Source: an uncultured Oscillospiraceae bacterium
GTDB taxonomy: Bacteria > Bacillota_A > Clostridia > Oscillospirales > Oscillospiraceae
Assembly (NCBI GenBank): GCA_900762245.1
Contig: CAAFFR010000068.1
Location: 1 to 5,930, forward strand
Length of the DNA stretch: 5,930 bases
Direction of reading: 5' to 3'
The position numbers and the translations under genes are program-made. The stretch's first letter is position 1. Each line of letters starts with the position of its first letter. The notes beneath the pieces are model-generated. The model had not been told where the DNA came from. It searched no databases and was given only the letters and a program-made list of their open reading frames with translations. Positions 1 to 5,930 of this stretch are shown here, one piece after another.

Positions 1-296
1 GATACCGCCAGCGCCGCACCGGACAGCAGGCAGGCCGCCGTTCTCGGCAGACGGACATACCAGAAGATGAAGCCCCCCATGCCCCCGGAAAGGGAAGCCG
101 CGCCAAAGCGCAGGCTCAGGAGGGCGGATAACACCATCAGGGCACATCCGGTGCCGAGCCGGCGAAAACGGCTGTCATTGCGAACCAATCCGCAGGCTGG
201 TGTCGTAACCTCCTCCGGGAGTCCAGAAACTTCAGGGGATTGCCACGTCGGGCTTGGCCCTCCTCGCAATGACATATTTTTCTTTCTCTTATCCAT
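1..296 (-). CDS. FecCD/BtuC-family ABC importer permease, 5' part only
   Basis: Partial gene: the reading frame is open from an ATG at 296 to the window edge (98 codons plus 2 bases). Residues 42-98 look like the start of a FecCD/BtuC permease: a basic RFRR stretch, a first hydrophobic helix (about 47-67), then the family motif RLPRT at 82-86 followed by LLSGAALAV at 90-98. In this family the permease forms the dimeric membrane channel that imports iron-siderophore, haem or cobalamin delivered by a binding protein. The start overlaps the stop of the upstream binding-protein gene by 8 bases (ATGGATAA), which suggests translational coupling. The first seven residues (MDKRKKN) are a typical short basic tail. 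Residues 8-41 are encoded by a 102-bp repeat inserted in frame. Alternative starts are ATG at 275 (inside the repeat's edge), TTG at 188 and ATG at 137; the last would cut into the first helix. Family assignment is firm; the start is inferred from overlap and the basic tail. Confidence 0.85.
   Translation of the reverse strand, partial: MDKRKKNMSLRGGPSPTWQSPEVSGLPEEVTTPACGLVRNDSRFRRLGTGCALMVLSALLSLRFGAASLSGGMGGFIFWYVRLPRTAACLLSGAALAV
173..274. repeat. 102-bp inverted-repeat element (MITE-like) inside the permease gene
   Basis: The ends are perfect 11-bp inverted repeats: TGTCATTGCGA at 173-183 and TCGCAATGACA at 264-274. The interior contains further imperfect dyads, for example around 184-201 and 208-220. 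No transposase is encoded, so it would have to be moved in trans if it is mobile. I see no obvious target-site duplication: the gene-strand flanks are AAATA before and GCCGT after. From memory, sequences with this type of end recur in Firmicutes drafts; this was not searched. The length is a multiple of three and the gene-strand frame has no stop, so it reads through as 34 residues of the permease. Confidence 0.8.
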
Positions 297-1215
297 TCTC
301 CAAAATTTCCTCCAGCTTTTCATAGGCTTCGCCCCAGCGGTGGTTGGGTTTCAGGTTGTACAGATTCTTGTCCATGAAGTACAGCCGCCCTTCTTTCACC
401 GCGGTCAGCTGCTGCCAGGCGGGATTTTCCGCCATCATCGTTTCCACATAGGCCTTCATACCCTCCGCATCGTCGCCCCGCTGGACAAGGAAGATGTAGT
501 CCGGGTCCGCTTCCAGAATCCGCTCCATGCTTAAATTTTCCAGCAGGGATGTATCGGAATCCGCGATGTTATGACAACCCAGGCTTTTCAGCATTTCTCC
601 AAGGACGTTATCCTCGCTGTTTTTCACCGTCACCGAGGAAGCCGAGGCCCGCATGCACAGCACGGATGGGGCGGTGCCCCGGGTTTCCGCCTGTTCCAGC
701 ACAGCGCTGATCTGTTTTTGGACCTCCACGCCGTATTTCTCAAACAGGTCCCGTCTGCCGGTGATGCCGGTGCACAGGTCCAGCAGGCGGAAGTAATCTT
801 CAAAATCCGACACATCGAAATAGGCCGCGGGAATGCCGGTGGCATCCAGGGTTTCCATCCATTCCAGATTCTGCCGGGTGTTGGCAGAGGCCATGATGAA
901 ATCCGGCTGGGAAGCAAGCAGCAGTTCCAGAGACAGTTCCTTGGTGTTGCCGAGGTTTACGCAGTCCTCCGGCAGTTCCAGCCCCAGGTCATCCCAGGCA
1001 TCGTCTGCCGTGGCAATGACCTCGCCCCCCGCCAGCTGCCACACCTGGGCAAAGCTGCCCAGCAAACAGGCTACCCGTTTGGGCTCCTGCACCTTTACAG
1101 TCCTGCCAAGGGCATCCTGAAAGCTGGAAAAAGCGGCTTCCCCGCTGGATTGCCCATGGGCACAGCCGGTCAAAAAGAAAAAAACGAGAAAAATCGAGAA
1201 AATCCGAGACTTCAT
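289..1215 (-). CDS. ABC importer substrate-binding lipoprotein (FecB/BtuF/FhuD type)
   Basis: A 308-residue protein, the usual size for class III (TroA-fold) periplasmic binding proteins. Residues 1-18 are a lipoprotein signal: basic MKSR, a hydrophobic core, and lipobox LTGC with Cys18 as the lipidated residue. The mature domain starts with the family pattern FQDALGRTVKVQEPKRVACL (about 32-51). It continues with LELLLASQPDFIMAS (97-110) and later ILEADPDYIFLVQ, the two repeated lobe signatures. It should capture an iron chelate, haem or corrinoid outside the membrane and pass it to the permease encoded just downstream. The start at 1215 is chosen because AGGAGG lies 8 bases upstream and the signal peptide begins there. 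The frame stays open to 1341, but that extension is only the hairpin repeat being read through. No clear promoter is visible between the terminator at 1388 and this gene, a gap almost wholly filled by the repeat at 1239-1379. The substrate is not determinable from sequence alone. Confidence 0.9.
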   Translation of the reverse strand: MKSRIFSIFLVFFFLTGCAHGQSSGEAAFSSFQDALGRTVKVQEPKRVACLLGSFAQVWQLAGGEVIATADDAWDDLGLELPEDCVNLGNTKELSLELLLASQPDFIMASANTRQNLEWMETLDATGIPAAYFDVSDFEDYFRLLDLCTGITGRRDLFEKYGVEVQKQISAVLEQAETRGTAPSVLCMRASASSVTVKNSEDNVLGEMLKSLGCHNIADSDTSLLENLSMERILEADPDYIFLVQRGDDAEGMKAYVETMMAENPAWQQLTAVKEGRLYFMDKNLYNLKPNHRWGEAYEKLEEILENG

Positions 1216-1238
1216 ATCATTATCCTCCTGATATCTGT

Positions 1239-1379
1239 TTGTAGGGGAGGGGCTTGACCCTCCCGCCCAAATTGCTGTGCAATTTGGGATTTCCCAAAGG
1301 GAAATAAGGAAACCATCGCCTGCGGCGATAGCATTTTGCATTGCAAAATGCCCGGGAGGGTTAAAACCCTCCCCTACAA
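1239..1379. repeat. Hairpin-array repeat, copy 1
   Basis: The outer ends form an inverted repeat: TTGTAGGGGAGGG at 1239-1251 against its complement at 1367-1379. Inside is a string of short stem-loops: 1245-1251/1258-1264; 1266-1275/1279-1288 (10-bp stem); 1289-1295/1299-1305; 1315-1320/1324-1329; 1331-1339/1343-1351; and 1354-1360/1367-1373. Most central loops are only 3 bases. The same element is present in the opposite orientation at 5802-5930. It lies immediately upstream of the binding-protein ribosome site and so would form most of that gene's leader if transcription starts upstream of it. No ORF of its own is credible. Confidence 0.9.
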
Positions 1380-1387
1380 CTTTTTCT

Positions 1388-1430
1388 AAAAAAACAGACG
1401 ATCCCCATGGCGGTTTTCCATGGGGATCGT
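1388..1430 (-). terminator. Rho-independent terminator of the siroheme reductase gene
   Basis: A 13-bp perfect stem (1398-1410 with 1418-1430) and a 7-base loop. On the minus strand it is followed two bases later by seven T residues (the A run at 1388-1394). It lies about 45 bases after the stop codon at 1476. On the plus strand it is followed by only four T residues, so it is mainly a minus-strand terminator. It would separate the reductase gene from the ABC importer operon. Confidence 0.85.
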
Positions 1431-1475
1431 TTTAAGGCCTTTAAACCGCTCTTTTGCGGTATGGCAGATCGTTGT

Positions 1476-2357
1476 TTACTTGTTCAGAAGCTTGGCTTCC
1501 ACATAATCAAAGCCAAGGCGGTTGATGGTATCGGCGAAGCGTTCCCCGGCGATGCCCTCGTCCCGGAAGAAGCAGATGACCTTCTCCACCATGGCGAGGA
1601 CTTCCTCTTCGGTGGTGAAGACATAGTTCAGGGGCTGGGCGGTGGCAGTCTTCTTGCCCCAGCGGCCGCCGATGGAGACCTTGTAGCCGTCGGTGTAGGT
1701 AATGGCATCAAAGAGGCACTTATTTTTGCAGCGGCCGCAGTGGTTGCACGCTTCGGGGTCGATGACCATCTTACCCTCCACCACTTTTGCGATCTTGATG
1801 GGGCAGGCCAGCTCCACCTGGCACTTCTTGCAGCCGCGGCACTTTTCCACGTCCACTGTGGGATAGCGCTGACCAATGACGCTGAGGTCATTCAGCTCCG
1901 GCTTGACGCAGTTGTTGGGGCAGCCGCCTACGGCGATCTTGAACTTGTGGGGCAGAGCCACGCCGCGGTAGCCTACATAAAACGTTTCGTGGATCTTCTC
2001 GCTGAGGGAGAAGGTATCGATGAGACCGTACTGGCAGGTCGTACCCTTGCAGGACACCACAGGACGGACCTTGGCACCGGTGCCGCCGCAGTCCAGGCCA
2101 CGTTCCTGGAGGAAGGCGATCATGGGCTCGATATTTTCGTACTTAACGCCCTGCACCTCGATGGTCAGACGGGAGGTCATGCTCACCTTGCCGGAGCCAA
2201 ATTTGTCGGCGGCTTCTGCGATGCTGCGGACCTCGTCGGTGGTAATGCGGCCGTTGCGGGTGATGACACGGACATTGAACACATCGTCATACCGCTTGTC
2301 CTGCAGACAGCCCAGGCCCTTGACCCGCTTGATATCTTCGGGAGAAAGCTTGCTCAT
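1476..2357 (-). CDS. Compact siroheme sulfite/nitrite reductase-like protein with 2x[4Fe-4S] ferredoxin domain
   Basis: A 293-residue cytoplasmic protein. Domains in order: a sulfite-reductase ferredoxin-like half domain (about 20-90, with TSRLTIEVQGV at 61-71); the siroheme/[4Fe-4S] domain, with cysteines 103 and 108 in SCKGTTCQYG and 146 and 150 in GGCPNNC, plus basic residues in HKFK (137-140); and a ferredoxin insert with two cluster motifs, Cys173/176/179/185 and Cys204/207/210/214. In this family siroheme coupled to an iron-sulfur cluster reduces sulfite or nitrite by six electrons, and the ferredoxin clusters supply the electrons. The layout resembles AsrC and the small dissimilatory-type sulfite reductase-like proteins of anaerobes. 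No asrA or asrB neighbour is in the window, so the physiological substrate is open. The first cysteine pair is spaced CX4C, whereas CX5C is usual in assimilatory enzymes. The start at 2357 is set by AAGGAG 10 bases upstream; the in-frame ATG at 2393 lies at or upstream of the predicted transcription start. The gene appears monocistronic, with its own promoter and terminator. Confidence 0.9.
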   Translation of the reverse strand: MSKLSPEDIKRVKGLGCLQDKRYDDVFNVRVITRNGRITTDEVRSIAEAADKFGSGKVSMTSRLTIEVQGVKYENIEPMIAFLQERGLDCGGTGAKVRPVVSCKGTTCQYGLIDTFSLSEKIHETFYVGYRGVALPHKFKIAVGGCPNNCVKPELNDLSVIGQRYPTVDVEKCRGCKKCQVELACPIKIAKVVEGKMVIDPEACNHCGRCKNKCLFDAITYTDGYKVSIGGRWGKKTATAQPLNYVFTTEEEVLAMVEKVICFFRDEGIAGERFADTINRLGFDYVEAKLLNK

Positions 2358-2395
2358 AATGATTCCGCTCCTTTTTTCTGTAATTCCTTGCAAAC

Positions 2396-2424
2396 ATTAT
2401 ACCACGGAAGCAAACCGATTGCAA
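2396..2424 (-). promoter_or_regulatory. Sigma-A-type promoter of the siroheme reductase gene
   Basis: On the minus strand: -35 TTGCAA (2419-2424), a 17-base spacer, and -10 TATAAT (2396-2401) preceded by TGG, an extended -10. The predicted transcript starts near 2389 and gives a leader of about 30 bases before the ATG at 2357. No additional operator or riboswitch is apparent in that short leader. Confidence 0.8.
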
Positions 2425-2456
2425 CACGTTCAAAGGAAAATTGGTAGCAAAACAGT

Positions 2457-2598
2457 ATGTAGGGGGCGGCCTCCCGGACGCCCCGGAAGGATCACGCACC
2501 TTGATGGAACAGAGGTCTTTCCAAGAAGCATTCTTTCGAAAATTCGCCCATCGAGGCCGGATTTTCGGTCGGGGCGTCGTGGACGCCGCCCCCTACAT
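2457..2598. repeat. 142-bp terminal-inverted-repeat element (MITE-like)
   Basis: Perfect 14-bp inverted ends: ATGTAGGGGGCGGC at 2457-2470 and its complement at 2585-2598. A second inner pairing joins GACGCCCC (2477-2484) with GGGGCGTC (2571-2578), so the whole element can fold into one long interrupted stem. It has no coding capacity of its own. It fills the gap between the lysozyme stop (2615) and the reductase promoter (2424). No conventional T-tailed terminator is seen for the lysozyme gene, so the fold may reduce read-through, which is inference. It is a different family from the hairpin array at 1239-1379, although both ends share a GTAGGGG core. Confidence 0.85.
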
Positions 2599-2614
2599 CA
2601 TTTCTGTTAAAGCC

Positions 2615-3685
2615 TCACGGCATATACACATTCAGGTCCACCGCTCCGTCGATGCCGGGGACGGTGCCGGTGCAGGAATACTGCCACATATCCACCTGCC
2701 AGGGGTAGGTCATGCGGTCCTGATAGAGGGCCAGCCAGAAGGGGTAGTCTTCCAGCTCACTTAAGTAATAAAGATGCTCCGACTGGTGCCAGTTGAAATA
2801 CACCATGGGCTTGTAGCCCTTGTCCCGCATGACACCGCAGAAATGCCGCTGCAGGTCCGTCAGGGTCCGGGCATCCATATCTTTCGTCCGGGCGGTATCC
2901 GCAGGAATTTCCCAGTCCAGCACGATGGGCATTTCCAGATACCGCTCCCCCAGAATTTCCAGCATGAACTCGATCTCCTGATCCACCTCGTTAATCGTCA
3001 GGGCCTGGGAGAAGAAGTAGGCGCCGATTTTCAGGCCCGCATCCAGGGCCCCCTCCAGATTGGCTTCGGCATATTCGTCCTTCACCAGCTTTCCGCTTTC
3101 ATAGCCCCGGTAGCCCAGACGGATCATGGCAAAATCAATGCCGGAATTTTTGACCTTGCTCCACTGGATATCCCCCTGAAAGGCGGATACATCCACACCG
3201 GCATAGCTTTCGCCGTTCTGGAGCTTCAGATAGTTATGGCGGCTGTATTGAAAATCATAGGGACCGTAAATATTGGGGTCCGGGGGGATGGTGGCAAGGG
3301 TAGGCTCCGTTTCCTCGGTGGGAAGGGTTTCTTCCTCCGCCCTTTCCGTGACCTGCAGAGGCTCCCACTCAGACTGGTGCTTCAGCACATCCGGGTCCAC
3401 CTCTTCTTTCTGAGAAGGGGCGCTGAAATAGGGCATGCACAGCACCACCGTCACCAGCAGCAAAAGAGCCGCTGCACCTGCTATGAGGGCCATCACCAGC
3501 TCCGGGCGCATCTTTTTACGGGGCTTTTTCAATTCTGTCAGCATCTGCCCCAGTTCTGTCTCCTGCTGCACCGGCACCAGTTCCGTTTCCTGCCGCACCG
3601 GCACCAGAGCCAGCTCCTGAGAAGGTTCCGGGACGTTTTCCTGCCGGGAAATCCCCAGTTCCTCCATAACATCTACGATTCCCAT
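2615..3685 (-). CDS. Membrane-anchored GH25 lysozyme (1,4-beta-N-acetylmuramidase)
   Basis: A 356-residue protein. Residues 1-60 are a charged cytoplasmic segment with a 9-residue tandem repeat LVPV(R/Q)QETE at 27-44. A basic stretch KKPRKKMR (53-60) precedes one transmembrane helix (about 63-84), so the C-terminal part should lie outside the cell. Residues 90-140 form an acidic, Thr/Pro-rich linker. Residues 162-354 form the GH25 domain: GVDVSAFQG at 163-171, AMIRLGYRG at 186-194, GAYFFSQAL at 221-229, the catalytic acidic pair in LDWE (Asp257 and Glu259), and a final WQYSCTGTVPGIDGAVDLN. GH25 enzymes cut the bond between N-acetylmuramic acid and N-acetylglucosamine in peptidoglycan. Membrane tethering suggests a role in the cell's own wall rather than a phage endolysin. 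The start at 3685 has AAGGAGG 9 bases upstream; the in-frame ATG at 3733 lies upstream of the predicted transcript start. All expected catalytic residues are present. Confidence 0.93.
   Translation of the reverse strand: MGIVDVMEELGISRQENVPEPSQELALVPVRQETELVPVQQETELGQMLTELKKPRKKMRPELVMALIAGAAALLLLVTVVLCMPYFSAPSQKEEVDPDVLKHQSEWEPLQVTERAEEETLPTEETEPTLATIPPDPNIYGPYDFQYSRHNYLKLQNGESYAGVDVSAFQGDIQWSKVKNSGIDFAMIRLGYRGYESGKLVKDEYAEANLEGALDAGLKIGAYFFSQALTINEVDQEIEFMLEILGERYLEMPIVLDWEIPADTARTKDMDARTLTDLQRHFCGVMRDKGYKPMVYFNWHQSEHLYYLSELEDYPFWLALYQDRMTYPWQVDMWQYSCTGTVPGIDGAVDLNVYMP
3554..3607. repeat. 27-bp tandem duplication inside the lysozyme gene
   Basis: Two adjacent 27-base units (3554-3580 and 3581-3607) differ at only a few positions. 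The differences are mostly synonymous third-base changes plus one Arg/Gln change. They encode the two LVPV(R/Q)QETE units of the cytoplasmic tail of the GH25 protein. The unit length keeps the frame, so copy number could vary between strains without breaking the gene. Confidence 0.8.
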
Positions 3686-3721
3686 ATTTCTTCGCCTCCT
3701 TTTTACGAATACTTTCGACAC

Positions 3722-3750
3722 AGTATACCACATTTCGTGCCATTCGCCAA
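3722..3750 (-). promoter_or_regulatory. Promoter of the GH25 lysozyme gene
   Basis: On the minus strand: -35 TTGGCG (3745-3750), a 17-base spacer, and -10 TATACT (3722-3727) preceded by TGG. The -10 context GTGGTATA is the same as in the reductase promoter at 2396-2424. Transcription should start near 3715, about 30 bases before the ATG. Confidence 0.7.
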
Positions 3751-3807
3751 GAGGAGAATATTGCTTAAAGAAATCTTAAACAATCCGTTAATTTTCTGGT
3801 CACCCTG

Positions 3808-3835
3808 TTGCAATCATCTATTTTTGCAATATAAT
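3808..3835 (+). promoter_or_regulatory. Promoter of the zinc-ribbon membrane protein gene
   Basis: On the plus strand: -35 TTGCAA (3808-3813), a 16-base spacer, and -10 TATAAT (3830-3835). Transcription should start near 3842, about 26 bases before the chosen ATG at 3868. It is divergent from the lysozyme promoter, with the two -35 boxes about 57 bases apart in an AT-rich gap. Confidence 0.75.
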
Positions 3836-3867
3836 AAAGAAAAACATTTTTCCCAAAGGTGATGCGT

Positions 3868-4281
3868 ATGAACGGATTCAGCAGTTGGTTCCGGCAGTTC
3901 ACTGCCCGGCTTTCCATGGGACTGCGCAATTTTATGACGGGCCGCTACGGCACCGACAAACTGAATACGGCTATCCTCTGCGTGGGTCTGGCTGCCAGCC
4001 TGCTGTCTGTGTTCTTCCGGTCCTCCTCTGTGAATCTGGTTCTGTTCTTTCTCAGCTATGGCATGATGTTCTGGGCCATTTTCCGGATGCTGTCCCGGAA
4101 CACCTATAAACGCTATCAGGAAAACCGGAAGTTCCTGCAGGTTTTCGGCCGGATGAAGGACCGGCAGCACCGCTATTTCGACTGCCCCAAGTGCCGCCAG
4201 ATGGTCCGGGTCCCCCGGGGCAAAGGCAAAATCGCCATCACCTGCCCCCGCTGCCGGGAAAAGTTCGTAAAGAAAACGTAA
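3868..4281 (+). CDS. Two-helix membrane protein with C-terminal zinc ribbon, function unknown
   Basis: A 137-residue protein. Residues 1-32 are amphipathic and basic (FMTGRYGTDKLN at 22-33). Two hydrophobic helices follow (about 33-50 and 55-74), then a basic segment RNTYKRYQENRKFL (77-90). The C-terminal ribbon has cysteines 106/109 (CPKC) and 126/129 (CPRC), flanking VPRGKGKIAITCP. Both CX2C knuckles are intact, so one zinc should bind on the cytoplasmic side. I recognise the pattern as a conserved uncharacterised family in Clostridia, but no function is established to my knowledge. GTG 3859 and ATG 3862 are in frame, but they lie within AAAGGTGAT, which reads as the ribosome site for ATG 3868; that start is preferred. 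The gene is monocistronic, with its own promoter and a strong terminator. The N-terminus could shift by 2-3 residues. Confidence 0.8.
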   Translation: MNGFSSWFRQFTARLSMGLRNFMTGRYGTDKLNTAILCVGLAASLLSVFFRSSSVNLVLFFLSYGMMFWAIFRMLSRNTYKRYQENRKFLQVFGRMKDRQHRYFDCPKCRQMVRVPRGKGKIAITCPRCREKFVKKT

Positions 4282-4287
4282 ATACAC

Positions 4288-4315
4288 AAGGCGGGGAAGA
4301 TTCCCCGCCTTTTTT
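4288..4315 (+). terminator. Rho-independent terminator after the zinc-ribbon gene
   Basis: An inverted repeat AAGGCGGGGA (from 4288) pairs with its complement ending at 4311. It gives a stem of about 10 bp with a very short loop, followed by a run of T residues to 4315. It begins 7 bases after the stop codon. Confidence 0.92.
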
Positions 4316-4339
4316 CGTAAATCATAATTTATCGAGCAG

Positions 4340-4564
4340 TAGGAGGGAACCTCGGCCCCCTCTTTGAGGGGGCTGGCACGCCGACAGGCGTGACTGGGGG
4401 AGTGTCCTGCTTATGATAGGACACTCCCTCCGTCAAAAATCATAGATTTTTGCCACCTCCCTCAAAGAGGGAGGCAAGTGGCGCTCCCGCGCCATTGCAC
4501 AGCAAATGCCCCTTTGTCAGGATTTGCTCCGCCATTGGTCAAAGCCTTGCGCTTTTTTCTCCTA
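4340..4564. repeat. Hairpin-array repeat of a second type, about 225 bp
   Basis: This element fills most of the 354-base gene-free stretch between the zinc-ribbon gene and the next operon. Possible ends are TAGGAG (4340-4345) and CTCCTA (4559-4564), only 6 bp, so the borders are approximate. Inside are six consecutive hairpins: 4355-4362/4366-4373; 4377-4382/4387-4392; 4398-4408/4418-4428 (11-bp stem); 4434-4441/4445-4452; 4456-4463/4467-4474; and 4480-4484/4489-4493. The rest, up to about 4555, is less structured. Frames here are short and unsupported. The first and fifth hairpins share a CCCTC...GAGGG core. No transposase gene is present. Confidence 0.75.
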
Positions 4565-4579
4565 TGTGATATCATCACA
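4565..4579. promoter_or_regulatory. Short dyad, possible operator
   Basis: A perfect 6-bp inverted repeat TGTGAT-ATC-ATCACA directly upstream of the putative promoter of the next operon, where it would cover the -35 region. Its shape suits a dimeric DNA-binding regulator. The arms resemble a Crp/Fnr half-site pair with a 5-base rather than 6-base centre. It also abuts the repeat at 4340-4564 and could simply be part of its edge. Confidence 0.3.
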
Positions 4580-4597
4580 GTAACGTCCGCCGAAATA

Positions 4598-4606
4598 TGC
4601 TATCCT
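4598..4606 (+). promoter_or_regulatory. Possible extended -10 promoter of the three-gene operon
   Basis: TGC followed by TATCCT makes an extended -10 box about 30 bases before the ATG at 4636. No good -35 hexamer is present 16-18 bases upstream. A promoter of this kind may depend on an activator bound at the adjacent dyad (4565-4579); this is inference. Confidence 0.35.
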
Positions 4607-4635
4607 GATATTACTTAAAAAAGGAGGCGTATCTT

Positions 4636-5016
4636 ATGGCAAACTACAAACAGTATCTGTACACCAAGGGCACCGCTGCGGACAGTGACTTTTCCGCCGC
4701 ACCGGCTTTCGGCAAAATCCGCGTGGGCAGCAGCCACCTGTTCTGGAAATCCGGCTTCCGGTGGTACAGCATTCCCCTGACGGACCTCCGGCGCATCTAC
4801 CGCCGGGTAGAACAGGTCTTCGGCAGACTGTGCTGCGGCGGCAGAAACTTTGTCATTGAATGGCTGGTTCTGGTGCTTTCCGACGGCAGCGAACTGGTGC
4901 TCCATATCGGTGACGATGTGAAAAAGGACGCGGAAGCCCTGATGGAGCATCTGCAAAGCGCCCATCCCCAAATCCAATACGGAAAGGTTTATACCGAATG
5001 TTCAGAGAACTCGTAA
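4636..5016 (+). CDS. Uncharacterised 126-residue protein, possibly PH-like fold
   Basis: A soluble 126-residue protein with no signal peptide or clear membrane helix. Visible pattern: GKIRVGSSHLFWKSGFRWYSIPLTDLRRIYRRVEQ (about 26-60), then a CCGG element (66-69), then alternating hydrophobic strands WLVLVLSDGSELVLHIG (about 75-91) and a C-terminal helix (about 95-108). The run of beta strands with an IPL-D turn, closed by a helix, recalls bacterial PH-like domains; this is a guess from pattern, not a recognised family match. I believe similar proteins are conserved but uncharacterised in Clostridia. The start has AAGGAGG 8 bases upstream. The last 19 bases overlap the start of the flavoprotein gene, so the two are probably translated together. 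Confidence 0.75.
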   Translation: MANYKQYLYTKGTAADSDFSAAPAFGKIRVGSSHLFWKSGFRWYSIPLTDLRRIYRRVEQVFGRLCCGGRNFVIEWLVLVLSDGSELVLHIGDDVKKDAEALMEHLQSAHPQIQYGKVYTECSENS

Positions 5017-5474
5017 GAAAAAAGCAGCAGCTTTCCACGGGGGAAAGCATTGCCCTCCTGCAATCCGCACCCCGTGGGGTGCTGTCCCTCCTTGGCGATG
5101 ACGGCTACCCCTACGGCCTGCCCATCGACCACTGGTACAATGCAGCCGACGGCTGTCTGTACTTCCACAGCGGTCCCACCGGCCATAAGGTGGATGCCCT
5201 GCGCGCCTGTCCCAAAGCCTCCTTCTGCGTCATGGACGAAGGCCATCGCAAGGACGGCGACTGGGCACCGCATATCCGCAGCGTCATTGTCTTCGGCAAG
5301 GTGGAATTTGTGCAGGACCATGCCGCCGCCATCGAACTGACCCGGCAGCTGAGCAATAAGTACACCGCCGATGCTGCCTACATCCAGGAGGAGATCGATA
5401 AATACGGCCACGAAGTGCTGGTATTTAAGCTGGTCCCGGAGCATATCACCGGAAAAATCACCAAGGAGTCTTGA
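4998..5474 (+). CDS. Pyridoxamine-5'-phosphate-oxidase-like (split-barrel) flavoprotein
   Basis: A 158-residue cytoplasmic protein of the FMN-binding split-barrel superfamily. Matching features: GVLSLLGDDGYPYGLPIDHWY (27-47), a strand-turn-strand typical of the family; LYFHSGPTGHKVDAL (54-68), where His57 and the GHK at 62-64 usually help bind FMN phosphate; then ASFCVMDE (74-81) and SVIVFGKVEFVQD (95-107), the core barrel strands. The pattern is closest to the Nim-like COG3467 group, some of whose members reduce nitroimidazoles. That activity should not be assumed here, since many relatives have other or unknown flavin or haem roles. The start at 4998 overlaps the upstream gene by 19 bases, with AAAGG about 10 bases before it. 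Only two bases separate its stop from the next ATG, so all three genes form one operon. Confidence 0.85.
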   Translation: MFRELVRKKQQLSTGESIALLQSAPRGVLSLLGDDGYPYGLPIDHWYNAADGCLYFHSGPTGHKVDALRACPKASFCVMDEGHRKDGDWAPHIRSVIVFGKVEFVQDHAAAIELTRQLSNKYTADAAYIQEEIDKYGHEVLVFKLVPEHITGKITKES

Positions 5475-5476
5475 CT

Positions 5477-5761
5477 ATGGAACAGAAATTTGCCGCAGCA
5501 TGGGCCGCCGCCCGGGAAAAGGCCGCCGGCCTTGGCATCAAAATGCGCCCCGTAGCCGAGGCCGATGCTCTGAAAACCGCCCAGCGGACCCTCTCCGGCC
5601 GCCGCTTAAGCGATGGCTTCAACCAGCTGATGGCCTGCGGACATCTGGAATTCAGTTTGGAAGCCCTGGTGGTGGACAAGCGCTTTACCTCGCTGTTCAC
5701 CGACGAGGAAGCCAACGAAGCCCTGATGCGGCTGCTGGAAGCAGGCTATACCTTCCTCTGA
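5477..5761 (+). CDS. Small protein of unknown function, third gene of the operon
   Basis: A 94-residue soluble protein that I do not recognise. The N-terminal third is Ala-rich and helical in character (AAAWAAAREKAAGLG at 6-20). The C-terminal half has a hydrophobic pattern, FSLEALVVDKRFTSLFTDEEANEALMRLLEAGYTFL, with a probable amphipathic helix near EEANEALMRLLEA. There are no cysteine motifs, signal peptide or membrane helix. AAGGAG at 5463-5468 places the start at ATG 5477 rather than the upstream in-frame TTG at 5471. It begins two bases after the flavoprotein stop, so a functional link with that protein is likely but untested. No T-tailed terminator follows; the hairpin repeat from 5802 is the next structure. 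Confidence 0.75.
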   Translation: MEQKFAAAWAAAREKAAGLGIKMRPVAEADALKTAQRTLSGRRLSDGFNQLMACGHLEFSLEALVVDKRFTSLFTDEEANEALMRLLEAGYTFL

Positions 5762-5801
5762 GCCGTGCATAAAGCATACATGGGTATTTGTCGAAGTATT
5801 C

Positions 5802-5930
5802 GTAGGGGAGGGTCTTGACCCTCCCGGTCATTTTGCATTGTAAAATGACATCGCCGCAGGCGATTATATCATTATTTCCCTGCGGGAAATCCCAAATTGC
5901 ATTGCAATTTGGGCGGGAGGGGCAAGCCCC
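5802..5930. repeat. Hairpin-array repeat, copy 2 (inverted, cut by the window edge)
   Basis: Same family as 1239-1379 but in reverse orientation. Hairpins in order: 5806-5812/5819-5825; 5828-5836/5840-5848; 5850-5855/5859-5864; 5874-5880/5884-5890; 5891-5900/5904-5913; and a last GGGAGGGG stem begun at 5915 and cut off by the window. Differences from copy 1 fall mainly in 3-base loops, in the spacer around 5865-5873, and in paired positions where base-pairing is kept. It lies 40 bases downstream of the three-gene operon. Confidence 0.9.

Follow-up and report, generated by a model that had tools for sequence, protein, structure and literature searches.

In-frame palindromic repeats in the N-terminal tail of a FecCD-type ABC permease among relatives of an uncultured Oscillospiraceae bacterium

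Rickettsia palindromic elements (RPEs) are dispersed palindromic repeats of about 150 bp, inserted without a frame break into genes that are probably still functional, and nearly half of those first reported were inside open reading frames (PMC10969869, in the portion available). Proteins carrying RPE-1 at the N-terminus have been reported as expressed, some GTAG/CGTC REPs lie inside open reading frames, part of those N-terminally, and recB carries different REPs at about the same site in two Xanthomonas species (PMC3733652, in the portion available). RNA structures that protect messages from decay offer a further comparison: of 26 in E. coli, 17 sit within the gene downstream, at a mean depth of 107 ± 56 nt, and the binding-protein gene is the one stabilized in malEFG and four further ABC operons (PMC5927463, in the portion available). 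Because in-frame repeats (above all in Rickettsia), N-terminal cases and the Xanthomonas recB pair appear in the portions of PMC10969869 and PMC3733652 at hand, the kind of insertion treated here is already known.

The present case lies at the start of a 5,930-nucleotide stretch of DNA from an uncultured Oscillospiraceae bacterium (contig CAAFFR010000068.1), hereafter the window, where a 102-bp palindromic element sits within an ABC permease gene (Table 1). Its ends, TGTCATTGCGA and TCGCAATGACA, form perfect 11-bp inverted repeats, and it begins 22 nt from the A of the permease ATG. The original prediction of an in-frame, 102-bp inverted-repeat element in a transporter gene was confirmed by these perfect ends, the open frame and dispersed copies. 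The element family resembles MITEs in being short, non-autonomous, bounded by terminal inverted repeats and present in many copies.

Like RPEs, the window element is dispersed, palindromic and in frame in a gene: it is a palindromic repeat with multiple copies in relatives' genomes and an in-frame insertion with insert-free orthologues. The likeness is one of description rather than sequence comparison, RPEs belong to another host group, and, unlike in RPEs, one tail is used by two repeat families among the window's relatives. The CGTC end of RPE-4 and RPE-6 is absent from the window copy, which has TGTC at both ends. Compared with GTAG/CGTC REPs, the element is longer, has these TGTC ends and was linked to no transposase in a search of two genomes for Y1_Tnp; the insert of the closest related genome locus (L001) and the window repeats at 1239-1379 and 5799-5930 begin with GTAGGGG. 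Like the malEFG-type hairpins that protect against decay, the element lies just past an ABC binding-protein gene and inside the next gene, but those hairpins are native and many are conserved in enterobacteria (PMC5927463, in the portion available), whereas the window element is a repeat that most listed orthologues lack. Neither the window's repeat family nor the reuse of one tail was found among the matches listed in searches of an open-access library, where the exact text GTCATTGCGA gave no relevant paper by title among the matches listed, MITE with in-frame fusion gave none and MITE with permease gave only an unrelated match.

Table 1. Coordinates of the element and of the gene junction in which it lies (window positions)
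Feature	Position	Strand	Basis
Family-1 palindromic element; core GTC...GAC 174-273; permease nt 23-124; in-frame residues 8-41	173..274	-	Sequence and genomic copies
Terminal inverted repeat, 5' arm TGTCATTGCGA (minus strand)	264..274	-	Sequence
Terminal inverted repeat, 3' arm TCGCAATGACA (minus strand)	173..183	-	Sequence
FecCD (PF01032) ABC permease, first 98 codons, ended by window edge	1..296	-	Frame; full-length cluster P0005
Substrate-binding protein gene, Peripla_BP_2 (PF01497), immediately upstream of permease	289..1215	-	Pfam
Stop/start overlap: binding-protein TAA 291-289 with permease ATG 296-294	289..296	-	Sequence
GGAGG, Shine-Dalgarno-like, 12 nt ahead of ATG 296	309..313	-	By eye

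The minus-strand frame that opens at ATG 296 meets no stop across the element (173-274) and continues into helix 1 and the RLPR motif, and the sequence thus bears out the earlier statement that the permease frame is unbroken from the stop-overlapping start codon across the repeat. The 98-residue permease piece gave no Pfam match by itself; its full-length protein-database cluster, P0005 (356 residues, 56 member sequences), differs from it at residue 35 alone within the 98 shared residues and matches FecCD over the body of the protein (residues 55-348, E 1e-78). The PDB relatives of the permease are BtuC, HmuU and FhuB, and the host gene is that of an iron- or vitamin-B12-type transporter of a probable gut bacterium. 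The window had no Rfam match at gathering scores, and no relative was found in viral_contigs.

Four relatives' genomes, chosen via binding-protein similarity, held 55, 36, 9 and 0 element-matching pieces at E<=0.001 (scoring limited to 40 candidates per genome). In the genus to which genome G001 belongs, 33 of 136 genomes had a match at E<=1e-10 (limit 6 candidates per genome). The search for further copies of 173-274, proposed with the original prediction, therefore yielded many copies, in relatives' genomes. From 77 loci (20 + 57), 85 end pairs of 84-130 bp were extracted, a few of them nested pairs. The core GTC...GAC was preceded by T and followed by A in 65 of these 85 end pairs, which makes the borders 173-274 reasonable; TGTC stood at both ends in 64 of the 85 copies and CGTC at one or both ends in 16. 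An excess of 2-9-base direct repeats, as expected of target-site duplication, was absent at the flanks of the 85 copies.

The family as a whole shows no preference for lengths that are multiples of three (remainders 0/1/2 in 27/30/28 of 85). Copies have a mean of 2.76 open frames out of six, against a mean of 2.48 and a highest value of 2.71 in 50 shuffles and 3.05 in flanking DNA; special openness as an adaptation to coding was rejected, the copies being slightly above shuffles yet below flanking DNA. The stop-free character first ascribed to the insert thus holds for the permease frame, but openness is not special to the element. Open frames spanning a copy and reaching 20 or more codons beyond it on either side numbered 51 distinct (53 listed), of which 20 were scanned by Pfam. 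The scan gave four matches (that of L125 below cut-off), each downstream of the element. In none of the 20 scanned frames did a Pfam domain extend across the element, and so no further copy within a gene was found, unlike the RPE case; this comparison covers 20 of the 51 distinct spanning frames.

A protein search with the permease of L001 (P0003) as query returned 7530 relatives, the best 120 of which were analyzed. An RLPR-type motif begins within 55 residues of the start in 113 of these 120, and the remaining seven are family-1 clusters; MGKK occurs in 58 and MAKK in 33 of the 113 shorter tails. Orthologues without the tail, a check proposed at the outset, therefore exist. That they should lack exactly residues 8-41 held less well, since the deficit depends on the orthologue: the distance from Met to the LSL anchor is 62 residues in P0005, 20 in P0006 and P0013 (42 fewer) and 29 in P0007 (33 fewer).

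The tails of P0001, the query P0003 and the best 120 homologues were compared by tblastn with genomic copies, in a small database that makes the E-values rough. Family 1 was found in the tails of P0001 and of seven of the best 120 clusters (P0004, P0005, P0008, P0009, P0014, P0016 and P0021; best E 2e-18 to 4e-8), and this match to genomic copies ruled out a tail unrelated to the repeat. The match begins at residue 8 in P0001 and six of the clusters, and at residue 10, in another element frame, in P0004. Four of the seven clusters carry the repeat oriented as in the window and two, P0009 and P0016, carry it reversed, their tails reading the opposite element strand; P0004 has no defined orientation, since its two arms are both ACCAG-type, an arrangement shared by 4 of the 85 copies. 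The sisters P0016 and P0021 have identical flanking residues and inserts of opposite orientation. A second family occurs in the tail of the query P0003, with a tentative 12-residue remnant in P0012 (E 2e-6). Matches at E 0.005-0.04 (family 1 in P0023, P0040, P0046, P0064, P0086 and P0117; family 2 in P0013) lie in helix 1 and were counted as chance, and protein-database searches with tails alone returned only the query clusters. Inserts were compared as DNA for the window and for L001. The remaining inserts come from predicted proteins, from which their frames and borders are deduced, and only inserts that stay open appear in gene predictions.

The second family was recognized in L001, the closest genome locus (binding protein 87% identical), which has an unrelated palindrome in frame a few codons from the insert position of the window. 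This palindrome, CCGTAGGGGCC...GGCCCCTACGG, is 85 bp long, starts at gene nucleotide 15 and has ends GTAGGGGC; searched together with its flanks, it matched 89 pieces in G001, a number that includes its own locus and both strands. Binding-protein identity was 53-87% in 15 of 16 genome_contigs loci and 26% in the other (L016). Insert-free loci include L002, L003, L004, L005, L008, L010 and L013, which have a similar start/stop overlap and a short basic tail. At E<=1e-60 the permease was found in 25 of 136 genomes of the genus of G001, at 27 loci; the second element was present only at that of G001 (L055) and the whole first element at none of the 27, while L068 has a 31-base piece of the first element far from the tail. 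Among 400 family-level genomes, 13 matched at E<=1e-95, with either element (E<=1e-3) only at the locus of G001. A Lachnospiraceae permease (L014, about 6870-7120) apparently has a different open N-terminal extension of ~60 residues, its start being tentative.

A tree was built from 67 of 121 permease bodies (P0003-P0123), with tail and helix 1 excluded. All insert-bearing rows fall within one 28-row part (support 85/92, not starred), where they are intermixed with insert-free rows. Presence and absence require five changes on this tree, at least three of them forced by starred branches, and none of 500 shuffles was as low (mean 8.6); the count is still five with P0012 taken as empty and six for family 1 alone. 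The insert trait is therefore clustered, yet it does not define one simple clade. Gains and losses look alike on this tree, since its root was not inferred. The sisters P0003 and P0004 share 282 of 283 body residues and carry different repeats, of family 2 and family 1 respectively. Directly after the insert the two differ strongly (RYLLGSAALV in P0003, RWLGTIFALV in P0004), which suggests recombination at the gene start. Because six of the seven family-1 clusters share the insert codon, much of the pattern could be explained by a single ancient insertion of family 1 at codon 8 followed by losses and flips, together with independent events in P0003, P0004 and possibly P0012; this history is as compatible with the data as one of more insertions.

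The reading preferred here, at a probability of roughly 0.7, is that palindromic repeats have more than once entered the N-terminal cytoplasmic tail of the permease in frame, been replaced there or been lost, the window element being translated as a dispensable extension. AlphaFold, run on 41 sequences (mean pLDDT 74.4, pTM 0.75), left residues 1-40 unstructured (block pLDDT 46-52) and placed helix 1 at 41-63. Short MITE- or REP-like palindromes would insert a few codons past the overlapping start codon and would more than once be replaced or lost; frame-keeping insertions would survive because the tail is predicted to be unstructured and helix 1 begins past the insert, and these same features lead to the proposal of a dispensable translated extension. 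Transport would presumably be unaffected. How many changes took place, in which direction they went and how the repeats transposed are inferences from these patterns. The suggestion that the repeat was domesticated or at least tolerated is supported in its second part, as the occupied tails seen keep the frame with two orientations and two families, in a database limited to open inserts; domestication is not supported, because inserts come and go, differ between near-identical bodies and are predicted to be unstructured.

In-frame palindromic repeats in genes are thereby extended to relatives of uncultured gut Oscillospiraceae, in a case that illustrates how selfish DNA can become part of a protein. 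Two repeat families and two orientations at the same few codons, beside empty alleles in close relatives, form a natural series suited to asking if such insertions in proteins are just tolerated or are kept for an effect on RNA.

The latter is possible, although unlikely: the repeat may be kept as an RNA hairpin about 25-125 nt into the permease message, where it would block 3'-5' decay and leave binding-protein mRNA in excess over permease. As the overlapping genes leave no intergenic room, such a repeat would have to keep frame. Folding energies are -41.1 kcal/mol (z -2.28) for the isolated element and -72.7 (z -11.0) for the L001 palindrome, the junction is shared by two palindromes with no relation to each other, and E. 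coli provides a precedent of protective structures inside downstream genes (PMC5927463, in the portion available). The hairpin is nevertheless not a conserved one: in a fold test of the 130 nt past the binding-protein stop, with hand-set start points and single-base shuffles, z fell below -3 only in L001, L007 and L015 of 16 loci, and the window gave -1.5. The opening energy of the start region was also inconsistent, being lower when the element is present than when it is removed in the window (7.3 against 11.3) and higher in L001 (15.3 against 10.3); the idea that the element blocks or frees the permease start was dropped, its effects differing between the two. It is rather unlikely, too, that unrelated palindromes have been repeatedly recruited in frame at the permease start, with the hairpin setting the ratio of binding protein to permease by shielding the upstream message. 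If true, this would mean selection for a mobile RNA structure inside a protein, exchangeable across repeat families and orientations.

A translated extension also presupposes that the permease starts ahead of the repeat. The contrary reading, that the repeat is effectively extragenic because the permease starts at Met 54 or elsewhere past the element and the upstream open frame is incidental, is improbable. It draws on the caution that, for many REPs placed at an N-terminus by gene prediction, the true position may be extragenic (PMC3733652, in the portion available) and on an internal Met past the insert in six of eight tails measured (P0005, P0008, P0009, P0014, P0016 and P0021; absent from P0003 and P0004). 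A start at Met 54, however, would cost 13 of the 23 residues of predicted helix 1, and all eight insert-bearing tails measured (P0012 being outside this set) keep a hydrophobic segment ahead of that position. By eye, no Shine-Dalgarno-like run precedes Met 54, insert-free relatives have equivalents of ATG 296 and of its overlap, and the frame is preserved in the occupied tails seen. None of the best 120 homologues starts at an internal Met after the element; this and the hydrophobic segment favor translation through the element, which would then begin at ATG 296.

An assembly artefact, in which repeats caused contig ends to be wrongly connected during metagenome assembly, is scarcely credible: misjoins do arise from repeats and the L001 record is a metagenome-assembled genome, but both elements (102 and 85 bp) are below common read length, the order of binding protein and permease in L001 is that of insert-free relatives, the window's cluster P0005 has 56 member sequences and six clusters share the insert codon position.

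Other palindromic repeats occur in the window and its relatives. Positions 1239-1379 and 5799-5930 of the window hold two GTAGGGGAGGG-type palindrome copies, with inverted arms of 147 nt at 1249-1395 and 5784-5930 that are 84% complementary. The insertion at 1239-1379 is shared with L001, as a counterpart lies upstream of the L001 binding-protein gene (about 5842-5987). A search for Y1_Tnp in two genomes found three loci in G001 and none in G002. At one of them (L153, 1377-1972), a Y1_Tnp (PF01797) gene is flanked by GTAGGGGAGGG...CCCTCCCCTAC ends, making it a possible autonomous parent of the GTAGGGGAGGG-type repeats of the window. At another (L154, 1127-1320), both arms of a GTAGGGGC pair, a GTAGGGGCGATC/GATCGCCCCTAC palindrome, lie inside the open frame P0124, whose later part matches Y1_Tnp; the repeat may thus be in frame within a transposase gene itself. 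The third gene (L152, 1-1050) lies amid GTAGGGCGCAGATATATCTGCGCC-type repeats; a family-1 copy is found ~1.1 kb from it and none at its ends, in this search of two genomes for Y1_Tnp only. Two further intergenic palindromic repeats of other sequence are present in the window at 2457-2598 and 4342-4487, with arms that are 90% and 76% complementary.
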